A DNA stretch of 64,000 nucleotides, taken from positions 1 to 64,000 of the forward strand of contig NZ_JNKU01000002.1 in assembly GCF_000702165.1 (NCBI RefSeq). The letters are read 5' to 3'. Of the stretch, positions 1 to 64,000 are shown one piece after another (the stretch's first letter is position 1; every line of letters starts with the position of its first letter). This DNA comes from Sharpea azabuensis DSM 18934. Lineage in GTDB: Bacteria; Bacillota_I; Bacilli_A; Erysipelotrichales; Coprobacillaceae. The notes under the pieces were generated by a model. That model was not told the origin of the DNA, did not search any database, and saw nothing but the letters and a program-made list of their open reading frames with translations. The position numbers were made by a program, and so were the translations under genes.

Positions 1-227
1 TGGCATCTGGTCCTTCTTTCTTCATATTTTTCCTGGGCTTTTACAGGAATATATCTATCATGCTCCTTGAAATTGCTCCAGGTACGGTATGAATTTCTTT
101 TTATCTCTCGGGAAATGGTGGAAGGACTTCTATGAAGTGCCTTTGCAATCCCGCGTATACTCATGCCCAGAGTGAGAAATTGATAGATGCAGGAACGCTC
201 ATTTATGTTAATATGGTTATAGTTCAT
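1..227 (-). CDS. IS30-family transposase, N-terminal fragment (runs off the window edge)
   Basis: Read on the minus strand, the frame from the ATG at 227-225 stays open to base 1 and gives about 75 residues starting MNYNHININERSCIYQFLTL. It contains a helix-turn-helix with the segment IAKALHRSPSTISREIKRN, followed by a basic stretch. This is the N-terminal DNA-binding region of IS30-family transposases, which bind the terminal repeats and cut and paste the element. The catalytic DDE domain would lie left of the window, so whether the gene is intact cannot be judged. No other transposase gene is in the window. Confidence 0.85.
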   Translation of the reverse strand, partial: MNYNHININERSCIYQFLTLGMSIRGIAKALHRSPSTISREIKRNSYRTWSNFKEHDRYIPVKAQEKYEERRTRC

Positions 228-301
228 AGGCTTATCTCCATTCTATGTTTTTTTTGGTCACTCACATAGTAGCATAGATAATTCCTATGAACTTTTCATG
301 T

Positions 302-331
302 GTTGCACTTGTTATGATAATTTATCTATTC
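302..331. repeat. Possible terminal inverted repeat of the IS30 element
   Basis: On the minus strand, upstream of the transposase start, the sequence has the form ...AACAAGTGCAACA. Ends of IS30-family elements commonly finish in a GCAACA-like stretch just outside the transposase gene, so the element probably ends near 330. The partner repeat is outside the window and no target duplication can be checked, so the exact end is an inference. Confidence 0.3.
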
Positions 332-494
332 AAAAAACAATATGGGGATAAAGAATTTTTAAAAGGTGCAATGTACCATCTAGAGAATCTTAAATCAAAT
401 TCAGTTATTAGATGGTAGGCTAGAGTTGAGAAGGTTTTCTATAATTATTGATAAATTGACAAATCGTAGCTTGGTGAATTTAGTGTATGACTTA

Positions 495-539
495 TTGACA
501 AAGATTATTGTTTTTGATAATGTATCAGCATCTGATACA
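495..539 (+). promoter_or_regulatory. Promoter with a perfect palindromic operator for the nitroreductase-Rrf2 operon
   Basis: A TTGACA at 495-500 is followed by GATAAT at 516-521 (short, 15 bp spacer). Overlapping the -10 is a perfect inverted repeat, TGTATCAG (521-528), CAT, CTGATACA (532-539). It lies 23 bases before the start codon of the operon whose second gene encodes an Rrf2-family repressor. By position it is the probable autoregulatory operator of that repressor. The palindrome is seen; its use by Rrf2 is inferred. Confidence 0.7.
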
Positions 540-561
540 AATACAAATAAGGAGACCAAGT

Positions 562-1374
562 ATGAATACAGAGATTATCAAAAAAAGAATAAGCGTCCGA
601 ACATATAAAGAACAAGAGATTGCACAAGAGACTTTAGAAAAGGTGAAGTCATTCATTGAGCAAGATAAAGGCCTTTTTAATGTTCCAATTACATTTACAA
701 TACTCGATGCAAATAAGACTGGTGTCAGCAGTCCAGTTATTATTGGCGCAAATACCTATATAGCTGCAAAATATAAAAAACAAAAGAATGCGGAAATATC
801 TTTAGGGTATGCTTTTGAAAAGCTCGTGCTATATGCAACATCACTAGGTTTAGGTACAGTATGGTTAGCGGCAATAATTGATCGTAAAGCTTTTGAAAAA
901 GCTATAGACTTAAAAAAAGATGAAGTGATGCCTGTCGTTACACCTATCGGCTATGCAGGGGAAAAACGTTCTCTTCGTGAAAGCATGATGCGTAAAGGCA
1001 TGAAGTCAGATTCACGTATTCCTTTTGATCAGCTGTTTTTCCAAGATAATTTTGAGAAGCCATTAAATACGGAAAATAGTGATCTATGGGCATTGCCTTT
1101 GGAGATGGTGCGATTTGCTCCTTCGGCTACAAATAAGCAGCCGTGGCGAGCTGTAGTGGAAAAGGATAGAGTGCATTTTTACGAAAAGAAGGCAAAGGGT
1201 TATGAAAGAGCATCTACTGGTGATATTCAGAAAGTAGATTTAGGTATTGCATTATGCCATTTTGAAATAGCCGCAAAGGAATCTGGATTGCAGGGTACAT
1301 TTGTACAGAAAGATCCAGGAATTTCAATAGCTGAAGATATGGAATATATTGCTTCATTTGTCTTGGAGGTGTAG
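562..1374 (+). CDS. Nitroreductase-family protein (TM1586-like, putative FMN-dependent)
   Basis: Predicted 270-residue FMN-binding oxidoreductase. The N-terminus ITKKRISVRTY-like signature (KKRISVRTYK, residues 7-16) and the later FAPSATNKQPW segment (about residues 188-198) are the two phosphate/flavin-contacting motifs of nitroreductases. The doubled layout fits the putative TM1586-type nitroreductase family. The start at 562 was chosen over an upstream ATG because AAGGAG at 549-554 sits right before it. It is first gene of a tight four-gene operon with an Rrf2 regulator, a zinc-free alcohol dehydrogenase-like protein and a hydrolase, which suggests a response to electrophiles, quinones or nitro compounds. 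The substrate is unknown. Confidence 0.85.
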   Translation: MNTEIIKKRISVRTYKEQEIAQETLEKVKSFIEQDKGLFNVPITFTILDANKTGVSSPVIIGANTYIAAKYKKQKNAEISLGYAFEKLVLYATSLGLGTVWLAAIIDRKAFEKAIDLKKDEVMPVVTPIGYAGEKRSLRESMMRKGMKSDSRIPFDQLFFQDNFEKPLNTENSDLWALPLEMVRFAPSATNKQPWRAVVEKDRVHFYEKKAKGYERASTGDIQKVDLGIALCHFEIAAKESGLQGTFVQKDPGISIAEDMEYIASFVLEV

Positions 1375-1376
1375 TC

Positions 1377-1823
1377 ATGGATACAAAGTTTTCGTCAGCA
1401 ATTCATACATTGATACTTATTTCAGAATCAGAAATGCCCATGAATTCAGAACAGATTGCAACAAGTGTTGGAACGAATGCGAGCTATATTAGAAAGCTTA
1501 CAACAAGACTTAGAAAATCAGGAATCATTGAAGGACGACGTGGTATCAGTGGGTTTAAGTTAGTTAAGAAACCTGAGGATATTTCTCTTCTTGATATCTA
1601 TGATTCAGTTATGGAAACTGAAAACCTCCATATCTTTGATATTCATCAGAATCCCAATGATGAATGCATTGTTGGACATAATATTCGACCTGTACTCAAT
1701 GGCATGTTCCGCAATATGGAAGAACGTGTAGAAAAAGAACTATCTTCAATTACACTCAAAGATGCAATCAATAACATGCGTCAATATATCAATGAAAATG
1801 AAAAGAAGGAGAAAAAACAATGA
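1377..1823 (+). CDS. Rrf2-family transcriptional regulator (single-cysteine type)
   Basis: Predicted 148-residue winged-helix repressor. Residues about 1-65 form the Rrf2 DNA-binding domain, with a recognition helix around NASYIRKLTTRLRKSG and a wing near RRGISGF. The Fe-S Rrf2 proteins (IscR, NsrR) carry three clustered cysteines; here only C97 in DECIVGHNI is present, as in YwnA/CymR-like members that sense redox or thiol state rather than hold a cluster. It starts 2 bases after the nitroreductase stop and overlaps the next gene by 4 bases, so it is co-transcribed. The palindrome at 521-539 is its likely operator. A second protein of the same type is at 21596. Confidence 0.88.
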   Translation: MDTKFSSAIHTLILISESEMPMNSEQIATSVGTNASYIRKLTTRLRKSGIIEGRRGISGFKLVKKPEDISLLDIYDSVMETENLHIFDIHQNPNDECIVGHNIRPVLNGMFRNMEERVEKELSSITLKDAINNMRQYINENEKKEKKQ

Positions 1824-2827
1824 AAGCAGCAATACTAACACATTATGACAAGAATGGAACAAATCTAGAAATTCGAGATGTACCACTTCCTGTTCTAGAA
1901 GAAGACGAGGTTCTTGTAAGAGTCAAAGCAGCAGCTTTTAATCCCTTGGATAATATGATTATTCACGGAGAAGTCAAACTCATTGTACCTTATAAGATGC
2001 CTCTTATTATGGGAAATGAATTCTCTGGAATCGTTGAAAAAAACGGCAAGAATACGACACGCTTCAAAGCTGGAGATAAAGTATATGGACGAATGCCATT
2101 AAAGAAAATAGGCGCATTTGCACAATATGCAGCAATTGAAGAATCTGCTCTAGCATTAATGCCAGACTACCTATCTTTTGAGGAGGCAGCATCCATTCCG
2201 CTTACAGCATTGACCGCAATGCAGGCTTTTGAAATCATGCAGGTTAAATCAGGCGAATCGATATTCATTTCGGGAGGAACAGGAAGTTTAGGCGCAATGG
2301 CTATTCCTATTGCTAAAAGCTTAGGACTTCATGTTTATACAAATGGAAGTAAGGAAAATGAAGAACGTGTTAGAAAGCTTGGAGCAGAGAGATTTATTGA
2401 TTATAAGAAAGAAAACTATGTGGATGTATTAACTAACGTGGATCATGTTCTTGATACGCTTGGAGATAGAGAGCTTCCTAATGAATTCAAAGTACTGAAG
2501 AAAGGCGGCAATCTTGTCTCTCTACGTGGTTTGCCCAATGGCAGATTTGCGAAAAGAAATAAGATGTTTTTGTTTAAACAAATACTATTTCAGATAGCAG
2601 GAAGAAAATATGATAAGATGGCAGCCAAGAATAAGCAAACCTATGATTTCATAGTTGTCCATGAGGATGGAAAACAATTGGATAGAATTAATCAAATCTT
2701 TAACAAGACTTATCCTATAGAAACATCCATTGATACAATATTTTCTTTAGATCAAATCAATGAAGCACTGAGTAAGGTAAGAAATGGTAAATCTAAAGGG
2801 AAGACAATTATCAAAATAGGAGAGTAA
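1820..2827 (+). CDS. NADP-dependent zinc-free MDR oxidoreductase (quinone oxidoreductase-like)
   Basis: Predicted 335-residue medium-chain dehydrogenase/reductase. The N-terminal GroES-like fold contains AAAFNPLDNMIIHG and GNEFSGIVEKNGKN. The Rossmann motif SGGTGSLGAMAI at about 151-162 binds NADPH. Zinc-ligand cysteines are absent, as in quinone oxidoreductase and enoyl-reductase branches, which reduce activated double bonds or quinones. It overlaps the Rrf2 gene by 4 bases and is followed after 4 bases by a hydrolase. With the upstream nitroreductase this looks like a detoxification operon. The substrate cannot be read from sequence. Confidence 0.88.
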   Translation: MKAAILTHYDKNGTNLEIRDVPLPVLEEDEVLVRVKAAAFNPLDNMIIHGEVKLIVPYKMPLIMGNEFSGIVEKNGKNTTRFKAGDKVYGRMPLKKIGAFAQYAAIEESALALMPDYLSFEEAASIPLTALTAMQAFEIMQVKSGESIFISGGTGSLGAMAIPIAKSLGLHVYTNGSKENEERVRKLGAERFIDYKKENYVDVLTNVDHVLDTLGDRELPNEFKVLKKGGNLVSLRGLPNGRFAKRNKMFLFKQILFQIAGRKYDKMAAKNKQTYDFIVVHEDGKQLDRINQIFNKTYPIETSIDTIFSLDQINEALSKVRNGKSKGKTIIKIGE

Positions 2828-2831
2828 TTAC

Positions 2832-3665
2832 ATGTCATATCTTAGGATAAAAAATGAAGTGATTACAGTAAATGGAAAAAAGATTGCCTATCGTGAACTG
2901 TCCAAAGGAAAATCCAAGTTTCCCCTTGTCATGCTAGTACATCTTGCAGCTAATATGGATAACTGGGATCCAAAATTGATTGACCTTTTAGCCAAACATC
3001 AGCATTTGATTCTTATTGATCTCCCAGGTGTTGGTGCTAGTGAAGGGAGAGTTGAACGCAGTCTAGAAGAAACTGCCATATCTGTAGTTGATATTGTTCA
3101 TGCGCTTGGATATGTGAAGATCAACCTTCTAGGTCTTTCGATGGGAGGAATGATTGCACAGGAGGTTGTAAGGATAGCGCCTGAGCTAGTAAATAGATTG
3201 ATTCTAGTTGGAACAGGTCAAAGGGGAGGCAAGGGCATTGATAGTGTCACATCGGTAACATTTGCTCACATGTTCCATTCTTTGATAAAGCATAAAGATA
3301 TGAAGCGTTATATTTTCTATAGAGATGATGCACAAGGTGAACAGGAAGCTGCTAAAGTACTAAATCGCCTCAATTGCAGGGAGCGTGAGTGGGCAGATCA
3401 GCCAATGAAGATATCTTCTTTTTTGAAGCAGCTAAAAGCAATCAAAAAATGGGGTAGTGCCAAAATAGATAACCTCACTTTCATACAACAGCCAACCTTG
3501 ATTGTCAATGGGGACCAGGATGACATGGTGCCAACAGAGAATTCCTATCAAATGCATGAAAAAATCAAGGGAAGTCAGTTGGTCATCTATCCCCATGCTG
3601 GACATGGATCACTTTTTCAATATGCGGATGAATTTGCAAGCGAAGTACAGCTCTTTTTATCATAA
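2832..3665 (+). CDS. Alpha/beta hydrolase
   Basis: Predicted 277-residue cytoplasmic alpha/beta-fold hydrolase. The nucleophile elbow is GLSMGG with S103, an acid follows in VNGDQDDMVP (D228 or D230), and the catalytic histidine is H258 in HAGHGS, so the triad looks complete. HLAANMDNWDP provides the oxyanion region; the usual HG is replaced by HL. It is the last gene of the 562-3665 operon, starting 4 bases after the oxidoreductase. No hairpin with a U-tract follows closely. Esterase, lactonase or C-C hydrolase activity are all possible. Confidence 0.88.
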   Translation: MSYLRIKNEVITVNGKKIAYRELSKGKSKFPLVMLVHLAANMDNWDPKLIDLLAKHQHLILIDLPGVGASEGRVERSLEETAISVVDIVHALGYVKINLLGLSMGGMIAQEVVRIAPELVNRLILVGTGQRGGKGIDSVTSVTFAHMFHSLIKHKDMKRYIFYRDDAQGEQEAAKVLNRLNCREREWADQPMKISSFLKQLKAIKKWGSAKIDNLTFIQQPTLIVNGDQDDMVPTENSYQMHEKIKGSQLVIYPHAGHGSLFQYADEFASEVQLFLS

Positions 3666-4188
3666 TCAATAAGTTATCTTTGATAAGGTTATGGTGATTG
3701 TTATAAAAAGCACTTTTGTGTAAATGAAGAAATGGTAGAAGTTAAAATGATAATCATTGACGCATTTCTTAATATACGTGCTGCAATTTAGATAGGATGC
3801 TATCCTAAAAGCAGTCATATAAGTAAATGAACTAGAACTTTATTTCTAGTCTTATAGCGTCATCTCGCACATACTTGAAAGATTTAGAATATATCTGATA
3901 TAAAAGAAGACAGTATTTATCCCAAGTCTAACTTTTGCATGTATGATGATCGTTGGACTATATAGAGCTTGGTGATGAATAGGGTGTTGCTTTGATGCTA
4001 GAAGATAAAATTTAGCAAATATGAAAAGAGCTATAGCCTATGCAGAAAAGGAGATAGATGAGCAGGAAATTCTTTTCAAGACATTTTTTTGGAATTCTTA
4101 AAAAGTGTTCTTTTCCTAAAGGTATTTATTGTTATAATAGGATAAAGATATGTGGAATTAAATGAAATAAATAGAAAAGAGGAAGACA
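3666..4188. other. Intergenic region, no convincing gene, two small inverted repeats
   Basis: No open frame here looks like a protein; the longest start with any coding flavour is a 26-codon frame at 4021. Two hairpins are visible: TAGGAT (3793-3798), GCT, ATCCTA (3802-3807), and ACTAGAA (3831-3837), CTTTAT, TTCTAGT (3844-3850). Neither has a U-tract. A TATAAT at 4133-4138 is probably the -10 of the downstream gene; its -35 is poor. The region may be decayed DNA. Confidence 0.5.
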
Positions 4189-4791
4189 ATGAATAAATGG
4201 AATTGGACATGGACAAGAGAACCTAAAGCATATTCTATCTCGGATGAGAAAATTGAAATCGTGACAAATCCCCATACTGATTTGTGGCAAAGAACGTATT
4301 ATCATTTTAGAAATGATAATGCCCCTGTTCTACAAATGACGACATCTAAAAAGTATTTTTCATTTATCGTTAAGACTGAGTTTGAAAGCAAAGTCCGCTT
4401 TGATCAGTGTGGGATTATTATGTATTTAGATAGCGAAAACTGGATCAAAGGTTCCATTGAATATGAAAATGAAACATTCCAGCATCTTGGCAGTGTTGTA
4501 ACACAGAATGGCTATTCGGATTGGGCAACAACAGAAATTGATGCAAAGATCAAATCTATGTGGTATAGATTCAGTCGACGTGATGACGATTTCTGTATAG
4601 AGTGTTCTGAAGATGGTGAGAAATTCAAACAAATGCGTATATGTCATATGGCAAAAGCAAATAATGAAATCCAGTTTGGCATCTATGCATGCTCTCCAGA
4701 AGAATCATCATTTAAGGCAGTCTTTACAAATATGGAAATCACAGAATGTCAATGGCTAGCACATGATGGACAGGCTCCTGATGAAGAATAA
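4189..4791 (+). CDS. DUF1349 domain protein (concanavalin-like fold)
   Basis: Predicted 200-residue soluble protein without signal peptide. The spread of conserved segments (WNWTWTREPKAYSISD, DQCGIIMYLDSENWIKGSIEYEN, SRRDDDFCIECSEDG, IQFGIYACSPE) matches the DUF1349 family, which adopts a jelly-roll, concanavalin A-like fold. Members were once described as regulators of an enolase in yeast, but no bacterial activity is established; sugar binding is a guess. AGAGGA precedes the start by 8 bases. It is followed after 21 bases by an acetyltransferase and is probably co-transcribed with it. Confidence 0.8.
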   Translation: MNKWNWTWTREPKAYSISDEKIEIVTNPHTDLWQRTYYHFRNDNAPVLQMTTSKKYFSFIVKTEFESKVRFDQCGIIMYLDSENWIKGSIEYENETFQHLGSVVTQNGYSDWATTEIDAKIKSMWYRFSRRDDDFCIECSEDGEKFKQMRICHMAKANNEIQFGIYACSPEESSFKAVFTNMEITECQWLAHDGQAPDEE

Positions 4792-4812
4792 GTAGAAGAA
4801 CATGAGGTATAT

Positions 4813-5364
4813 ATGAATCATATTGGCACAAAAACAATCGAAACAGAACGCTTGATATTAAGACAATTTACAATGGAAGATAGTCAAGCGATGTTTGAAA
4901 ACTGGGCATCGGATGATGAGGTGACAAAATATCTTACCTGGCCAACACATACAAGTGAAGAAATCTCAAAAAGCATTCTTAGAGACTGGGTTGATTCGTA
5001 TAAAATGCCAGATACATACAATTGGGCTATTACACTCAAGTCACTCAATAATCAGCCAATAGGTAATATTGCGGTTGTAGAACTGAGAGAAAAGGCGAAA
5101 GTAGCACAATTAGGATATTGTATTGGAAGAAAATGGTGGCATCAAGGCATCATGTCAGAAGCTCTTAGTGCCGTCAAAGATTTTCTTTTTGATGAAGTGA
5201 AGTTTAATAGGGTTGAAGCTAAGCATGATTGCAATAATCCTCATTCAGGACAAGTCATGATGAAATGTGGTCTGAAATATGAAGGCACATTACATCAGGC
5301 AGACTGGAATAATCAGGGAATTTGTGATTGTTGTATTTATGGCTTGATTAAGGCGGATAAATAA
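4813..5364 (+). CDS. GNAT-family N-acetyltransferase (RimJ/RimL type)
   Basis: Predicted 183-residue acetyltransferase. It opens with ETERLILRQFTMED, the standard beginning of the RimJ/RimL branch, and has the acetyl-CoA-binding region GYCIGRKWWHQGIMSEAL (motif A, around residues 98-115), then VEAKHDCNNPHSGQVMMKCG. Members acetylate protein N-termini, antibiotics or small amines; the substrate here is unknown. It follows the DUF1349 gene and ends in a terminator at 5370. Confidence 0.88.
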   Translation: MNHIGTKTIETERLILRQFTMEDSQAMFENWASDDEVTKYLTWPTHTSEEISKSILRDWVDSYKMPDTYNWAITLKSLNNQPIGNIAVVELREKAKVAQLGYCIGRKWWHQGIMSEALSAVKDFLFDEVKFNRVEAKHDCNNPHSGQVMMKCGLKYEGTLHQADWNNQGICDCCIYGLIKADK

Positions 5365-5369
5365 TGAAT

Positions 5370-5408
5370 AAAGCAGATGTTCGTGCATAGAATATCTGCT
5401 TTCTTTAT
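5370..5408 (+). terminator. Rho-independent terminator after the acetyltransferase
   Basis: AAAGCAGAT at 5370-5378 pairs perfectly with ATCTGCTTT at 5394-5402, followed by a T-rich stretch. Confidence 0.75.
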
Positions 5409-5530
5409 CTTTAAGAAATATGAATGATTCATAGAAAGGATGGATTGGAAATAAGGGAACTTGTTGACAAATATAAAAAAGTGTTGCAAAAGAGAATTAT
5501 GCTTCAGTGATTAATCTTTGGATGATGTGG

Positions 5531-5560
5531 TTGTTATATTGATTCATCAATGACTATAAT
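5531..5560 (+). promoter_or_regulatory. Probable promoter
   Basis: TTGTTA at 5531-5536, 18 bp spacer, perfect TATAAT at 5555-5560, just upstream of the small gene at 5585. Confidence 0.55.
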
Positions 5561-5584
5561 GAATACAAAAAGAACTATGAGAAA

Positions 5585-5806
5585 ATGAAAGGAATAACAT
5601 TGGATAGATTAGAGGCTTTTGAAAAGATGCTTGCAGATATACAGAAGCAAGCTGAATATGAGAAAAATCAATTAAAAATCATGAAAGCAGAGGGAAAAGA
5701 AAAGACAGCAACATATCGACAATATCTAGGTAATCGCATCATGTATCGCTTTTTCTTAGAAAAGTATCAACAATATGGATTAATAGAAGAAAAAGACAAC
5801 AAGTAG
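5585..5806 (+). CDS. Small hypothetical protein, coiled-coil
   Basis: Predicted 73-residue charged protein, rich in K, E and Q, with a probable coiled coil through residues 8-45 and no membrane segment or cysteine. I do not recognise a family. The ribosome binding site is weak, but a good promoter lies upstream (5531-5560) and the gene sits 32 bases before the YhfC gene in the same direction, so the two may form a unit. A role as partner of the membrane protease is only a guess. Confidence 0.5.
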   Translation: MKGITLDRLEAFEKMLADIQKQAEYEKNQLKIMKAEGKEKTATYRQYLGNRIMYRFFLEKYQQYGLIEEKDNK

Positions 5807-5838
5807 TACAACAAAGCAAAGAAGGAGTATGTTATGAT

Positions 5839-6669
5839 ATGGAAGAACTATCACAAATACATTTTACACAAGCAAATATCATTTTCTTAGCACTAAGTGT
5901 TATCTTGCTTTTGGCTATTCCAATAGCGTTCTGGGCATTTTGGTATAGAAGATATAAAAAGAAGTTAAAGTGGAAATATCTTATAGGTGGGATGCTTGGC
6001 TTTCTATTGAGTGCGCGCGTATTAGAACTTGGTGTGCATTATGTTTGTTTGATCATGGATAATCCTGTATCACGGATGATTAATAGTCATACACTGGTCT
6101 ATGTCATTTATGGCATCAGCATGGCTGGGCTTTTTGAAGAGGTGGGGCGTTATCTTATTTTAAAATACTTGTTGAAAAAAGATCATTCATATGAAAATGC
6201 AGTTTACTATGGTATTGGACATGGAGGCATTGAAGTGTGGGCAGTTATTCTGCCTGCTATTATCCTTGAACTCGTTATTGCAGTAATGTCTTTGACACAG
6301 GATACTCAAAGTGTATATAAAGCATTTCATATCACCATACAAACAGCTTCACAAGCTTTGCCCGTTTTCATGGCGGCATCACAGTATCAATTTGTAAGCA
6401 TGTATGTAAATGTGTTGGAACGTATCATGACGATGTTTGTACATATCAGCCTAACTGTTATTGTTTTTCAAAGCATCATCAAATCTAAGAAACAGTATTT
6501 ATTATATGGTATTGGATTGCATATGCTTGTAGATCTATTTCCTGCTCTTTATCAAAGAGGAGCTGTATCTTTAGTAGTGTCTGAAATAGGATTGTTTTTT
6601 TTAACGATATGTATTATTGTCATTGCATATAGGATTTATCAAATACAAGATATGAATAATATCAATTGA
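5839..6669 (+). CDS. YhfC-family intramembrane metalloprotease-like protein
   Basis: Predicted 276-residue membrane protein with about seven hydrophobic helices. The conserved core is FEEVGRYLILKYLLKK (about residues 98-113) followed by YGIGHGGIEVW (about 127-137), giving the EExxR and HxxxE residues typical of YhfC (PF10086), a relative of CPBP/Abi-type intramembrane proteases. A later histidine is in IGLHMLVDLF. Proteolysis in this family is inferred from relatives. AAGGAG lies 11 bases before the start. It is followed directly by a decayed ATPase gene. Confidence 0.85.
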   Translation: MEELSQIHFTQANIIFLALSVILLLAIPIAFWAFWYRRYKKKLKWKYLIGGMLGFLLSARVLELGVHYVCLIMDNPVSRMINSHTLVYVIYGISMAGLFEEVGRYLILKYLLKKDHSYENAVYYGIGHGGIEVWAVILPAIILELVIAVMSLTQDTQSVYKAFHITIQTASQALPVFMAASQYQFVSMYVNVLERIMTMFVHISLTVIVFQSIIKSKKQYLLYGIGLHMLVDLFPALYQRGAVSLVVSEIGLFFLTICIIVIAYRIYQIQDMNNIN

Positions 6670-6719
6670 TTCTTGAATATCGCTTTTATCTCATTTTACT
6701 ATTAACAGAAATAAATATT

Positions 6720-7426
6720 ATGAATCAACAAATCATCCAAGGCGTACGTTTTCACCCTGATCAAATGGAAGAGGGGAGCTATTTACGCCATATCAACGCA
6801 TTCCAACATTTCACACAATTATCATTTTCAAAGCCTATTACCTTCTTTGTGGGTGAAAATGGTTCAGGCAAATCAACATTACTACAAGCCATGGCTATTG
6901 CTTCTCATTTTAACCCAGAAGGTGGAACAAGAAACTACCACTTCTCGACATATTAATCCAATACAAATCTCAATCAGGCAATCACATTGATTAAAGGATC
7001 ACGTAAAGAGAAGTGGGGCTATTATTTCAGGGCTGAAAGCTTCTATAATGTTGCAACAATGGAAGAATAATATGCTTTAGAAAGATCTGAACACTATCAT
7101 CAGATGTTCCATGGGGAAAGCTTTCTCACTTTAATTCAAAAAGAGTTTTGCGATAACGGACTCTATTTTTTAGATGAAATAGAAGCAGCGTTATCTCCCC
7201 AGAGACAACTTACTTTAATGGCTGAAATTTATCGATATACGAAAAGGGGAGTGTTTCTCATTCACCCATTCTTCTTGCCTTGCCTAATGCTGATATCTAT
7301 CAGTTTGATGATACAGGGATTCGTCCATGTGCATATGAAGAAACGGATAGCTATCAGATTACCAAGATGTTTATGGAGAATCGTTCAAGCATATTGAATT
7401 ATTTGCTGGAAAAAGAAAGGAAGTAA
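6720..7426 (+). pseudogene. Decayed AAA-family ATPase (ABC/SMC-like small ATPase)
   Basis: From the ATG at 6720 one frame encodes an ATPase of the type with Walker A GENGSGKST, NPEGGTRN, FRAESFYNVAT and the ABC-like end FLDEIEAALSPQRQL. It is interrupted by in-frame stops at 6954-6956 and 7068-7070. Near 7265 the frame shifts, after which LALPNADIYQFDDTG and YEETDSYQITKMF continue to a TAA at 7424-7426. The loop that normally carries ATHSP is missing at the shift. Intact relatives are about 240-residue cytoplasmic ATPases of unknown role. At least three lesions make this a non-functional gene. Confidence 0.88.
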
Positions 7427-7428
7427 AT

Positions 7429-7845
7429 ATGATGATTGGATATATAAAAAGACATAAAAAATTACTTCAAAAGATTTTAAGCACAAGCCATATTCTATTT
7501 GGTCTTCTTATAATCATAATAGCTTTCACATTATTTCCTAATGATAGTTCATGGGGCTCTATTTATGCGATTATTGGTAGTCTTTTTGTGATTTGTGGCA
7601 CGATATTAAGATTACAGGGATTAAATAGTGTAAGAAATGTGTTGATTGTTGGTATGATTATTCTATGTTTATTTGGCTTTTTCAATACCCTTGATTATAT
7701 TGATGTTGAAGCTTTTGGGAAGGTTCCGCGTTTTAGCTACATCAAGCGTTATGGTGATCATACTGTTGAATATCAAACCTTATTTTATAAAGCCATTCAA
7801 AAATATCCAGGTACAAAGAAGGAATATGTTTATATTGCACATTAG
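7429..7845 (+). CDS. Hypothetical membrane protein
   Basis: Predicted 138-residue protein with three hydrophobic segments, around residues 19-35, 42-62 and 68-84, and a hydrophilic C-terminal tail of about 50 residues rich in aromatic residues. I do not recognise a family. It starts 3 bases after the end of the decayed ATPase and has AAAGGAAG at 7415-7422 inside that pseudogene's end as ribosome binding site. Confidence 0.65.
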   Translation: MMIGYIKRHKKLLQKILSTSHILFGLLIIIIAFTLFPNDSSWGSIYAIIGSLFVICGTILRLQGLNSVRNVLIVGMIILCLFGFFNTLDYIDVEAFGKVPRFSYIKRYGDHTVEYQTLFYKAIQKYPGTKKEYVYIAH

Positions 7846-7903
7846 TCAGGACTTTCATTAAGTATATGCAAAGCGTATAATGAGGCAAGAAGGTGGTGAT
7901 CTG

Positions 7904-8455
7904 ATGCGCTATTATGACAGTGTGATATTAAAAGATGGTAGAACATGCGTTATAAGAAATACAAAAAGTACAGATGCTTATCATGTTTTAACGGCATTTC
8001 ATACAATGCATGCCCAAACCGATTACCTTCTCACATATCCTGAAGAAAATACAATGAGCGTTAAAGATGAAGTGCTTTACATCAATCAAAAAGAACAAAG
8101 CCCGCGAGACTTACAACTATGTGCTTTGATTGATGATAAAATTGTAGGCCTGGCTGGGATAAATGCCCTTGGTGATCGCATAAAAATCAAGCACCGCATT
8201 GAACTGGGCATTTGTATTGAAAAAGATTACTGGCATTTAGGCATTGGCACAGCCCTTATGCAAGCCTGTATTAAAGCGGCTAGACTAGCCTCCTTCCAAC
8301 AAATGGAATTAGAAGTTGTTGCCACGAATAAACAAGCCATTGCTTTATATGAGAAGATGGGTTTTAAGGAATATGGCCGCAATCAAAGAGGCTTTATTAC
8401 AAAAGATGGAGTAGACCAGGAGCTTATTTTAATGGCTTTAGATCTACGTCTATAA
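7904..8455 (+). CDS. GNAT-family N-acetyltransferase
   Basis: Predicted 183-residue acetyltransferase, using the ATG at 7904 because AGGTGGTG precedes it at a suitable distance; an upstream ATG at 7880 lacks a site. The acetyl-CoA motif is LGICIEKDYWHLGIGTALMQ, followed by VATNKQAIALYEKMGFKEYG, the classical motif B with the tyrosine. The N-terminus IRNTKSTDAYHVL resembles RimI/YnaD-type enzymes. The substrate is unknown. It is followed after 19 bases by a VOC protein. Confidence 0.87.
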   Translation: MRYYDSVILKDGRTCVIRNTKSTDAYHVLTAFHTMHAQTDYLLTYPEENTMSVKDEVLYINQKEQSPRDLQLCALIDDKIVGLAGINALGDRIKIKHRIELGICIEKDYWHLGIGTALMQACIKAARLASFQQMELEVVATNKQAIALYEKMGFKEYGRNQRGFITKDGVDQELILMALDLRL

Positions 8456-8474
8456 AAGGAAAGAAGAAATTAAT

Positions 8475-8858
8475 ATGGAAATTGAAGAATTGGATCATTT
8501 TGTGATTGTGACAGAAAACTTGGAGGCATGTCTTCATTTTTATTGCGATATTTTAAAAATGAAGCATGGCATGAATGGACAACAACATTATTTGATTTTT
8601 GGTACACATAAAATCAACATACATACATTCCCTGGTGAATTTGAGCCTTCAGCTAAGTATGCTGGCTATGGAACAAATGATTTTTGCCTGATTACAACAG
8701 ATGATTTAGAAAATGTCAAAAACGCATTACAAGAATCCAAAGTAGCAATCACACAAGATATTTGTGCAAAGGTTGGTGCAAGAGGACCAATGCATAGTCT
8801 TTATGTCTATGATCCAGATGGTAATCTTGTAGAAATTGCTCAATATGATGAGGAGTAG
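8475..8858 (+). CDS. VOC-family (glyoxalase-fold) protein
   Basis: Predicted 127-residue single vicinal-oxygen-chelate domain pair. Features are LDHFVIVTENLEACLHFYCD at the start, HKINIHTFPGEFEPSA in the middle and SLYVYDPDGNLVEIAQY at the end, which supplies the metal-binding glutamate; an earlier histidine is H8. Members include dioxygenases, fosfomycin-resistance enzymes and glyoxalases; the small form here is usually annotated as VOC virulence protein. The substrate is unknown. It is followed after 4 bases by a small gene. Confidence 0.87.
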   Translation: MEIEELDHFVIVTENLEACLHFYCDILKMKHGMNGQQHYLIFGTHKINIHTFPGEFEPSAKYAGYGTNDFCLITTDDLENVKNALQESKVAITQDICAKVGARGPMHSLYVYDPDGNLVEIAQYDEE

Positions 8859-8862
8859 AATA

Positions 8863-9174
8863 ATGGAATTAAAAGATTTTAAAGAGAACGAACAAAAACA
8901 AATCAAAGAAGGTTTATCAACAGCAGAAATTACTGACAAAGAAGCCGCAAAGAAGTTATTAGATCTTGTCCCACAAGAATGGATCAAAAAGATTCCCTTC
9001 TTTGTAAGAGGACATGCAACGACAAAAACAGTAGAAAAAGTCGCAAAAGAACATCCTGAACTCTATGTGATTGCTAAAAAAGAAGGACCACTTCCTGAAC
9101 AAGAGAAAGCAGCCCTGCAAAAGATTATGATGGATATCTTTGAAGAAAAAATGAATAAACATAGGATCAAGTAA
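8863..9174 (+). CDS. Small hypothetical protein
   Basis: Predicted 103-residue, charged and largely helical protein without cysteines or membrane segments. The start at 8863 follows AGGAG at 8851-8855, inside the end of the VOC gene, so translation is probably coupled. The middle contains AAKKLLDLVPQEWIKKIPFFVRGHATTKTVEKVAKEHPE, which I do not recognise as a named domain. It is last in the 7429-9174 run and is followed by a strong terminator. Confidence 0.65.
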   Translation: MELKDFKENEQKQIKEGLSTAEITDKEAAKKLLDLVPQEWIKKIPFFVRGHATTKTVEKVAKEHPELYVIAKKEGPLPEQEKAALQKIMMDIFEEKMNKHRIK

Positions 9175-9208
9175 ACAAGCTAGACAATTTTAGCTTGTTT
9201 TATTTTGC
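9173..9208 (+). terminator. Rho-independent terminator, usable in both directions
   Basis: AAACAAGCTA (9173-9182) pairs perfectly with TAGCTTGTTT (9191-9200), then TATTTT. It overlaps the stop of the decayed TetR gene on the other strand. Confidence 0.85.
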
Positions 9209-9583
9209 CCTGCTGAAAGAACTTGGGCGATGACTTCAGAATCTTCCTGCATGCCACGATGCAGCCATTCATCAATCCAGCCATAGGTGCCATACATGAC
9301 AAAGGAAACACCATAAGCAGAAAAATTATCCATGCCTTCTAACCGGTCCGCAAAATGTAAGAAGCGCCTCCTGCAAGAGATAGAGAAGATGTCGTTTTCT
9401 AAGAATAAGGAATCTTTGACTGTGCTTTTGAATCAATTCAAAAAGAGTCTTATAAGTTATGACATTATCTGGCTGATCAAAACTGTTGAGCATTTTCTTG
9501 TATTCATGCGTAAAGTCATTTAAAAACTGTCTGATAATATCTTCCTTATCAAGATAATTACGATAAAAGGAATTATGGCTTAG
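9190..9583 (-). pseudogene. Decayed TetR-family regulator, C-terminal part only
   Basis: On the minus strand from 9583 the frame reads SHNSFYRNYLDKEDIIRQFL and LIQKHSQRFLILRKRHLLYL, which is the ligand-binding domain of TetR/DhaS-like regulators. It then shifts frame near 9360 into FADRLEGMDNFSAYGVSF and YGWIDEWLHRGMQED, ending at a TAA (9192-9190). The whole DNA-binding N-terminus is missing, since the esterase remnant begins at the break point. The gene cannot make a working repressor. A deletion that fused two divergent genes would explain the junction. Confidence 0.82.
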
Positions 9584-10313
9584 TTGTCTATCTTCATGCT
9601 GGTGGCTTTACGTCAGGTGATAAGAAAGATGATGAAAAGACGCTTGCCTAGCCAACTTCAAAGGGCTATGTGGCAGCAGGAATTAATTATACATTGGGCA
9701 CTGAAACAAATGATGCAAGTGTTCTCTCGTAATCATATGAAATCAAGAAAGCTATTCCTGAAGTTGTTGAACAGGCAAAAAAGGCAGGTTACAACATTAA
9801 TAAAATGGCTGTTGCTGGTGGCTCAGCTGGGCATACTTTAGCGATGATCTATGCTTATCGTGATGGAAAAGATGCAGATGTACCAGTCGTTATGACATAT
9901 GGCGACGTTGGTCCTTCTTCCTTTCATGTCGAGGACTGGAGCATATTTGGTATAGGTAGGAATACGGATGAATCAAGAAAAGCGGGTGCTGCTTTATTTA
10001 CTGTCATGAGTGGACAAATGATTACACCAGAAGAAATACAAAATCAGAGTTATCTTCAAAAAGTCAAAGCTATTGCTGCTGAATGGGTCAAAAATAATCC
10101 TATTCCAACAGTTGTCGCCTATGGAGCACATGACCGTGTTCAGCCATTTGCGGCCTCAAAGAGACTTGAGAAAGCTTAAAAAAAACATGTTGACTATAAA
10201 TATTATGTAATTGAACATTCAGGCCATGGCTTACAAAATGATAATGCCATGAGTAAAAATGGATGGTATCCATTGAAGAGTATCTCAACAAATATATGCC
10301 TATAGAGAAGTAG
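9583..10313 (+). pseudogene. Decayed alpha/beta hydrolase (esterase)
   Basis: From 9583 one frame reads VVYLHAGGFTSGDKK, which carries the HGG-type oxyanion region, then AVAGGSAGHTLAMIYAY with the nucleophile serine, and ends near VIEHSGHGL with the catalytic histidine. In-frame stops interrupt it near 9650, near 9732 and at 10177-10179, and a last frameshift near 10258 precedes SIEEYLNKYMPIEK and a TAG at 10311-10313. The N-terminus is missing at the junction with the TetR remnant. Divergent TetR/esterase pairs are common, so both are likely relics of one locus. Confidence 0.85.
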
Positions 10314-10362
10314 AATGCGATATATTGCACAGATTATCTTGTTATATGACTCTAGGGGATAA

Positions 10363-10391
10363 TTCACATGAGATTTCTAGCGTGATATAAT
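10363..10391 (+). promoter_or_regulatory. Promoter of the LUD-domain gene
   Basis: TTCACA (10363-10368), 17 bp spacer, perfect TATAAT (10386-10391), followed by GGAGG and the start at 10413. Confidence 0.75.
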
Positions 10392-10412
10392 GTTCGTAAT
10401 GGAGGTTTGCTT

Positions 10413-11039
10413 ATGGATTTATTTGAAAAAGAAAGAAATGAAAAGCTTGCCCAAATTGTCATCAAGGGGCTTAAGAGTCGCAACATGACAGGCTATTATG
10501 TCAAAGATCGTGATGAAGCTTTAAAGAAGGCTCTTGAACTCATCCCAGAAGGAAGTCGTGTGGCAATGGGAGGTTGTATGAGTGCCCAGGAAATTGGCTT
10601 AACAGATGCACTGAATAATGGTCATTATACTTTCTATGATCGTGCATTTATGGCAAAAAGAGAAGGGCTGATTGAAGCCTATGGAGCGGATGTCTTTGTC
10701 TCAAGCGTGAATGCTTTGACGGATGATGGCATCTTGGTCAATATTGATGGCAATGCCAACCGTGTTTCTTTTATCGCCCAGGGGCCACAAAAGGTTGTAT
10801 TTATTGTAGGCATGAATAAGGTGGCAAGTGATCTTGATCATGCCATGAAGAGGGCAAGAAATATCGCTGCACCTATTAATGCAGGACGCTTTGACATTAC
10901 CACACCATGTACAAAGACGGGTAAATGCATGGATTGTAAATCGATTGATACAGTATGTTGCCAGTTTCTGATTACACGCTTTAGTCGTCATAAAGATCGT
11001 ATCCATGTCATTCTTGTCAACGAGAACTTAGGCTTTTAG
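10413..11039 (+). CDS. LUD-domain protein (LutC/YkgG-like, lactate utilisation family)
   Basis: Predicted 208-residue LUD-domain (PF02589) protein. Typical segments are LIPEGSRVAMGGCMSAQEIG, ADVFVSSVNALTDDGILVNIDGNANR and VVFIVGMNKVASDLDHAMKRARNIAAP. The C-terminal tail has clustered cysteines in CTKTGKCMDCKSIDTVCC, which could hold a metal or Fe-S centre. LutC acts with Fe-S partners in L-lactate oxidation, but no LutA or LutB homologue is nearby, so a lactate role is not shown. The ATG at 10413 follows GGAGG (10401-10405). Confidence 0.85.
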   Translation: MDLFEKERNEKLAQIVIKGLKSRNMTGYYVKDRDEALKKALELIPEGSRVAMGGCMSAQEIGLTDALNNGHYTFYDRAFMAKREGLIEAYGADVFVSSVNALTDDGILVNIDGNANRVSFIAQGPQKVVFIVGMNKVASDLDHAMKRARNIAAPINAGRFDITTPCTKTGKCMDCKSIDTVCCQFLITRFSRHKDRIHVILVNENLGF

Positions 11040-11057
11040 TAAAGGGGAGTATCATAT

Positions 11058-11447
11058 ATGGCAAATATTTCAACGGGAATTATTGGCGATGCTAATATCG
11101 CCAATCTTAAAGAAATAGAATTGAATGCAGTACGACAAGAAGTACAGATGTTCTTAGTGGAAGGTGAAGATATTATTGCGGCCTTCCAGACTGTCAGAGA
11201 TCAAGTTGTTTTCACGACAAAGAGAATCATCGTCGTCAATGTCCAAGGCATCACAGGAAAGAAGATTTCCTATATCTCTTATCCTTATGCCAAAGTCCTT
11301 TATTTTGGCGTAGAGACAGCAGGAGTAATGGATATTGATAGTGAACCGATCTTAAGTTTTGCGGATGGCACAAAGCTCCAGTTTGATTTTAAGGCGAAGG
11401 TGGATATCAAGAAAATCTGTGCAACGATATCACATTATATTCTTTAA
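11058..11447 (+). CDS. Bacterial PH-domain protein
   Basis: Predicted 129-residue protein that is essentially one bacterial pleckstrin-homology domain (YvbH/YozO type). Conserved parts are VEGEDIIAAFQTVRDQVVFTTKRIIVVNVQGITGKK, then SYPYAKVLYFGVETAGVMDIDSE and KLQFDFKAKVDIKKIC. The biological role of these small PH proteins is unknown. It lies 18 bases after the LUD gene, is probably co-transcribed with it, and is closed by a terminator. Confidence 0.85.
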   Translation: MANISTGIIGDANIANLKEIELNAVRQEVQMFLVEGEDIIAAFQTVRDQVVFTTKRIIVVNVQGITGKKISYISYPYAKVLYFGVETAGVMDIDSEPILSFADGTKLQFDFKAKVDIKKICATISHYIL

Positions 11448-11449
11448 TG

Positions 11450-11476
11450 ACATACGCATGATAGCGTATGTTTTTA
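11450..11476 (+). terminator. Rho-independent terminator
   Basis: ACATACGC (11450-11457), ATGATA, GCGTATGT (11464-11471), then a T run. Confidence 0.88.
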
Positions 11477-11491
11477 ATTGTAAAAATAATG

Positions 11492-11531
11492 TTGACATTA
11501 TAGAAGTAATCGTTTATATTACATGATGTAA
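11492..11531 (+). promoter_or_regulatory. Promoter and operator of the PNPOx-ferredoxin/sirtuin operon
   Basis: TTGACA (11492-11497), 17 bp spacer, TATATT (11515-11520). The inverted repeat GTAAT (11506-11510), seven bases, ATTAC (11518-11522) spans the -10. The same core, GTAAT-N7-ATTAC in the identical position relative to -35 and -10, is found at 17862-17878 in front of the second PNPOx-ferredoxin operon. A second small palindrome, TTACATGATGTAA, is at 11519-11531. Shared control by the Rrf2 protein at 21596 is inferred. Confidence 0.75.
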
Positions 11532-11567
11532 ATGAAATAAAAAATATTACATAAAGGAGTGAATCCA

Positions 11568-12164
11568 ATGCAGTACCTCAAAATATTAGTAGAAGATATC
11601 CATTCAGTCATAATTGCGACAAATGATCAAAATGGTCGTCCTGTCACAAGGGTCATTGATATGATGCTTTATGATAATCAAGGTGTTTATTTCCTTACCG
11701 CTAAAGGAAAAGAATTCTACAAACAGCTCATAAATCAAAAGTATGTCAGTTTAACAGGTGTGAAGAACAAGAAATCTATTTCATTAGCTGGCAAAGTCAG
11801 AAATATTGGTCATGAAAAATTAAATGAAATCTTTGAAAAGAATACTTACATGCAGAAAATCTATCCAGGTGATACACGTAGTGCATTGGATGTCTTTGTG
11901 CTTTATGAAGCGAGGGGACAGTACTTTGATATAAGTGATCCTGCACATATTGAAAGAGGAACAATTTCAATTGGAAATGTACAAACAACTATCTCAGGTT
12001 ATTATGTCGGTAATGGGTGTATTGGCTGTAAGAAATGCTTGGATGTTTGTCCACAAAGCTGTATTACATTCATAGACGGACAGGCCATGATTGATCAACA
12101 TCACTGCTTACATTGTGGTCGTTGTATGCCAGTATGTCCAAATAACTGTATTGAACATCGATAA
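11568..12164 (+). CDS. PNPOx-like flavin-binding domain fused to a 2[4Fe-4S] ferredoxin domain
   Basis: Predicted 198-residue protein. Residues 1 to about 130 form a pyridoxamine-5'-phosphate-oxidase-like split barrel (YLKILVEDIHSVIIATNDQN, PVTRVIDMMLYDNQGVYFLT, GDTRSALDVFVLYEARG), a fold that binds FMN or F420. The C-terminus has two ferredoxin motifs, CIGCKKCLDVCPQSC and CLHCGRCMPVCPNNC. It probably moves electrons between Fe-S clusters and a flavin. The ATG at 11568 follows AAAGGAG. The sirtuin gene starts 13 bases after its stop. A paralogue at 18650 has the same architecture and the same promoter type. Confidence 0.87.
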   Translation: MQYLKILVEDIHSVIIATNDQNGRPVTRVIDMMLYDNQGVYFLTAKGKEFYKQLINQKYVSLTGVKNKKSISLAGKVRNIGHEKLNEIFEKNTYMQKIYPGDTRSALDVFVLYEARGQYFDISDPAHIERGTISIGNVQTTISGYYVGNGCIGCKKCLDVCPQSCITFIDGQAMIDQHHCLHCGRCMPVCPNNCIEHR

Positions 12165-12177
12165 AAGGAGTGAGATT

Positions 12178-13116
12178 ATGTTTTTAAATAGATTAAAAAG
12201 TCAAAAATATGTCTTTGGTGAAAAATTAAATGATCAACAACTAGAAGTCCTTAAAAATCAAATAGAAACAGCTGATGCGATTGTGATTGGGGCAGGTGCG
12301 GGTTTATCAACAGCTGCCGGCTTGACATATTCTGGTGAAAGATTTGAAAAATATTTCTTTGATTTCGCAAATGAATATGGCATTAAGGACATGTATTCTG
12401 GTGGCTTCTATCCCTTTGAAGATATGGAAACTTATTGGGCTTGGTGGAGCAGACATATCTATATCAATCGCTATATGGATGCACCAGGTGATGTTTATGC
12501 AAACTTGCTTGATCTTGTAGAAAACAAAGATTACTTTGTCATTACGACTAATGTCGATCATCAGTTTCAAAGAGCACACTTTGATAAGAAGAGACTCTTC
12601 TATATGCAAGGTGATTATGGTCTTTTTCAAAGTGTTTCACCAACAATACCTAAAACTTATGACAACCAGGATATCATTGAGAAAATGATGGAAGCACAAG
12701 GCTTTGTAAGAAATGAAAAAGGCATATTTGATGTCCCAGAAGACAAGAATCTGCTTATGAAAATTCCAACAAATCTGATACCAAAATGTCCAGATGATGG
12801 CTTGGAGATGATTCCTAACTTGCGTGTAGATAATAGCTTTGTCCAGGACTTGGGATGGGAAGAAGCTTATGAGCGATATCATGACTTTATGAATCATCAC
12901 CAAAATAAGCATATTCTCTTCTTAGAACTAGGTGTTGGTCTGAATACTCCAGTGATTATTAAATATCCTTTCTGGAACTATGTTGAAAAAAATCAAAATG
13001 CTTATTATGCCTGCATTAACTTTGGTGAAGCAGGATGTCAGGAAAGCATTGCAAAAAGAAGTATTCTCATCAATGATGATATTGCCAAGGTTTTACGTAA
13101 ACTCAATAATCAATAG
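12178..13116 (+). CDS. Macrodomain-class (SirTM-like) sirtuin, predicted protein ADP-ribosyltransferase or deacylase
   Basis: Predicted 312-residue Sir2-fold protein. The NAD-binding motif is GAGAGLSTAAG (38-48) and TTNVDHQF (123-130). The catalytic histidine of ordinary sirtuins is Q144 in YMQGDYG. SGGFYPF and INRYMDAP are further marks of the SirTM class, which transfers ADP-ribose to a lipoylated GcvH-like carrier and is normally encoded with a macrodomain. Here no carrier or lipoate ligase gene is present, and the macrodomain is at 23650. The zinc ribbon looks degraded: only C204 (IPKCPDD) remains of the expected four cysteines. The start at 12178 follows AAAGGAG. Confidence 0.82.
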   Translation: MFLNRLKSQKYVFGEKLNDQQLEVLKNQIETADAIVIGAGAGLSTAAGLTYSGERFEKYFFDFANEYGIKDMYSGGFYPFEDMETYWAWWSRHIYINRYMDAPGDVYANLLDLVENKDYFVITTNVDHQFQRAHFDKKRLFYMQGDYGLFQSVSPTIPKTYDNQDIIEKMMEAQGFVRNEKGIFDVPEDKNLLMKIPTNLIPKCPDDGLEMIPNLRVDNSFVQDLGWEEAYERYHDFMNHHQNKHILFLELGVGLNTPVIIKYPFWNYVEKNQNAYYACINFGEAGCQESIAKRSILINDDIAKVLRKLNNQ

Positions 13117-13141
13117 CTCTCCTAATAGGAGGGCTTTTTTT
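13116..13141 (+). terminator. Rho-independent terminator after the sirtuin
   Basis: GCTCTCCT (13116-13123), AAT, AGGAGGGC (13127-13134), one G-U pair, then a run of Ts. Confidence 0.88.
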
Positions 13142-13157
13142 CTTCAAAGCATTTCAT

Positions 13158-13187
13158 TTGATTAAAATATCTAATTAGATATATTAT
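13158..13187 (+). promoter_or_regulatory. Promoter with a 16-bp perfect palindrome (MarR operator)
   Basis: TTGATT (13158-13163) and TATTAT (13182-13187) flank the perfect palindrome ATATCTAATTAGATAT at 13167-13182. It fills the spacer, 27 bases before the MarR gene, as expected for an autoregulatory site. Confidence 0.75.
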
Positions 13188-13208
13188 GCGTGTAAGGAGT
13201 GTGATCGT

Positions 13209-13634
13209 ATGTTACAGGATTCTTATATCCTTATTTCCATTCATCGTATGGTCAAAGAGCTTGATCATGAGACAGGGAAGATTGCTTCAAGTCATGGCTT
13301 AACCTTGTCCCAGTTTGGTGTATTAGAGGCGCTTTATCATCAGGATGGTCTGACAGTTGGAGAAATCAAAGACAAAATATTAAGCAGTAATGGTACAGTT
13401 CCTGTTATTATCACAAACTTAGAGAAGCAGGGCATGATTGAAAGAGAAAAAGATCCCCAGGATCAAAGACGTACAATAGTTAAGTTAACTGCAAAAGGAC
13501 GACAGTTAATTGCAGGTGTTGTGCCTGAAAATGAAAAGATGTTTGAAGAGAAGTTTCTAGCCTGGTCGTTAGAAGAAAAACAAACGCTTATTCGCTTATT
13601 AAGACAATATCGAGAATATCAAAGAGAGGAATAA
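13209..13634 (+). CDS. MarR-family transcriptional regulator
   Basis: Predicted 141-residue winged-helix repressor. LTLSQFGVLEALYHQDGLTVGEIKDKILSSNGTVPVIITNLEKQGMIEREKDPQDQRRTIVKLT is the DNA-binding domain with the DxRxxxVxLT wing. No cysteine is present, so it is not an OhrR-type thiol sensor. It starts 4 bases before the pirin gene ends its own leader (13638), so the two are co-transcribed, an arrangement known for redox-responsive MarR/pirin pairs. The palindrome at 13167-13182 is its probable operator. Confidence 0.9.
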   Translation: MLQDSYILISIHRMVKELDHETGKIASSHGLTLSQFGVLEALYHQDGLTVGEIKDKILSSNGTVPVIITNLEKQGMIEREKDPQDQRRTIVKLTAKGRQLIAGVVPENEKMFEEKFLAWSLEEKQTLIRLLRQYREYQREE

Positions 13635-13637
13635 AAT

Positions 13638-14495
13638 ATGTTAAGAAAAGTAGTGAAACAAGTTCAAGGATATCGTACCCATGATGGAGCTGGTGTTAGC
13701 CTAGTCAGAGTATTGGGAAATCAGACCGTTGATTTATATGATCCATTTTTAATGTTGGATGCTTTTGATTCAACAAACCCCAGTGATTATATGGCTGGCT
13801 TCCCAATGCATCCCCATCGTGGTATAGAAACATTTACATTCTTATCAAAGGGAACAATGGTTCATGAAGATCATTTAGGAACGAAAGCAGCCATTCATGA
13901 TGGAGAAGCTCAGTGGCTAACAGCTGGCTCGGGTGCATTCCATTCAGAAATGCCTCAGCCATCAAAGCGCATGCTTGGCTTACAGCTATGGCTCAATATT
14001 CCTGCCAAGGATAAAATGAAAGCTGAACCTTTCTATCATGGTGTCGTGAATAGTGAAATTCAGGAATTTGATTTAGGCAATGGGAAATTGCGCTTGTTGG
14101 CAGGGGAATATCAAGGTCATAAAGGCATTCAAGGGAAATACCTGCCACTTGATTATTATGATATCCATCTTAATCCCAACAGCAGGATTGAATTCGATAG
14201 ACCTGGTGAAAATAAGTCCATCATGGTCTTTACTCTTGAAGGTGATGCCATTGTCAGTGGGACACATGTGGATGAAAAGACAGCAGCTAAACTTGGTGAT
14301 GGTAATCAAGTGACAATAGAATCAGGTGATCAGCCTATTGAAATCATCTATATGGCTTCTGATAAACTTAATGAACCTGTTGCCTGGTATGGTCCCATTG
14401 TCATGAATACAAGAGAAGAATTAATTGAAGCTTATACAGAACTAGATAGCGGGGATTTTATTAAACAACAAGCTACATATGAAAATAAAGTATAA
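13638..14495 (+). CDS. Pirin-family protein (quercetinase-like)
   Basis: Predicted 285-residue bicupin. The N-terminal cupin has MHPHRGIETFTFLSKG and MVHEDHLG, giving the histidines that bind iron in pirins, and AQWLTAGSGAFHSEMP with the last histidine and glutamate. The C-terminal cupin begins near residue 150 and lacks metal ligands, as usual. Bacterial pirins such as YhhW cleave quercetin in vitro; their physiological role is unclear. It follows the MarR gene after 3 bases. Confidence 0.9.
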   Translation: MLRKVVKQVQGYRTHDGAGVSLVRVLGNQTVDLYDPFLMLDAFDSTNPSDYMAGFPMHPHRGIETFTFLSKGTMVHEDHLGTKAAIHDGEAQWLTAGSGAFHSEMPQPSKRMLGLQLWLNIPAKDKMKAEPFYHGVVNSEIQEFDLGNGKLRLLAGEYQGHKGIQGKYLPLDYYDIHLNPNSRIEFDRPGENKSIMVFTLEGDAIVSGTHVDEKTAAKLGDGNQVTIESGDQPIEIIYMASDKLNEPVAWYGPIVMNTREELIEAYTELDSGDFIKQQATYENKV

Positions 14496-14501
14496 CAAGA
14501 G

Positions 14502-14522
14502 AGACATGCCTGCATGTCTTTC
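14502..14522 (+). terminator. Weak terminator hairpin
   Basis: AGACATG (14502-14508), CCTG, CATGTCT (14513-14519), followed by TTCT; the U-tract is short. Confidence 0.6.
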
Positions 14523-14611
14523 TATGCTTTTTAAGCATAATATGAATACGCAACAAGTATTAGAATTATGAAGAATGGCATACTATGATGAATGGGAAAG
14601 TGAGGTAGGAT

Positions 14612-15178
14612 ATGACAACTGAAGCATTTATTGCAATACTCAATACAGGTAAGCCTGTTATTGCTGGTTCAAAAGTCCATCAAAAAATACAGGAACTTTC
14701 CCAGGAAGCTCTTAAAATCACAACCCAAATCAATCAAGGATATCATGATGAAGAAGACATCAGAATGTTAATGAGTGAGCTTGTAGGTTATCACGTAGAT
14801 GAAACATTTACGCTTTTTCCACCGTTCTATACGGATTGTGGGAAAAATATCCATATTGGCAAGCATGTTTTCATTAATTCTGGTTGCTCATTTCAAGATC
14901 AAGGCGGTATTTATATAGATGATGGGGCACTGATTGGCCATCAGGTTATTCTTGCCACATTAAATCATAATCTTAACTCTAATCATCGTGGAGATTTGTT
15001 GGCAGGTGCTATTCATATTGGGAAGAATGTTTGGATTGGTGCACATGCAACAATCTTACCAGGTGTAGCGATTGGAGAAGGAGCTGTTGTAGCTGCTGGG
15101 GCTGTTGTGACAAAGGATGTTCCTGACCACACTGTCGTTGGCGGTGTTCCTGCAAAAGTCATTAAATATTTACAATAG
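14612..15178 (+). CDS. Sugar O-acetyltransferase (maltose/galactoside acetyltransferase family)
   Basis: Predicted 188-residue left-handed beta-helix acetyltransferase. The N-terminal helical cap (residues 1-60) is followed by hexapeptide repeats: [67 protein letters not shown]. The catalytic histidine is in TLNHNL. The end VPAKVIKYL is typical of Maa/LacA. Acetyl-CoA is the donor; the sugar is unknown. GAGGTAGG precedes the start. Confidence 0.88.
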
Positions 15179-15221
15179 ATTATCCTTTTCGTGTAGTATA
15201 ATGATAGCGAGGTAAGGGAAT

Positions 15222-15740
15222 ATGGCAAAAACATTGGATGTGTTAAAACAAAGACGTAGTTGTCGTGCTTTCACAAATCGACCTGTTGAAAAAGAAAAAA
15301 TGGCAGCCATTCTTGAAGCAGGCACTTATGCCCCTACAGGTATGGGCAAACAATCCCCAATCATCATTGTTATTAAAGATCCAAAAGTGAAAGAAACACT
15401 CAGAAGGATGAATGCCGAAATCATGGGGGCAAAGATTGACCCATTCTATGGAGCACCTGAATTGGTTGTAGTGCTCGCAAACAAAGAAAGACCGACTTAT
15501 ATCTATGATGGATCACTTGTCATGGGCAATATGATGAATGCGGCGGCAGATTTAGGCCTTGGCAGTTGTTGGATTCATCGGGCTAAGGAAGAATTCGAGA
15601 CTGAATATGGCAAATCATTGCTGAAACGTTTAGGTATTGAAGGTGATTATGAAGGTATTGGTCATTTAGTGATTGGTTATCCAGCTAAAGAACCTGCCCA
15701 GCCTGTTAAGAGAAAAGAAAACTATATTTATGAATTATAA
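15222..15740 (+). CDS. Nitroreductase family protein
   Basis: Predicted 172-residue FMN enzyme of the short nitroreductase type. It begins VLKQRRSCRAFTNRPVEKEKM with the phosphate-binding RRS.R motif, followed by AGTYAPTGMGKQSP and later GLGSCWIHRAKEEF and GIGHLVIGYPAKEPAQP. Such enzymes reduce quinones, nitro compounds or act as iodotyrosine-like reductases. It is a single-gene unit between the acetyltransferase and a terminator; TATAAT at 15197-15202 may be its -10. Confidence 0.9.
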   Translation: MAKTLDVLKQRRSCRAFTNRPVEKEKMAAILEAGTYAPTGMGKQSPIIIVIKDPKVKETLRRMNAEIMGAKIDPFYGAPELVVVLANKERPTYIYDGSLVMGNMMNAAADLGLGSCWIHRAKEEFETEYGKSLLKRLGIEGDYEGIGHLVIGYPAKEPAQPVKRKENYIYEL

Positions 15741-15749
15741 TTACGCTTT

Positions 15750-15770
15750 GAGCAATCTTGCTTGCTCTTT
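15750..15770 (+). terminator. Probable terminator
   Basis: GAGCAA (15750-15755), six bases, TTGCTC (15762-15767), TTT. Confidence 0.55.
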
Positions 15771-15884
15771 GATAAAATAAGAAACCTATTGGTATAGAAA
15801 AGAGAGTTTCATATATTTCTAAGAATGTCCCTCTATTAAAGAGTGACATTTTTTGTTAGAGTGATAGTGTATGGAGGTTTTATC

Positions 15885-17504
15885 ATGAAAAATGAACAAT
15901 GGTGGAAAGATGCAGTAATATATCAGATATATCCTAAGAGCTTTAAAGACAGCAATGGTGATGGTATTGGGGATATCAATGGCATTATCTCAAAGCTGGA
16001 TTATTTAGAGAAACTTGGCATTGATGCGATCTGGCTCTCACCTGTCTATAAGTCACCACAGGATGACAATGGCTATGATATTGCTGATTATCAGGCAATT
16101 GATACAATGTTTGGTACGCTTGAAGATATGGACCGATTAATCAGTGAAGCTAAAACGCATCATATTCGTATTATTATGGATTTAGTCCTCAATCATACAA
16201 GTGATGAGCATCGCTGGTTTCAAGAAGCTAAGAAAAGTAAGGATAATCCCTATCATGATTACTATGTCTGGAGGGATGCTCAAGATGGCCAGCTTCCCAA
16301 TGATATGCAATCCGTCTTTGGTGGACCGGCTTGGGAATATGTTGAAGAAGTGGATCAATATTATTTTCATCAGTTTTCTGTCAAACAGCCTGATCTTAAC
16401 TGGGATAATGAAGCCGTCAAACATGAACTCTATGATATGATTAATTGGTGGATTGATCGCGGCGTAGGAGGCTTTAGACTTGATGTCATCGACCAGATTG
16501 CGAAAGTGCCCGACTTAAAAATCACAAATAATGGACCAAAGCTTCATGATTATATTCGTGAACTTAATGAAAATACATTTGGTAAAGGTGAATTCATTAC
16601 AGTGGGAGAAGCCTGGGGTGCCAATATTGATAATGCGAAACTTTACAGCAATCCTGACGGCAGTGAATTCTCAATGGTTTTTCAGTTTGAACATATTGGC
16701 TTAGACCAACAAGAGGGCAAGGAAAAGTGGGATTTAGCACCATTGCCTTTTATCAAACTCAAACAAGTTCTTACAAAATGGCAAGAAGCGTTAGATGGAA
16801 GTGGCTGGAATAGTTTATTCTGGGATAATCATGATCTTCCTCGTATCGTCTCACGCTGGGGAAATGATCAGGCTTATCGCAAAGAATCTGCCAAGATGCT
16901 TGCCGTTGTCCTTCATGGCATGCAGGGAACACCTTATATCTATCAGGGGGAAGAGCTAGGCATGACAAATGTACAATATCCAATTGAAGATTATGAGGAT
17001 CTCGAAACCCTCAATATGTACCATGAACGTAAAAAGCAAGGCTATCAAGAAGAAGGTATCATGCGTTCCATCCATGCAAAGAGTAGGGATAATGCAAGAA
17101 CACCTATGCAATGGGATGCAAGCGATAATGCTGGTTTTACAACGGGCACACCTTGGCTTAAGGTCAATCCAAATTATATCGAGATCAATGCCAAAGACAA
17201 TCTTGAAGATCCAGACTCAGTATTTGCTTGTTATCAAAAGCTTATTGCCTTAAGAAAGAGCTATCCGATATTTGTTGATGGGCATTTCCACTTGCTTCTT
17301 GAAGAGGATGAAAACTTCTTTGCCTACATGAGAGAAGATGAAAACAGCGAGCTGCTTGTCGTTGCCAACTTCTTTGATCAGCAGGTCAACTTACCACTTG
17401 AGCTAGACTTACAAGACTACACTATTCTTTATCAAAACTACAAAGATACTTCAGGAAATCTCTATCGACCTTATGAAGCAAGAATATACTATAAACAAAA
17501 ATGA
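15885..17504 (+). CDS. malL: Oligo-1,6-glucosidase / alpha-glucosidase (GH13)
   Basis: Predicted 539-residue cytoplasmic GH13 enzyme that releases glucose from isomaltose-like or short alpha-glucosides. The catalytic residues are D200 (GGFRLDVI, nucleophile), E242 (VGEAWG, acid/base) and D317 (WDNHDLPR). DLVLNHTSDEH is conserved region I and QPDLNW region V. A valine right after D200 is typical for alpha-1,6 specificity. The start at 15885 follows GGAGG. No transporter or LacI gene is beside it. The symbol is by similarity; trehalose-6-phosphate hydrolase is a less likely alternative. Confidence 0.88.
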   Translation: MKNEQWWKDAVIYQIYPKSFKDSNGDGIGDINGIISKLDYLEKLGIDAIWLSPVYKSPQDDNGYDIADYQAIDTMFGTLEDMDRLISEAKTHHIRIIMDLVLNHTSDEHRWFQEAKKSKDNPYHDYYVWRDAQDGQLPNDMQSVFGGPAWEYVEEVDQYYFHQFSVKQPDLNWDNEAVKHELYDMINWWIDRGVGGFRLDVIDQIAKVPDLKITNNGPKLHDYIRELNENTFGKGEFITVGEAWGANIDNAKLYSNPDGSEFSMVFQFEHIGLDQQEGKEKWDLAPLPFIKLKQVLTKWQEALDGSGWNSLFWDNHDLPRIVSRWGNDQAYRKESAKMLAVVLHGMQGTPYIYQGEELGMTNVQYPIEDYEDLETLNMYHERKKQGYQEEGIMRSIHAKSRDNARTPMQWDASDNAGFTTGTPWLKVNPNYIEINAKDNLEDPDSVFACYQKLIALRKSYPIFVDGHFHLLLEEDENFFAYMREDENSELLVVANFFDQQVNLPLELDLQDYTILYQNYKDTSGNLYRPYEARIYYKQK

Positions 17505-17797
17505 GAAAGTGATATTGAACTAAGAATTGTGATATAGCTGAATAGATGGGAAAGCGTTATCATAAGTTTGTACATGAGAGAGCCTCATGTGATTGATAGA
17601 AGAAAAAGGCATAAGAAACGCTTGTCTACATTTTCTTTGAATAAATCATTTTCTAAACACAAATTCTTTAACAACAACAATAATATCTCTCGATTCATCA
17701 AAGCGTTTCTTATTAGACTATTCAAGACTGCTTCCCTTTAAATTCCTGTTACATGTTTGAATAATCTGCCTTTTCTTTTTCTTCGAGTATTTCAAAG
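17505..17797. other. Non-coding stretch with a cre-like site and a 13-bp inverted repeat
   Basis: No gene is evident. GGAAAGCGTTATCA at 17549-17562 matches the catabolite-responsive element consensus at 13 of 14 positions, and ccpA is in this window. A perfect 13-bp inverted repeat, ATAAGAAACGCTT (17611-17623) and AAGCGTTTCTTAT (17701-17713), is separated by 77 bases. These could belong to a small decayed element or a long-looped RNA. Confidence 0.45.
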
Positions 17798-17826
17798 GAG
17801 CATACATGCGTGTGCTCTCTTTTTTG
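17798..17826 (+). terminator. Rho-independent terminator upstream of the redox operon
   Basis: GAGCATAC (17798-17805), ATGC, GTGTGCTC (17810-17817), one G-U pair, then TCTTTTTT. It insulates the promoter at 17848. Confidence 0.85.
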
Positions 17827-17847
17827 TATATAAATGTAATGATAAAG

Positions 17848-17879
17848 TTGACATATAAATTGTAATAATGTATATTACA
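17848..17879 (+). promoter_or_regulatory. Promoter and operator of the SnoaL/PNPOx/ABC/Rrf2 operon
   Basis: TTGACA (17848-17853), 17 bp spacer, TATATT (17871-17876). The inverted repeat TGTAATA (17861-17867), five bases, TATTACA (17873-17879) covers the -10. The core GTAAT-N7-ATTAC and its place are the same as at 11506-11522. The operon ends in an Rrf2 regulator (21596), the probable binder. Confidence 0.78.
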
Positions 17880-17902
17880 AGTGTAGAACGGAGGTCAAAG
17901 CA

Positions 17903-18640
17903 ATGAGCAAGAAACTACAAAACGCAACAAATCTCTATTTACGTGGCATCAGAGATGGTGCAGTTGATGTAGTGCTGAATAATTATATGGGCAAGACATA
18001 TCGCCAGCATAGCACAGGTGTATCTGATGGTAAAGAAGGTTTCAAGGCATTCTTTATAGATTTCTTTAAACGCAATCCAAAAAGAGATATCCAGGTTGTA
18101 CGTGCTTTTGAAGATGGCGAATATGTCTTCATGCATGTTTATCAGAATTTAAATCATGGTGGGGCAAAGTGGATCACTACGGATATATTCCGTGCGGATG
18201 AAGAAGGACGCATTATTGAACATTGGGATGTCATTGATGCTTTTTATCAGGATGATGAAATCTTTGGTTCATTTGAAATCAAGGACGAGGAATTAACAGA
18301 ATCTAATAAAAGCGTTGTAAGAACATATCTCACAGAAGTTATGCAGAACCATAAGCTAGAGACTTTTAACAAATATGTTGCTGATGAAATGAAAGAACAT
18401 GATCTCTCAATCTCAAACTATGCCATATGGATTCAAGAGCATGATGTGCAATATGACTTTGTCTTTAAAGTGCTGGGTGCTGGAAATTATGTTGTTGCTT
18501 ATTCAAAAGTTGCTATTGATCATAAAGATTATGCTTTATTTGATATCTTCCGTCTTGATCAAGGTAAAATTGTGGAACATTGGATGAATAAGGAAATCAT
18601 GCCTGCTTATGCAGAACTGACAAATTCAGGAAAGTTTTAG
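17903..18640 (+). CDS. Tandem SnoaL/NTF2-like protein
   Basis: Predicted 245-residue protein of two related NTF2-like domains, about residues 1-130 and 131-245. Each has the helix-then-sheet pattern ending in a conserved tryptophan strand: GRIIEHWDVID in the first, GKIVEHWMNKEIMP in the second. Domains of this fold bind small ligands or catalyse cyclisation and isomerisation; no activity can be assigned. It is first in the 17903-22042 operon with a PNPOx-ferredoxin protein, an osmoprotectant-type transporter and an Rrf2 regulator. Confidence 0.82.
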   Translation: MSKKLQNATNLYLRGIRDGAVDVVLNNYMGKTYRQHSTGVSDGKEGFKAFFIDFFKRNPKRDIQVVRAFEDGEYVFMHVYQNLNHGGAKWITTDIFRADEEGRIIEHWDVIDAFYQDDEIFGSFEIKDEELTESNKSVVRTYLTEVMQNHKLETFNKYVADEMKEHDLSISNYAIWIQEHDVQYDFVFKVLGAGNYVVAYSKVAIDHKDYALFDIFRLDQGKIVEHWMNKEIMPAYAELTNSGKF

Positions 18641-18649
18641 GAGAAAATT

Positions 18650-19264
18650 ATGGAAACAAATAACTATTTACAAATATTAAGAGATGTTAAAGATGTTGCC
18701 TTTGCGACAGTCGATGCAAATGGAATACCACATGTAAGAATTATTGATATTATGATTGTAGAGAATGAGAAAATCTATTTTTGTACAAGTAGAGGTAAAG
18801 ATTTTCATCAACAGCTTCTACATAATAACCATGTAGCCATTACTGGCATGAATAAGAACTATCAAATGGTCAGAGTAAGTGGTCAGGCACAACGTTTAGA
18901 AAATAATGCATACTGGATTGATCGTATTTTTGAAGAGAATCCATCCATGAATGATGTCTATCCAGGCAAGAGCCGTTATATTCTTGATGCTTTTGTCATT
19001 GAAGAGGGAGAAGGAGAATTCTTTGATTTATCAGTTTCCCCAATCAATCGTTATAGCTTTTCTTTAAACAAGAAGCCTATTACTCTCAAAGGCTTTGCGA
19101 TTAGTGATGCTTGTATTGGCTGTGGCAAATGTATGCGTAACTGCCCACAACAATGTATAGTTGAAGGTAAACCTTATGAAATCATCCAGGAACATTGTCT
19201 GCATTGTGGCTTATGTTATGAAAACTGCCCAGTTAAAGCTATTCAAAGGAGAAAAACAATATGA
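18650..19264 (+). CDS. PNPOx-like flavin-binding domain fused to a 2[4Fe-4S] ferredoxin domain (paralogue)
   Basis: Predicted 204-residue paralogue of the protein at 11568. The split barrel has YLQILRDVKDVAFATVDANG, HVRIIDIMIVENEKIYFCT and GKSRYILDAFVIEEGEG; the C-terminus has CIGCGKCMRNCPQQC and CLHCGLCYENCP for two [4Fe-4S] clusters. It follows the SnoaL-like gene after 9 bases and overlaps the transporter gene by 4 bases. Two paralogues under the same operator type, one beside a sirtuin and one upstream of a macrodomain, suggest a shared redox function. Confidence 0.87.
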   Translation: METNNYLQILRDVKDVAFATVDANGIPHVRIIDIMIVENEKIYFCTSRGKDFHQQLLHNNHVAITGMNKNYQMVRVSGQAQRLENNAYWIDRIFEENPSMNDVYPGKSRYILDAFVIEEGEGEFFDLSVSPINRYSFSLNKKPITLKGFAISDACIGCGKCMRNCPQQCIVEGKPYEIIQEHCLHCGLCYENCPVKAIQRRKTI

Positions 19265-20796
19265 TAAAAGAAATGCTGAATTTACTGATGACAAAGAAAG
19301 CTTTCTTTCTAGGACTCTTATTAGAACATATCCAGATATCATTAATCTCTATTATTATCGCCATTGTTTTAGGAGGCATTACAGGAATTCTTATTAGTGA
19401 ATATAAGAAAAGTGCTAAGCCAACTCTTGGCATTATCAATTTTCTTTATACAATTCCTTCCATCTCAATGCTTGGCTTCCTGCTTCCTTTTACAGGTATT
19501 GGTAATGTAACTGCTATCATTGCTTTGACGATTTATGCCTTGCTTCCAATGGTGCGCAATACATACACTGGCATGATGAATGTCGATGATGCAATCTTAG
19601 AAGCTGCCAAAGGTATGGGCGCTACTAAAAGACAACTTCTTGTTGGCGTTCAGATTCCTTTAGCTATGCCTGTTATACTTGCTGGTATTCGTAATATGGC
19701 AACCATGACTATTGCCTTAGCTGGTATTGCTTCCTTTATTGGGGCTGGTGGTTTAGGTGTAGCTATCTATCGTGGTATTACGACAAACAATATGGCGATG
19801 AGTGTTGATGGCAGTTTATTGATTGCCCTGTTGGCTTTAATTGTTGATTTTATTTTTGGAAGAATTGAAAAGCATATTACGAATAAATCTCACAACAAAA
19901 AGATTTCACGAATCACAAAAGGTGTTATTGCCGTGATAGCAGCTGGGCTCATTATTTCCGCCATCATGCCTTCTTCAAAGAAAGGCGTTATTCAGATTGC
20001 TACAAAACCTATGACTGAACAATATATTATTGGGGAAATGCTGAAGCAGGCCATTGAAAGTCAAAGTGACCTGAAAGTCAAGCTGACACAAGGTGTTGGT
20101 GGTGGTACAAGCAATATTGAACCAGGTATGGAGAGTGGTAAGTTTGATCTCTATCCAGAATATACAGGAACTGGCTGGAATATGGTCTTGAAACGCAAAG
20201 ATTTCTATCAGGAAGATAAGTTTAATACGCTCCAAAAAGAATATGAAAACAAACTCCATTTAACTTGGCATACAATGCTTGGCTTTAATGACACCTTTGG
20301 GATTGCCTTAAGAAAAGATATTGCTGATCAATATCAGATCAAGACCTATTCTGATCTTCAGAAACTGAATGGTCAGTTAGTACTTGGTGCCGAATATGAT
20401 TTCTTTGAAAGACAGGATGGCTATGATCAGCTTGTAAAGACTTATAATCTTTCTTTCAAATCTACAAGTGATATGGATATGGGACTTAAGTATCAGGCAT
20501 TAAATAGCGGTAAGATTGATATCATGCCGGTCAATACAACTGATGGACAGCTTGCTTCATCACGGGCTGTCTTGCTGAAAGATGATTTACATATGTATCC
20601 ATCTTATCAATGCGGTCTGGTTGTTAGAGAAGATACATTAAAGAAATATCCTGAATTGGGTAAGGTTTTGAAGAAGTTTGATCATATTCTTAGTGAAGAA
20701 AGCATGCAGCATATGAACTATCAGGTTGAAACTGAAAAGAAAGAAGCGAGTGCTGTCGCAAAAGTATTTTTAAAAGAAAAACAACTCTTGAAGTGA
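19261..20796 (+). CDS. Osmoprotectant-type ABC transporter, permease fused to substrate-binding protein
   Basis: Predicted 511-residue fusion. Residues about 15-215 are a six-helix ABC permease with the EAAKGMGATKRQLLVGVQIPLA loop that docks to the ATPase. A transmembrane segment near 225-240 (GVIAVIAAGLIISAIMP) tethers the C-terminal OpuAC-type binding domain (residues about 245-505), with GGTSNIEPGMESGKFDLYPEYTGTGW as the ligand region. Relatives import glycine betaine, carnitine or choline. The gene overlaps the PNPOx gene by 4 bases. A quaternary amine as substrate is likely; its link with the redox genes is unexplained. Confidence 0.9.
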   Translation: MIKEMLNLLMTKKAFFLGLLLEHIQISLISIIIAIVLGGITGILISEYKKSAKPTLGIINFLYTIPSISMLGFLLPFTGIGNVTAIIALTIYALLPMVRNTYTGMMNVDDAILEAAKGMGATKRQLLVGVQIPLAMPVILAGIRNMATMTIALAGIASFIGAGGLGVAIYRGITTNNMAMSVDGSLLIALLALIVDFIFGRIEKHITNKSHNKKISRITKGVIAVIAAGLIISAIMPSSKKGVIQIATKPMTEQYIIGEMLKQAIESQSDLKVKLTQGVGGGTSNIEPGMESGKFDLYPEYTGTGWNMVLKRKDFYQEDKFNTLQKEYENKLHLTWHTMLGFNDTFGIALRKDIADQYQIKTYSDLQKLNGQLVLGAEYDFFERQDGYDQLVKTYNLSFKSTSDMDMGLKYQALNSGKIDIMPVNTTDGQLASSRAVLLKDDLHMYPSYQCGLVVREDTLKKYPELGKVLKKFDHILSEESMQHMNYQVETEKKEASAVAKVFLKEKQLLK

Positions 20797-20804
20797 GGAC
20801 TATT

Positions 20805-21581
20805 ATGGATACAATAATTAAGTATGAACATATCACAAAAAGCTATGGCGACCATGAAATCATTCATGATCTAGAACTCAATATTGAAGCAGGGGATTTT
20901 GTGACCATCATTGGTTCTTCGGGCTCAGGAAAGACAACCGTCCTTAAGATGGTCAATGGTCTTATCGAGCCTACTTCAGGTCATCTCTATGTCGAGGGGA
21001 AGGATATCAATGATGTTGACTTGATTGACTTAAGACGTCATATCGGCTATGCCATCCAGGGCAGTGTGCTTTTCCCTCATATGACAGTGGAAGACAATAT
21101 TGCCTATGTACCTCGTCTGATCAATGCGAATGATAAAGAGAAGACGCGTGAAGCTGTTAATCGCTGGATGAATATGATGAATCTAGATGCTTCATTAAAA
21201 GAACGCTATCCATCTGAACTTTCAGGCGGCCAGCAACAGCGCGTTGGTATTGCCCGTGCACTTGCCGCATCGCCCAAGATTCTTTTAATGGATGAACCAT
21301 TTGGAGCTGTTGATGCCATTAACCGCACACAACTACAGGATGAACTTAAAGCCTTGCATAAGAAAACAGGCATTACCATACTTTTTGTCACCCATGACAT
21401 TGAAGAAGCCATTAAGCTAGGCACAAAGGTTCTTGTGATTGATCAAGGACATATTGAACAATATGATACACCGGACAAAGTACTCTCACAGCCTGCAACA
21501 CCTTTTGTCGAAAAACTAGTGAAAAGACAGGTGAGATGTACAAATGTTCAGGCATCAAATTGCCCATATAGTACATATTAA
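20805..21581 (+). CDS. Osmoprotectant-type ABC transporter ATPase
   Basis: Predicted 258-residue ATPase partner of the permease/binding protein. It has Walker A GSSGSGKTT, the Q-loop near GYAIQGSVLFP, signature LSGGQQQR, Walker B ILLMDEPFGAVD and the switch FVTHD. The CBS domains found in OpuAA/ProV are absent, as in other short OpuCA-like ATPases. The ATG at 20805 was chosen because GTGAGGA precedes it; a GTG at 20793 overlaps the previous stop. The tail contains two cysteines (VRCTNVQASNCPYS). Confidence 0.9.
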   Translation: MDTIIKYEHITKSYGDHEIIHDLELNIEAGDFVTIIGSSGSGKTTVLKMVNGLIEPTSGHLYVEGKDINDVDLIDLRRHIGYAIQGSVLFPHMTVEDNIAYVPRLINANDKEKTREAVNRWMNMMNLDASLKERYPSELSGGQQQRVGIARALAASPKILLMDEPFGAVDAINRTQLQDELKALHKKTGITILFVTHDIEEAIKLGTKVLVIDQGHIEQYDTPDKVLSQPATPFVEKLVKRQVRCTNVQASNCPYSTY

Positions 21582-21595
21582 TAAAGGAGTTACTT

Positions 21596-22042
21596 ATGCA
21601 AATTACAAGTCGTTTTACAATTGCCATTCATATCTTAGGTGCGATTGATTATTTTCATGGCAAAGTGCCTGTTAATAGTACGCTTTTAGCACAGAGCATC
21701 GGCGCTAATCCGGTTATTGTCAGAGGTGTCATGGCCAAGCTTTCTAAAGCTGGTTATATTCTTGCTAGTAAGGGGAAAAATGATATTACGCTTAAGACTT
21801 CACTTAATGATATTACTTTCTATGATATCTACCAGCTCGTTGATGACAGTGCGCAAAAAGGTCTTTTCCATTTCCATGAGAACCCTAGTCCGGACTGTCC
21901 TGTTGGGCACAATATTCATCAGGCATTGGATGGTAAGCTTGATCAGGTACAAGAAGCGATGGAAGATGAAATGAAGAAGATTACAGTAGGGGATGTTGTG
22001 GATTATCTGATGATAGCAATCAATAAGAATTGTCAGGACTAA
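21596..22042 (+). CDS. Rrf2-family transcriptional regulator (single-cysteine type)
   Basis: Predicted 148-residue repressor similar in length and layout to the protein at 1377. The winged helix covers residues 1-65 (PVIVRGVMAKLSKAGYILAS). A single conserved cysteine, C101 in DCPVGHNI, matches DECIVGHNI of the other protein, while the three Fe-S cysteines of IscR/NsrR are absent. It closes the operon starting at 17848 and likely binds GTAAT-N7-ATTAC there and at 11506. The signal is probably a thiol, electrophile or metal; this is inferred. Confidence 0.87.
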   Translation: MQITSRFTIAIHILGAIDYFHGKVPVNSTLLAQSIGANPVIVRGVMAKLSKAGYILASKGKNDITLKTSLNDITFYDIYQLVDDSAQKGLFHFHENPSPDCPVGHNIHQALDGKLDQVQEAMEDEMKKITVGDVVDYLMIAINKNCQD

Positions 22043-22352
22043 TTGTTAAGTAGCCAAAAACATAGAAATATGTACGTAAACATAGCCAAGAGTGGACACA
22101 TTAAGTCTCTTATCTATGGCTTAACAGTAGGTTTCGAGCCTAAGTGACTGCTGCTATCGAAAGATATGCTGCAGATATGAACTACATTAAGCAGTAAGGC
22201 AAAGACACACCTTTAGATGTAATCTTCAGTCTGAAGCTCTGTGAGTGCAAACCAAGAAACAATGCTAATGTCCTGCATTGATAACAGGGAAACACATGTC
22301 CTCTGCTCGATATTGGCACGAAGAAAAATTCTCCGAAAGGAAGGTGTCAGAA
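22043..22352 (+). ncRNA. Candidate omega-RNA (HEARO) upstream of iscB
   Basis: About 310 bases with no plausible gene right before iscB, where the guide RNA of IscB systems is encoded. Clear local helices: CTGC-TATC-GAAA-GATA-TGCT-GCAG at 22151-22174, with a GNRA tetraloop; CAGTAGG against CCT and ACTG around 22125-22150; and CCTG with CAGG near 22275-22290. Omega-RNAs carry the guide at their 5' end, copied from DNA flanking the element, so the guide should lie near the left border. Structure is read by eye; covariation has not been tested. Confidence 0.68.
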
Positions 22353-23501
22353 ATGACAAATTATGCTTTTGTATTGGATGCTGATAATAAACAGTTAGCA
22401 CCAACCAAAGAACAGAAGGCCTGGTTTCTTATTCGCAAGAAACGAGCAACACTGGTCAGCAAATATCCAATGGTAATACAGCTTAAAAAGAAAATTCAAG
22501 ACAAGGAAATCTGCAAAGATGAAATTCGTTGTGGAATAGATGACGGAGGTCTTCATGTTGGTGTCGCATTAGTACAGAAATGTCAGACACGAAACAAAGT
22601 AATTTTCAAAGGAACTATTGAACAGCGTAATGATGTAAAACATCTCATGGACGTTAGACGTGGATTTAGACGTTATTACCGTTATCATAAAAGATATAGA
22701 CCAGCGAGATTTAATAACAGAAAATTCTCAAAACGAAAAGAGAGAGTTGCACCAAGCATTTTACAGAAACGTCAGGCAACAGTAAGGGTTATTAGTCAGC
22801 TTAACAAGTGGATAAATATAACAAGTTACTGGCTAGAAGATGTTGCTATTGATATAAGAGCATTGACAGATGGTTATAAGCCATATCAGTGGCAATATCA
22901 AAAATCAAATAGACTGGATGAGAATATCCGTAAGGCTGTAATTTTACGAGACGGTTGCAGATGTATGGAATGCGGAAAATCTAATTGCAGATTAGAGGTT
23001 CATCACATTAAGCCAAGAAGACTGAAAGGCTCAAATACGCTTGGCAATCTTATTACATTATGTACAGAATGTCACCAGAAAACAGAAGATGCAGAGGAAT
23101 TATATATGAACAGATACTTTGCTTTGTTGAATTCTTCTGACAATAAGAACTTTGATTATGCACAGCATGTAATGATAGGCAAGAAATGGCTAAGAGAACA
23201 GTTATCAAATTTAGGAATGTTACATTTGACCAACGGAGGCGATACTGCCAATAAGCGTATTGACTGGGGCATTGCAAAATCACATTCTAATGATGCCATA
23301 TGTATCACAGACTTGCAGCCAGACACGTGTGAAATTAAAGAATGGGTAATAAAGCCCATGCGAAGACAAAGCAAGGCTAAGACGGATAATGTTCTAGGAA
23401 TTAAACATAGGGATTTGGTTGAGTACACTTTCAGAAACGGTGAAACGCATAGAGGGTATGTAACAGCTTTATATCCAGAACAGAACGCTCTTAATTTTTA
23501 A
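22353..23501 (+). CDS. iscB: IscB-family RNA-guided endonuclease (RuvC split by HNH)
   Basis: Predicted 382-residue IscB, the ancestor-type relative of Cas9 that uses omega-RNA to cut DNA. Order of parts: N-terminal PLMP-like domain ([19 protein letters not shown], 6-24); RuvC-I D63 (CGIDDGG); arginine-rich bridge helix ([19 protein letters not shown], 102-120); RuvC-II E162; HNH with two zinc-type CxxC pairs and H217/H218, N232, H241; RuvC-III H311 and D314 (SHSNDAICI); a C-terminal domain with [10 protein letters not shown]. All catalytic residues appear present. The ATG at 22353 follows AAGGAAGG; an upstream ATG at 22278 would run into the RNA. Confidence 0.88.
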
Positions 23502-23649
23502 AGTCCGACAAAACATTGCAAGAAAGTTAATGCTAGAAAATGCAAACTGCTTTGGAAATATTCTAAGATTTACTGGTTAGATGATGTTGATTAGACACAT
23601 TTATCCACATTTAAACACAAATAATAATGATTTAATAAGGAGGCTACTT

Positions 23650-24471
23650 ATGGATCATGATACTCAAAGAATAACACTCTTAAAGGCGCTGCTTGATGAT
23701 AATCCACAATATCGTCATCTTGAAATACCAACGGATAGTACAGAACAAAAACAACTTATCCGTGCATTAATGAATATCAGAATGCCTGAACCTATTAGTC
23801 AGGATATTCTTGATATTCAGGATGCCTATTTACAAGAAGAACAAAGAGAGGGCATTAATGCTATTAATACATTCTCACCAACAGATAAAGACAAACGTTT
23901 GTATCTTTGGCAAGGGGATATGACAACACTCAAGGTTGATGCCATCGTCAATCCAGCCAATAGTGCAATGCTTGGCTGCTTCCGTCCTTTGCATAATTGT
24001 GTTGATAATATCATTCACTCTAAAGCAGGCATCCAGCTTAGACTTGCATGCAATGACTACATGACAGACCAAGAACAAAAGTATGGCGAGAATTACGAAG
24101 AACCAACTGGCCAGGCGATGATTACAAAAGGCTATAACTTACCAGCCCATTATGTCATTCATACAGTTGGTCCAATCATCTCAGGTATACTTACGAAAAA
24201 GGATGAGGACTTGCTGGCAAGCTGTTATAAAGAATGCCTGACTCTTGCTTCCAATCACTATCTCACATCAATTGCCTTTCCATGTATTTCAACCGGTGTC
24301 TTTCGTTTTCCTCAGGACAAAGCTGCCAAAGTTGCAGTTAAGGCTGTACAGGAATGGCTGGATGCATGCAAAGATACATCTCTTCAAAAGATCATTTTCA
24401 ATGTCTTTAAAGATGAAGATTATCATTATTATGATCAGCTTCTTAACAAACGTATTCCTTATAAAAGCTAA
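23650..24471 (+). CDS. Zinc-type macrodomain protein-ADP-ribose hydrolase
   Basis: Predicted 273-residue protein: a helical N-terminus (1-80) and a macrodomain (83-260). VDAIVNPANSAMLGCFRPLHNCVDN carries the ADP-ribose asparagine and the C110, H115, C117 zinc ligands that define the Zn-macro class. Further loops are HTVGP and CISTGVFRFP. Known members remove ADP-ribose placed by SirTM sirtuins and are usually encoded next to them; here the sirtuin is at 12178. The ATG at 23650 follows AAGGAGGC. The IscB element separates it from the Rrf2 operon to which it may once have belonged. Confidence 0.88.
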   Translation: MDHDTQRITLLKALLDDNPQYRHLEIPTDSTEQKQLIRALMNIRMPEPISQDILDIQDAYLQEEQREGINAINTFSPTDKDKRLYLWQGDMTTLKVDAIVNPANSAMLGCFRPLHNCVDNIIHSKAGIQLRLACNDYMTDQEQKYGENYEEPTGQAMITKGYNLPAHYVIHTVGPIISGILTKKDEDLLASCYKECLTLASNHYLTSIAFPCISTGVFRFPQDKAAKVAVKAVQEWLDACKDTSLQKIIFNVFKDEDYHYYDQLLNKRIPYKS

Positions 24472-24500
24472 TTTGTCTATTACACTCTAGGAGAAGAAAG

Positions 24501-24902
24501 ATGAATAAACCGAAAGTCGCATTTATCTGCGTACATAATTCATGTCGTTCACAGATTGCTGAAGCATTGGGCAAATATTATGCTAGTGATGCCTTTGAAA
24601 GCTATTCAGCGGGCAGTGAGACAAAACCACAAATTAATCAGGATGCAGTGCGTCTTGTCAAAGAGCGATATGGTATTGATATGAATAAGACACAATATTC
24701 TAAACTGATTCATGATATCCCTGATCCAGATATCGCCATTTCCATGGGCTGTAATGTTGGCTGTCCTTATATAGGAAGAGGCTTTGATGACGACTGGGGA
24801 CTTGAAGATCCAACAGGCAAGAATGATGAAGTCTTTTTAGAAATCATTGATGAAATTGAAAAGCACATTCTTCAATTAAAAGAACAGCTTAAACAAGACT
24901 AA
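24501..24902 (+). CDS. Arsenate reductase ArsC-like, low-molecular-weight phosphatase fold
   Basis: Predicted 133-residue protein with the phosphatase loop C10-VHNSC-R16 and the redox cysteines C84 and C88 in SMGCNVGCPY, as in thioredoxin-coupled ArsC, which reduces arsenate to arsenite. No ars efflux gene is nearby. It starts 29 bases after the macrodomain gene and is closed by a perfect terminator, so it is probably the last gene of the same unit. A role as protein-tyrosine phosphatase is less likely given the cysteine pair. Confidence 0.88.
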   Translation: MNKPKVAFICVHNSCRSQIAEALGKYYASDAFESYSAGSETKPQINQDAVRLVKERYGIDMNKTQYSKLIHDIPDPDIAISMGCNVGCPYIGRGFDDDWGLEDPTGKNDEVFLEIIDEIEKHILQLKEQLKQD

Positions 24903-24925
24903 CCGGAAAATTTCCGGTTTTCTTT
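24901..24925 (+). terminator. Rho-independent terminator
   Basis: AACCGGAAA (24901-24909) pairs with TTTCCGGTT (24911-24919), followed by TTCTTTT; overlaps the stop codon of the ArsC-like gene. Confidence 0.85.
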
Positions 24926-24982
24926 TGCTTTGGGTAGTAATTTTAAGGAAATTCGTATAGTCTTAGTCATAGAGGTGTTATC

Positions 24983-25654
24983 ATGAAAATACTAATTGTT
25001 GAAGATGACCAAACATTATTTCAATTACTCGCAAATGAGCTTAACCAATGGGGCTATGAGACAAAGGGCGTAGAAAACTTCAATGAAGTTTATCAGGAAG
25101 TGCTGCACTTTCAGCCTGAACTCATTCTGATGGATGTGACATTGCCTTATTATAATGGTTTCTACTGGACGGAGAAGATTAGACAACATTCCAAAGTGCC
25201 TATTATCTTTATTTCCTCCCATAATGAATCCATGAATATTGTCCAAGCCATGCAATATGGTGCGGATGATTATATTGTCAAGCCAATCGATATTGCCGTA
25301 ACGCGGGCAAAGATTCAGGCGGTCTTAAGACGTGCCTATGATTATGTCGTTGAAAGCGACAAATTAGCTTATAAGAATCTTTCTTTGAATTTAGCGGCCT
25401 GTAAGCTAGAAGGACAGGATATTAGCATCGATTTGACACGCACAGAGCTTTTGATTCTCGAATGTCTATTTCTTGCCAAGGATGATATTGCCAAAAGAGA
25501 AAGTATCATTGAACATTGCTGGCAAAGTGATCAGTTCATTGATGATAATACATTAGCTGTGAATATGACGCGTTTGCGCAAGAAGCTTACGAAAGTAGGT
25601 TTGTCTGATTTCATTATGACGAAGAAAGGTGTGGGTTATTATCTTCATGAATAA
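24983..25654 (+). CDS. Response regulator of a BceRS-type two-component system
   Basis: Predicted 223-residue OmpR/PhoB-type regulator. The receiver domain (1-115) has D8/D9 and the phosphorylated D51 (LILMDVTLP), with KPIDIAV carrying the conserved lysine. The winged helix (125-223) ends in TKKGVGYYLHE. It overlaps the kinase gene by 8 bases and precedes an FtsX-like ABC transporter, the standard Bce (bacitracin/lantibiotic detoxification) layout. It likely activates the transporter promoter via the site at 26545-26558. Confidence 0.92.
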   Translation: MKILIVEDDQTLFQLLANELNQWGYETKGVENFNEVYQEVLHFQPELILMDVTLPYYNGFYWTEKIRQHSKVPIIFISSHNESMNIVQAMQYGADDYIVKPIDIAVTRAKIQAVLRRAYDYVVESDKLAYKNLSLNLAACKLEGQDISIDLTRTELLILECLFLAKDDIAKRESIIEHCWQSDQFIDDNTLAVNMTRLRKKLTKVGLSDFIMTKKGVGYYLHE

Positions 25655-26558
25655 ATTTATAGACTATCTAAAGAGTGAGTATCAGCTCTTTTTAGGCTTT
25701 CTCTTTGTCGCAATCACAAACCTCTTAGTTTTTCTCGTAGCCAGTCTTTCCTTAGAATATTACTGGCTTTTTATTGAAATTTTGCTTTTTGGACTTGCTG
25801 TCTATCTTGTCGCAAGATTTCCATCTTATCAAAAAGAACGTACTCTAGATGAACAGGTTGAAGAACTCAAAGAAGAAATCAAGAGGAATGAAAATAGCTA
25901 TATTGATAAAAGAAAAGAGCTTGAAGAATATTTTCTGCTCTGGACCCATCAGATTAAGACACCAATCACCGTCTCTAAGCTGCTTTTTAGAACCTATGAA
26001 AATGCCCAAACAAAAGCCTTGGAAGAACAGATGTTTTATATTGAAGAATATACAAATATGGCGATGAACTATATTAAGCTTATTGACCGTAATGCCGATA
26101 TGGATATTACTTATGTTGATCTTGATGAAATCATAAAAGTGGTCTTGAAAAAATATGCCATGCTTTTTATTGATAAGAAGATTTCGCTAAACTATGAACC
26201 AATTCATCAGCTAGTCATTGCTGATAGCAAGTGGCTCTCTATTATGATTGAACAGCTTATAGCCAATGCTGTGAAATATACAAATCAAGGATCAATTACT
26301 ATTTCCTACAATAATGAAACAAGACAGCTTGCCATTAAAGATACAGGTATTGGCATACGTGAAGAAGATATACCTAAGATCTTTGATCGTGGCTATTCTG
26401 GATTTAATGGCCGTCTTAATGAGAAATCAAGTGGCTTGGGGCTCTATCTTGTAAGAAAGATTGCACTCTTGTTGAATATAGAGATTGATGTTGACTCTAA
26501 GCTTAATGTGGGTTCAACATTTTCTTTAAAGTTTCCTGCCAATCTTACAAATCTGTAA
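25647..26558 (+). CDS. BceS-type intramembrane-sensing histidine kinase
   Basis: Predicted 303-residue kinase. Two membrane helices (about 13-34 and 38-57) with only a few residues outside the cell between them mark the intramembrane-sensing class, which takes its signal from the ABC transporter. The phosphoacceptor is H101 in LLWTHQIKTPI. The ATPase domain has EQLIANAVKYT, IKDTGIGI and SSGLGLYLVRK. The ATG at 25647 overlaps the regulator gene. Confidence 0.92.
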   Translation: MNKFIDYLKSEYQLFLGFLFVAITNLLVFLVASLSLEYYWLFIEILLFGLAVYLVARFPSYQKERTLDEQVEELKEEIKRNENSYIDKRKELEEYFLLWTHQIKTPITVSKLLFRTYENAQTKALEEQMFYIEEYTNMAMNYIKLIDRNADMDITYVDLDEIIKVVLKKYAMLFIDKKISLNYEPIHQLVIADSKWLSIMIEQLIANAVKYTNQGSITISYNNETRQLAIKDTGIGIREEDIPKIFDRGYSGFNGRLNEKSSGLGLYLVRKIALLLNIEIDVDSKLNVGSTFSLKFPANLTNL

Positions 26559-26617
26559 GATTGGGCATGACATTGTCATTTTAAATAAATGCAGCGCATT
26601 TTTAAATCCTATACAAT
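26545..26617 (+). promoter_or_regulatory. BceR-type operator and promoter of the ABC transporter
   Basis: TTACA (26545-26549), AATC, TGTAA (26554-26558) fits the known BceR-family motif TnACA-N4-TGTAA, and lies within a longer perfect repeat CCAATCTTAC (26539-26548) / GTAAGATTGG (26555-26564) overlapping the kinase stop codon. TACAAT at 26612-26617 is the probable -10 with no good -35, as for activated promoters. Binding is inferred from the consensus. Confidence 0.72.
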
Positions 26618-26645
26618 AAGCATGTAAGAAACGGAGGAAGGTCTT

Positions 26646-27401
26646 ATGGCATTATTAGAACTCAAAAATGTAAGACGTATTTATAAGACAAAAAATGTCA
26701 CAACAACAGCATTAAAAGAAATTAACTTTACGGCAGAAGCTGGTGAATTCATATCCATCATGGGTGAATCAGGAGCTGGCAAGACAACACTCTTGAATAT
26801 CATTGCCACACTTGATAAGCCAACAGCTGGTTCAGTTATTCTTAATGGCAAAGATATCAGTAATCTCAAAGATAATGAAATCTCTCAGTTTAGAAGAAAT
26901 GAACTTGGCTTTGTATTTCAGGATTTCAATCTGCTCGATCAGTTCTCTAACCGAGACAATATCTACTTGCCCCTTGTTCTTTCCAACGAAGATGAATCAG
27001 TCATGAAGACAAGACTGGATCAATTGAAAGATCGACTCGGTATTGCTGAACTTCTCGATAAGTATCCCTATGAAATTTCAGGTGGCCAGAAGCAGCGTAT
27101 TGCGATTGCAAGAGCGGTCATTACAAAGCCATCACTGCTATTGGCTGATGAACCAACAGGAGCATTAGATTCCGCTTCATCGGAAATGATTCTGAATCTC
27201 TTTACATCCATCAATGAAGCAGGCCAGACAGTCTTGATGGTCACACATTCCTTAAGAGCAGCAAGCTTCGCAAAAAGAGTTCTCTTTATTAAGGATGGTA
27301 TTGTCTATCATGAAATCTATCGTGGTGATCATGAAAGCCAGCAGGACTTCATGGAACGCATTAATCAGGCTCAGATTGTCTTAAGCAGGGGTAAACATTA
27401 A
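26646..27401 (+). CDS. BceA-type ABC transporter ATPase
   Basis: Predicted 251-residue ATPase of the MacB/BceA branch. Walker A GESGAGKT (40-47), Q-loop FVFQDFNLLDQ, signature ISGGQKQR, Walker B LLLADEPTGALD, switch VTHS. It powers the permease at 27401, with which it shares one base (TAATG). Together they free cell-wall precursors from peptide antibiotics and signal drug flux to the kinase. Confidence 0.93.
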   Translation: MALLELKNVRRIYKTKNVTTTALKEINFTAEAGEFISIMGESGAGKTTLLNIIATLDKPTAGSVILNGKDISNLKDNEISQFRRNELGFVFQDFNLLDQFSNRDNIYLPLVLSNEDESVMKTRLDQLKDRLGIAELLDKYPYEISGGQKQRIAIARAVITKPSLLLADEPTGALDSASSEMILNLFTSINEAGQTVLMVTHSLRAASFAKRVLFIKDGIVYHEIYRGDHESQQDFMERINQAQIVLSRGKH

Positions 27402-29338
27402 TGAACTTTGCGATTGCGAAGAAGTTTGCGAAAAAGAATCTTAAGGCAAACCGTTCATTACTCATTCCTTTTGTGATCTCCAGTGGTATCATGTTGATGC
27501 TTTTTAATATCATGGCGAGCCTGCTTGATAATCATTATGTACGCACAAGACATGAAACACTATCAGTATTTATGATGCTAGGATTAATCGTTATTGCGAT
27601 ATTAGCAGTGATCTTTGTCCTCTATTCAACAAATTTCTTGATGAAGAGAAGAAATAAGGAATTTGCCCTCTATGGTATTCTAGGGTTAGAGAAGAAGCAT
27701 ATAAGAAAAATTATCTCTCTTGAATATCTTGTTCTCTTTACACTTATTGGCCTCATGGCTGTTATTGGTGGCTACGTCTTTGGTCAGCTGACATTCTTAG
27801 GCGTCAATAAGCTGATGAAGGATGTCACTGGTGGACTTATGGACTTCCCATTTAGTCTGACAGCTCTTCTTATGACAATGGTGGCGCTCGTTGTGCTTTA
27901 TATCATAACAGTGGCAAGAAGCACGGTAGGCATCTATCTTTCAACTCCAGCAACTCTGCTTCAAAAAGGACATAGTGGTGAAGGTGAACCCAAGTCACGC
28001 TATGTGCTCATGATTGTGGGCTTTGCATCACTTGCTGCAGGTTATATTATGGCTTTGACAATCAAGGGTGTTCTTTCAGCCGTATCCTATTTCTTTATTG
28101 CTGTAGGCTTTGTCATGCTTGGCACATATCTTCTTTATATCTCATTCTCCATTATTGTCCTCAAGGCACTTAAGAAAAGAAAAAGCTATTATCAGCCTGT
28201 TCATTTCCTTAATATTAGCGGCTTACTTTATCGTATGAAGAGTAATGCTGTTGCTTTGGCAAGTATTACGATCTTATCAACAGCAGTAATCGTCACAGTT
28301 TCTGCAACAGCTGCCATCTATGGCAATATTCAGACAATGGCCACAAATGCCTATCCACGTACTTATCAGGTAAAGTTTTATGGCAAAGTCAATGCTGAAA
28401 ACTACAAGATTGCTCAAGAAAAGATGACAAAGTTCGTCTATAATACAGCTAAAGACCCAAAACATATTAAAAATGTATATACTGCCTTTAATATGTCCAT
28501 CTATTGTCAGGAAAAAGGCAATAAGTTCACTTCATATCAAGAAGGTGCCCGCCCATGTTATCTTGAAGTGACTGAACTCAATGGTTATAATCAGTTCTAT
28601 CATCAAAATGCAACGCTTAAAGACAATGAAGTCTTAATGAATTCTAATATCAAAAAGAAGTTACCAGATACAATTATCATAAAAGACAAGACATATAAAG
28701 TAAAACCTGTCAGTGATAATTTACTTGGTGAATATGGTGTTGATGCATATGGCTTAGTTGTCAAAGATGTTGATACAATGTTCACCATCAGCAATGATGT
28801 CAAAATCAGACAGGGTAGTGCAAGAATTGTGCCAGAAATGAACTGGGATCTTGAAGGAGAAAGCAATGAAGCCTTCTATGCAAAGCTGAAGAAGTCTAAT
28901 CATAACTATTCAGTCTATACACGTCAGGAATATCTCAAGAGTGTTTATGAACTCAATGGTGGTTTCCTCTTCCTTGGTATTATCATTGGCATTGTCTTCT
29001 TGACAGGTACAATTCTGATTACATACTATAAACAGATGAGCGAAGGTTATGAAGATCGTGATAAGTATCAGGTGATGAAGAAAGTGGGACTTTCCGACCG
29101 CCTCATTAAGAAAACAAGTTCGTCACAGGTTGTCTGGATGTTCTTTACGCCACTTATTGTCGCGAGTATTCATTGTCTTGTTGCTTCAAAGATCATCTTT
29201 GAATTATTACATATGTTCGCAATCACAAAATATATGCAGTATGGCATTTATTTCATTGCAGTTACGCTTATATTCGTGATTGTTTACTTTATTATTTTCA
29301 AGCTTACATCAAGAGCTTACTATCGTATTGTGCAGTAA
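27401..29338 (+). CDS. BceB-type FtsX-family ABC transporter permease
   Basis: Predicted 645-residue permease with ten membrane helices: one near 20-40, three around 55-180, two around 200-250, one near 285 and three at the end (about 525-640). Between helices 7 and 8 lies an extracellular domain of about 210 residues (roughly 310-520), the ligand-sensing region typical of BceB. The sensed peptide cannot be told from sequence. Confidence 0.92.
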   Translation: MNFAIAKKFAKKNLKANRSLLIPFVISSGIMLMLFNIMASLLDNHYVRTRHETLSVFMMLGLIVIAILAVIFVLYSTNFLMKRRNKEFALYGILGLEKKHIRKIISLEYLVLFTLIGLMAVIGGYVFGQLTFLGVNKLMKDVTGGLMDFPFSLTALLMTMVALVVLYIITVARSTVGIYLSTPATLLQKGHSGEGEPKSRYVLMIVGFASLAAGYIMALTIKGVLSAVSYFFIAVGFVMLGTYLLYISFSIIVLKALKKRKSYYQPVHFLNISGLLYRMKSNAVALASITILSTAVIVTVSATAAIYGNIQTMATNAYPRTYQVKFYGKVNAENYKIAQEKMTKFVYNTAKDPKHIKNVYTAFNMSIYCQEKGNKFTSYQEGARPCYLEVTELNGYNQFYHQNATLKDNEVLMNSNIKKKLPDTIIIKDKTYKVKPVSDNLLGEYGVDAYGLVVKDVDTMFTISNDVKIRQGSARIVPEMNWDLEGESNEAFYAKLKKSNHNYSVYTRQEYLKSVYELNGGFLFLGIIIGIVFLTGTILITYYKQMSEGYEDRDKYQVMKKVGLSDRLIKKTSSSQVVWMFFTPLIVASIHCLVASKIIFELLHMFAITKYMQYGIYFIAVTLIFVIVYFIIFKLTSRAYYRIVQ

Positions 29339-29339
29339 G

Positions 29340-29367
29340 AAGCGTCTATTCAGGCGCTTTTTTTTTT
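29340..29367 (+). terminator. Rho-independent terminator of the Bce operon
   Basis: AAGCGTCT (29340-29347), ATTC, AGGCGCTT (29352-29359), then a long T run. Confidence 0.9.
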
Positions 29368-29435
29368 GATTTTTTGTTGATTATTGGCGTATTCTTGCGT
29401 AAGATGGACACAGTATGTGAAGGGAAGTAGAATTC

Positions 29436-30872
29436 ATGTTTCAAACAATCGAAAAATTATTGATTCAAATAGATCATTTTGTCTGGGGGATTCCTCTTAT
29501 TGCCCTGATTCTTTGTGGCGGCATTATGCTGACAATAAGAATGGGCTTCTTGCAGATTCGAAAATTGCCACTCGCACTAAAGTGGATGGTGGCTAGTGAA
29601 GAAGATGGCGAAGGGGAAGTCAGCAGCTTTCAAGCTCTATGTACAGCCTTAAGTGCAACAATTGGTACTGGGAATATCGTTGGAGTTGCAACTGCCGTGA
29701 CAACCGGTGGACCAGGGGCAATCTTCTGGCTGAATATAGCCGCGTTATTTGGCATGGCAACAAAGTATGCTGAAGGTCTTTTAGCTATTAAATATCGTAC
29801 AGTTGACAAGGACGGACATGCCCTAGGTGGACCTTTCTATTATATTGAAAGAGGGATGGGTGATAAATGGAAGCCTCTCGCTAAGCTCTTTGCCTTCTTT
29901 GGTGTTTGTGTTGGGACATTTGGAACAGGGACATTTACTCAGGTCAATGGTATCAGTAGTGCAGTGGCGAATTTCTTTGATCCAAAAAATAGTCATCTTG
30001 TATCTATTCCTCATCTTGGTTCATATAATCTTGTTGTCATTATTTCTGCAATACTTCTTACCATCTCCGCTGCGCTTGTGCTTTTGGGTGGGCTTAAACG
30101 GATTGCCCAAGTCACAGAAATTATAGTTCCTTTTATGGCAGTTGCCTATATTGCCAGTGTTGTTGTGCTCATGGTGACAAATGTTACAGCTATTCCTTTA
30201 GCTATTAAGATCATTATTGAAGGTGCTTTTAATCCACGTGCTGTTACTGGTGGGGCTATTGGTTCAATGATGATCGTGATGCAGACAGGTATTGCAAGAG
30301 GCGTATTCTCAAATGAAGCAGGACTTGGTTCAGCACCAATTGCTGCGGCGGCTGCTAAAACCAAAGAACCAGTACGTCAGGGCTTGGTTTCTATGACTGG
30401 TACATTTATCGACACTATCCTTATTTGTACAATGACAGGCTTAAGTATTGTCATTACTGAAGCTTGGAAAGTGCCAGGATTAAAGGGCGTTACCGTAACA
30501 TCCTATGCCTTTAGTCATGGTCTCCCATTCTCAAATACAGTTGCTTCATTTATCTTGATGATGTGTCTTGTTTTCTTTGCCTTTACAACAATTCTCGGCT
30601 GGAACTATTATAGTGAAAGATGTCTTGAATACTTGACGCCATCTAAGAAAGCAAACAAGGCCTTTAAATATATCTATATTTTTAATGTCTTTATTGGGTC
30701 ATTTATTTCACTTAGTACAGTATGGACAATATCCGATATCTTTAATGGACTTATGGCTATACCAAATATGATTGCAATCTTTGCTTTAAGCGGTGTTATT
30801 GTCAAGGAAACAAAGGCATTTTTCAAAGAAGACAAACAGGAAATTCTAGATATCAGTACGGAAGTCAATTAA
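29436..30872 (+). CDS. Sodium:alanine symporter (AGCS family)
   Basis: Predicted 478-residue membrane transporter with about eleven helices. It has the AGCS signatures ALCTALSATIGTGNIVGVATA, GGPGAIFWLN and GVFSNEAGLGSAPIAAAAAKT. Members import alanine or glycine, sometimes glutamine, with sodium. It is a single-gene unit between two terminators. Confidence 0.93.
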   Translation: MFQTIEKLLIQIDHFVWGIPLIALILCGGIMLTIRMGFLQIRKLPLALKWMVASEEDGEGEVSSFQALCTALSATIGTGNIVGVATAVTTGGPGAIFWLNIAALFGMATKYAEGLLAIKYRTVDKDGHALGGPFYYIERGMGDKWKPLAKLFAFFGVCVGTFGTGTFTQVNGISSAVANFFDPKNSHLVSIPHLGSYNLVVIISAILLTISAALVLLGGLKRIAQVTEIIVPFMAVAYIASVVVLMVTNVTAIPLAIKIIIEGAFNPRAVTGGAIGSMMIVMQTGIARGVFSNEAGLGSAPIAAAAAKTKEPVRQGLVSMTGTFIDTILICTMTGLSIVITEAWKVPGLKGVTVTSYAFSHGLPFSNTVASFILMMCLVFFAFTTILGWNYYSERCLEYLTPSKKANKAFKYIYIFNVFIGSFISLSTVWTISDIFNGLMAIPNMIAIFALSGVIVKETKAFFKEDKQEILDISTEVN

Positions 30873-30898
30873 GAGGTTTGATTTGACCTCTTTTTTGT
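30871..30898 (+). terminator. Rho-independent terminator
   Basis: AAGAGGT (30871-30877), eight bases, ACCTCTT (30886-30892), then Ts. Confidence 0.85.
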
Positions 30899-30906
30899 TA
30901 AAGGGT

Positions 30907-30934
30907 TTTTGAAAGCAAAAGAAAACTGTATAAT
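30907..30934 (+). promoter_or_regulatory. Promoter of the DUF2200 gene
   Basis: TTTTGA (30907-30912), 16 bp spacer, perfect TATAAT (30929-30934). Confidence 0.6.
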
Positions 30935-30962
30935 ATACTTATAAAAGGGTGGTGTTACATAA

Positions 30963-31325
30963 GTGAGCGACAAGATATTTACGATGGAATTTAGAAAAAT
31001 TTATGATTTGCTTGTAAAAAAAGCAGTTCGAAAAATGCATACGCCTGAAGAAGTAAATGAGCTGATCTGCTGGATAACAGGCTATTTGCCAAGTGACCTC
31101 AATAAACTGGCAGAAGAGCCCATCACATATGCTGATTTTATCTTAAATGCGCCCCATTGGAATGATGGCAGTAAAAATATTAAAGGAAAGATTTGTGGTG
31201 TAAGAATTGAAACGATTGAGGATCCTATAATGTGGAAGATACGTTGTCTTGATAAAATAATTGATGAATTGGCAAAGGGGAAGCGTGTTGATCAGATCAT
31301 TGGCAAGTATGAGAAAGATGAATAA
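30963..31325 (+). CDS. DUF2200 family protein
   Basis: Predicted 120-residue protein. KIFTMEFRKIYDLLVKKAVRK, followed by EEVNELICWITGY, FILNAPHWNDGSKNIKGKICG and DPIMWKIRCLDKIIDELAKGK, matches DUF2200, a small family without known function. The start is GTG at 30963, chosen because the family normally begins about there and AAGGGTGG lies upstream; an ATG at 30984 would cut the first conserved turn. Confidence 0.85.
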   Translation: MSDKIFTMEFRKIYDLLVKKAVRKMHTPEEVNELICWITGYLPSDLNKLAEEPITYADFILNAPHWNDGSKNIKGKICGVRIETIEDPIMWKIRCLDKIIDELAKGKRVDQIIGKYEKDE

Positions 31326-31341
31326 GCTTTCTCTTTTTTTC
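31311..31341 (+). terminator. Rho-independent terminator overlapping the gene end
   Basis: GAGAAAG (31311-31317), nine bases, CTTTCTC (31327-31333), then seven or more Ts. Confidence 0.85.
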
Positions 31342-31435
31342 TTTTCAAGCAAATCATTAGTAAAGGCTAACATGACGTGCTATGATATTTATAGAAATAA
31401 ATTTCTTAAAATAAGTAATAAAGGAGATGTAAGAA

Positions 31436-32395
31436 ATGAAAAAAGTAGTTGTAGTCGGTGGTGGCGTTTTAGGCACTCAGATTGGCTTGATTGCTGCATA
31501 CTGGGGCAATGATGTTACATTCTGGCTAAGATCAGAAGGTTCAATTGGCAGAACTGAACCAAAAATCAAGAGATATTCTGCCCTTATGCTTGAGGACTTA
31601 AAAAAGGCAAAAGCATTAATTGGTAATCCAATGGGTGCTTATCTCTATCCTCATGGAATGATCAAGGACTGGGCGAGTGTAACGCCTGAAAAGATTGATG
31701 AACTGATTGCTCAGGGTGAAGCCAATCTGACAAATAATGTTCATATTTCATTAGATATGGCAGCTGTTATTCCTGGTGCTGATATTATTGTTGAATCAAT
31801 GTCAGAAAATGTTGAAGCTAAAAAGGCTGTATATGAAAAGATGCGTGATCTCATAGATGAACATACAATTCTTGTCACAAATTCATCAACATTATTACCA
31901 AGTATGTTTGAGAAATATACAGGCTGTCCTGAAAGATATCTAGCAATGCACTTTGCGAATACAATCTGGAAGAATAATACAGCAGAAATCATGGGACATC
32001 CAGGTACATCAGAAGATGCCTATAATAAGATTGTGGAATTTGCAGGTGAAATTGGCATGGTACCTCTATGCTTACATAAAGAACAGCCAGGTTATATTCT
32101 TAATTCCATGCTTGTGCCATTCTTAAATGCTGCTCAGGCATTATGGGCTAATGAAGTTGCTGATCCACGGACAATTGATAAGACATGGGAAATTGGTACT
32201 GGCGCACCTGCTGGTCCATTCAAGATTCTCGATATCGTTGGTCTTGAAACTGCCTATAATATCAATCTTATGAATCCAAAAACAAAAGAAGAAGGTTCAA
32301 TCAATTATAAGATCGATAAGCTTCTAAAAGAGAAGATTGACAAAGGTGAAACTGGTGTCAATGCTGGTAAAGGCTTCTACGACTATAAGAAATAA
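31436..32395 (+). CDS. 3-hydroxyacyl-CoA dehydrogenase family protein
   Basis: Predicted 319-residue NAD-dependent dehydrogenase. The Rossmann motif is VVGGGVLGTQIGLIAAYWG (5-23). The catalytic histidine is in AMHFANTIW and the C-terminal dimerisation domain runs from about residue 200, with NSMLVPFLNAA and GPFKILDIVG. Relatives oxidise 3-hydroxybutyryl-CoA, but no other beta-oxidation or butyrate gene is beside it, so another 3-hydroxyacid is possible. It is a single-gene unit with AAAGGAG before the start. Confidence 0.88.
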   Translation: MKKVVVVGGGVLGTQIGLIAAYWGNDVTFWLRSEGSIGRTEPKIKRYSALMLEDLKKAKALIGNPMGAYLYPHGMIKDWASVTPEKIDELIAQGEANLTNNVHISLDMAAVIPGADIIVESMSENVEAKKAVYEKMRDLIDEHTILVTNSSTLLPSMFEKYTGCPERYLAMHFANTIWKNNTAEIMGHPGTSEDAYNKIVEFAGEIGMVPLCLHKEQPGYILNSMLVPFLNAAQALWANEVADPRTIDKTWEIGTGAPAGPFKILDIVGLETAYNINLMNPKTKEEGSINYKIDKLLKEKIDKGETGVNAGKGFYDYKK

Positions 32396-32402
32396 TACAA
32401 AG

Positions 32403-32425
32403 GGCATGATCATTCATGCCTTTTA
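32403..32425 (+). terminator. Rho-independent terminator
   Basis: GGCATGA (32403-32409), TCAT, TCATGCC (32414-32420), TTTT. Confidence 0.85.
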
Positions 32426-32451
32426 TTTGTATGCGTGAAAACTCCGTTTAT

Positions 32452-32491
32452 ACGCTATATATGTTGTAATATTATCATAGCGTTGTATAAT
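32452..32491 (+). promoter_or_regulatory. Promoter of the bile salt hydrolase gene with an inverted repeat
   Basis: TTGTAA (32464-32469), 16 bp spacer, TATAAT (32486-32491). ACGCTAT (32452-32458) and ATAGCGT (32477-32483) form a 7-bp perfect inverted repeat that brackets the -35 and abuts the -10, possibly an operator. Confidence 0.6.
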
Positions 32492-32542
32492 ATGAGTAGC
32501 GAATCTCTTTTCAAAGAAGAGTGTACATAAGGAGGCTTAAAA

Positions 32543-33550
32543 ATGTGTACAGCAGCAACTTATAAAACAAAAGACTTTTATTTTGGGAGAAATCTAGATT
32601 TGGAATTCTCTTATCATGAAACAGTTACGGTAACACCAAGAAATAAGGTTTTCGCATTACGTCATGCTGGTCAGCTCGATCATCATTATGCATTAATAGG
32701 CATGGCATTTGTAGTAGGAGATTATCCTCTCTATTATGATGCAACAAATGAAAAAGGATTGAGCATGGCTGGATTGAACTTCCCTGGTAATGCACATTAT
32801 AATAAGGTTGTTGAAGGAAAGGATAATATCGCTTCGTTTGAACTAGTTCCTTGGCTTCTTGGACAGTGCGCTAATGTGGAAGAAGCTAAGACTTTGCTTG
32901 AACGTATTAATATTACTGATGATGCCTTCAGCAAAGAGCTTCAGCCATCACCATTACATTGGATGATTGCTGATAAGAATCAGACAATCGTTTTTGAACA
33001 GACTGTCAATGGTGGTAAAATTTATGATAATCCTGTTGGAGTCATGACAAATAATCCAACGTTTGATTACCATCTCTTACATTTAGCTGACTATATGAAT
33101 GCTTCAGCTGATGTTCCAGAAAACAAGTTAGCTAAGGGTGTTCAGTTTAATGCCTACTCGAGAGGAATGGGTGGATTTGGCATTCCTGGTGACCTGTCAT
33201 CGGCATCACGTTTTGTCAAGGTAGCTTTCACAAAGATGAATTCCATTTCTGGTGATAGTGAAAGTGCTAGCATTTCGCAGTTCTTCAAGATTCTTGGCTC
33301 GGTAGAACAACAAAAAGGATGTTGCCGTTTAAGCTATGAAGATGATGGCACACCTGTTTGTGAATATACAATCTATTCAAGCTGTTGTAATACGGATAAG
33401 GGCATTTACTACTATACGACATATGAGAATAGCCAGATCAGTGCTGTCGATATGCATAATGAAGATCTTGATGGCAGTTCGACAGTTTCCTATGAGCTTG
33501 TCAAAGATCAACAAATTAATTATCAAAACAAACCAAATGCCGCAGAATAA
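32543..33550 (+). CDS. bsh: Bile salt hydrolase (choloylglycine hydrolase family)
   Basis: Predicted 335-residue Ntn-hydrolase that cleaves glycine or taurine from conjugated bile acids. After removal of Met1, C2 is the nucleophile. R16 and D19 (FGRNLDLEF), the asparagine of GLNFPGNAHY and MTNNPTFDYHL, and the arginine of SSASRFVK complete the known active site. An asparagine rather than tyrosine in the GLNFPG loop favours bile salt hydrolase over penicillin V acylase. There is no signal peptide, as for most cytoplasmic enzymes of this type. It stands alone behind its own promoter and terminator. Confidence 0.9.
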   Translation: MCTAATYKTKDFYFGRNLDLEFSYHETVTVTPRNKVFALRHAGQLDHHYALIGMAFVVGDYPLYYDATNEKGLSMAGLNFPGNAHYNKVVEGKDNIASFELVPWLLGQCANVEEAKTLLERINITDDAFSKELQPSPLHWMIADKNQTIVFEQTVNGGKIYDNPVGVMTNNPTFDYHLLHLADYMNASADVPENKLAKGVQFNAYSRGMGGFGIPGDLSSASRFVKVAFTKMNSISGDSESASISQFFKILGSVEQQKGCCRLSYEDDGTPVCEYTIYSSCCNTDKGIYYYTTYENSQISAVDMHNEDLDGSSTVSYELVKDQQINYQNKPNAAE

Positions 33551-33555
33551 TCATG

Positions 33556-33583
33556 AAGTGGTCTCATCAGGCCACTTTTTTGT
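33556..33583 (+). terminator. Rho-independent terminator
   Basis: AAGTGG (33556-33561), ten bases, CCACTT (33572-33577), T run; a TATAAT at 33584-33589 directly follows and may serve the next gene. Confidence 0.8.
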
Positions 33584-33612
33584 TATAATGGGGGAGGAGG
33601 TTTTCTTTAAAG

Positions 33613-35052
33613 ATGAAAGGTAAAACATTATTTATCATATATCAAGCAGGGAGAATTATTACAGCTATCATACTTAGTATCTGTGTTATTTTCTTGTTTC
33701 TAAAAACACAAATGCTTCAGGCAATTAATATACTGGGGGTAAGTGTTGTAATCTTTTCATGGCTTGTGCTCGAAGTGTTTTGTATTCTCACCTTAAATGC
33801 CTATATTAGAAATAAAAGTATGAAGTTATCTAATGAAGAACATCTTGCCTATGTTACATTATTAACTCAAAAGGTCTATAAGAGAAATAAGAAGCTTAAG
33901 GCATATGGATTGCTTTTGATGGCAAGAGATGAACTTCTCTTAGGATATCATGGAAAGGCGCAAGAAACACTTCACTCGATTGTGATTGAAAACTTGAATC
34001 CGAACCAACAAAAACTCTATTATTTCCTTCAGGTTGTTTTAAGTGTGCTTTTCAATCAGGACAGCCATGATCCTCTTGTTCGCTATAATGCCATTAAGTC
34101 AAAAAGTGAGCAATGTCCTGATGATGAAGAAGTCAAAAAGGCTGTTGAAGAAAAACAAAATGATGAGCTTATCAAGATGATGCAAAGAACAAGGGTAGTG
34201 AAGCACATACCGTCCTGTCTTACTTTTATTTTAGGGCTGATGATTTTTCATATCATTTTCTTTCATGGTTTGTCAACGCAATTAAATACAAGATGGATAT
34301 TAAGACCAAGATATAACTTATTTGCCTCTTTGATTGCTTATTTGTTTTTTGTTTTATTATCAGGATTTGTGCTTTATAAGACCTACCGAGTTCGCAAAAT
34401 GAATCATGAGCTTTCAACATTGCATAAAGCAATCCATATCATAATAAGCGTTATTTTGATGCTTGTTGTACTGGTGGCATGCACATATTATGGTGTTGCT
34501 TCTCTCTTTCTTAATGATGTTAAGGAAAGAAAGATTGCGAATCCTGCACAAAATGCGTATGCCTCATGGAAGTATTATGAAATCACCGATAACAACGGTT
34601 ATACTACTACAAAGAACTACTATTATAGCCAGGATGGTCTCTTTTTCTTAAAAGCAAACTTGCCAGTTAGAAAATCTACTCAGAATAAACAAATGACGCA
34701 AAGTGTACCATCTCAAGAAACACAGACAGAACCTGCACCAACCACACAGAATGACCCTATTGACAACAAGCAAGCTATTCTAGCTGTCTATAATTTCATA
34801 AAACAAGAAAGTCCTCTTGATCAGATGCAGTTAGAATATTTATATGATGCAAAGGGCAATCTCTATGCCAGGGTCGGCCAAAAGAAAGACAATGGCAAAA
34901 CATATTCCTATACACTTAATGACAATGGCATGAAAAGCGGTCAACGAGAGATTGTCCTAGAAAGACAAAGCGGATCGGAAGATGTACAGCTTGTTGATTT
35001 CTATTTGTATGATGGCAATAAGGTCGCTGATGAACATAAGACGAGCTGGTAA
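33613..35052 (+). CDS. Hypothetical membrane protein with a TPR-like middle region
   Basis: Predicted 479-residue protein. Two helices span about residues 8-28 and 38-62, followed by a cytoplasmic helical region of about 130 residues that looks TPR-like (LLLMARDELLLGYHGKAQETL). Three more helices lie at about 200-220, 235-258 and 275-300. The C-terminal 175 residues are polar, contain a Q/T/P-rich linker (about 355-390) and an aromatic beta-rich end. I do not recognise the family. The orientation and function are unknown. Confidence 0.7.
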   Translation: MKGKTLFIIYQAGRIITAIILSICVIFLFLKTQMLQAINILGVSVVIFSWLVLEVFCILTLNAYIRNKSMKLSNEEHLAYVTLLTQKVYKRNKKLKAYGLLLMARDELLLGYHGKAQETLHSIVIENLNPNQQKLYYFLQVVLSVLFNQDSHDPLVRYNAIKSKSEQCPDDEEVKKAVEEKQNDELIKMMQRTRVVKHIPSCLTFILGLMIFHIIFFHGLSTQLNTRWILRPRYNLFASLIAYLFFVLLSGFVLYKTYRVRKMNHELSTLHKAIHIIISVILMLVVLVACTYYGVASLFLNDVKERKIANPAQNAYASWKYYEITDNNGYTTTKNYYYSQDGLFFLKANLPVRKSTQNKQMTQSVPSQETQTEPAPTTQNDPIDNKQAILAVYNFIKQESPLDQMQLEYLYDAKGNLYARVGQKKDNGKTYSYTLNDNGMKSGQREIVLERQSGSEDVQLVDFYLYDGNKVADEHKTSW

Positions 35053-35125
35053 AATTTTATAAAATTATATTGCTTGCAATATATTAGAATTATGTTATAC
35101 TGAGGACACGTTAAGGAGATTATTT

Positions 35126-35482
35126 ATGAGTATAATTACAGAAATATTAGCCGTATTCGTTGCTTTAGAATTTTTCTATATTATGTATTTGGAGACTTTC
35201 GCAACAACAAGCGATAAGACAAGTCAGGTTTTCCAAATGTCAAAAGAAGAACTATCAAGAGATTCAGTGAAGACACTATTTAAGAACCAGGGCGTTTATA
35301 ATGGCTTAATCAGTATCTTGATTTTAATAGCATTATTTGTTTTTACTAGTAAGATAGCCATTATGATCTTGATGGGCTATATTATTCTTGTGGCACTGTA
35401 TGGTGCTATTACAAGCAATCCAAAAATTCTGCTTATGCAAGGTGGTCTAGCCATTCTTACATTGATAAGTGCTTTATTCTAA
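35126..35482 (+). CDS. DUF1304 family membrane protein
   Basis: Predicted 118-residue protein with four membrane helices. The pattern AVFVALEFFYIMYLETF, LFKNQGVYNGL and ALYGAITSNPKILLMQGGLA is characteristic of DUF1304, an uncharacterised small membrane family. A promoter TTGCAA (35074-35079), 16 bp, TATACT (35096-35101) precedes it, and a terminator follows. Confidence 0.88.
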   Translation: MSIITEILAVFVALEFFYIMYLETFATTSDKTSQVFQMSKEELSRDSVKTLFKNQGVYNGLISILILIALFVFTSKIAIMILMGYIILVALYGAITSNPKILLMQGGLAILTLISALF

Positions 35483-35511
35483 GATGGGATATAGGATTCC
35501 ATCTTTTCTTA
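35481..35511 (+). terminator. Rho-independent terminator
   Basis: AAGATGG (35481-35487) pairs with CCATCTT (35499-35505), followed by TTCTT. Confidence 0.8.
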
Positions 35512-35562
35512 TGGTCATATTCAGGACATATTTCTTCGATAGATTATTTGCGAGGTGAGTGT

Positions 35563-35814
35563 ATGTTTACAAGTCAGGTTGATATGAAAATGGTTCTTGA
35601 AATTAATAAGAGTCTAAGAGACCATCAAATGCTAAGTGAAGTTCATACATATTCTGGTTGTGCTACATGTGGCTTGAGGCTGATGAGAAAAAATAATGAA
35701 GATATCAATATGATTCTTGATATCATTCAAGATTATCTAGATACAAAATGGATGAAAGTCTCACTTAATACCTACGATGAAGAGATGCTTTATATTAATT
35801 CTAAGTTTGAATAA
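35563..35814 (+). CDS. Small CxxC protein, weak resemblance to RDAC-type proteins
   Basis: Predicted 83-residue cytoplasmic protein with a central SGCATCGLRLM motif holding two cysteines two residues apart. The order of an INKSLRDH helix, a strand with the cysteines, then a helix and strand ending near the C-terminus recalls the small RDAC-family proteins of Firmicutes, but the match is loose. A thiol or metal role is possible. The ATG at 35563 follows GAGGTGAG. Confidence 0.6.
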   Translation: MFTSQVDMKMVLEINKSLRDHQMLSEVHTYSGCATCGLRLMRKNNEDINMILDIIQDYLDTKWMKVSLNTYDEEMLYINSKFE

Positions 35815-35892
35815 TATATCATCTAGTATTGAATACGAGATGTATTGACATTGAATATTAAAAGTGTTATCCTACGTCCAGGAGGCGATAGT

Positions 35893-36570
35893 ATGGAACG
35901 AACAAAACTTAAAGATAGAGTCTTGCCAAGCTATACAAAAGGTGAAGAAATCTTCAATATGGTAACCCATATAGTTGGTGGAGCAATGGGCGTTGTTGCC
36001 TTAGTGCTCTGTGTTATCTTTTCAGCTATTCACCATGATGGCTATGCATTGGCAGGCAGTATTGTCTATGGCTTAAGCATGATTATTCTTTTTACAATGT
36101 CATCAATATATCATGGCATTAGTCCTAAGCATCAAATCGCAAAAAAAGTATTTCAGATTATGGACCATGATACGATTTTTGTCTTGATTGCAGGAACATA
36201 TACACCTATCCTGCTTGTAACGATTCGAGAAGCTGATCCATTCTGGGCATGGACACTCTTGGCTATTGTCTGGGGTATATCTATTTTAGGTATTGTCCTG
36301 AATTCCATCGATATTGAACGCTTTAAAGTATTCTCGATGATTTGCTACTTAGGGTTGGGATGGTGCATCGTATTTAAGTTCAACTTATTATTAAGTCATA
36401 TGGCACTTAATGGTATTATCTTGCTTGTTGCTGGAGGAGTTGCCTACACGGTTGGATGTATTTTCTATAAGCTAGGGGATACAAAGAAATATATGCATTC
36501 TATATGGCATATATGGATTCTTATTGGTGCATTATGTCATTTCCTGACAATTTTGCTTTATGTCATCTAA
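35893..36570 (+). CDS. Hemolysin III family (PAQR/YqfA-like) membrane protein
   Basis: Predicted 225-residue protein with seven membrane helices. MSSIYHGISPKHQIAKKVFQIMDHDTIFVLIAGTYTP and the late MHSIWHIWILIGALCHF hold the conserved histidines, serine and aspartate that bind a metal in this superfamily, suggesting hydrolase-type chemistry in the membrane. The haemolysin name is historical. The ATG at 35893 follows AGGAGG. Confidence 0.92.
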   Translation: MERTKLKDRVLPSYTKGEEIFNMVTHIVGGAMGVVALVLCVIFSAIHHDGYALAGSIVYGLSMIILFTMSSIYHGISPKHQIAKKVFQIMDHDTIFVLIAGTYTPILLVTIREADPFWAWTLLAIVWGISILGIVLNSIDIERFKVFSMICYLGLGWCIVFKFNLLLSHMALNGIILLVAGGVAYTVGCIFYKLGDTKKYMHSIWHIWILIGALCHFLTILLYVI

Positions 36571-36600
36571 CTCAATTCTATATTGAATTGAGTTTTTTTT
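36569..36600 (+). terminator. Rho-independent terminator
   Basis: AACTCAATTC (36569-36578), six bases, GAATTGAGTT (36585-36594), then T8. Confidence 0.9.
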
Positions 36601-36635
36601 ATGAACCCTCTATAATAGTCACGAAGGAGATAAAT

Positions 36636-37139
36636 ATGAAAATATCTAATCGTAATAAAATACTATATTTATTAACTATTTTAGTTGTTCTTGGGGGTGA
36701 TCTTCTTACCAAAACAATCGTCAATCATCAAATGAAAGTAGGAGCAAGTTATGAGCTTATTGAGAACTTCTTCTATTTCACAAATATCCATAATACAGGT
36801 GCAGCCTGGGGTATATTTGCGGGACATATAGAATTCTTTTATGTCATTACAATTATTGCAGCGATAGCCATTATCTATTATTTTTTACACTCTAATGAAG
36901 ACCAGGCGATTTTCCGATATGGGCTTGTACTTGTCTTTGCTGGTTTATTAGGTAATCTTTATGATCGTGTTATTTTTAAATATGTGCGCGATTTTATTGA
37001 TTTTATTATTTTTGGTTATGATTTCCCAATCTTTAATGTAGCGGATATGGGCGTGGTGATTGGGATGTTTTTGATTATTATTGATTTATTAATAGGAGAA
37101 TATAAACAATGGAAATTCAATCAATCACACCCACAGTAG
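36636..37139 (+). CDS. lspA: Lipoprotein signal peptidase (signal peptidase II)
   Basis: Predicted 167-residue membrane aspartyl protease that cleaves prolipoprotein signal peptides. Four helices are visible. Conserved boxes: FYFTNIHNTGAAWGI, GLLGNLYDRV, VRDFIDF with catalytic D119, and FPIFNVADMGV with D137. The ATG at 36636 follows AAGGAG; a TATAAT lies at 36611-36616. It overlaps rluD by 31 bases, a pairing common in Firmicutes. Confidence 0.94.
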   Translation: MKISNRNKILYLLTILVVLGGDLLTKTIVNHQMKVGASYELIENFFYFTNIHNTGAAWGIFAGHIEFFYVITIIAAIAIIYYFLHSNEDQAIFRYGLVLVFAGLLGNLYDRVIFKYVRDFIDFIIFGYDFPIFNVADMGVVIGMFLIIIDLLIGEYKQWKFNQSHPQ

Positions 37140-38032
37140 AAGAAAAGGGTATGCGTATTGACAAGCTTCTACAAAAGCATTTCATAGATGAAAGCAGAAC
37201 AACTCTTCAGAACTGGATCAAAGAAGGTTGTGTCTGCATCGATGATAAGCCTGTCAAGGCAAGTCGCAAGGTAGAGCCTAATGAAGTGATTAATGTTACA
37301 ATTCCTGATCCAGTTGATACAACAATTGCACCAGAAAATATTCCTCTTGATGTTGTCTATGAGGATCATGATGTTATTGTTGTTAATAAGCCATCAGGTA
37401 TGATTGTTCATCCAAGTGCAGGCATCTACTCAGGTACGCTCGTGAATGCGTTGCTTTATCACTGTGATGATTTATCAAGCATTAATGGTGTTAACCGTCC
37501 AGGTATTGTCCATCGTATCGATAAGGAAACAAGCGGACTCTTAATGGTTGCGAAGAATGATAAGGCACATCGCTCTTTATCTGCACAGCTTGAAGAACAT
37601 AGTGTCATTAGACGTTATGTAGCTCTTGTCCATGGTGTCATCCCTCATAATAAGGGACGTATAGTTGCACCAATTGGTCGTGATCCTGATGATCGACAGA
37701 AAATGGCAGTTACTGACAAGAATGCTAAAGAAGCAATCACCAACTTTACGGTGCTAGAACGCTTTGATGATATGACCTTAATTGAATGTCGTCTAGAAAC
37801 AGGAAGAACACATCAGATTCGTGTGCATATGCAATATATCGGCTATCCGGTCTATGGTGATCCAAAATATGGCAGACGTTCGGATGACACAAGTCATGGA
37901 CAGTATCTTCATGCAAAGATTCTTGGCTTCAAGCATCCAACAACAGGAGAACAAATGCTTTTTGAAGCAAAACTACCAGATTATTTTGAAGAGAAGATTG
38001 AAGAATTGAGACAGGTGAAGAATAATGGCTAA
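37109..38032 (+). CDS. rluD: RluA-family pseudouridine synthase (RluD-like)
   Basis: Predicted 307-residue enzyme that converts uridines of large-subunit rRNA to pseudouridine. Residues 14-62 are an S4 RNA-binding domain; the catalytic D138 is in VHRIDKETSGLL, followed by GRTHQIRVHMQYIGYPVYGD. Its start lies inside lspA and it overlaps the deaminase gene by 8 bases. The exact rRNA target is inferred from the family. Confidence 0.92.
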   Translation: MEIQSITPTVEEKGMRIDKLLQKHFIDESRTTLQNWIKEGCVCIDDKPVKASRKVEPNEVINVTIPDPVDTTIAPENIPLDVVYEDHDVIVVNKPSGMIVHPSAGIYSGTLVNALLYHCDDLSSINGVNRPGIVHRIDKETSGLLMVAKNDKAHRSLSAQLEEHSVIRRYVALVHGVIPHNKGRIVAPIGRDPDDRQKMAVTDKNAKEAITNFTVLERFDDMTLIECRLETGRTHQIRVHMQYIGYPVYGDPKYGRRSDDTSHGQYLHAKILGFKHPTTGEQMLFEAKLPDYFEEKIEELRQVKNNG

Positions 38033-38498
38033 TACAGTATTATCCTGGGATGAGTACTTTATGGGAGTCGCTAAGCTTTCAGCTTTACGTTCAAAAGATC
38101 CTAATACACAAGTAGGATGCTGCATTGTGAATACGAATAACCGTATTGTTGGAGTTGGCTACAATGGCATGCCCTGGGGATCGGAAGATAGTCATATGCC
38201 TTGGGATGTTCGAAGTGGATCTTTAGAGGAGACTAAATATGCCTATGTTGTGCATGCAGAATTAAATGCCATTCTTAATTCTACATCTGACCTACATGGC
38301 TGTCGCCTCTATGTTTCCTTATTTCCATGCAATGAATGTGCAAAGGCTATTGTTCAGGCAGGAATTAAAGAAATTATCTATGAAGATGAAAAATACAAGA
38401 ATACTCCTGGTGATATCGCTTCAAAGCGTATCTTAAAGGCCGCAGGTGTAAAATGTCGGAAAGTTCCTCATCTTGAAGTTCAGGTAAAAAGAGGCTAA
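38025..38498 (+). CDS. dCMP/deoxycytidylate deaminase (ComEB-like)
   Basis: Predicted 157-residue zinc enzyme. HAELNAILN supplies the zinc histidine and proton-shuttling glutamate, and PCNECAKA the two zinc cysteines. SKDPNTQVGCCIVN is the substrate-binding part. It turns dCMP into dUMP for thymidylate synthesis. It overlaps rluD by 8 bases and the PHP gene starts 1 base after its stop. Confidence 0.9.
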   Translation: MANTVLSWDEYFMGVAKLSALRSKDPNTQVGCCIVNTNNRIVGVGYNGMPWGSEDSHMPWDVRSGSLEETKYAYVVHAELNAILNSTSDLHGCRLYVSLFPCNECAKAIVQAGIKEIIYEDEKYKNTPGDIASKRILKAAGVKCRKVPHLEVQVKRG

Positions 38499-38499
38499 T

Positions 38500-39342
38500 A
38501 TGAGCTATTCACATATTGACTTACATATGCATTCAACATGTAGTGATGGCAGTGATGATCCATTAACTTTGCTGGAGCATGTAAGAGAAGCACATATCAC
38601 TACTTTTAGCTTGACTGATCATGATACGATTAAAGGCAATGCTATAATAAGAGAACATGTACAACAAGATATGACTTTTATCAATGGCATTGAATTTTCA
38701 ACAATTACACCAATACGACAGGCACATATTCTTGGCTATGGCTTTGATGAAACGAATGAAGTGCTTATTGAAGCCATTCAAAAAGGAGAAGCTTTGCGCA
38801 AGCATAAGTTAGAAGTGCGTCTCGGTTATCTGAAGCAACAAGGCGTTATCTTAAAAGAAGAAGATATTGATGATCTAAGAAGCTTGGAGATTGCTGCAAA
38901 GCCGCATATCGCCCGTGCTTTAATAAAGAATGGCTATGGCTCAACAATTACGGAAGCCATCAATACCTATTTATCAGGTTGTCCTCAAGAAAATGACCGT
39001 CTGGATGCAAGAAGTGCGATTAAAGCAATCAAGGCGGCTATAGGAAGGGTGATCTGGGCACATCCATTGGGCGGTGAAAATGTTAAAAGGATGAGTGAAG
39101 AACGATTCTATAAACAACTGCATTTTTTACTTGATGCAGGGATTGAAGGACTTGAAGTCTATTATTCGCGTTATAATCAAGATGAGGTGGCATTTTTAGA
39201 AAATGTTGCTAATAAGTATCATTTGCTTATAAGCGGAGGCAGTGATTACCATGGCAAGAATAAGAATATTCATCTCGGAGAATTGAATGCCTTTGGTAAA
39301 GAAATTGTCAAGGAAAAGTTAACGATCATAGAAAATATATGA
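38500..39342 (+). CDS. PHP-domain phosphoesterase (TrpH/YciV-like)
   Basis: Predicted 280-residue PHP-family phosphoesterase. Metal-binding motifs are DLHMHSTCSDGSDDP, SLTDHDTIKG, NGIEFST, a middle KPHIARAL, WAHPLGG and GSDYHGKNK. Relatives act as nucleoside 3',5'-bisphosphate phosphatase or 5'-3' exonuclease on RNA ends (RNase AM). It is the last gene of the lspA operon. Confidence 0.88.
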   Translation: MSYSHIDLHMHSTCSDGSDDPLTLLEHVREAHITTFSLTDHDTIKGNAIIREHVQQDMTFINGIEFSTITPIRQAHILGYGFDETNEVLIEAIQKGEALRKHKLEVRLGYLKQQGVILKEEDIDDLRSLEIAAKPHIARALIKNGYGSTITEAINTYLSGCPQENDRLDARSAIKAIKAAIGRVIWAHPLGGENVKRMSEERFYKQLHFLLDAGIEGLEVYYSRYNQDEVAFLENVANKYHLLISGGSDYHGKNKNIHLGELNAFGKEIVKEKLTIIENI

Positions 39343-39416
39343 TTTTTGAAAAAAACGAGTAATCTGTTTGAACATCTTACACCTTTCGATATACTGAGCT
39401 TAAAGAAGGTGAAGAT

Positions 39417-39662
39417 ATGAATAACAAGGCTTATGAAAGTGGCTATCTTGAAGGAAAGAGCGAAGGCTTTGAGCAAGGGGTTAGCTATGGGGCAAACCGA
39501 ATGTTTGAAACAATCTTCACGGCATATCAGGAGAATGGGCTATCGCTAAAGAAACTCAAGAAAATCCAAAAGGAATTCTTTGATTCATTAGAAGCTAGTA
39601 ATGGAGATGAGAATATTGCTGATTTCACAATGGCTGATGAAGTGGAAGAATTTAATGATTAA
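39417..39662 (+). CDS. Small hypothetical protein
   Basis: Predicted 81-residue protein. Its N-terminus has glycine-spaced repeats (YESGYLEGKSEGFEQGVSYG) like those of Yae1/FliH-type helices, then a helix and an acidic tail. No function is known. GAAGGTGAAG precedes the start, and the next gene begins 17 bases after it. Confidence 0.6.
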   Translation: MNNKAYESGYLEGKSEGFEQGVSYGANRMFETIFTAYQENGLSLKKLKKIQKEFFDSLEASNGDENIADFTMADEVEEFND

Positions 39663-39679
39663 AAGCTGGAGGAGAAGAT

Positions 39680-39934
39680 ATGCAGGCGTTATTAAGTATT
39701 TTAGCCCTGATTGGGGCTGCAATATGCCTTTATATCACTGTCAAATGCTTCATGCTGCATAGTGATATTGAGGAATTTCATGCATCATGTTCAAGATATC
39801 TGGATGAGATTCAGGAAGTGAATAAGGAACTTGATGAAGCTGAAATAAATTTACGAGCATTAAATCGCACTATTGAGCTTACAAATAAGATTGCTAGCAA
39901 GATTAATGCGTTCTTGGATAAATTTGCGTTTTAA
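39680..39934 (+). CDS. Small hypothetical membrane-anchored coiled-coil protein
   Basis: Predicted 84-residue protein with one N-terminal membrane helix (about residues 4-24) followed by a coiled coil (about 33-75). I do not recognise the family. A clear GGAGGAG site precedes the start. It probably forms a pair with the gene at 39417. Confidence 0.6.
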   Translation: MQALLSILALIGAAICLYITVKCFMLHSDIEEFHASCSRYLDEIQEVNKELDEAEINLRALNRTIELTNKIASKINAFLDKFAF

Positions 39935-39937
39935 TTG

Positions 39938-40203
39938 TTGACAAATGCAAAATGCATGTTTATTATATTCGTAAATAAACAAACTTAGTGACGAAGAGAG
40001 TAGTCCTGCTTGAGGCTTATAGCGACCTAGTGGTGGTGAAAGACTAGGAGGGAGAGCATGATGAACCGCACTTCTGAAAGGTTTGCCTGAATGAGTAGGG
40101 CAAAAGGTTTTCCGCCTTAAGGATAGAGAGGATTCTAAGGAATCAAGAAGAGTGGTACCGCGTACTTATTACGTCTCTTGCATATGCAAGAGACGTTTTT
40201 CGT
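39938..40203 (+). promoter_or_regulatory. T-box riboswitch, arginine-type specifier, with its promoter
   Basis: Promoter TTGACA (39938-39943), 17 bp, TATTAT (39961-39966). The leader has the AGAGAGTAG start of stem I and the AGCGACC / GGTGGTGAAAG distal loops. The T-box AAGAGTGGTACCGCG (40148-40162) and the terminator ACGTCTCTTGC / GCAAGAGACGT (40171-40196) follow. Aligned with the tyrS leader by the shared bases after the specifier (ACTTY), the codon is CGC (40067-40069), arginine. Uncharged tRNA-Arg would allow transcription of the ABC transporter and aminotransferase. The T-box is certain; its specificity is inferred. Confidence 0.9.
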
Positions 40204-40235
40204 TATTGAGTTAAAAGTGTAGGGGGATAAAGATT

Positions 40236-41015
40236 ATGAAAACAAAGAAATTATTAACAATTGCTTTAACTGGTGTTGTTGCTGTTGGTTTAGTTGGCTG
40301 TGGTGCTTCAGGCGATAAGACATCAAATGGCAAGAAAGTTGTGACTGTAGAAATTGCTACTTCTCCAGACTATCCACCATATGAATCATTAGACAAGAAA
40401 GGTAATATTGTTGGCTTTGATGCTGATATGGTGAAATATCTTGATAAGGCCATGGATACAAAGGATACTGATTATAAGTTCCATTGGAATCAGATGAGCT
40501 TTGATAACATCATCAGTCAGATTCAGGCTGATCAGGTTGATTTAGGAGTATCAGGTTTCACTTATGACAAGAAGAGAAAAGTAGAATGGTCTAATCCATA
40601 TACTGCAACTGCTCAGGTCGCTGTTGTCGCAAAGAATTCAGCTATTAATTCACCTAAAGATCTTGAAGGCAAGAAGCTAGCTGCTCAGGCAGGCGCAACT
40701 GGCGAAGAAGCTGCTAAATCAGTCAAAGGTGCTCAGGTTTCAACTGTCAAGAATGCTCAGCAGATCTTCCCTGCTTTAACTGCTGGTCAGTATGATGCAA
40801 TTATCGTTGACTTAGCGGTTGCTAATGAATATGCAAAAAATGGTGCATACAAAGTGCTTGATCAGTCATTATTAGATGAAAAGAACTACATCATTGCTAA
40901 ACAGGGTAATAAAGATTTAATCAAAGCTGTTAATGCTGGCTTAAAGAAATTCATGTCTAGTGATGATTATAAGACATTAACTGACAAATATGGCTTAAAA
41001 GCTTACAAGGCTTAA
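40236..41015 (+). CDS. Amino-acid ABC transporter substrate-binding lipoprotein
   Basis: Predicted 259-residue SBP_bac_3 protein. A lipoprotein signal ends in VGLVGCG with C22 as the lipidated residue. The mature part has ATSPDYPPYESLDKKGNIVGFDADM and DLGVSGFTYDKKRK, the usual ligand-binding strands of polar amino-acid receptors. With the T-box specifier above, arginine or another basic amino acid is the likely ligand. It is the first gene of the operon. Confidence 0.92.
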   Translation: MKTKKLLTIALTGVVAVGLVGCGASGDKTSNGKKVVTVEIATSPDYPPYESLDKKGNIVGFDADMVKYLDKAMDTKDTDYKFHWNQMSFDNIISQIQADQVDLGVSGFTYDKKRKVEWSNPYTATAQVAVVAKNSAINSPKDLEGKKLAAQAGATGEEAAKSVKGAQVSTVKNAQQIFPALTAGQYDAIIVDLAVANEYAKNGAYKVLDQSLLDEKNYIIAKQGNKDLIKAVNAGLKKFMSSDDYKTLTDKYGLKAYKA

Positions 41016-41034
41016 TCCTTAAAGGAGGAATTCA

Positions 41035-41718
41035 ATGTTTCCAGCGTTCAGTAAAGTTGTAACATTAGAAAATTTATTAATCTTACTTAAAGGGGCTCTG
41101 CTGTCATTAGGACTGGCAGCAGGTTCTCTTTTAATCGGTTTGGCAATCGCAATCTTAATTGCTTTACTACGTTTTTCAACAAAGAAGATCTGTCATATTA
41201 TTGCCAACATCTATGTAGAATTCTTTAGAGGTACACCAATGCTTGTTCAGATTATGTATCTCTTTACGGTTGTTCCTATTGTCATTTCCTTGATTGTAGG
41301 ACATCGTGTCAGAATCAATCCTGTTATTGTTGGTCTTATAGCCCTGAGCTTAAACTCTGGGGCCTATCAGGCTGAATATATTCGTGGGGGCATTAATGGT
41401 GTGGACAAAGGACAGAAAGAAGCTTGCGAAACACTTGGCTTATCGCGTACGGATATGATGCGCTTTGTCATCTTGCCACAGGCTTTCAGACTTGCTATTC
41501 CTTCAATGGTTGGGGAATTCGTGACTTTGATTAAGGATTCATCATTGCTTATGACAATTGGTGCTCTTGAACTCTTTGGCCAGGCCAATAAGATTGGTAA
41601 TATCTACTATGATTATATGACACCAGAAACAATTTCCATTTTCTATTATCTCATTATGACATTAACGATTTCATATTTTGCAAGAAAGCTAGAAAAGAGG
41701 TTAGCAAGAAGTGTCTAA
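41035..41718 (+). CDS. Amino-acid ABC transporter permease
   Basis: Predicted 227-residue HisM/GlnP-type permease with about five helices. The ATPase-docking loop is [22 protein letters not shown], preceded by RGTPMLVQI and [13 protein letters not shown]. It follows the binding protein after 19 bases, with AAAGGAGGA, and overlaps the ATPase gene by 8 bases. Confidence 0.93.
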
Positions 41719-42457
41719 TACAACAATGATTAAAGTAGAACATATTTCAAAACAATTTGGTTCTCTAAAAGCACTTGATGATGTTTCTTTAGAAGTTTCT
41801 AAAGGTGAGATCGTTTGCTTGCTTGGCCCATCAGGCTCTGGTAAGTCAACACTGATTCGTGCCATCAATGGTCTTGAGACACCGGAAAATGGAAAGATTT
41901 ATTTTGAAGGCGAAGAGTATGATAAGAAGAATGCTGCTAAATATCATCAGCAACGCTTAAAGATGGGCTTTGTTTTCCAGCATTTCAATCTCTTTCCAAA
42001 TATGACGGTTTTAGAAAACTTGACTTTAGCGCAGATCAGAGTCAAGAAGATTGATGAAAAACAGGCAGAAGAGACAGCCATGCGTTATTTAACACGTGTT
42101 GGCTTAGCTGAAAAACGTGATGAATATCCTAATAAATTATCAGGCGGGCAGAAGCAGCGTGTAGCCATTGCTAGAAGTCTTTGCATGAATCCTGATATTA
42201 TGCTTTTTGATGAACCAACAAGTGCTCTTGATCCTGAAATGGTTGAAGAAGTCCTTGAAGTTATGCAGTCACTAGGCAAGGAGGGCATGACAATGATCAT
42301 TGTCACACATGAAATGGGCTTCGCACGTACCGTAGCTGATCGTGTTGTTTTCCTTGAAGATGGACACATTGTGGAAGAGAATGAAGCTAAGGCATTCTTC
42401 AGCCATCCACAAAGTGAACGTGCCCAGCTATTCTTAAGTAAGGTTATGCATCAATAA
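41711..42457 (+). CDS. Amino-acid ABC transporter ATPase
   Basis: Predicted 248-residue ATPase of the polar amino-acid uptake family. Walker [11 protein letters not shown]-loop [10 protein letters not shown], signature LSGGQKQR, Walker [15 protein letters not shown], switch VTHEMGFA. The GTG at 41711 is the probable start, with GAGG 10 bases upstream; an ATG at 41726 lacks a site. It overlaps the permease by 8 bases and the aminotransferase by one. Confidence 0.92.
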
Positions 42458-43569
42458 TGAAATTATCAAAGTTTGATACGGAAATCTGGATGACTGATCA
42501 TGAAGGTGATTGCCTTTATAATCTTGCTGATACATGTGTTAAGCCAATGACCATCAAAGATCTAGAAGAACTGATTCATAAGGATCTGTCTGAAGATATC
42601 AGACAGATTCTCTTTGATTATGGTCCAATTACTGGTAGTGATGCGCTTAAAGATGAAATTCTTAAAATGTATAAGAAGGGCACAAGAGATCATATCACGA
42701 TCACCAATGGCGCAGTAGCTGCTAATCACCATGTGATGATGACATTGCTTGAACCAGGTGATCATATTGTGGCGCTTACCCCAGGTTATCAGCAATTCTA
42801 TAGTTATCCAGCATCAATTGGGTGTACGTATGACCTCATTGAGCTTAAAGAAGAAAATAACTGGCAACCTACAATTGAAGATTTTAAGGCGGTTATGAAT
42901 GAAAAAACCAAAATGCTTTGTCTGAATTCGCCAAATAATCCAACTGGCACAGTACTCAAGAAAGCATTTCTAGAAGAACTTGTGGAGCTGGCAAGACAAT
43001 ATGACTGTTATATCTTAATTGATGAAATCTATCGTGGGTTAAGTCAAAATCCCGAACCAGCTATTTCTGATATTTATGAAAAGGGCATTTCTACAAACTC
43101 TCTTGCTAAGCTCTATTCCTTTGCAGGACTCAGACTTGGCTGGATCAAAGGTCCACAAGATGTCATTGAAGCGATTAATTATCGTAGAGATTATACAATG
43201 ATTTCTACTGGAGCATTTTCTGACTATATGACGAGGGTCGTCTTAGAAAATAAAGAAGCTGTTCTCAATAAGAATAGAAAGATTGTCGAAAAAAATAAAA
43301 TGATTCTTCAAGAATGGCTAAAGAAAGAAAAGCGTATAACTTGTGTTATTCCTGATGATGGAACGGTATGTTTCTTGCATTATCATCTCGATTATCCTTC
43401 AAACAAGCTATGTATTGAACTGCAAGAGAAATATGGTGTTTTCTTTGTGCCGGGATCATGTTTCAACATGGAATACCATTTGCGTTTTGGCTTTACAAGC
43501 TTACCAGAAAAAGTAGAAAAGGGACTCACGTTGTTTTCCCAGTATCTTGATCAAATAGCGGCTGAATAA
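42457..43569 (+). CDS. PLP-dependent aminotransferase, class I/II
   Basis: Predicted 370-residue fold-type I PLP enzyme. NSPNNPTGTVL and LIDEIYRG place the cofactor, and the Schiff-base lysine is in SLAKLYSFAGLRLGW. The C-terminal FVPGSCFNMEYHLRFGF carries the substrate-carboxylate arginine. It is co-transcribed with an amino-acid importer behind an apparent Arg T-box, so a substrate derived from arginine or another basic amino acid is plausible. No neighbouring pathway gene confirms this. Confidence 0.87.
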   Translation: MKLSKFDTEIWMTDHEGDCLYNLADTCVKPMTIKDLEELIHKDLSEDIRQILFDYGPITGSDALKDEILKMYKKGTRDHITITNGAVAANHHVMMTLLEPGDHIVALTPGYQQFYSYPASIGCTYDLIELKEENNWQPTIEDFKAVMNEKTKMLCLNSPNNPTGTVLKKAFLEELVELARQYDCYILIDEIYRGLSQNPEPAISDIYEKGISTNSLAKLYSFAGLRLGWIKGPQDVIEAINYRRDYTMISTGAFSDYMTRVVLENKEAVLNKNRKIVEKNKMILQEWLKKEKRITCVIPDDGTVCFLHYHLDYPSNKLCIELQEKYGVFFVPGSCFNMEYHLRFGFTSLPEKVEKGLTLFSQYLDQIAAE

Positions 43570-43586
43570 TTCAGTCGCTTTTTTAA
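43557..43586 (+). terminator. Rho-independent terminator overlapping the aminotransferase stop
   Basis: AGCGGCTGAAT (43557-43567) pairs with ATTCAGTCGCT (43569-43579), one G-U, then TTTTTT. Confidence 0.85.
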
Positions 43587-43649
43587 AATAATGCTTTATT
43601 GTCATGGCATTGTTATGTATAATTGAATGTTGTAGAAGGAAGTGTAACT

Positions 43650-43934
43650 ATGGAATTGAATCCCAGACATTTGCCCAATGAGATCAATTTCCTCATTCAT
43701 TCCAAAGCATATGAATTTGGAAGGGAAGGCATACAAAAAATAGATGCCAACGATATCAAAGATTATTTATATCATGTTTCATGGCGCAATAAAGAAGAAA
43801 TAGAGTTATGTGATATGGTGGATGACATCATGTCTTTATCATTCTCTACGCTTTTTGATTACATGAAAGCTAAAGTCATTAAGGAAGCTCAGAATAAGGA
43901 TATTTCTGACTTCAATGACTTAATTTTCAAATAA
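43650..43934 (+). CDS. comN: ComN-like post-transcriptional regulator
   Basis: Predicted 94-residue protein matching the ComN family (PF13797): SKAYEFGREGIQKIDANDIKDYLYHVSWRNKEEIELCDMVDDIMSL mirrors the helix pattern and the conserved W. In Bacillus, ComN supports translation of comE mRNA and sits near recJ, apt and rel, as here. The ATG at 43650 follows GAAGGAAG; the longer TTG-started frame lacks a site. The match is by pattern only. Confidence 0.7.
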   Translation: MELNPRHLPNEINFLIHSKAYEFGREGIQKIDANDIKDYLYHVSWRNKEEIELCDMVDDIMSLSFSTLFDYMKAKVIKEAQNKDISDFNDLIFK

Positions 43935-43970
43935 CTGTTTGTACAGTTATTTTTTCTTTTTGGAGGTAAA

Positions 43971-45605
43971 ATGAAGTATATCAAAGATACATTACAACAT
44001 ACCGATCAAGTGATGCAGACTTATCATGTCAATTCATTACTCGCAAAAGTTATCGAAAGCAAGAACATGGGATTAAGAGAATATGAAAAGTTTGTTTCAC
44101 CTCATCTTATTTATCATGACTTCTCTTTGTTTTCGGAAGCAGATCTTGCCCTAGAGCGTATACATCATGCCATTGAAGAACATGAAAAGATAGCAATTTA
44201 TGGTGATTATGACTGTGATGGCATCCTTTCTACAGCAATACTTGTTCAAGCCTTTAAGGAATTAGGAGTGGAAGTAGGCTTTCATATTCCCAATCGTTTT
44301 ACTGATGGTTATGGTTTAAATGTCAAAAGAGTAAAACAGATGGCTGAAAAGGGCTATTCATTGATCATTACGGTTGATAATGGCATAAAGGCAAATGAGG
44401 CCGTTGAGGAAGCTAATTGTTTAGGTGTTGATGTCATTATAACCGACCACCATGCCTTTAATGAAAGTGATGAACTGCCCGACAGCCAGGCCATCATTCA
44501 TACAAAGATGTCTGTTGATTATCCTTTTAAGGAAATATGTGGTGGTTTTATTGCTTATAAGCTTGCAAGTGCTTTATTAAATCATCATGATAAATATCTC
44601 TATAGTCTTGCTGCCATCACGACTGTTTCAGACATGATGCCACTAGTTGACGAGAACCGCAGCGTTGTAAGAAGAGGGCTGCAGTTTATGAATGAAGAAC
44701 ATTATGAATCACTTGAACTGCTTAAAGGTAATGGCGATTATACGACAACTACAATTGGCTTTACGATTGCGCCAAAGATTAATAGTTTTGGCAGACTGCC
44801 TGAACAGATTCATCCTAATAATCTTGTCAAATACTTCTTAAAAGAAGCAGACCCAAGACTTAGAAAGGCAGTAGGGATGAAGGCTATTGAAATCAATGGC
44901 TTGCGTCAGGCCATGACGACTAAAGCCTATAATGAAGCTTTGAAAGAAGCCCATGATAAATGTATGTTCTATGCCTCTAGCGAGATTCATGAAGGCATCG
45001 TTGGTCTGGTAGCTGGTAAGTATGCGCGTGAATTTGAACGTCCTGCCTTTGTCATGCATTATGATGCAAAAAAGCATCTTTATAAAGGATCAGCAAGAGG
45101 CGTAAATGGTTTTAATCTCTATGATTTCCTAACGCAAAATGCAAGTTTGTTAGAGGGGTTTGGTGGTCATGCTTTAGCAGGAGGATTTAGTGTTTCAGAA
45201 GAACATTTTGATGATCTTCGTTTAGCGCTCTTAGAACATATTGGTGACAAGACATTTAGAAATGAAGAACTTGTCATACCGATAGATAAAGAGGAACTTA
45301 GTATCCCGGCTGTTGCCTCTTTAGATTTGCTAGAACCTTTTGGCCAATCGAACGAAGCACCTATCTTTCTTCTAGAAGATGTTCATATTGATGAGTACAG
45401 ACTTCTATCTGAAGGAAAACATTTACGGATGAATATTAATACATCACATGGGGAAGTGGCTGCCTTGTATTTTGGCCAGGGAAAGCAAAGGGATAGCTTA
45501 GCTAGTCAGGATAAGCTCAATCTTATTGGGTCATTATCCATTAATGAATTTAGAGGCGATAAAACAGTGAATTTTATTGTCAGAGATGTTGTAACAAACT
45601 TATAG
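43971..45605 (+). CDS. recJ: Single-stranded-DNA-specific exonuclease RecJ
   Basis: Predicted 544-residue 5'-3' exonuclease for recombination and repair. DHH motifs: IYGDYDCDGILST (D79, D81, D83), TVDNGI, ITDHHAF; the DHHA1 domain has GLVAGKYAREFERPAF and GGHALAGGFSV; an OB-fold ends the protein. It lacks the extra C-terminal domain of about 200 residues found in Bacillus RecJ (near 780 residues). GGAGG precedes the start. Confidence 0.92.
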   Translation: MKYIKDTLQHTDQVMQTYHVNSLLAKVIESKNMGLREYEKFVSPHLIYHDFSLFSEADLALERIHHAIEEHEKIAIYGDYDCDGILSTAILVQAFKELGVEVGFHIPNRFTDGYGLNVKRVKQMAEKGYSLIITVDNGIKANEAVEEANCLGVDVIITDHHAFNESDELPDSQAIIHTKMSVDYPFKEICGGFIAYKLASALLNHHDKYLYSLAAITTVSDMMPLVDENRSVVRRGLQFMNEEHYESLELLKGNGDYTTTTIGFTIAPKINSFGRLPEQIHPNNLVKYFLKEADPRLRKAVGMKAIEINGLRQAMTTKAYNEALKEAHDKCMFYASSEIHEGIVGLVAGKYAREFERPAFVMHYDAKKHLYKGSARGVNGFNLYDFLTQNASLLEGFGGHALAGGFSVSEEHFDDLRLALLEHIGDKTFRNEELVIPIDKEELSIPAVASLDLLEPFGQSNEAPIFLLEDVHIDEYRLLSEGKHLRMNINTSHGEVAALYFGQGKQRDSLASQDKLNLIGSLSINEFRGDKTVNFIVRDVVTNL

Positions 45606-45691
45606 GAAATAACGTTGTTCTTATTTATCGTTCTTTCCTTTAAGAATAAAGAATGCTATAATACACTATGTGTATAGGAGGAGAAGTTTTT

Positions 45692-46210
45692 ATGGATTTA
45701 GAAAAATATGTTGCCAGCATTCCTGGTTTTCCAAAAGAAGGAATTATCTTTAGGGATGTAACACCAATGTTACAGGATGCTGAAGCATTTAAGGAATCGG
45801 TTAATCAGCTAGCTGGTTTTGTAAAGGATGAAGATGTGGATGTGGTTGTTGGTCCAGAATCAAGAGGCTTTATTTTTGGCTGTCCAGTTGCTTTAGAGCT
45901 CAATGCTGGGTTTGTGCCAGTAAGAAAGCCAGGTAAACTTCCTAGAGAAGTGGTTAGCTGCAAATATGATCTTGAATATGGATCAAATGAAATTCAGATG
46001 CATAAGGATTCTATTAAGAAGGGTCAGAAAGTCTTCATTGTAGATGACTTACTTGCAACTGGAGGAACAGTTGAAGCTGCTATTAAGCTTGTGGAAGAAA
46101 TGGGCGGCGAGGTTGTCGGCTTGGCGTTCGTTATTGAATTAGTTGACCTAAAGGCAAAAGAAAGATTAGAAGCAAAAGGTTACAAGGTTTATTCAATTCT
46201 ACAGTATTAA
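45692..46210 (+). CDS. apt: Adenine phosphoribosyltransferase
   Basis: Predicted 172-residue purine-salvage enzyme that makes AMP from adenine and [19 protein letters not shown] is the PRPP-binding loop, [15 protein letters not shown] the adenine-side loop and RKPGKLPRE the flexible loop. The ATG at 45692 follows GGAGGAG; TATAAT at 45657-45662 is the -10. A terminator separates it partly from rel. Confidence 0.95.
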
Positions 46211-46216
46211 TTCAAG

Positions 46217-46240
46217 AAGAGACGGCATGTCTCTTTTTTG
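46217..46240 (+). terminator. Rho-independent terminator
   Basis: AAGAGAC (46217-46223), five bases, GTCTCTT (46229-46235), T run. Confidence 0.85.
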
Positions 46241-46257
46241 ATAAGGAGGTGTGACAG

Positions 46258-48477
46258 ATGGAATATAAGCATGCAGGAGACAATGTAACATATGAAGATG
46301 TCTTAGGGTTGGTAAAAACATATATCACTGATCCTGACTCATTAGCGATTATCCAGAAGGCTTATGACTTCATCATGGTGAAACATGCCACACAGAAAAG
46401 AAGAAGTGGGGAACCTTATACTGTTCATTTAATATGGGTTGCCTATATTTTAGCAACGCTCCAGACAGGGCCAAAGACGATTGCTGCTGGGCTGCTTCAT
46501 GATGTCATGGAGGATTGTGATGTGCCTCGTGAGGAAATGGTAGAGCGTTTTGGCGAAGAAATCACAACCCTTGTTGAAGGCGTCACAAAGATTACCAAGA
46601 TGCCTTATATGGAAGAGAGTGAAGTCTATGCCGAAAACCATCGAAAAATCTATATCGCGATGGCCAAGGATATTCGTGTCATCTTAATCAAGCTTGCTGA
46701 CCGTCTGCATAACATGCGCACTTTGCAATATATGCCCCCAGCCAAGCAACAAAGAATTTCACGAGAGACATTGGAAGTTTATGCGCCAATTGCTCACCGT
46801 TTAGGTATCAATGACATCCGTATTGAGCTTGAAGATCTCTGTCTTTATTATCTTGATCCAAAGGCTTATAAGGAAATTGCGGATCTGCTGGATGAAAAGC
46901 GTAGTGAACGTGATGCGGCTATTGAGAAAATGAAGAAATCGGTCGAAGCATTACTTAATGAACACCATATTTCCTACCATATTAAAGGTAGAGCAAAACA
47001 TATCTATTCCATCTATAAAAAGATGGTCATTAAGCATAAACGATTCAATGAGCTCTATGACCTCAATGCCTTACGTATCATTGTCAAAGAGAAGGTGACC
47101 TGTTATGAGGTCTTAGGCCTCATTCATGAGAAATATCGTCCGTTACCAGGTCGTTTCAAGGATTATATTGCCATGCCTAAACCTAATATGTATCAGTCTT
47201 TACATACAGCTGTTATTGGTGATAATGGCTTGATCTTTGAAATCCAGATTCGTACAGAAGAAATGGATGAATTAGCTGAACGTGGGGTTGCCTCACACTG
47301 GCGTTATAAAGAAGGCGTCAATTACTCAGCGAAGGAAGAACAGAAAGAAATTGGTGAGAAATTACAATGGCTTTCAGACTTTATTACCATCAGTGATGAA
47401 GTTAAGGATGAAAAGGCGCAGGAATACTACAATACACTTAAACGAGATATTTTTGAAGCCAATGTCTATGTCTTAACGCCTAATGGCAAAATAGTTGAAC
47501 TGCCAAATGGGGCTACACCTATCGACTTTGCCTATCGTATTCATACTGAAGTTGGTAATCATACTACTGGTGCCATTGTCAACAATGTCATGGTGCCAAT
47601 TGATACAACCTTGAAGACAGGCGATGTTGTCAAGATCATGACTAGTAATCAGGCTCATCCAAGTGAAGACTGGTTAAAGATTGTCAGAACGGGCAGTGCA
47701 AGAAATAAAATCAAACAATATCTTGTTAAGCAGGAAGCTGAAGATAAAAAAGAAATCATTGATGAAGGACGAAGAATCTTACGAGAAGAAATCCGTAATC
47801 GTGAACTTGATGAAAAGACCTATCTTGATCCTGAAACCTATCGTTCGAAATTCAATGAAATTGGCTGCCGTAACTTTGATGAAGTGCTGATTGCCATCGG
47901 TAAAAAACAAGCCACCGCAGGCAGTCTGCTGGACCATGTTGTACCGGAAAAGAAAGGCTTTATTGAAAACCTTTCTCAGATTATTCGTAAGAATAATAAT
48001 CGTGAACAGGCTGAAGCAAAGCGCAAGAAATCTATTGGTGTTGCCGTTGGCAATTTAACAGGTGGGGTTATGATGAGTTTATCTAAGTGTTGTAATCCTA
48101 TCCCTGGTGATGAGATTGTTGGCTTTGTTTCTAAAGGGCAGGGGATTAAGATTCATCGGGCTGATTGTCCAAATGTGAAAAATGTTGACCCATCACGTCT
48201 TGTTGATGTTTATTGGGATTATGCAAGTATTGAATCAAAACGCTATAATGTCGATTTAGAGATTATTGGCTTAGATCGTCCAAACCTTCTTAGCGATATT
48301 GTGACGGTACTTGGTACTTGTAATGTCAATATCATGAATATTAATGCCGGTATTGCCGACTTGGATGCCGATATGAATATTACAATATCCGTAGACTCGG
48401 CAGAAAAGCTTCAGAATACTATTGATAATTTGAATAAGATTCATGGTGTTGCGGAAGTTAAGCGTGTCATCCATTAA
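46258..48477 (+). CDS. relA: Bifunctional (p)ppGpp synthetase/hydrolase Rel
   Basis: Predicted 739-residue stringent-response enzyme. The hydrolase domain has RRSGEPYTVHL, GLLHDVMEDC (HD) and LADRLHNMRT, so it is active-site complete. The synthetase domain has GRFKDYIAMPKPNMYQSLHT. TGS (VYVLTPNGKIVELPNGATPIDFAY), a zinc-finger domain (CCNPIPGDEI) and a C-terminal ACT domain follow. Length and order are typical of the single long Rel of Firmicutes. AAGGAGG precedes the start. Confidence 0.95.
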   Translation: MEYKHAGDNVTYEDVLGLVKTYITDPDSLAIIQKAYDFIMVKHATQKRRSGEPYTVHLIWVAYILATLQTGPKTIAAGLLHDVMEDCDVPREEMVERFGEEITTLVEGVTKITKMPYMEESEVYAENHRKIYIAMAKDIRVILIKLADRLHNMRTLQYMPPAKQQRISRETLEVYAPIAHRLGINDIRIELEDLCLYYLDPKAYKEIADLLDEKRSERDAAIEKMKKSVEALLNEHHISYHIKGRAKHIYSIYKKMVIKHKRFNELYDLNALRIIVKEKVTCYEVLGLIHEKYRPLPGRFKDYIAMPKPNMYQSLHTAVIGDNGLIFEIQIRTEEMDELAERGVASHWRYKEGVNYSAKEEQKEIGEKLQWLSDFITISDEVKDEKAQEYYNTLKRDIFEANVYVLTPNGKIVELPNGATPIDFAYRIHTEVGNHTTGAIVNNVMVPIDTTLKTGDVVKIMTSNQAHPSEDWLKIVRTGSARNKIKQYLVKQEAEDKKEIIDEGRRILREEIRNRELDEKTYLDPETYRSKFNEIGCRNFDEVLIAIGKKQATAGSLLDHVVPEKKGFIENLSQIIRKNNNREQAEAKRKKSIGVAVGNLTGGVMMSLSKCCNPIPGDEIVGFVSKGQGIKIHRADCPNVKNVDPSRLVDVYWDYASIESKRYNVDLEIIGLDRPNLLSDIVTVLGTCNVNIMNINAGIADLDADMNITISVDSAEKLQNTIDNLNKIHGVAEVKRVIH

Positions 48478-48485
48478 GTGTATTA

Positions 48486-48719
48486 TTGCATTTTGTCCAA
48501 CTTTATATTATACTGAGTGCATATTCGAGGAAGAAGATTAAATAGTGGATTTTTTCTAGAGACGTTATGGCTGGTGGAAATAACGAAAAAGAAGCTATGG
48601 GACACTTTGGAGAATGCTTTAAAAAAGCACGTGGCTCGCGTTAAGAGCTAAAGGGCATACTGAAAGGTATGAACTAAGGTGGTACCGCGTTGAAACGTCC
48701 TTAGATAAGGACGTTTTTT
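48486..48719 (+). promoter_or_regulatory. T-box riboswitch of the hisS-aspS operon, with its promoter
   Basis: Promoter TTGCAT (48486-48491), 17 bp, TATACT (48509-48514). Stem I has GGAAGAAG and GGCTGGTGGAAATAACG. The T-box AAGGTGGTACCGCG is at 48676-48689, and the terminator pairs 48693-48703 with 48706-48716. Aligned with the tyrS leader (same bases ACTTTGGAG after the codon), the specifier is GAC at 48601-48603, aspartate, though CAC (histidine) overlaps it at 48603-48605. The T-box is certain; which tRNA is sensed is discussed as a finding. Confidence 0.9.
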
Positions 48720-48744
48720 ATTTTGATGAAAGAGAGGAATGCAA

Positions 48745-50010
48745 ATGAATTATAAGGCACCTAGAGGGACAGTCGATGTTTTACCAACAGAGTCTGGTAA
48801 ATGGCTGAAGCTCGAAAGAATTCTACGTACAATTGCTGATAACTATAATGTCAAAGAAATGAGAACACCAATCTTTGAACATACAGAATTATTCAATCGT
48901 GCAGTTGGTGATACAACCGATGTTGTCACAAAGGAAATGTACAGCTTTAATGACAAGAAGGGACGTTCGATCACATTAAGACCTGAAGGTACAGCAGGTA
49001 TTGCTCGTGCCTATGTTGAAAATAAGATGTATGCCTGGCCAGAAAAACTGACAAAAGTTTACTATATGGGACCAATGTTCCGTTATGAAAGACCTCAGTC
49101 TGGTCGTCAGCGTCAGTTCCATCAGTTTGGGGTGGAAATGCTTGGTGTGGAATCACCTTATGTTGATGTGGAATGCATGTTGATGGCTTTGACTGTTGTT
49201 AAGGCTTTGGATATTAAGGATGTCACATTGCATATTAACTCATTAGGTGATGATGCATCACGTGAAGCTTATCGTACAGCATTAAAAGATCATTTTAGAC
49301 CACATCTTCATGAATTATGTGAAGATTGTAATGATCGTTTTGAAAAGAATCCATTAAGAATTCTCGACTGCAAGGTTGATCATGAACATCCAAGTATGGC
49401 AAGTGCACCTAAGACAATTGATTATCTTTCAGAAGGGGCAAAAGCTCATTTTGATAAAGTATGCCAGCTCTTGGATGAATTAGAGGTCGATTATGTCATT
49501 GATACAAACTTAGTAAGAGGTCTTGACTACTATTCTCATACTGTCTTTGAATTAATCAGTGATGATCCGAAATTAGGAGCAGGTTCAACAGTCGGTGGTG
49601 GTGGACGCTACAATGGTCTTGTAGAAGAAGTTGGCGGTCCAGCAACTCCAGGTGTTGGCTTTGCCTTCGGGATGGAAAGACTGATGCTGGCAATGGATGA
49701 TGATATGACTGATGATGCAGGCATTGATGCTTATATCATGCCTCTTGGCGATGAAGCGAAGGATTATGCGATGCAGCTTATTACTGTCCTTCGTGCACAT
49801 GGCTTCTGCTGTGACATGGACTTTGTCGGTAGAGGGCTTAAAGGTCAGTTTAAGTCATCGGACCGTTTCCATGCGCAATATGCCTTGATCATTGGTGAAG
49901 ATGAAGTCAATAACGAAATTGTCCAGGTGAGAGATAATGAAACTAAAGAGCAGGAAGCTGTCAAAGTTGAAGAACTCATTGCCTACTTAGATCACAAGAT
50001 GGGAGTATAG
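48745..50010 (+). CDS. hisS: Histidyl-tRNA synthetase
   Basis: Predicted 421-residue class II synthetase. Motif 2 lies in YYMGPMFRYERPQSGRQRQF; the histidine-specific LVRGLDYYSHTVFE and the motif 3 region GVGFAFGMERL follow, and an anticodon-binding domain ends the protein. The ATG at 48745 is preferred to the one at 48739 because GAGAGG then has correct spacing. It forms an operon with aspS under the T-box. Confidence 0.95.
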   Translation: MNYKAPRGTVDVLPTESGKWLKLERILRTIADNYNVKEMRTPIFEHTELFNRAVGDTTDVVTKEMYSFNDKKGRSITLRPEGTAGIARAYVENKMYAWPEKLTKVYYMGPMFRYERPQSGRQRQFHQFGVEMLGVESPYVDVECMLMALTVVKALDIKDVTLHINSLGDDASREAYRTALKDHFRPHLHELCEDCNDRFEKNPLRILDCKVDHEHPSMASAPKTIDYLSEGAKAHFDKVCQLLDELEVDYVIDTNLVRGLDYYSHTVFELISDDPKLGAGSTVGGGGRYNGLVEEVGGPATPGVGFAFGMERLMLAMDDDMTDDAGIDAYIMPLGDEAKDYAMQLITVLRAHGFCCDMDFVGRGLKGQFKSSDRFHAQYALIIGEDEVNNEIVQVRDNETKEQEAVKVEELIAYLDHKMGV

Positions 50011-50012
50011 TT

Positions 50013-51782
50013 ATGAAAAGAACACATAATAATGGAGAACTGAGAATCAATCATGTGGGTGAGGAAGTCACATTGATTGGCTGGGTTGCGAAAAAGAGAA
50101 ATATGGGAGCCATTGTCTTTATTGACTTAAGAGATAGATATGGCTTAACACAGATTGTCTTTAATGAAGAATTTGCTTCAAAGACAAAGGATATCAAGAA
50201 CGAATATATTTTACAGGTTACTGGTACAGTTGTTGAACGTTCAAGCAAGAATCCACATATGCCTACTGGTGATATTGAAGTGGATGTCGAAGATTTTAAA
50301 ATTATCAATACGGCTAAGCAGCCACCTATCATTGTTGCAGATGAAACAGATGCAAGTGAAGAAACACGTATGAAATATCGGTATCTTGACTTAAGAAGAC
50401 CAGTTCTTCAAAACAAGATTATGACACGTGCAAAGATTGTAAAATCCATTCATGAATTCTTGGATGGCGAGGACTTTATTGAAATTGAAACACCATACCT
50501 TAACCGTTCTACACCAGAAGGCGCAAGAGACTTCCTTGTCCCTTCACGTGTGCATGAAGGTTCATTCTATGCCTTACCACAATCACCACAGCTCTTTAAG
50601 CAGTTATTGATGGTCTCAGGATTTGAAAAGTATTATCAGATTGCCAGATGCTTTAGAGATGAAGACTTAAGAGCAGACCGTCAGCCTGAATTCACACAGG
50701 TTGATGTGGAAATGAGTTTCATGGATACTGATCAGATTCTTGATTTAGGTGAACGTCTTGTGGCTAAAGTCATGAAGGATGTTAAGGACATTGATATCGA
50801 GCTCCCATTACGTCGTATGACTTGGCATGATGCGATGGAGAAGTATGGTATCGATAAACCGGATACACGTTTTGGCCTAGAACTTGTTAACTTAAATGAA
50901 ACAGTGAAAGATGTTGATTTTGCGGTCTTCAAGAGTGCTTTAGAAGCAAATGGCCATGTCAAAGGTATCAATGTCACGGGCGAAGCAAGTCATTTTAGCC
51001 GTAAGAAGATTGATGCCCTAGGTGAAATTGCCAAGAAGTATAAGGCAAAAGGCCTGGCTTGGCTGAAAGTTACTGATGAAGGCGTTAATGGTCCAATTGC
51101 GAAATTCTTTAATGAAGAACAATTAGCTCGTCTTTTAAAGGCTATGGATGCAAAGGCTGATGACTTATTGCTATTTGTCGCTGATTCACATTATATGGTT
51201 GTCTGTGATGCTTTAGCAGCTATTCGTAACCATTTAGGTAAGGAACTTAAGCTTTATGATCCACATACATTTGATTTCTTATGGATTATTGATTTCCCAA
51301 TGTTTGAATATTCTGAAGAAGATGGCCGTTATTATGCAATGCACCATCCATTCACACGTCCAAAAGAATCAGATCTCGATAAGATCCTCACAGATCCTGC
51401 ACACTGCCTTGCTGATGCATATGATATCGTCTTGAATGGCTTTGAACTTGGTGGCGGTTCACAACGTATCTATGATGAAGAATTACAGGATAAGGCTTTT
51501 GAGGCTCTAGGATTCACTGAAGAGCGTATCAGAAGTCAGTTTGGCTGGTTTGTCGATGCCTTCCAGTATGGCGCACCACCTCATGGCGGCTTTGCCTTAG
51601 GTTTGGATCGTATTGCCATGCTTTTGACTGAGTCTGACTCATTAAGAGATGTTATTGCCTTCCCTAAGAATACAAGTTCAAAAGATCCTGTAACTGATGC
51701 ACCAGGTACAGTTGACCAGGCACAGCTTGATGAATTAGGCATTGAAGTGAAAGAAGGTGTTCTTGATGGTGAATCAGAATAG
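50013..51782 (+). CDS. aspS: Aspartyl-tRNA synthetase
   Basis: Predicted 589-residue bacterial-type class II synthetase. An OB anticodon domain (1-110) has VTLIGWVAKKRNMGAIVFIDLRDR; motif 2 is CFRDEDLRADRQPEFTQ; the GAD insertion spans about 280-420; motif 3 is APPHGGFALGLDRI. It starts 2 bases after hisS and overlaps the peptidase gene by 17 bases. No gatCAB is seen here, so its discrimination between tRNA-Asp and tRNA-Asn is unknown. Confidence 0.95.
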   Translation: MKRTHNNGELRINHVGEEVTLIGWVAKKRNMGAIVFIDLRDRYGLTQIVFNEEFASKTKDIKNEYILQVTGTVVERSSKNPHMPTGDIEVDVEDFKIINTAKQPPIIVADETDASEETRMKYRYLDLRRPVLQNKIMTRAKIVKSIHEFLDGEDFIEIETPYLNRSTPEGARDFLVPSRVHEGSFYALPQSPQLFKQLLMVSGFEKYYQIARCFRDEDLRADRQPEFTQVDVEMSFMDTDQILDLGERLVAKVMKDVKDIDIELPLRRMTWHDAMEKYGIDKPDTRFGLELVNLNETVKDVDFAVFKSALEANGHVKGINVTGEASHFSRKKIDALGEIAKKYKAKGLAWLKVTDEGVNGPIAKFFNEEQLARLLKAMDAKADDLLLFVADSHYMVVCDALAAIRNHLGKELKLYDPHTFDFLWIIDFPMFEYSEEDGRYYAMHHPFTRPKESDLDKILTDPAHCLADAYDIVLNGFELGGGSQRIYDEELQDKAFEALGFTEERIRSQFGWFVDAFQYGAPPHGGFALGLDRIAMLLTESDSLRDVIAFPKNTSSKDPVTDAPGTVDQAQLDELGIEVKEGVLDGESE

Positions 51783-52860
51783 ATTAGCGCGTGTTATCAA
51801 ACGTATGGAAACAAAGCATATTGATCATATGCTTGTTACTGATCCAACTTCTATTGACTATTTGTTGGATTATCTTAATTATCCCCATGAAAGAACTTAT
51901 GTGATGGCCATTAGCACGAATGGTCATCACCAGCTCTTTTTCAATAATCTCTTCTTTGTTGATCATGATTTAGGTATACCTATTACTTGGTTCAGCGATG
52001 CACAGGATTCATTAGGCATGATTGCAGAATACTTAAAAAAAGATGGGGCAAAGGCGATTGGTGTTGATAAAAATATGGAAGCAAGATGGCTTTTACCACT
52101 CATGGATGCACTCAGTGATGCTTCTTTCACTGTTGCAAGTGAAGTTGTCGACTTAGTGAGAGGCGTCAAGGATGAAGAAGAGATTGCCTTAATGAAAAAA
52201 GCTTCTAAAATCAATGATGAAGCAATGGGCTATATGGCTAAGACGTTAGCTAGTGGTCAATATACGGAAGCAGAAATGGATCCGCTTCTCTTGGCTTTCT
52301 ATAAAAGCAAGGGGGCAAGTGACCATTCCTTTGAACCTATCATTGGTTATGGCGAAAATGGCGCAAACCCACATCATATGAATGATGACAGCAAGCTTAA
52401 GCCAGGTGACTCCATCATTGTCGATCAGGGATGCTTATATCAGGGCTATTGCTCAGATATGACCCGTACGTTCTTCTATAAAGAAGTTTCTGACAAACAA
52501 GAATATGTTTATAATCTTGTCTTAAAAGCGCAATTAGCTGCTGAAGCAGCCATCAAGCCCGGTGTAGCTCTTGCAGACATTGACAAGATAGCTCGTGATA
52601 TTATTACACAGGGTGGCTATGGCAAGGAATTCAATCATCGTTTAGGACATTTTATTGGACGTCTTTGTCATGAAGCTGGGGAAGTCAATACAACTTCACC
52701 AATCATTGCTGAAGAAGGCATGATATTCTCTATTGAACCAGGTGTTTATATTGAAGGTGAATTCGGTGTGCGTATTGAGGATTTAGTTCTTGTTACGCAT
52801 GATGGCTGTCAGCCTCTTAATAGCTATCCAAAAGAATTAACTGTCATTGGTAATGAATAA
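51766..52860 (+). CDS. M24-family Xaa-Pro aminopeptidase/dipeptidase
   Basis: Predicted 364-residue two-metal peptidase releasing residues next to proline. The C-terminal pita-bread domain has the metal ligands in DQGCLYQGYCSDMTRTF (two D), HRLGHFIGR (H), FSIEPGVY (E) and GVRIEDL (E). The ATG at 51766 follows AAGAAGG; it overlaps aspS by 17 bases. It is third in the hisS operon, so it too is under T-box control. Confidence 0.92.
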   Translation: MVNQNRLARVIKRMETKHIDHMLVTDPTSIDYLLDYLNYPHERTYVMAISTNGHHQLFFNNLFFVDHDLGIPITWFSDAQDSLGMIAEYLKKDGAKAIGVDKNMEARWLLPLMDALSDASFTVASEVVDLVRGVKDEEEIALMKKASKINDEAMGYMAKTLASGQYTEAEMDPLLLAFYKSKGASDHSFEPIIGYGENGANPHHMNDDSKLKPGDSIIVDQGCLYQGYCSDMTRTFFYKEVSDKQEYVYNLVLKAQLAAEAAIKPGVALADIDKIARDIITQGGYGKEFNHRLGHFIGRLCHEAGEVNTTSPIIAEEGMIFSIEPGVYIEGEFGVRIEDLVLVTHDGCQPLNSYPKELTVIGNE

Positions 52861-52868
52861 AGGAATTG

Positions 52869-52896
52869 GGATTGTATTTATGCAATCCTTTTTCTT
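52869..52896 (+). terminator. Rho-independent terminator
   Basis: GGATTG (52869-52874), eight bases, CAATCC (52883-52888), then TTTTTC. Confidence 0.8.
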
Positions 52897-52943
52897 TTGC
52901 TGGACTATAAGCATATGATAGAATGATAACAGGAGGAAAACCT

Positions 52944-54578
52944 ATGAAAAGAATCTTCAGACTCTTTATCTTTATACTTATACTCATCTTCCAATTACAG
53001 CCTGCTTATGCAAGTGAAGGGGCAGTCAATAACCTGAATATTGATGTTATCATTGATCAAAGTGGTAATGCGACGGTTACAGAAACAATCGAACTCATGG
53101 CAACGCAAGGTTCAGAGTTCTATCAAGTGATGAATCGCATGAACCAGAAGGAACTGACAATGGTTTCAGTTACCCGTGATCAAACAGTCCAATATGCAAA
53201 GTTAGATAACTGGGATCCTGATGCACTGTCCCGTGAACAGAAATATAACCATTTTGGCATCAATGATAAAGGTGATTCCAATTATGAGTTATGCTTTGGC
53301 ATAGAGCATCAAGAACATACTTATACGATGGTTTATCATGTCACAAACTTCGTCAATAAATATCAAGATGCAACAGGCATTAACTATAATTTCTTTGAAC
53401 TCAATATTCCGCTCAAGAAGGCAAGCATACAAATCAGTGCACCACAGAGCTTTCAAAAGGACAATACAGAAATCTATGCCTTTGGCTACGAAGGAAAAGT
53501 AAATTTTGAAGCAGGCAGAATTAAGATGATATCAACTGGTAAGATTAAACGTATGCAGCTATTCTCTAAGACAAGCATTCCTTTTGCACATTATGATACA
53601 ACTTATGAGAATAAGACTTATAAATCACTTTTAAAGGATGCCAAAAAAGGCAGTGATTATGATGATGATGGCGTAGGTGCTCTTGGTGTCTTTATGGCGC
53701 TATTTGTAGGCTTCTTAGTGGTTGCTGGGGTGCTGCTCTTTGCCTTGGCTGATCAAGGTGATTCAAGAATCAAAAGATATATTAAGCTTTCAAAGAAAGA
53801 CAAAGAGAATATTCCTAACTTTCATGATATTCCAACCCATCATTTACTTTATGCCTCATTTTTAGTCGATCAGACAGGATTAAATAAGAAATATCATAAT
53901 CCTAAACTCATCGCTGCCTATATGCTGAAAATGATTAGGGATCGTAATGTACATTTTGTGGGGGAGAAGAAAGATTATGTTGTTGAATTTCTTGAGATGC
54001 CACAAGATGAGAATGCGAAAGAACTTTATGAAATCATGCAGAAAGCTGCAAATAAAGAGAATAAAGCAACTAGAAAAGCTCTAGAAAGTCAAATGAAGAA
54101 ACACTATAAGAAACTCTATAACTGGTTTGATGATCTTTATATGAGCCAGAAGAAATATCTTCATGATCAAGGTCATCTTCATAAAAACAAGATTGATGAT
54201 CAGACTGTTGAAGACATTCATCATACCTATGGCCTTTATAAATTCTTAAAAGATGCGGATAATATGGATGAGAAGAAAGTCCTTGATGTTATGCTTTGGG
54301 ATGATTATCTTGTTTATGCAACGCTCTTTGATATTGCTGATGAAGTCAAGAAGCAGCTTGGGGAAGTTCATCCTGATTATTATGAACAGAGTGATTATCG
54401 ACCTGACTATGATACAATCTACTGGTCAATGCTTTGGGCGAATAGTATCATGCGCGCTTCTAATACCGGCTACTCTCTATCTGAACAGCAGGTACGCAGC
54501 AGTGGCGGTGGCGGCTGGTCATCGATGTCTGGTGGTGGCGGCTTTTCGTCAGGTGGCGGAGGCGGAGGCATTCGCTGA
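52944..54578 (+). CDS. DUF2207-domain membrane protein with glycine-rich tail
   Basis: Predicted 544-residue protein. A signal peptide ends near AYASEG (residue 26). An extracellular beta-rich DUF2207 domain (27-240) starts LNIDVIIDQSGNATVTETIEL. One membrane helix lies around 250-275, a helical cytoplasmic part follows, and the tail is a Gly/Ser-rich run (about 515-544) as is usual in this family. The function is unknown. It is a single-gene unit; AGGAGG precedes the ATG at 52944. Confidence 0.88.
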   Translation: MKRIFRLFIFILILIFQLQPAYASEGAVNNLNIDVIIDQSGNATVTETIELMATQGSEFYQVMNRMNQKELTMVSVTRDQTVQYAKLDNWDPDALSREQKYNHFGINDKGDSNYELCFGIEHQEHTYTMVYHVTNFVNKYQDATGINYNFFELNIPLKKASIQISAPQSFQKDNTEIYAFGYEGKVNFEAGRIKMISTGKIKRMQLFSKTSIPFAHYDTTYENKTYKSLLKDAKKGSDYDDDGVGALGVFMALFVGFLVVAGVLLFALADQGDSRIKRYIKLSKKDKENIPNFHDIPTHHLLYASFLVDQTGLNKKYHNPKLIAAYMLKMIRDRNVHFVGEKKDYVVEFLEMPQDENAKELYEIMQKAANKENKATRKALESQMKKHYKKLYNWFDDLYMSQKKYLHDQGHLHKNKIDDQTVEDIHHTYGLYKFLKDADNMDEKKVLDVMLWDDYLVYATLFDIADEVKKQLGEVHPDYYEQSDYRPDYDTIYWSMLWANSIMRASNTGYSLSEQQVRSSGGGGWSSMSGGGGFSSGGGGGGIR

Positions 54579-54584
54579 TAACGC

Positions 54585-54620
54585 AAGAATGATATGTCAA
54601 ACATGTCATTCTTTTTTCTT
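54585..54620 (+). terminator. Rho-independent terminator
   Basis: AAGAATGATATG (54585-54596) pairs with CATGTCATTCTT (54602-54613), one G-U, then TTTTCTTTTT. Confidence 0.88.
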
Positions 54621-54625
54621 TTTGT

Positions 54626-54736
54626 TTGATTTAAAACACAGTTTAAATCAATAAAAATAGGTCATTCATGATAATGTAAGAAAATGAAAGAAACTTTCAT
54701 AAAAGAATTTCAATGCGGTTACATTTATGATAAAAT
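54626..54736 (+). promoter_or_regulatory. murC promoter region with two inverted repeats
   Basis: TTTCAA (54708-54713), 17 bp, TAAAAT (54731-54736) is the probable promoter. Upstream are TTGATTTAAA (54626-54635) / TTTAAATCAA (54642-54651), a perfect 10-bp repeat, and ATGAAAG (54684-54690) / CTTTCAT (54694-54700), ending 7 bases before the -35. The second is a candidate activator or repressor site. Confidence 0.6.
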
Positions 54737-54760
54737 TTGATAAGAGGTGAATAGAACATT

Positions 54761-56083
54761 ATGTATTATTTTATTGGAATTAAGGGCTCAGGAATGTCCT
54801 CATTAGCACGTATTCTTTACGACTTAGGCTATGAAGTTGCCGGTAGTGATATCAGCAAGTATATCTTTGTTGAAGATGGATTAAGAGAACGTGGTATTCC
54901 TATTTATACATTTGATAAGAATAATATTAAGGATGGGATGGATGTTATTATTGGTAATGATTTCCATCGTGAAACGAATGAAGAAGTGGCTGCTGCTTTA
55001 GATAATCCAAATGTAAAAACACATACATACTTTGGATTCTTAGGCAAGTTCATGAACCAGTTTATTTCTATCGGTATTGCAGGTACACATGGTAAGACAA
55101 CAACAACAGGCATGGCTTATCATCTTTTTAAGGATTATGCTCCTACATCTGTATTAATTGGTGATGGTACGGGATATGCTGAGAAGGATGCAAAATATTT
55201 TATTTTTGAATCTGATGAATATATGGATCATTTCTTAAGCTACTATCCAGATTATTCCTATATCAACAATATTGAATTGGATCATGTTGATTATTTTAAG
55301 GATCAGGATGACTATGATGAATCATTTGAAGAATATGCAAATCATGCGAAGAAAGCATGTGTTGTATGGGGTGATGACCCACATTTACCTAGCTTACATT
55401 ACACAAAGCCAGTCTATAAGTTTGGCTTAAAGGATGGTAATGACGTTCAGGCAAAGAATGTCATCAATAACGAAAAGGGCTTATCATTTGATGTCTATAT
55501 TCATGGTGAACTCTTTGGTCATTTTGCCTTACCTTTATATGGCATGCATACACTTTATAACTTATTAGGTGTTATTACACTTGGCTATCTTGAAGGCATG
55601 GATGCTTCTTATATCGAAGAAAGAATGTCAACATTCAAAGGCGTTAAGCGTAGATATACTGTTCAGGAAATTGGCAATAATGTCTATGTTGATGACTATG
55701 CTCATCATCCAACAGCTATCAAGTATGTCATTGAAGAAACAAGAACACGTTATCCAGGAAAGAAGATTGTTGCTGTCTATCAGCCTGACCGTTTCTCACG
55801 TGGTAAGTATTTCGCAAAGGGATTTGCCCAAAGCATGGATTTAGCAGACTATCCTTACTTTGTTGATTTCCCTGCCAATGCGCATAAGGAAGCTGGCATT
55901 GATATCGATGTCACATATATTACTCAATATATTCCTCGTGCCAATGTCGTGAAGGAAGATCGTGAAGGAGCAGAGCTGCTTGCTGAATATGATAATGTTG
56001 TTTATATCTTTATGTCACCAAAAGACATTTATAAGCTTAAGGACTTGGTTATTGAAGTTAAGGCTGAAAAGGAAAGTAAATAG
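54761..56083 (+). CDS. murC: UDP-N-acetylmuramate-L-alanine ligase
   Basis: Predicted 440-residue cell-wall ligase adding L-alanine to UDP-MurNAc. FIGIKGSGMSSLARIL binds the UDP part, AGTHGKTTTTGM binds ATP, SDEYMDHFLSYYPD and NNIELDHVDYF are the middle motifs, and YVDDYAHHPTAI is the C-terminal one. In Bacillus and here it precedes the DUF948/ytxH genes and ccpA. Confidence 0.95.
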   Translation: MYYFIGIKGSGMSSLARILYDLGYEVAGSDISKYIFVEDGLRERGIPIYTFDKNNIKDGMDVIIGNDFHRETNEEVAAALDNPNVKTHTYFGFLGKFMNQFISIGIAGTHGKTTTTGMAYHLFKDYAPTSVLIGDGTGYAEKDAKYFIFESDEYMDHFLSYYPDYSYINNIELDHVDYFKDQDDYDESFEEYANHAKKACVVWGDDPHLPSLHYTKPVYKFGLKDGNDVQAKNVINNEKGLSFDVYIHGELFGHFALPLYGMHTLYNLLGVITLGYLEGMDASYIEERMSTFKGVKRRYTVQEIGNNVYVDDYAHHPTAIKYVIEETRTRYPGKKIVAVYQPDRFSRGKYFAKGFAQSMDLADYPYFVDFPANAHKEAGIDIDVTYITQYIPRANVVKEDREGAELLAEYDNVVYIFMSPKDIYKLKDLVIEVKAEKESK

Positions 56084-56094
56084 GAGGAGAATAG

Positions 56095-56385
56095 ATGAGT
56101 ACATTGGACGTTTGTGTTGCCATTCTTGTTGTTGCTGGTGCCTTTGCCCTTGTCTCACTTGGCATCCTTCTGCTAAAGGCTGCTAAGACATTACAGGATG
56201 TTTCTATCATTGCCCATAACTTAGATATCACAGTCACAAAAGTGAACAAGACTGTTGATGATATCAATTACAAATTGGACTTGCTGAACGCCCCGGTTGA
56301 GCTTGTCAACAGAACATTTACTAAGAGAAGAAACTTGGGAAGTGGTCTGTTAGGATTTGTGATGAATTTATTTAAAAAGAAATAG
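56095..56385 (+). CDS. DUF948 family protein (YtxG-like)
   Basis: Predicted 96-residue protein with one N-terminal membrane helix (about 5-27) and a soluble helix of heptad character (30-70), matching DUF948 proteins that lie between murC and ccpA in Bacilli (YtxG). A link with general stress response is known for Bacillus. GGAGGAG precedes it and ytxH follows after 11 bases. Confidence 0.85.
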   Translation: MSTLDVCVAILVVAGAFALVSLGILLLKAAKTLQDVSIIAHNLDITVTKVNKTVDDINYKLDLLNAPVELVNRTFTKRRNLGSGLLGFVMNLFKKK

Positions 56386-56396
56386 GAGGAAATGCG

Positions 56397-56876
56397 ATGA
56401 AATTAGGAAAATTCTTATTCGGAGCTGCTGTGGGTGCAATTGCAGGGCTACTTTTAGCACCAAAAAAAGGCAGTGAATTACGTGAAGATCTCGTAGAAAA
56501 ATCTAAAGAGACTTATGTGAAAGTGAAGAATCTGACACGTGAAGATGTTGAAGCAATCTTAGGCGAAACTATTGAGAATGTAAAAAAGACAGTTGATGAA
56601 TTTGATTCAGATGCTTTTAAAGATTCGACAAAAGTAAAGCTTAATGATCTTCAGGCAAAACTTGAAACACTTGCTTCCCAGGTTAAAGAAAGCGAACAGT
56701 ATGCCAAGGTAGCAGAAGGTGTATCCCAGGTTGCTGAACGCTTGAATGCGAAAATTGAAGAAGCAAAGAATCAATTAAATGAAACTGGTATTTTACCAGA
56801 TAGCGACGCTATTGAAAATGAGATTGATAATGTTGAAAATGAACTTGATGAAATGATTGATGAAATTAAAGATTAA
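56397..56876 (+). CDS. YtxH-domain protein
   Basis: Predicted 159-residue protein. The N-terminus KFLFGAAVGAIAGLLLAPKKGSELREDL is the YtxH signature: one membrane helix and the LAPKKG stretch. The rest is an acidic coiled coil. Its function is unknown; in Bacillus the homologue is in the same operon. It ends 2 bases before ccpA. Confidence 0.9.
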   Translation: MKLGKFLFGAAVGAIAGLLLAPKKGSELREDLVEKSKETYVKVKNLTREDVEAILGETIENVKKTVDEFDSDAFKDSTKVKLNDLQAKLETLASQVKESEQYAKVAEGVSQVAERLNAKIEEAKNQLNETGILPDSDAIENEIDNVENELDEMIDEIKD

Positions 56877-56878
56877 CT

Positions 56879-57892
56879 ATGAAGAAGAAAACGACAATTT
56901 ATGATGTTGCTGAGGAAGCGGATGTTTCCCTTGCAACAGTATCAAGAGTTATTAATGGTTCGAATGTTGTCAAAAAGGCTACAAGGGACCGTGTTCTAGA
57001 AGCCATCAAGCGTCTAGATTTTAAACCCAACCAGGTTGCCCGTGGGCTAGCTACAAGTAAATCGACAACCATTGCTGTTGTCTTTCCACAATCCATCTTT
57101 GCGCGAGTTAAAGATATGATCGGTGGCATTGGCGATACAGGCAGAACCCTGGATTATTCATTGACGATGTATACAACCGATGAACTTGGTGACAGCAATC
57201 CTCTAGAAGATGTCATCGAAAGAGTTGTCAAGTCAAGAGCTGATGGTGTTATTCTTTTCAACAGTCAGGATATCGAAAAAGGTTTGGAGCTTACAAAGCA
57301 ATATAATTTACCAACAGCAGTCATTGGCCAAAAAACTAGTGATGATAATGTATGTTCTGTCTATGTTGATGCCAAAGCAATTGGTTATGATCTTGCAAAG
57401 AATTATCTTGACCAGGGCATTGATGATATTCTCTTTGTTAAGGCACGTCAGAACCTTATTGATTTAAATAGTCTTCATGAAGGCATTAAAGAAGCTTTTG
57501 TAGAAGCTGGTAAGACATTTGAAGATGACCGTGTCATTACGACATCCAATGAATTTGAACAGGCTCATAATGATTTCGCAAACTACCTTGATAGCCATCA
57601 GACACGACGCGTTGTGATTGCTGGATATGACAAGGAAGCAGTTGCTTTTGTACAGGCTTGTGATGACAAAGGCGTTCATATTCCTGATGATTTAGAAATC
57701 ATTGGTATGGTTGATTCGACTTATGCGATTATTTCAAGACCTAAATTGACATCTGTTCATTTGCCAATCTATGATATGGGGGCAGTTGCTGTTAGAATGA
57801 TTACAAAGATGCTCAACGAGGAAGAAATTGATGAGCGTGCTGTTTGCATGAAACATACGGTTGTTAAGCGTGATTCAACAAAATTATTATAA
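56879..57892 (+). CDS. ccpA: LacI-family regulator, catabolite control protein A
   Basis: Predicted 337-residue regulator. The helix-turn-helix TTIYDVAEEADVSLATVSRVINGS and the hinge KPNQVARGLATSKS are close to CcpA. The core is a periplasmic-binding-protein fold. CcpA with HPr-Ser-P controls carbon genes at cre sites. The murC-DUF948-ytxH-ccpA order supports the name, although other LacI members cannot be excluded. It has a weak ribosome binding site and is probably coupled to ytxH. Confidence 0.8.
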   Translation: MKKKTTIYDVAEEADVSLATVSRVINGSNVVKKATRDRVLEAIKRLDFKPNQVARGLATSKSTTIAVVFPQSIFARVKDMIGGIGDTGRTLDYSLTMYTTDELGDSNPLEDVIERVVKSRADGVILFNSQDIEKGLELTKQYNLPTAVIGQKTSDDNVCSVYVDAKAIGYDLAKNYLDQGIDDILFVKARQNLIDLNSLHEGIKEAFVEAGKTFEDDRVITTSNEFEQAHNDFANYLDSHQTRRVVIAGYDKEAVAFVQACDDKGVHIPDDLEIIGMVDSTYAIISRPKLTSVHLPIYDMGAVAVRMITKMLNEEEIDERAVCMKHTVVKRDSTKLL

Positions 57893-57897
57893 GCGTC

Positions 57898-57925
57898 AAG
57901 ACGAGATGACCTCTCGTCTTTTTGT
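57898..57925 (+). terminator. Rho-independent terminator
   Basis: AAGACGAGA (57898-57906), five bases, TCTCGTCTT (57912-57920), TTT. Confidence 0.9.
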
Positions 57926-57969
57926 TTGTTGCAACATGTGATACAATGATGCATACGAGGGGGAATTTT

Positions 57970-59259
57970 ATGAATGATTATAAAAAGCTTTTTGACCATG
58001 ATATAAAAGCAACATGGCTTTATATAAAGGTTGGCGTGAAGTGGCTGGTTATGGCCTTGCTGGTGGCAGCCGTATGTGGACCAATCGGTGCACTTTTTTC
58101 TGAAAGCATTGTCTATGTTACAAAACTGAGACATATCCATCCCTGGCTGCTCTATTTTCTGCCGCTAGCTGGTCTTGTGATTGTCTTTATGTATGAACGT
58201 TTTCATGTTGCAGGAATGGGGACGAATAATATTATTAAGGCGGCTAGACATGGGACAGTGCTGAATGCTTTGCTTATACCAGCTATCTTTGTTAGTACTG
58301 TGATCACGCATTTATTTGGTGGTTCAGCAGGCAGGGAAGGTGCTGCCTTACAGATTGGCGGGGGCATTGCCAATTATATCGGACGAATCCTGCATATGAA
58401 AAAAGAAGATTTTAAAATTATGACCCGTGTTGGCATGGCAAGCTTCTTCTCCGCTCTTTTTGGAACACCGCTTGCAGCCGCAGCATTTGGGACAATGGTC
58501 GTCAATGTCGGTGACGTTCCTTACTCAGCTATATTACCAGGACTGATTTCTTCTATTACATCAGCCTATATTGCGCGGATTCTTGGTGGGGAAGTTGTGC
58601 AGTTTAAAGTTATGGCACCTGCATATCATCCTTTCATGTATATCAAGATTATTATTCTCGCTATTCTATGTGCGATTGTTTCTATAATCTTTGTTAAGAC
58701 ATTGATTTATGTCCACAAGTTTATGACAACATATATTAAAAATAGTTATATAAGAATTCTTGTTGGTGGATGCTTGGTTGTTGTATTGACATTACTTATT
58801 GGCAATACGGATTATAATGGAGCAGGCATGGATATTATTGAAAAGGCGATTGTCCATGGTGAAGTGAAGCCAACGGCCTTCTTAATGAAAATCATCTTTA
58901 CAGCTATTACACTGGAATCTGGCTATAAGGGTGGGGAGGTTGTGCCATCATTCTTCATTGGTGCGACCTTTGGCTGTTTTGCAGCTAAGCTTCTTGGCAT
59001 CCCAGCTGGCTTTGGGGCAGCAATTGGCATGATTGGCATTTTTGGGGCAGCGACAAATAGCTTCCTATCGCCACTTTTCTTAGCGATGGAAGTCTTCCAA
59101 GGTGTCGGTTTGCTTTATTTTGCCTTGGCAGCGATTATTTGTTTCATCTTCTCAGGCTATTCAGGTCTCTATACATCCCAGCGTATTATCTTCTCAAAGG
59201 TTGGAACAATGCGTGTTGATGCCAATCCTAACCTCTATCATACTGGGGACAAGAAATGA
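57970..59259 (+). CDS. ClC-family transporter, probable CLC-F fluoride exporter
   Basis: Predicted 429-residue ClC protein with about ten helices. In place of the usual GSGIP loop it has GMGTNNIIKAARHG, and it carries GGSAGREGAALQIG rather than GK/REGP; both point to the CLC-F branch, fluoride/proton antiporters. GGEVVPSFFIGATFG replaces the GxFxP loop. The ATG at 57970 follows GAGGGGG. No fluoride riboswitch is visible between the ccpA terminator and the start. It overlaps the next gene by 4 bases. Confidence 0.82.
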   Translation: MNDYKKLFDHDIKATWLYIKVGVKWLVMALLVAAVCGPIGALFSESIVYVTKLRHIHPWLLYFLPLAGLVIVFMYERFHVAGMGTNNIIKAARHGTVLNALLIPAIFVSTVITHLFGGSAGREGAALQIGGGIANYIGRILHMKKEDFKIMTRVGMASFFSALFGTPLAAAAFGTMVVNVGDVPYSAILPGLISSITSAYIARILGGEVVQFKVMAPAYHPFMYIKIIILAILCAIVSIIFVKTLIYVHKFMTTYIKNSYIRILVGGCLVVVLTLLIGNTDYNGAGMDIIEKAIVHGEVKPTAFLMKIIFTAITLESGYKGGEVVPSFFIGATFGCFAAKLLGIPAGFGAAIGMIGIFGAATNSFLSPLFLAMEVFQGVGLLYFALAAIICFIFSGYSGLYTSQRIIFSKVGTMRVDANPNLYHTGDKK

Positions 59260-59645
59260 TCTATCTTGGTATTGCATGGATCATTATTATCATTGTATTT
59301 ATCTTGAGTTATCGCCGGCTTTTTTTAAGAATTTGGGGAATACGTGTACCAGCAAGTATCGTTGGATATCAGCTTTTAGAGGAAAATAAGCATGGGGATG
59401 TCTATTGTTTCAAAGTGCTTTATCGTCATCAAGGTATGATTTATAAGGCTAATAGTCTTGAAACATTTACACTGCCTCATGGCCACTATCCCTTTGGCCA
59501 TCGTAATGAATATGTTGAGGCTTATTTTTATCGAAGAAATCCTGATCAGGTTATGATTGCTTCAATAACCTATCCGCAAACATATTCGCTTCTTCTGCTT
59601 TTAATGGCAGGTGTCCTTGCAATCATCGGATTGTATCATTTGTAG
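59256..59645 (+). CDS. Small membrane protein, DUF3592-like
   Basis: Predicted 129-residue protein with membrane helices at both ends (about 3-22 and 106-126) and a beta-rich middle, IRVPASIVGYQLLEE through GHRNEYVEAYFYRRNPDQ. This shape recalls DUF3592 proteins, whose role is unknown. It overlaps the ClC gene by 4 bases. Confidence 0.65.
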   Translation: MIYLGIAWIIIIIVFILSYRRLFLRIWGIRVPASIVGYQLLEENKHGDVYCFKVLYRHQGMIYKANSLETFTLPHGHYPFGHRNEYVEAYFYRRNPDQVMIASITYPQTYSLLLLLMAGVLAIIGLYHL

Positions 59646-59667
59646 TAGGTTAATTCTATGTTGGTTG

Positions 59668-59917
59668 TTGACAAGAGGCTTTAACTTTACTAAACTATTG
59701 TTATCGCTATGAAGAAGACAAGTAGTTATAGAGTTTGTTGTAGAGAACTTATGGGTGGTGTAAATAAGTACAAATACTATAATGAATACACTTTGGAGCT
59801 TCTAAGTGCAAAGCTTAGACGGTGTGTGCATCGTTAACAAAGATAAGTGCCTGCTTAGCAGGAATAAAGGTGGTAACGCGAGAATTCGTCCTTTGTAAGG
59901 AGGAATTCTCTTTTTTA
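59668..59917 (+). promoter_or_regulatory. T-box riboswitch of tyrS, tyrosine specifier, with its promoter
   Basis: Promoter TTGACA (59668-59673), 17 bp, TAAACT (59691-59696). The T-box is AAAGGTGGTAACGCG (59866-59880), the terminator hairpin spans 59881-59909 with a following T run, and TAC (59787-59789) lies in the specifier position before ACTTTGGAG. This leader was used to align the other two T-boxes. Confidence 0.93.
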
Positions 59918-59932
59918 TTTAAGGAGGATAAG

Positions 59933-61159
59933 ATGGGTATTTATGAAGAATTAGAATGGCGTGGGCTGATCAAGGATGTCTCTTCGCCAGAGTTAAGAGA
60001 AAAGCTTAATAAGGGTGGTATGACTTTCTATATCGGTACAGATCCTACTGGTGATTCATTGCATATTGGACACTTTTCAAGCTTTCTTATTTCTAAAAGA
60101 TTAAAAGAGGCTGGACATAATCCTATTCTTTTAGTTGGTGGAGGTACTGGCCTAATTGGTGATCCGAAGCCAACAGCAGAAAGACCAATGATTACATATG
60201 AACAGGTCCAGCATAACTTTGAATGCTTAAAGAAGCAGGCCAGTGATATCTTTGGTTTTGAAGTTGTCAATAACTACGACTGGTATAAAGACATGAACTT
60301 CATTGACTTCTTACGTGATTATGGCAAGTATTTCAATGTCAATTACATGCTCAACAAAGAAATCATCAAGAGCAGACTTGATGAAGGTATCACATTTGCT
60401 GAATTCTCTTATATGATTATGCAGGCAATGGATTTCTTTGTCCTACATCAAACAAGAGGCGTTGATATGCAGGTTGCTGGTCAGGACCAGTGGGGCAATA
60501 TTACAGCCGGTATTGAACTAACACGTAAGAAGACAGGAGAAGAGCTCTATGGTATGACAATGCCATTATTGACAAAGAGCGATGGTACAAAGTTTGGTAA
60601 GTCTGAAGGCAAGGCTATCTGGCTTGATCGTGAAAAGACTTCACCATATGAAATGTATCAGTTCTTCTTGAATTCGGAAGATGAAAAGGTTATTGATTAC
60701 CTGAAGTTCTTAACATTCTTGGATAAGGATGAAATCATGCGCTTAGAGCAGTCAAATAAAGAAGAACCACATAAAAGAGAAGCACATAAGGCTTTGGCAA
60801 GAGAAGTCATTACCTTCCTTCATGGAGCTGATGCCTATGATGAAGCAGTAAATATTTCTAAAATGCTATTCTCTGGTGAGATTGCCAATTTGACTTATGA
60901 ACAGGTTAAGTCATGCTTTGCCTCTGTGCCATCTGTTGAAGTAGATGAAGACATGCAGATTCTTAATGCTTTAGTCAAATGTGGTGCAGCTTCTTCAAAT
61001 CGTGAAGCGCGTCAGTTTGTCAAGGGCGGATCTGTTCTTGTCAATGGACAGAAAGTGACTGACGAAAAGTTTGTTGTCAGCAAGGCCAATGCCTATGGCA
61101 ATAAAGCGACAGTCATTCGTCGTGGCAAGAAGAAATATTTCGTTATTAATCATAAATAA
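59933..61159 (+). CDS. tyrS: Tyrosyl-tRNA synthetase
   Basis: Predicted 408-residue class I synthetase. HIGH is H44-H47 (LHIGHFSS), the second motif is KFGKSEG, and AGQDQWGNI contacts tyrosine. The C-terminal S4-like domain has SNREARQFVKGGSVLVNGQKV. The ATG at 59933 follows AAGGAGG; a longer frame from 59822 runs through the T-box and is not real. Confidence 0.95.
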   Translation: MGIYEELEWRGLIKDVSSPELREKLNKGGMTFYIGTDPTGDSLHIGHFSSFLISKRLKEAGHNPILLVGGGTGLIGDPKPTAERPMITYEQVQHNFECLKKQASDIFGFEVVNNYDWYKDMNFIDFLRDYGKYFNVNYMLNKEIIKSRLDEGITFAEFSYMIMQAMDFFVLHQTRGVDMQVAGQDQWGNITAGIELTRKKTGEELYGMTMPLLTKSDGTKFGKSEGKAIWLDREKTSPYEMYQFFLNSEDEKVIDYLKFLTFLDKDEIMRLEQSNKEEPHKREAHKALAREVITFLHGADAYDEAVNISKMLFSGEIANLTYEQVKSCFASVPSVEVDEDMQILNALVKCGAASSNREARQFVKGGSVLVNGQKVTDEKFVVSKANAYGNKATVIRRGKKKYFVINHK

Positions 61160-61162
61160 TCA

Positions 61163-61194
61163 AAAAGCTCTCAAGTTAAATCTTGGGAGCTTTT
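61163..61194. terminator. Terminator after tyrS, symmetric
   Basis: AGCTCTCAAG (61166-61175) pairs with CTTGGGAGCT (61182-61191), one G-U, flanked by A4 and T4, so it could work in both directions. Confidence 0.85.
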
Positions 61195-61203
61195 ATGATA
61201 AAG

Positions 61204-61227
61204 AAAAGAAGCACAAAGGCTTCTTTT
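61204..61227 (-). terminator. Terminator of asnB (minus strand)
   Basis: AAAAGAAGC (61204-61212), six bases, GCTTCTTTT (61219-61227), a perfect 9-bp stem just past the asnB stop. Confidence 0.75.
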
Positions 61228-61232
61228 AAAAG

Positions 61233-62816
61233 TTATTTTCCAGAATCACCATAGTTGGCAAGAACTCTTGCACTTGGATCATCGACATTGCAGTTTTCCC
61301 AAGTCTTGTTAGGCATCCAGAAGTCTTTGACCCATTTTGCCTGACCGGGATAGAATTCTTCAAAGATATCACGGTAAAGAAGGGATTCTTTGGTAAATGG
61401 TGTACAGTATGGATATTTCTCTTTAGCTTTCACGAGATCTTCATCGCTATAGAGGCTATTGGCATATTCCTTGAGGTCATCAACCATGCTATGACCAACA
61501 GCATCGGAGAAGGCTGCTTTTTCACGCATTAGGATATCATCTGGTAATAATCCTGTTCCTTCAAAGGCATGACGCAAAAGATATTTTCCTTTGTTGTAGG
61601 TATTCATCTTTTTCGCTGGATCAATGCTCATCGCATATTCGACAAAGGCTGTATCGGCAAAAGGTACACGTCCTTCAAGCGAGTTAGCAGAAATGCAACG
61701 ATCAGCTCTTAAGACATCATACATATAAAGTTCACGAATACGCTTTGCAGATTCTTCTTGGAATTCCTCAGGAGATGGGGCAAAGTCTGTATACTTGTAG
61801 CCAAAGATTTCATCGCTGACTTCACCAGTCAGGATAACTTTGATGTCAGTATTCTTATGAATATACTCACATAAAATAAACATACCAAGTGATGCCCTGA
61901 TAGTCGTAATGTCAAAAGTCTCTAACTGACGAATGACTTCTTTCAGGTGGCCAAGAACATCTTCTCTCGTCATGATGACTTCAGTATGATCTGAGCCAAT
62001 ATATTCAGCAACTTCTTTCGCATATTTTAAGTCAATTGGATTACGGTCCATTCCGATTGCAAAAGTCTTGATGGGCTTATCGTTGTTTTCTGCAGCAATC
62101 GCACAAACTAATGATGAATCAAGTCCGCCTGAAAGCAGGTAGCCAATTGGTGCATCGGATTGCAGACGCTTGATAACTGAAGCTGTCAGCAGACTATTAA
62201 GCTTTGTTGCAATCTGTTCAATGTCATCTTCAACATACATCTTGACATCACCAAGATCGTTATATTTTACAAACTTTTCACCATCATAATAAGAACCAGG
62301 TTCAAAAGGCATAATATCATGACAAAGAGGGAAGAGCGCTTTTGCTGTTGAGGCAAAGGCAATTTTACCTTCTTTTGTATAGCCATAAAACATTGGACGA
62401 ATGCCCATCGGATCTCTTGCTGCCATCATTTTTCCACTTTGTGCATCCTTGATGACAAAGGCAAACTCTCCATCAAGCATACGGCAAAGAATATCTAATC
62501 CATATTTTCTATATAAAGGCAAGAGTACTTCGCAATCACTATCACTCTTGCAAGTGTAACTTTCTTCTAAATTTTTCTTTAAAGCAGGGTAATTATAGAT
62601 TTCACCATTACACACAAGTTCGCAGTCATTATAATTGAAGGGCTGCATTCCTTTTTCTGATAAATCCATGATGGATAAACGCGCAAAGCCGAATGTAGAC
62701 TCGTCAAAGAGTTCAACACGACTCATATCAGGACCGCGATCATCAACCATGTGTAATGCTTGCTTGAATTGTTCAAGAGGGTATTCTCTTGAATCCATCG
62801 TTAAAAAAACACACAT
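61233..62816 (-). CDS. asnB: Glutamine-hydrolysing asparagine synthetase
   Basis: Predicted 527-residue enzyme making asparagine from aspartate with glutamine as nitrogen donor. The start at 62816 puts the nucleophile at C2 (MCVFLTMDS), and GTGGAGGAC precedes it; a longer frame from 62855 would bury the cysteine. The glutaminase domain has RLSIMDLSEKGMQPF and LVCNGEIYNY; the synthetase domain has GYLLSGGLDSSLVCA and GEVSDEIFGY. It is the only intact + complete gene on the minus strand. Confidence 0.94.
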   Translation of the reverse strand: MCVFLTMDSREYPLEQFKQALHMVDDRGPDMSRVELFDESTFGFARLSIMDLSEKGMQPFNYNDCELVCNGEIYNYPALKKNLEESYTCKSDSDCEVLLPLYRKYGLDILCRMLDGEFAFVIKDAQSGKMMAARDPMGIRPMFYGYTKEGKIAFASTAKALFPLCHDIMPFEPGSYYDGEKFVKYNDLGDVKMYVEDDIEQIATKLNSLLTASVIKRLQSDAPIGYLLSGGLDSSLVCAIAAENNDKPIKTFAIGMDRNPIDLKYAKEVAEYIGSDHTEVIMTREDVLGHLKEVIRQLETFDITTIRASLGMFILCEYIHKNTDIKVILTGEVSDEIFGYKYTDFAPSPEEFQEESAKRIRELYMYDVLRADRCISANSLEGRVPFADTAFVEYAMSIDPAKKMNTYNKGKYLLRHAFEGTGLLPDDILMREKAAFSDAVGHSMVDDLKEYANSLYSDEDLVKAKEKYPYCTPFTKESLLYRDIFEEFYPGQAKWVKDFWMPNKTWENCNVDDPSARVLANYGDSGK

Positions 62817-62846
62817 ATCTATGTCCTCCACTTTTAAATTTTTCTC

Positions 62847-62875
62847 ATCATACAATTTTCTTATCCATTAGTCAA
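62847..62875 (-). promoter_or_regulatory. asnB promoter
   Basis: On the minus strand, TTGACT (62875-62870), 17 bp, TATGAT (62852-62847). No T-box leader lies between it and the start. Confidence 0.75.
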
Positions 62876-62926
62876 TAAATTATTTTTGCATTAATAATTA
62901 AATATTAGAGAAAAGAGAAATCTAAG

Positions 62927-62994
62927 GGCTTACAATTCGCTTTAAAAGGTAGTTGAGCTATAGAAAGGGCGAAAACTAAAAGGCTTACAATTCG
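62927..62994. repeat. Pair of 13-bp direct repeats in the asnB/oxidoreductase divergent region
   Basis: GGCTTACAATTCG occurs at 62927-62939 and again at 62982-62994, 55 bases apart. The second ends 4 bases before the -35 of the + strand promoter at 62999, and the first is about 50 bases upstream of the asnB -35. Repeats placed like this are typical of activator sites. Confidence 0.65.
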
Positions 62995-62998
62995 GCTA

Positions 62999-63050
62999 TG
63001 GACAAATATAGGATAGAATGTTAAAATATTAACAACGTGGACATACCACG
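62999..63050 (+). promoter_or_regulatory. Promoter of the Fe-S/FAD oxidoreductase gene with inverted repeats
   Basis: TGGACA (62999-63004), 17 bp, TAAAAT (63022-63027). TGTTAA (63019-63024) / TTAACA (63029-63034) overlaps the -10, and CGTGG (63036-63040) / CCACG (63046-63050) follows in the early transcript. Confidence 0.62.
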
Positions 63051-63087
63051 ATAAAGAATGAGAAATATTTTAAAGGAGAATTGTAAA

Positions 63088-64000
63088 ATGGGGGCTAAAG
63101 GAGATCCAAATTATCCACTTCGTCCGGAAATTGCGAATGTGGATGGTCCAATGCGTGAACCTGTTGCGAAATTGGGAAAGCTCGTCACGGATAGAATACC
63201 TATCAAGCTTGGTTTACAAAAAATCACAAAGGATGATCCAGAATATTGGGCAGTAGCACGCTTATGTACTGATGAAGAAGCTGAACTCGCTTTAAAATTT
63301 GGCGGTATTCGTAAACCAAAGACATTTGCTCAGCTAAAAAAGATATCCGGTATTGAGGACACAAAGCTGCAGGAAATGCTGGATCATATGTCTTATACTG
63401 GTCTAATTGAATGGAATTATGAGAATCCACAACATGAAAAACAATATGTCTTACCAATGTTTGTACCTGGTTCAGGGGAATTCTCAAACATGAATAAGGA
63501 CTTGATTGAGGAACATCCAGAACTTGGTATGTTCTTTGAACATATGACACGTTTACCACTTGAAAAGGTGACGAAGATTGTTCCTCCAGGAGGAGCGGGC
63601 ATTGGCATGCATGTTATTCCTGTTGAGAAGGCCATTGCTATGAATAATGAAGCCATTGGTGTCGAAAAGATTTCTCACTGGCTTGATAAATATGAAGGCA
63701 AGTACGCTAAATCACCATGTTCCTGTCGTCGTAGTAGAAAAACCTATGATGAAGGATGCGGTGATGATGAAGAAGGTTGGTGTATTGCTGTTGGGGATAT
63801 GGCTGATTATGTTGTTGAAACAAATAAAGGCGGTGTCTATATTACCCGTGAGGAAGCCATGGATATTTTCAAACGTGCTGAAGATAATGGCTTTGTCCAT
63901 CAGATTACAAACATTGATGGTGAAAACAAGATCTTTGCGATTTGTAACTGCAACGTCAATGTATGTTATGCCTTAAGAACTTCATTATTGTTTAATACAC
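63088..64000 (+). CDS. Large Fe-S/FAD oxidoreductase, N-terminal part (runs off the window end)
   Basis: From the ATG at 63088 (AAAGGAG before it) the frame is open to the end of the window, 304 codons. It starts MGAKGDPNYPLRPEIANVDG and contains VARLCTDEEAELALKFGG, PMFVPGSGEFSNMN, VPPGGAGIGMHVIPVE, SPCSCRRSRKTYDEGCGDD and AICNCNVNVCYALR. This is the N-terminal domain of the long gut-anaerobe oxidoreductases that go on with ferredoxin motifs and a glutamate-synthase-like FAD/NAD(P) module. Its cysteines may bind Fe-S clusters. The substrate is unknown; the rest lies outside the window. Confidence 0.8.
   Translation, partial: MGAKGDPNYPLRPEIANVDGPMREPVAKLGKLVTDRIPIKLGLQKITKDDPEYWAVARLCTDEEAELALKFGGIRKPKTFAQLKKISGIEDTKLQEMLDHMSYTGLIEWNYENPQHEKQYVLPMFVPGSGEFSNMNKDLIEEHPELGMFFEHMTRLPLEKVTKIVPPGGAGIGMHVIPVEKAIAMNNEAIGVEKISHWLDKYEGKYAKSPCSCRRSRKTYDEGCGDDEEGWCIAVGDMADYVVETNKGGVYITREEAMDIFKRAEDNGFVHQITNIDGENKIFAICNCNVNVCYALRTSLLFNT

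What the first reader, a model, noticed from the sequence alone, without database searches (positions are those of the whole stretch)
22043..23580. IscB RNA-guided nuclease with a structured upstream RNA inside a redox/ADP-ribosylation locus
The protein at 22353 has all IscB parts in order (PLMP-like start, RuvC-I D63, arginine-rich bridge helix, RuvC-II E162, HNH with H217/H218, RuvC-III D314). The 310 bases before it lack a gene and hold clear helices, including a GNRA-capped hairpin at 22151-22174, where an omega-RNA is expected. The PLMP motif is divergent ([10 protein letters not shown]), no tnpA is near, and the element separates an Rrf2 regulator from a macrodomain gene. That IscB uses omega-RNA is established; its activity here is inference.
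Basis: partly seen in the sequence, partly recalled or inferred. Interest (0 to 1): 0.78.

Follow-up and report, generated by a model that had tools for sequence, protein, structure and literature searches.

The report
RNA-guided IscB element splitting an operon
A 1.6-kb mobile element carrying an IscB DNA-cutting enzyme (a small relative of Cas9) and its guide RNA has landed exactly in the ribosome-binding site between two bacterial genes; it belongs to a phage-rich IscB clade that repeatedly picks this kind of site, but this copy's enzyme has lost its last 31 residues to a stop mutation.

Summary
The protein at 22353-23498 is an IscB (NCBIfam guided_IscB 283.7 bits; best PDB match HfmIscB, 9K2Z, 606.8 bits), and the 317 bases before it encode an omega-RNA. 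Rfam HEARO scores only 25.3 bits (cut-off 83), but 25 relatives share a HEARO-like fold with compensatory changes in 39 of 54 pairs (shuffles 22.3; slid registers at most 15).

New here: (1) the element is 22036-23638 (1603 bp); a same-genus genome holds the empty site. (2) It inserted in the Shine-Dalgarno GGAG of the macrodomain gene and truncated rrf2; the predicted guide is the 3' end of rrf2. (3) 29 copies have GG[A/T/G]G[G/A] at the right junction, mostly just before a start codon; an ordinary HEARO IscB in a related genome ends in ATGA instead. (4) The clade is common in phages, rare in bacterial genomes; two gut phages carry an omega-RNA-only derivative at two different Shine-Dalgarno sites. 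(5) The window copy has TAA where relatives have CAA, losing 31 C-terminal residues, so it is probably impaired. No tnpA lies on the contig. Activity, TAM and transposase remain inference.

The parts
22036..23638 (+). IscB element, 1603 bp (ends uncertain by up to 4 bases: AGGA occurs at both junctions)
   Evidence: Empty site in same-genus genome, L044; ends conserved in relatives
22020..22035 (+). Predicted guide (16 nt, TCAATAAGAATTGTCA), encoded by the 3' end of rrf2; its length is assumed from other IscBs
   Evidence: Flanks diverge between sites immediately upstream of the omega-RNA scaffold; rest is inference from known IscBs
22036..22352 (+). omega-RNA scaffold (HEARO-like)
   Evidence: 54-pair structure, 97.0% of cells paired, 39 pairs with double changes; Rfam HEARO 25.3 bits at 22076-22331
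22039..22050 (+). 5' strand of helix P1, starting at the element's left end; 3' strand at 22120-22131
   Evidence: 9-13 of 13 positions pair in the best register in all 26 copies tested; at fixed register 97.5% of cells paired
22151..22174 (+).
   Evidence: Helices 3 and 4: 7/7 pairs with compensatory changes
22353..23501 (+). iscB, 382 aa, truncated by TAA at 23499-23501
23502..23594 (+). Remnant of the iscB 3' end, in frame up to TAG 23592-23594 (the lost C-terminal tail)
   Evidence: intact relatives have invariant Y407 and near-invariant W401, I406, W408 here
23639..23643 (+). Right junction GGAGG = Shine-Dalgarno of the macrodomain gene
21596..22042 (+). rrf2-family regulator, C-terminus cut by the insertion (ends NCQD*; the same-genus empty allele reads on as NCQETAYGS*)
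23650..24471 (+). Macrodomain protein-ADP-ribose hydrolase gene, downstream neighbour (not part of the element)
   Evidence: start inferred from the empty allele

Best explanation
This is an IscB/omega-RNA mobile element of the HfmIscB clade that inserted precisely into a Shine-Dalgarno sequence (AGGAG) between overlapping rrf2 and macrodomain genes. Shown: the ends, the empty site, the conserved RNA fold, the family of the protein, the variable flank that abuts the scaffold, and the repeated choice of GGNGR sites. Inferred: RNA made across the left end carries the rrf2 3' end as guide; with IscB it would cut alleles that still have the uninterrupted target followed by a GGAG-like TAM, while the filled site escapes because the element turns GGAG into GGAC. 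That favours retention of the element and homing into empty alleles. Moves to new sites need another activity, probably a transposase supplied in trans. The window's enzyme lacks the last 31 residues of its C-terminal (TAM-interacting) domain, so this copy is probably defective although its RNA looks intact.
For: Family: (9K2Z is a solved IscB-omega-RNA-target-DNA complex of the nearest relative). RNA. Ends and empty sites: host; Baoshanvirus and Silviavirus, guide region identical or nearly so to the empty alleles. Site preference. Control: a HEARO-type IscB with nine copies in G017 ends in ATGA with arbitrary flanks in the four copies compared, and ordinary IscBs score 95-142 bits with HEARO. 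Truncation; AlphaFold2 of a full-length relative puts three of six C-terminal strands (388-392, 396-401, 406-408) in the lost tail. Mobility of the ends: omega-RNA-only derivatives at two sites.
Against: No expression or cleavage data. Rfam HEARO is below its gathering score. The guide differs from the same-genus empty allele at 3 of about 20 positions, so cutting of that allele is uncertain. TAM preference cannot be separated from target-site preference in these data. The AlphaFold2 models are poor (mean pLDDT 49.5 and 59.2).
Confidence: 0.8

Rival explanations
1. The element is purely a phage-style RNA-guided homing element: IscB cuts the empty allele and repair copies the element in, with no transposase ever involved.
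For: No Y1 transposase in four Staphylococcus carrier phages with complete-genome records, and 17 of 20 carrier records lack one. In Silviavirus the same site is filled in 7 of about 50 records. In phage VL10 the element supplies a recoded start of the resolvase gene it interrupts, typical of homing elements.
Against: Three copies with three different guides in one chromosome and one deletion derivative at two unrelated sites need moves to new sites, which guide-matched homing alone does not give.
Confidence: 0.25
2. The IscB has been domesticated as a regulator or defence gene of the rrf2-macrodomain operon.
For: It lies co-directionally inside the operon and has a damaged tail.
Against: Catalytic residues are intact, the same-genus genome lacks it, and other copies sit at unrelated genes.
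Confidence: 0.04
3. The 382-aa IscB is fully functional, the stop only trimming a dispensable tail; or the stop is a sequencing error.
For: One base only; the rest of the frame is open; the catalytic domains are untouched.
Against: The tail is kept in the intact relatives down to 52% identity, with invariant Y407, and holds three predicted strands of the C-terminal domain.
Confidence: 0.2

Closest known systems
HfmIscB (PDB 9K2Z, IscB-omega-RNA-target DNA complex)
   Same: Nearest solved relative over the whole length, same divergent PLMP start, HNH and RuvC residues, same C-terminal tail as the full-length relatives
   Different: Window protein stops 31 residues early; the paper on 9K2Z was not in the library, so its TAM and source could not be compared
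HEARO RNA / classical IscB elements (RF02033; OgeuIscB)
   Same: RNA upstream of iscB, P1 at the left end, central helices, long-range pairing (columns 111-113 with 299-301) with compensatory changes, guide position at the left flank
   Different: Scores 25-42 bits against a cut-off of 83; extra hairpins inside P1 in most copies; right junction GGNGR, mostly at Shine-Dalgarno sites, rather than ATGA
IS200/IS605 (ISC) transposons
   Same: Small element, target defined by a short motif, derivatives apparently moved in trans
   Different: No tnpA in the element or nearby; transposase not identified
Phage homing endonucleases
   Same: Fixed site in related phages, empty alleles that match the target, recoded gene start in VL10
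   Different: Specificity would come from a guide RNA, so each copy is aimed at its own site

Membership tests
IscB | RuvC split by bridge helix and HNH, arginine-rich, with the catalytic D/E/H/D residues | tested here: met
IscB | N-terminal PLMP domain | tested here: met
   Aligned to TbaIscB LMPT and HfmIscB LAPT; motif divergent across the clade
IscB | Complete C-terminal TAM-interacting domain | tested here: not met
   31 residues missing in this copy; present in relatives, so this marks a damaged member rather than a non-member
IscB | omega-RNA encoded directly upstream, guide from the left flank | tested here: met
   Structure and flank divergence; transcription not tested
IscB | RNA-guided DNA cleavage | not testable with these tools
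   9K2Z shows a target-bound complex for the nearest relative only
HEARO RNA (RF02033) | Score at or above the gathering threshold | tested here: not met
   25.3 vs 83 bits
HEARO RNA (RF02033) | HEARO topology: P1, central helices, long-range 5'-3' pairing | tested here: met
   (alignment)
IS200/IS605 | Y1 TnpA acting on the ends | tested here: inconclusive
   None on the window's contig; 19 Y1 hits elsewhere in the genome, and no other element with these ends was found

The most novel reading that the evidence does not exclude
A phage-rich IscB clade forms RNA-guided homing elements that target Shine-Dalgarno sequences generally (GGNGR serving as TAM), rebuild the downstream gene's start so the host tolerates them, and spread also as nuclease-free omega-RNA elements that rely on IscB and a transposase in trans.
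Probability: 0.35. Interest if true: 0.75.

Novelty: new variant of a known kind. Interest (0 to 1): 0.5.

Why it matters
The clade links an RNA-guided nuclease to one of the most conserved short motifs of bacterial genomes, lets the TAM be predicted from natural insertion sites, and gives natural omega-RNA-only derivatives and phage empty/filled pairs with which RNA-guided homing can be tested directly. The window copy shows how such an element decays.

Tried and rejected
Searching for a partner element with the same ends and a tnpA in G000, G001, G017 and G025: only the four iscB copies carry the ends. Exact-pattern search for the empty sites of the two phage derivatives in viral contigs: none. 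A nrdD-site comparison for G017's second copy gave no syntenic left flank. Promoter scan: no more hits than in shuffles. Folding of the single RNA is weak (z -1.46), so the case rests on covariation. The right-end alignment shows no clear conserved hairpin by eye. No paper in the library names HfmIscB, and none found describes Shine-Dalgarno insertion by IscB; absence from this library is not proof of novelty. A domestication role in the redox/ADP-ribosylation locus was considered and rejected because the insertion is absent from the same-genus genome and the clade's other sites are unrelated.

Full report
Observation. The ORF at 22353-23498 is real and is an IscB: Pfam RRXRR (155 bits) and HNH, NCBIfam guided_IscB 283.7 bits against a cut-off of 175. 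Its closest solved structure is HfmIscB (9K2Z), 606.8 bits over the whole protein, ahead of TbaIscB and OgeuIscB; 9K2Z is titled an HfmIscB-omega RNA-target DNA complex. D63, E162, H217, H218 and D314 are invariant in 25 relatives. The odd PLMP start is a trait of the clade.

The RNA. At Rfam's threshold no HEARO is found; with a permissive search HEARO is the top hit, 25.3 bits, E 0.01, spanning the whole model. Other clade members give 27-42 bits, whereas ordinary IscBs of related genomes give 95-142. In an alignment of 25 clade sequences, a structure of 54 pairs in 11 helices has 97.0% of cells paired and 39 pairs with changes on both sides, against 22.3 in shuffles and 10-15 when the partners are slid. 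It includes a long-range pairing (GCC near the 5' side with GGC near the 3' end) whose middle pair occurs as C-G, G-C, U-A and U-G. Helix P1 begins at the left end of the element.

The ends. A same-genus genome (G001) has rrf2 and the macrodomain gene joined without the insert...CAGAACTGTCAGGAGACCGCTTATGG; the window reads ...AAGAATTGTCAGGA|CTAATTG...TTTAATA|AGGAGGCTACTTATGG. The inserted unit is 1603 bp, 22036-23638, with up to 4 bases of ambiguity because AGGA is present at both junctions. In the empty allele rrf2 overlaps the macrodomain gene's start; the insertion gives rrf2 a new stop from the element's CTAA and leaves the Shine-Dalgarno of the macrodomain gene intact.

Site choice. In 29 copies (host chromosomes, IMG/VR contigs, Staphylococcus phages) the right junction is GG[A/T/G]G[G/A], and in most a start codon follows at Shine-Dalgarno distance; the exceptions are L006, which sits in a terminator-like stem, and L103/L104, which lie just inside a coding sequence (one left end, L072, is uncertain). 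The flanks upstream of the left end differ between sites, as expected if they supply the guide. As a control, a different IscB with nine near-identical copies in G017 starts exactly at the HEARO model's first base and ends in ATGA, with arbitrary sequence beyond, in the copies compared. So the GGNGR preference belongs to this clade. Whether GGNGR is TAM, transposase target or both cannot be told.

Phage side. Close relatives occur in 2 of 392 sampled genomes of the phylum, the window's own included, but in 10 and 18 viral contigs (overlapping sets) and in Staphylococcus myophages at 54-60% identity. For phages JDF86 and VL10/CIFT, related phages have the empty site with identical or nearly identical guide regions. 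In VL10 the element interrupts a resolvase gene a few codons after its start, and the element's right end supplies a new start with TNSKKK in partly changed codons. Two human-gut phage scaffolds carry a roughly 0.5-kb derivative with the whole RNA (93% identical to the window) and right end but only about the first 19 iscB codons; both share one deletion joint yet lie at different sites, both before GGAGG. This suggests that RNA plus ends can be moved in trans. Both of these scaffolds encode a Y1 transposase elsewhere; 17 of 20 carrier records show none.

State of the window copy. The intact close relatives continue through a sense codon, nearly always CAA, where the window has TAA, and end 405-414 residues long (slightly longer in Silviavirus), with Y407 invariant. 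The prediction for a full-length relative places three of the last six strands in the missing part; confidence is modest. Published work assigns target-motif recognition to the C-terminal TAM-interacting domain (PMC9755519). I therefore judge the enzyme probably impaired; the RNA region is 95-97% identical to that of intact copies.

Verdict. The window copy is a probably decaying member of an IscB clade whose target preference and phage association are, as far as I could check, not described in the papers held here.

Noticed in passing
L146:1506-2017 and L147:1513-2026 (MT835533.1, MT835474.1): omega-RNA-only deletion derivatives of this element at two different Shine-Dalgarno sites in human-gut phage scaffolds; same internal deletion joint.
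   Followed up: partly
L103:3220-3300 (phage VL10) versus L112:2500-2530: The element's right end carries a recoded copy of the first codons of the interrupted resolvase gene (TNSKKKG), as in homing elements.
   Followed up: partly
G017 (L028, L030, L032, L034): A second, classical HEARO/IscB family with nine near-identical copies in one chromosome, ending in ATGA.
   Followed up: partly
L002:5001-6146: The iscB copy of Eubacterium sp. MSJ-13 has a stop after 49 codons, so it is also broken.
   Followed up: no
L065:2757-3000: omega-RNA region shortened to 244 nt, lacking part of the central domain, upstream of an intact iscB.
   Followed up: no
window 39979-40181, 48519-48705, 59700-59896: Three T-box leaders above the Rfam threshold.
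   Followed up: no
G000, whole genome: 19 Y1 transposase matches, several at contig ends.
   Followed up: no
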